Origin: Nitrospirae bacterium CG2_30_53_67
Lineage (GTDB): Bacteria > CG2-30-53-67
NCBI GenBank assembly: GCA_001873285.1
Contig: MNYV01000170.1
Span: forward strand, 1 to 6,290
Reading direction: 5' to 3'
DNA length: 6,290 bases
The translations under genes and the position numbers were made by a program. Below, one piece after another: positions 1-6,290 of this stretch. Positions within the stretch are counted from its first letter, which is position 1, and each line of letters starts with the position of its first letter. Below the pieces are notes generated by a model. The model had not been told where the DNA came from. It searched no databases and saw only the letters and a program-made list of their open reading frames with translations.

Positions 1-149
1 AAGTGCTAAAATCATAAGGGGCCGAGGATTATAGGGTCCAAGGGTTCCAGTGTTTTTCTCTGAAGATTTTGCTTGCGTTTCAGTATCTCACTTGAACCCT
101 TGACCCCTCGACCCCTGGAACCCTATGGATCTTCAACCCTCGAACCCTT
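1..149. repeat. Intergenic octamer-armed repeat element, left copy (downstream of miaA)
   Basis: This is a non-coding repeat element built of three parts. Positions 16-47 hold four 8-bp units in one orientation (AAGGGGCC, GAGGATTA, TAGGGTCC, AAGGGTTC). Positions 53-88 hold an AT-rich core. Positions 94-149 hold seven contiguous 8-bp units in the opposite orientation (GAACCCTT, GACCCCTC, GACCCCTG, GAACCCTA, then one decayed unit, CAACCCTC, GAACCCTT). The inner arms AAGGGTTCCAGTG (40-52) and CACTTGAACCCTT (89-101) are imperfect inverted repeats, 11 of 13. Positions 1-15 match a second short spacer found in the other copy, so the element probably continues past the window edge. The last octamer ends one base before the miaA stop codon. 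I see no ORF in it. A mobile, MITE-like or structural-RNA origin is inference; the repeat architecture is seen directly. Confidence 0.85.
94..149 (+). repeat. Tandem array of seven degenerate octamers
   Basis: Seven head-to-tail 8-bp units with consensus GAMCCCTN keep perfect 8-bp phase: GAACCCTT 94-101, GACCCCTC 102-109, GACCCCTG 110-117, GAACCCTA 118-125, TGGATCTT 126-133 (decayed), CAACCCTC 134-141 and GAACCCTT 142-149. Transcripts of miaA would enter this array directly after the stop codon. A period of eight is not a multiple of three, so the array is not a protein repeat. Confidence 0.85.
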
Positions 150-150
150 T

Positions 151-1122
151 TTACCCACTCGATGGGAGAAGAACCAAATCATTCAAATTCTTTTGAACAA
201 GATGGATCAATATTTCAAGTGAATTCTCAAGTGATCCGGAGGTCCCGATGTCCAGCCATTGGATTCTCGGTTCAGCCTTGAACCAAGTCATCTGGTGTTT
301 GGCGAAATGGCGGGTCTCCTGTTTTAAGATCTCAACCGACTGGTTCAGGGTTATTTGCTTTTTTAGATACGGGAGGATTTCCTTATAGCCCAGCCCCTGC
401 ATGGAAACCGAGTCCATGGGGACCCCCATTTTCAGGAGGTTTTTGACCTCATTGACCAGTCCCATCGCAATCATCCTGTCCACTCTGTTTTCGATATTCA
501 GGTAGAGGCGATTCCGGCTGGTTGTGAGACCGATCATGATGATCCGGTACTCTTCTTCTCTTATCTCCTTCTCCTCCTTCTGCAAGACGGAGATCGGTTG
601 TCCTGTGATCTCAAAGACCTCGAGCGCCCGGATCAATCGCCGTTCATCATTAGGATGGATTCTGTTGGCAGACTCCGGATCCACTCCTTTTAACCGTCCA
701 TATAAGGCATTAGAGCCTTCCTTTAAGGCCAAATCTTTAAAGCGCTTCCTTAAGTCGGCGTCGGCCTCGGGTCCCTCAAAAAGACCATCGGTCAGGGCGC
801 GGATATAGAGGCCGGCGCCGCCGATCACCAGGGGGATCTTCCCTGCATGATGAAGCGTTTGAATCACGGCATCGGCATCCTTTTTATATCGGCCGACGCT
901 GTAGGCCTCCGTGGGATGGACAAAATCCACAAGGTGGTGCCGTACAAGGGACCGATCCTTGAGCGTGGGTTTCCCTGTCCCGATATCCATATATTGATAA
1001 ATCTGCATGGAATCGGCGCTCACGATCTCCGTGTTCAGGCGCTGAGCCAGCCTGATGCCGTGTTCAGTCTTGCCCACGGCTGTAGGGCCGACCAGAAAGA
1101 GGATGGTTTTTTTAGAGCTCAT
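151..1122 (-). CDS. miaA: tRNA dimethylallyltransferase MiaA
   Basis: MiaA transfers the dimethylallyl group from DMAPP to N6 of adenosine 37 in tRNAs reading UNN codons, giving i6A37. The 323-residue product is close to the usual 310-320. Visible motifs are the P-loop GPTAVGKT (12-19), SADSMQIYQYMDIGTGKP (35-52) with the expected catalytic Asp, HHLVD (62-66), GGAGLY (101-106, usually GGTGLY), the DERRLIRALEVFEITG segment, QGLGYKEI and a C-terminal KHQMTWF. The frame is open to 1209, but I start at ATG 1122-1120: it has GGGGAG 8 nt upstream and places the P-loop at the normal distance from the N-terminus. The longer starts (ATG at 1149 or 1209) add non-family residues, and the longest begins inside the repeat element. 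The gene follows mutL in the same direction after a 243-nt gap, and both flanks carry inverted copies of one repeat. The assignment is secure; the Thr-to-Ala change in GGTGLY is the only odd residue noted. Confidence 0.96.
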   Translation of the reverse strand: MSSKKTILFLVGPTAVGKTEHGIRLAQRLNTEIVSADSMQIYQYMDIGTGKPTLKDRSLVRHHLVDFVHPTEAYSVGRYKKDADAVIQTLHHAGKIPLVIGGAGLYIRALTDGLFEGPEADADLRKRFKDLALKEGSNALYGRLKGVDPESANRIHPNDERRLIRALEVFEITGQPISVLQKEEKEIREEEYRIIMIGLTTSRNRLYLNIENRVDRMIAMGLVNEVKNLLKMGVPMDSVSMQGLGYKEILPYLKKQITLNQSVEILKQETRHFAKHQMTWFKAEPRIQWLDIGTSGSLENSLEILIHLVQKNLNDLVLLPSSG

Positions 1123-1130
1123 CTCCGGAT

Positions 1131-1136
1131 CTCCCC
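1131..1136 (-). promoter_or_regulatory. Ribosome binding site that sets the miaA start
   Basis: GGGGAG on the minus strand lies 8 nt before the ATG at 1122-1120. The upstream alternative ATG at 1149 has only an AGGGA almost touching it. This supports the 323-residue MiaA over the longer readings. Confidence 0.65.
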
Positions 1137-1161
1137 GATGTTTTGTCATTTCCCTGTCTAC

Positions 1162-1190
1162 TCTATACCCTGCTATATAGCTTTGTACAA
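1162..1190 (-). promoter_or_regulatory. Possible sigma70-type promoter for miaA
   Basis: On the minus strand, TTGTAC (1190-1185) and TATAGA (1167-1162) are separated by 17 nt and would start transcription about 30-35 nt before the miaA ATG. The -10 matches consensus at 4 of 6 and the -35 at only 3 of 6, so the call is weak. It lies in the AT-rich segment between the repeat element and the gene. The -35 is part of a perfect palindrome, TTTGTACAAA (1182-1191), which could instead be a protein binding site. Confidence 0.3.
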
Positions 1191-1191
1191 A

Positions 1192-1347
1192 TAGGGTCCG
1201 AGGGGTCAAGGGGCCAAGGGTTCAAGTGAAATACTGAAACGCAAGCAAAATCTCCAGAAAAAAAAACACTGGAACCATAGGACCCTTGACCCCTTATGTT
1301 TTTAGTACTTCACTTGACCCCTGGAATCCTTGACCCCTTGACCCCTT
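1192..1347. repeat. Intergenic octamer-armed repeat element, right copy (between mutL and miaA)
   Basis: This is the inverted counterpart of the element at 1-149. It holds four octamers at 1192-1223 (TAGGGTCC, GAGGGGTC, AAGGGGCC, AAGGGTTC), an AT-rich core at 1229-1266 with a run of nine A at its right end, and three octamers in the opposite orientation at 1272-1295 (GAACCATA, GGACCCTT, GACCCCTT). A second short spacer (1296-1315) follows, then four more octamers at 1316-1347 (GACCCCTG, GAATCCTT, GACCCCTT, GACCCCTT). The arms AAGGGTTCAAGTG (1216-1228) and CACTGGAACCATA (1267-1279) pair imperfectly, and the next octamers outward pair at about 7 of 8. As RNA or single-stranded DNA this would give a long stem with a loop of about 40 nt. 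It has no coding capacity. It fills most of the mutL-miaA gap, ending 18 nt short of the mutL stop. Confidence 0.85.
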
Positions 1348-1365
1348 ATTTTTCACCACTGGTTA

Positions 1366-3135
1366 CTATTTTCTCTGAAAACGCTTTTCTATCTCATAAA
1401 GGTCGATCCGGATCATGGTGGGCCGCCCGTGTTCACAGGTATGGGGCGAATCGGTCTCCCCGAGGTCTCGGATCAGTGCCTCCATTTCTTCACGGCTCAG
1501 ACGTCTGTTGGCCTTGACCGCGGCGCGGCATGAGAAGACATGGATGATATCTTCCATGCGCCGGTCAAGTTCTCCTCCCTGCTCCAAGGCGACGATCTCT
1601 TCCAGAAGCGATCGGACGATCTCCTGGATATCCATGTCCGCGACCCACATGGGAACTCCTTTGACCGAAAAGGTTCCGCGGCCGAAGTCCTCCACCTCGA
1701 TTCCAAGACGGCGAAGGGTTTTTAGGTGTTCTGCAAGGAGAATCCTCTCCTTCCCTGAAAGTTCCAGATTCACCGGGATCAGGAGCTGCTGTACGGGTAT
1801 CTTCGATAGCCGATAGACCTGTTTGAACTTTTCATACAGGATCCGCTCATGGGCCGCGTGCTGATCAATCAGGATCAGGCCGTCCCTGTCCTGCGTAATG
1901 ATGAACGAGTCTGCGATCTGTCCCAGCGGGACCAGGCGCTCCTTATCGAAAAGGGCTCGGACTGCCGGAGCGGGCTTCCCCGGTTCCGGCTGTATCCTGC
2001 CGGTGAAGGCCGGCCTTCCAGTCGTTCGTTCTTCATGGAACCTATGTTCTCCTGCCGTCCGGAGGTAGCTCTCCACGGCCTCTTTGACCCTCTCCACACG
2101 TTCGGAGGCCGGCCATGGGGAGGGCCTCTCATCTTCCTGCGCGCGTCCGTATCCCTGCGCGGTCTTCCGGACACTGTCCCGTGTAAAATCGTGGATCCTT
2201 TTAGGATCCGTGAATCGGACCTCGCGTTTGGCGGGATGGACATTCACGTCCACCAGGGCCGGGTCCACGTCCAGAAACAGGTAGACCAGCGGATGTCTCC
2301 CCTTCATCAAAAGGGTTTCATAGGCCGCATAGACCGCATGCCGCAGGGTACGGTCCGATACCGGGCGGCGGTTCACGAAAAAGCTTAATCCTGTCCCCGA
2401 TGGTTTTGTAAATCCGGGGATCGAAATCAACCCGAAGAGGCGCAGCCCTTCCCTCCCCTCCTCCAGTTCCATGAGGTTCCCCCTTGCATCCTTGCCCAGG
2501 AGCTGAACTGAGCGTTCAAGGATGGAGGAGACCCCTGGCGATTTGATCAGGGTCCGGTCGTGGTGCTTGAGAGTGAAATAGACGCCGGGATGGGCCAAGG
2601 CAGTCTCGGTCATGATTCCCGTAATATGGGAGAGTTCGGTTTCCCTGGATTTGAGAAACTTTCTTCGTACGGCGGTATTGTAAAAAAGGCCGCGAACCTC
2701 CAAGGTCGTTCCCCTGCCCCGTCCTGCGGCGCGTACATCCTGGATTTTCCCTCCCTCGATCAGGATCTCGGAACCCGAGGACGGGTTCCCGTCCGAGGTC
2801 ACGATCCGCACCTTGGAGACCGAGGCGATACTCGGGAGAGCCTCCCCTCGAAACCCGAGGGTGGCGATCTTATCAAGATCGCAAAGCTCCTTGACCTTGC
2901 TGGTGGCATGGCGTTCAAAGGCGAGAAGCGCATCGTCGCCGTTCATGCCGCATCCGTTGTCCTGCACGCGGATCAGCCGGCATCCCCCTTCCTCCACCTC
3001 CACGGAGATATCCGTGGCGCCGGCGTCCAGGGAATTTTCCACCAGCTCCTTAACCACCGAGGCGGGACGTTCAACCACCTGGCCGGCGGCGATCTTGTTG
3101 ATCAGTTCATCCGTTAATATCCGTATCTGCCCCAT
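1366..3135 (-). CDS. mutL: DNA mismatch repair protein MutL, endonuclease-type
   Basis: MutL couples mismatch recognition by MutS to strand incision and removal. The 589-residue product has an N-terminal GHKL ATPase with ELVENSLDAGA (30-40), DNGCGM (59-64), GFRGEAL (94-100), GTTLEV plus LFYNTAVRRKFLK (142-162), FVNRRP (253-258) and VDVNVHPAKREVRF (295-308). A charged, proline-rich linker at about 325-395 follows. The C-terminal domain starts near 400 and shows DQHA-x2-E-x4-E (424-435), QQLLIP (449-454, the usual beta-clamp-binding position), SCRAAVKAN (535-543) and CEHGRPT (567-573). These last motifs mark MutL proteins that nick DNA themselves, unlike the MutH-dependent E. coli protein. I start at ATG 3135, which gives the family N-terminus MGQIRIL; a purine-rich GGAAAGGA lies 11 nt upstream. 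A TTG 45 nt earlier is in frame but adds non-family residues. The gene sits between yihY (73-nt gap) and miaA. Confidence 0.97.
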   Translation of the reverse strand: MGQIRILTDELINKIAAGQVVERPASVVKELVENSLDAGATDISVEVEEGGCRLIRVQDNGCGMNGDDALLAFERHATSKVKELCDLDKIATLGFRGEALPSIASVSKVRIVTSDGNPSSGSEILIEGGKIQDVRAAGRGRGTTLEVRGLFYNTAVRRKFLKSRETELSHITGIMTETALAHPGVYFTLKHHDRTLIKSPGVSSILERSVQLLGKDARGNLMELEEGREGLRLFGLISIPGFTKPSGTGLSFFVNRRPVSDRTLRHAVYAAYETLLMKGRHPLVYLFLDVDPALVDVNVHPAKREVRFTDPKRIHDFTRDSVRKTAQGYGRAQEDERPSPWPASERVERVKEAVESYLRTAGEHRFHEERTTGRPAFTGRIQPEPGKPAPAVRALFDKERLVPLGQIADSFIITQDRDGLILIDQHAAHERILYEKFKQVYRLSKIPVQQLLIPVNLELSGKERILLAEHLKTLRRLGIEVEDFGRGTFSVKGVPMWVADMDIQEIVRSLLEEIVALEQGGELDRRMEDIIHVFSCRAAVKANRRLSREEMEALIRDLGETDSPHTCEHGRPTMIRIDLYEIEKRFQRK

Positions 3136-3183
3136 TCTGTGTAAAGTCCTTTCCGGGAGTATGCAGTTAACCGATTGCAAATA

Positions 3184-3234
3184 GGCCCCTTTGAAGGGCC
3201 GTCAAACGTCAAGCCTCCGGCTTTGCCGGAGGTT
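3184..3234 (-). promoter_or_regulatory. Two small hairpins and a weak possible promoter between yihY and mutL
   Basis: Hairpin one spans 3212-3234, with arms CCTCCGGC (3214-3221) and GCCGGAGG (3225-3232) and a 3-nt loop. It covers the last yihY codons up to the stop. Hairpin two has arms GGCCC (3184-3188) and GGGCC (3196-3200). Neither is followed on the minus strand by a clear T-run, so a strong intrinsic terminator is not supported. A minus-strand TTGACG (3205-3200) and TATTTG (3183-3178), 16 nt apart, could be a poor promoter for mutL, with hairpin two falling in the spacer. These may just be mRNA-stabilising structures. Confidence 0.3.
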
Positions 3235-4603
3235 GATGATTCCCTTCCACTGTTAATCGGGCCTTGTCGGGATCTACTCCCGGCCTTTCCAATTCTTCAA
3301 TGAGCTGCTTCATGCTGACGCTCCCGATGCTCTGCTGAAGGGCCGCGCTGCCTCGGCTGAAAAGGTCCTGGATCAGCCTCTGTTCAGGTTCATCCTGGGA
3401 AGGAGCGGCTTGGAGAAGTTTGCCTCGTACCGCCTCAATCACCTCCGAGGCTGAAATCTTTCCCGTATCTCGGGACGGAACGAATGCATGCCTTTGATCC
3501 AACTGGTGGATAAGCCCCTCTTCCTTCAGCTTATGGAGGATCTCCTCCGCCGGCTCGTAGGCGATCCCGATTTTCTGCGAGAGTTCAAGAACGCCGGCCG
3601 GGTCCTTTCCGGAACCGAAACGGCGGGCAATCTCGATCATCATGCGCAAGGCCAGATACCCCCGGTAGCGCTCGGCCCTGATGCCTGCCGCTGCGCCCTT
3701 TTCGTACAGTTCAGGGTACTCAAGGACATAAGACAACTCCGCGCCCAGGAAGACAATGATCCAGATGATGAAGATATAGAAAAGGAGCGCCGGTATCGCA
3801 GCCACCGCCCCGTAGATCTTGCTGTAGGCGTTAAAGTGCGTGACGTAAAGTCCGAAGCCCCATTTGCACAGGGCAAAGAGTATCGCAGCGGCCGCAGCGC
3901 CTCCCACAGCCGGATAGGTCCCCACATGGGTGTACGGGAGGAGTTTATAAAGCATGAAAAAGGCCAGCCAGATCAGGATAAACGGGATGATGTAGATTAG
4001 AGAGGCCTTGAACAGGGGATGAGAAAGGAACATGGACAAAGCCGGCAGAGACTTGATCTTGGACGTCATGAAGATTGAGAGAGCGATCAGGATCGGCGCC
4101 AGGGTCAGGGTGAGCCAGAAGGAGCTGACCTTGTCCCAGAGACTGCGTCTTTCGGTGACATGCCAGATTTCGTTGAAGGTCTTCTCCATGGTGCTGACCA
4201 GAGAATAGGCGGCGACGAAGAGAAAAATGGACCCGAAGGCGCTGAGCGCGGCGGTGTTCTCGGAAAATTTATTGATGTGATTCTGGATGGTATTGAATAG
4301 ATCCGCATTCGGGAAGAGGTACCGGCTGAGGAAGTTTCTCACCTCATCCTCCGAGAGTTTCAGCCTGCTGAACCATGAAAAAAACACAACCATCAGCGGG
4401 ACCAGGGAGAGGATCGTGGTGTAAGTCATGGATGAGGCCCGGAGCAGACACCGGTCGTGAATGAATTCCAGCCCGACGTGGTAAATCACCTTGATCTGTT
4501 TTAAGACCCAGGCCGGAAACTTGGAATATTCATTCAGGTCCAGACTCAAGAGCCGGGCAATGAAATTCTGGAACCCTCTTGTGCGTTCGGAAGCGATATT
4601 CAT
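3209..4603 (-). CDS. YihY/BrkB-family inner-membrane protein with C-terminal winged-helix-like extension
   Basis: This is a multi-pass membrane protein of the YihY/BrkB family (formerly misnamed RNase BN), whose molecular function is not settled. Of 464 residues, 1-300 form the membrane domain. Hydrophobic segments lie near 60-79, 118-138, 160-180, 199-222, 231-254 and 264-290, with the family signature IYGAVAAIPALL followed by FLGAELSY (263-292). Residues about 316-380 are soluble and read like an Rrf2-type winged helix (LSQKIGI, then ILHKLKEEGLI, then an arginine-bearing turn), with an ISASEVIEAVRGK tail near 385-400 like the end of that fold. The Cys cluster of iron-sulfur Rrf2 proteins is absent. 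The E. coli protein is about 290 residues, so the extension is substantial. The ATG overlaps the pmbA stop as ATGA and has no good ribosome site of its own, suggesting translational coupling. Family assignment is firm; function and the tail's role are not. Confidence 0.9.
   Translation of the reverse strand: MNIASERTRGFQNFIARLLSLDLNEYSKFPAWVLKQIKVIYHVGLEFIHDRCLLRASSMTYTTILSLVPLMVVFFSWFSRLKLSEDEVRNFLSRYLFPNADLFNTIQNHINKFSENTAALSAFGSIFLFVAAYSLVSTMEKTFNEIWHVTERRSLWDKVSSFWLTLTLAPILIALSIFMTSKIKSLPALSMFLSHPLFKASLIYIIPFILIWLAFFMLYKLLPYTHVGTYPAVGGAAAAAILFALCKWGFGLYVTHFNAYSKIYGAVAAIPALLFYIFIIWIIVFLGAELSYVLEYPELYEKGAAAGIRAERYRGYLALRMMIEIARRFGSGKDPAGVLELSQKIGIAYEPAEEILHKLKEEGLIHQLDQRHAFVPSRDTGKISASEVIEAVRGKLLQAAPSQDEPEQRLIQDLFSRGSAALQQSIGSVSMKQLIEELERPGVDPDKARLTVEGNHQPPAKPEA
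4600..4603 (-). other. ATGA stop/start overlap of pmbA and yihY
   Basis: On the minus strand the four bases ATGA give the yihY ATG (4603-4601) and the pmbA TGA (4602-4600). The bases just upstream contain only a weak purine stretch (GTGAG), so re-initiation after pmbA translation is the likely way yihY is started. This ties the expression of the two genes together. Confidence 0.8.
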
Positions 4604-5940
4604 GAACCGCTCACGGAGAGATTCTCGATCAGAAGGCTCGGTGATCCCACCGCGCCGTAGAAACGGAGGTCATCCCCCGCCCCTTTGATCTTCATCAGGA
4701 GATCCAGGAAATTCCCTGCGATGGCTGCGCCCCGGACCGGATGGGAAGGCTCTCCGTTTTCATACCAGATCCCTGCGGCGCCCACTGAAAATTCACCGGA
4801 GATGGGATTGGCTGTGTGCATCCCCAGGATCTCCATGATCTCAAGCCCGCTGCCCATGCCGTGAAGCAGATCATCCCGAGATTGAGAACCACGGGCTGCA
4901 AAGAGGTTGGTCGGCCCCACGTGAGGCGTCGAAGTATAACCCCTCCGGACACCGTTTCCGGTGGAACGGCCCCCCTCCTTGGCGGACGTGTAGGTGTTGT
5001 GGAGGAACCCCTCAAGCACGCCTTCACGGATGAGAAACTTGTGCCGGGTGGGAATCCCTTCATCATCAAACGGCGCCGTACCCAATCCTCCAGGGAGGCG
5101 GCCGTCGTCTATGAGCGTGAATGCCGATGCCGCCGCCTGCTTCCCGATCCTGTTTTTCAGAAGGGACTTCCCTTTCTGCACGGCATCCGCGGAGAAGGCG
5201 CTGATAAAGATTCCCAGGAAACCGACCGCCGCATAGGGCGTAAGGAGGACAGGGCATTTGACGGTGGGGATCGTTTTCGCTCCCAGCAGAGACAATGCAT
5301 TTCCCGCGGCCCTTCTTCCCACCTCCTCCACGTCAAGCTGTGAAAAGAAGCGGTTGAAATCCGAGTCCCATCCCATCTGCCGGTCTTTCCCGTCGTCGGC
5401 CATCAGCATGATGCTTGCAGAACAACTGGTCCCCTGATAGGTCAGATCCGCCCCCCTTGAGTTCAGGACGGATGAGGTAAATTCAGAATCCCTGTAGCCT
5501 GCCTTCCTTATCACCTTGATCCGGGAATCCGTCCCAAGCGCCGCCTTTTCCAGAGCCATGGCACGGGAGATCCTTTCCTCCTCCGTGACTTGGTTCAGGC
5601 CGGGATCAAAGATATGAAGGTCCCCGGCCGACACCGGCTCAAGAGACGGCAGGACATGGTTCGAATCTTCATGGGTATAGGCCATGGATGCCATGGCATG
5701 TTCAATCAAATCCTGGATATCGGCGCCTTGTGAGAGGGAGGTGTAGGAAAATCCCATCCTGTTTCCGCTGAAGAGACGAAGCCCCACACCTTGGGATACG
5801 GCTTTGACGAATGCGTCGGTCTTCTGCTGTTTGACTTCGATGGTGGTCGATCTGGATTCCAGAAGATAAACCTCCACGTCCTTGACTCCTCGGCTGACCG
5901 TTTGATCGAGTATCTTGTTCCCGATTTTTTTCAGATCCAT
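4600..5940 (-). CDS. pmbA: TldE/PmbA-type subunit of the TldD/TldE metalloprotease
   Basis: PmbA (TldE) pairs with TldD to form a cytoplasmic protease that degrades unfolded or short peptides; in E. coli it matures microcin B17 and helps degrade the antitoxin CcdA. The 446-residue length matches the E. coli protein (about 450). Family signatures are GVGLRLFSGNRMGFSYTS (51-68), LPGGLGTAPFDDEG, an STGNGVRRGYTSTPHVGPTN stretch, GEFSVGAAGIW (382-392) and GSPSLLIENLSVSG (432-445). The HExxxH zinc motif of TldD is absent, which identifies this as the non-catalytic partner. The ATG follows the GNAT stop by 14 nt; GAAGAG lies 5 nt upstream and AGGA 12 nt upstream. Its own stop overlaps the next gene in an ATGA. 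No tldD is in the window, so the catalytic subunit must be encoded elsewhere or just outside. Confidence 0.93.
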   Translation of the reverse strand: MDLKKIGNKILDQTVSRGVKDVEVYLLESRSTTIEVKQQKTDAFVKAVSQGVGLRLFSGNRMGFSYTSLSQGADIQDLIEHAMASMAYTHEDSNHVLPSLEPVSAGDLHIFDPGLNQVTEEERISRAMALEKAALGTDSRIKVIRKAGYRDSEFTSSVLNSRGADLTYQGTSCSASIMLMADDGKDRQMGWDSDFNRFFSQLDVEEVGRRAAGNALSLLGAKTIPTVKCPVLLTPYAAVGFLGIFISAFSADAVQKGKSLLKNRIGKQAAASAFTLIDDGRLPGGLGTAPFDDEGIPTRHKFLIREGVLEGFLHNTYTSAKEGGRSTGNGVRRGYTSTPHVGPTNLFAARGSQSRDDLLHGMGSGLEIMEILGMHTANPISGEFSVGAAGIWYENGEPSHPVRGAAIAGNFLDLLMKIKGAGDDLRFYGAVGSPSLLIENLSVSGS

Positions 5941-5954
5941 GGCTGCTCTTCATC

Positions 5955-6290
5955 CTATGGATTTTCTGCTTCGAGATCGAAGATCAAGGCCGTTTCATTG
6001 CAGTCCGGGAACTTGACGCACTTGATGCATTCCCCCCAGACCTTATGCGGCAGGATCTCCTTTTCAACGACATGGAAGCCGAACTTTTCAAAGAAATCCG
6101 GTTTGTAGGTCAGCGTAAACACATGTTTGACGTTTAATGATGCCGCTTCGTTCAGACAGGCACGGACCAGTTCTTTCCCGATTCCCTTCCTTTGATACTG
6201 CGGGGCCACGGCCAGGGACTTGATCTCGGCAAAATCCTCCCAGACGATGTGCAGGGCCGAGACGCCGATCATTTCCTCTTCGCTCCGGCA
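5955..6290 (-). CDS. GNAT N-acetyltransferase, probable short-form N-acetylglutamate synthase (5' end outside window)
   Basis: The C-terminal 111 residues of a GNAT acetyltransferase are visible; the gene enters from the right edge, and six in-frame codons precede the first visible ATG (6272), which is internal. From that Met, EIKSLAV (16-22) followed by QRKGIGKELV (27-36) is the acetyl-CoA-binding strand and Q-x-x-G-x-G loop. FFEKFGFH (60-67) is the usual late GNAT strand. The tail has LPHKVWGEC (74-82) and a Cys pattern C82-x2-C85-x5-C91 in a CVKFPDCNE context. That tail is what I recall from the short stand-alone NAGS proteins (ArgA-like, as in mycobacterial Rv2747), which make N-acetylglutamate for arginine synthesis. 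The GNAT call is firm; the substrate is inference from the tail. The stop is 14 nt before pmbA, so both are probably co-transcribed. Confidence 0.85.
   Translation of the reverse strand, partial: CRSEEEMIGVSALHIVWEDFAEIKSLAVAPQYQRKGIGKELVRACLNEAASLNVKHVFTLTYKPDFFEKFGFHVVEKEILPHKVWGECIKCVKFPDCNETALIFDLEAENP

Follow-up and report, generated by a model that had tools for sequence, protein, structure and literature searches.

The two inverted repeats that bracket miaA at one end of a contig of Nitrospirae bacterium CG2_30_53_67 are, with high confidence, non-coding mini-transposons of the ISL3 type, that is, elements with ISL3 ends that would be moved in trans by an ISL3 transposase. In this reading, copy 1 was inserted at the end of miaA, copy 2 is an older insertion, and the octamer arrays in their interior are the remnant of a separate unit. 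What had been suspected to be a switch is thereby explained by two ordinary insertions of transposons; one of these altered the end of a conserved gene, at a site whose empty state can still be read back. The pair at miaA is itself ordinary transposon biology, and the ISL3 miniature inverted-repeat element (MITE) with an octamer interior is a new form; the more interesting lead, rather than the pair, is a recurring association of four-helix-bundle genes with inverted repeat arms.

The repeats at miaA belong to a dispersed family

The stretch analyzed here (the window) is the entire contig C170 (6,290 bp) of a 2.36-Mb genome assembled in 183 contigs. The resident gene between the two repeats is miaA (tRNA dimethylallyltransferase; positions 151–1119, minus strand; PF01715, E = 1.8e-87), whose same-genus orthologue has no flanking elements, and its upstream neighbor is mutL (1366–3135, minus strand; PF08676 and PF01119). 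Positions 50–126 match 1191–1267 in inverted orientation over 77 nt with 90% complementarity, and a weaker outer match (46 nt, 76%) pairs 1–46 with 1265–1310. A previous sequence-only reading had described this inverted similarity, with an identical core at about 65–86 and 1231–1252, octamer arms, and miaA as the sole gene enclosed, all of which was confirmed. It had located the repeats correctly and drawn them too narrowly, as copy 1 extends to position 175 and past base 1, the contig end, and copy 2 spans approximately 1191–1361. No Rfam match was found anywhere in the window, so that neither repeat corresponds to a known family there and no rRNA was matched.

When window positions 1–149 were used to query the genome, more than 40 full or partial core matches were recovered on many contigs. 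Five matches were full-length at 94–100% identity, copy 1 included, and copies 99% identical to the query were present at other sites. The genome sequence was read in stretches surrounding such matches. The octamer pair GACCCCTNGACCCCT, allowing one mismatch, occurred 332 times compared to 2 for the reversed control. Alignment of copies with their flanks placed the element ends outside the octamer arms, with GGTTCTTCTCCCATTTAGTGGGTAAAA at the left and the reverse complement of GGATCATCTCCAAAAGAGTGGGTGAAAA at the right. With up to three mismatches this end pattern was found at 188 places in the 2.36-Mb genome and at none for the reversed control, which excludes chance, and the size of the repeat family was estimated at about 90 copies. 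Forty-three complete elements of 125–409 bp were cut out, a set to which the sister species G001 contributes a few and which includes an apparent assembly artefact on C47. Apart from gene fragments the elements are non-coding, and none holds a transposase gene. At two mismatches or fewer, 175 ends were counted in this genome and 27 in a same-genus relative; among the 193 genomes searched, such ends were otherwise present in two only, at 4 and 1 places. The repeats at miaA are not a unique pair, both being members of this dispersed family. The genome-wide count of copies proposed in the sequence-only reading thus yields a multi-copy family in which neighboring pairs elsewhere are often direct.

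Two candidates were discarded along the way. A 1.39-kb stretch of contig C108 between two right ends was taken for an autonomous copy and proved to be two separate elements around one gene, which from its protein we take to be deoxyhypusine-synthase-like. The C47 element, with two right ends and flanks that mirror each other, was considered an artefact of assembly. Some elements have an extra hairpin insert beside the core (L025, L145, L170 and L167; for instance CCCCGTTAGAGAGACGAGCTCTCTAACGGGG). A second small repeat, AAGATGCCTCAGTGTAGTAGCCGTCGCAGACGGC...GCGTAACCC, lies within the octamer arms at L010, L027, L030, L061, L141, L161, L173 and other loci, and also at L121 in another genus; in the copies read it always follows a CCC within an octamer, as if targeting the array. 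Many contigs of this assembly (G000) start or end within the repeat family, and the assembly was apparently broken largely by these elements.

Target duplications and terminal repeats point to ISL3

Exact 8-bp direct repeats flanked 10 of 42 complete elements, and in a further 10 the flanks matched at seven of the eight positions. Permutation of the flanks gave a mean of 0.34 exact 8-bp repeats, with a maximum of 2, and no other length between 2 and 13 showed any excess of exact repeats. Roughly every second complete copy had poor duplications, as would be expected of old insertions. The duplicated 8 bp were 85% AT, compared to 58% further out. Insertion points fell within an open frame of 100 codons in 2 of 24 cases, and random flank positions within frames of 60 codons in 717 of 940, a comparison that is indicative since the thresholds differ. 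These figures suggest that the family targets AT-rich, mostly intergenic DNA.

We took the combination of GG-ended inverted repeats and AT-rich 8-bp duplications as pointing to the ISL3 family, in which ISPpu12a is listed with 8-bp repeats (PMC4133298). ISL3 transposases are present in members of the bacterial family. The same-genus relative carries a truncated one (NF033550, 203 bits) with GGGTCTTCTCCCAAACGAGTGGGTAGGAA just upstream, and the Ca. Manganitrophus plasmid CP114560.1 encodes an intact one, 76% identical in protein to the truncated form. The insertion sequence on CP114560.1 has the ends GGATCTTCTCCAAAGTGAGTGGGTAAAA and GGCTCTTCTCCCAAACGAGTGGGTGAAA and an 8-bp duplication, ATTCTTTT. 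The end consensus of the repeat family agrees with these ends and with the end at L204, identifying them as terminal inverted repeats of ISL3 type. Because both the ends and the 8-bp duplications match those of an ISL3 insertion sequence, the window elements are classed as ISL3-type MITEs. They share ends and duplication length with ISL3-family insertion sequences such as ISPpu12 and that on CP114560.1, but have no transposase gene and measure only about 125–409 bp. Like the prokaryotic MITEs known as Correia elements and TIMEs, they are short, multi-copy, non-coding and mostly intergenic, with IS-like ends and a stable RNA fold (PMC4133298); unlike those, they have ISL3-type ends and an interior of inverted octamer arrays.

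No ISL3 transposase was found in the genome of the window itself. The gene has possibly been lost, or it may be hidden by a gap in the assembly, many contigs of which break off within these repeats. We infer that an ISL3 transposase acting in trans was the mover of these copies and would have generated the 8-bp duplications at target sites that are AT-rich and mostly intergenic.

Copy 1 at the 3' end of miaA

The window holds positions 1–175 of copy 1 (minus strand), and the remaining 68 bp correspond to C87:120–187, for a full length of 243 bp. Contig C87 starts with the reverse complement of window positions 1–119, to which it is identical, and runs through the right end of the element into AATGATTT. 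In the window this octamer stands before the left end, at 176–183 (AAATCATT on the plus strand, AATGATTT on the minus strand); its second copy is at C87:188–195, and among the right ends of the loci read it follows that of C87 only. Read together, C170 and C87 give a complete 243-bp element with AATGATTT at both sides. The join passes through a repeat, and its basis is the matching duplication, the reading frame and a downstream motif. It is supported by this motif, a 24-bp sequence found 3' of miaA in four members of the bacterial family, because on C87 it lies approximately 110–120 bp beyond the element.

At the occupied site, the miaA frame enters the left terminal inverted repeat of copy 1 (GGTTCTTCTCCCATCGAGTGGGTAAAAA; 148–175, minus strand; no mismatch to the end pattern), which encodes the last residues and the stop of the present gene, so that MiaA ends in ...QKNLNDLVLLPSSG*. 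Removal in silico of the element and one duplication restores a C-terminus of ...QKNLNDFK*; MiaA of the same-genus relative ends in ...AEKNLEI*. As reconstructed from the two contigs, the present stop codon is apparently supplied by copy 1, which would have inserted into the final codons of the gene so that its natural stop was replaced.

The sequence TCCGATAAGATATATTATGTTAACTT is conserved 3' of miaA in four members of the bacterial family (C87 about 304–339, L296; L124:1802; L066:84; L067:1289). By comparison with the dif sequences of B. subtilis and E. coli, it resembles an Xer dif site; copy 1 is situated between miaA and this dif-like sequence.

Copy 2 and the origin of the inverted layout

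Copy 2 (1191–1361, plus strand) is a degenerate remnant in which the octamer arms and core are kept, the left end is lost and the right end is worn (TTTTTCACCACT), a few bases from the native mutL stop at 1366–1368 (about 5 bp away). Without clean ends, a target duplication of its own cannot be shown, and we regard it as a probable older, worn insertion between mutL and miaA. Comparison of the mutL–miaA gap with that of relatives, as the sequence-only reading had suggested, showed both sites to be empty in the same-genus relative (L124), where the gap is approximately 70 bp and the element is present on neither side of miaA. Among the possibilities raised in that reading, two insertions of a non-autonomous element is the one borne out, by the multiple copies, transposon-type ends, 8-bp duplications and empty sites.

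Copy 1 is 97% identical over 243 bp to a complete copy on another contig, and only about 86% identical to copy 2 over 176 alignment columns; the pair was therefore not born of a local duplication. From the mean spacing of some 90 elements in 2.36 Mb, we estimate that a handful of close pairs are expected, half of them inverted. The inverted layout around a single gene may thus be the outcome of many insertions in random orientation.

Alternative explanations for the pair

An inversion switch, in which the two inverted copies would recombine and flip the 1.1-kb miaA segment, had been put forward, and their 77-bp inverted arms at 90% could indeed serve homologous recombination. We nevertheless give it very little weight: the copies are dispersed genome-wide with neighboring pairs often direct, copy 1 is nearer to the copy on another contig than to its partner, miaA retains its native orientation relative to mutL, and no recombinase gene was found in the window. 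That miaA is the cargo of a composite transposon or of a captured cassette, also suggested by the presence of a single gene between inverted copies, has practically no probability left, refuted as it is by the mutL–miaA order common to the bacterial family and by relatives that carry miaA without the elements, the same-genus one with both sites empty. In addition, copy 2 has a degenerate outer end and copy 1 bears its own pair of duplications.

The intergenic position and strong folding of the repeats, in a genome that does contain Y1_Tnp genes, would also fit repeats of the REP/BIME type, whose mover is a Y1 tyrosine transposase associated with REP sequences (RAYT). To our knowledge, Y1 (HUH) transposition does not duplicate its target, so the clear 8-bp duplications refute the ISL3-ended copies as RAYT products. 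Moreover, the Y1 genes on contigs C120 and C136 follow another repeat and have no octamers nearby, and the one on C101 has an octamer element about 1 kb away but none at its ends, which makes this explanation extremely improbable. The two Y1 genes at the ends of C120 and C136 (L062 and L063) are broken, and each follows copies of AATAGGGACAGCGCCCATTTTTACTTGACTTCACA. It is also very unlikely that the tandem-octamer arrays spread to serve as sites bound by a global regulator, the role proposed for the paired hepta- and octanucleotide arrays (classes 1–3) of Geobacter metallireducens (PMC2700814). Opposite-strand array pairs do occur in dozens of intergenic places, with the same geometry as the published classes, but mobility accounts for the transposon ends, the target duplications and the decaying gene fragments. 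A secondary regulatory use of some copies is possible.

Octamer arms and four-helix-bundle fragments in the element interior

Turning to the interior of the ISL3-type elements, the RNA is predicted to form an extended stem (−90.5 kcal/mol, z = −6.75 for a complete copy; z = −6.0 for copy 2). Fragments of genes for the four-helix-bundle family PF05635 ("S23/IVP") were detected at about nine places, either between octamer arms or next to them; the two copies in the window have no such fragment. In several elements the PF05635 frame, as read from the sequence, starts with a GTG that immediately follows one arm and runs into the other arm, where it stops. In the sister species one fragment is enclosed by ISL3 ends (L235), and the octamer-armed remnant of a distant genome lacks such ends (L230), from which we distinguish two layers: an octamer-armed four-helix-bundle unit and, in this genus, the ISL3 ends around it. 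The inverted octamer arrays around the core may accordingly be viewed as the collapsed remnant of a separate gene unit, later enclosed by ISL3-type ends, an order of events that we infer from these two arrangements. An intact PF05635 gene on contig C159 was considered as the parent copy and rejected, as it lies inside another gene and has no octamers. This gene (L187; C159:7881–8195; TIGR02436) is contained in a longer open frame, which traverses it in a different frame, and no octamer arms were found around it.

A similar arrangement is known from the 23S rRNA intervening sequence of Coxiella burnetii, where the S23p ORF occupies the loop of a stem formed by terminal inverted repeats (PMC4990558). 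Some of the present elements retain fragments of a four-helix-bundle ORF between inverted arms. They differ from the intervening sequence in their tandem-octamer arms, fragmentary ORF and ISL3 ends, and in their location, since the window copies lie between protein genes and not in 23S rRNA.

PF05635 genes between inverted arrays in other genomes

The DNA upstream of PF05635 genes was compared with the reverse complement of the downstream DNA, with the 99th percentile of cross-locus pairings as cut-off. Inverted arms above this cut-off were found at 15 of 29 PF05635 loci from many genomes and at none of 41 miaA control loci, the former being a small sample biased towards what the searches returned. 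Loci on named plasmids, mostly cyanobacterial, passed the same test in 8 of 14 cases. Most arms repeat every 7 or 8 bp, and their sequence differs at nearly every locus (bracketed units at L215–L258 and L282–L295).

At five sites on related cyanobacterial plasmids, the armed unit is cleanly present or absent. In Calothrix brevissima it lies between an integrase gene and the next gene, with 507 bp absent in relatives at 88–90% identity. Nostoc C052 and N. edaphicum carry it after a TraM-like gene, where it is absent in Nostoc C057 at 94–96%, and N. edaphicum has another between nrdB and nrdA that is absent in Calothrix NIES-4105. In one Nostoc operon the unit entered at two different gene junctions, and at several polymorphic sites it lies between the stop of one gene and the start of the next. 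On these alignments the armed four-helix-bundle unit looks like a mobile unit, and presence/absence polymorphism between closely related plasmids makes its mobility directly testable.

We tentatively propose, with a confidence somewhat short of even, that PF05635/TIGR02436 genes within inverted, locus-specific 7–8-bp arrays constitute a class of small mobile elements that spans phyla, has not been described and targets gene junctions, with the 23S rRNA intervening sequence as a special case and the octamer-armed MITE cores as collapsed remains carried by ISL3 ends. The pattern may explain both the scatter of S23/IVP genes in bacterial genomes and the opposite-strand pairs of heptamer or octamer arrays between genes. 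Filamentous cyanobacteria harbor heptanucleotide tandem arrays (STRR) in intergenic DNA; these are intergenic like the window elements, but built on 7 bp rather than octamers, and no link of STRR to a bracketed gene was found in the open-access literature. The arrays of G. metallireducens resemble those described here in their tandem 7–8-bp repeats, opposite-strand pairing and variable distance, and the text reporting them makes no mention of four-helix-bundle, S23 or MITE (PMC2700814). No paper on ISL3 MITEs, on these octamer sequences or on S23/IVP genes with hepta- or octamer arms was found in the open-access literature. The pattern may also bear on a possible past mobility of the rRNA intervening sequence, an idea that PMC4990558 attributes to Ralph and McClelland 1993. 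On plasmids of Anabaena sp. 90 (L284) and Pseudanabaena galeata (L291), a four-helix-bundle gene lies between cas6 and cas4, with different repeat arms in each.
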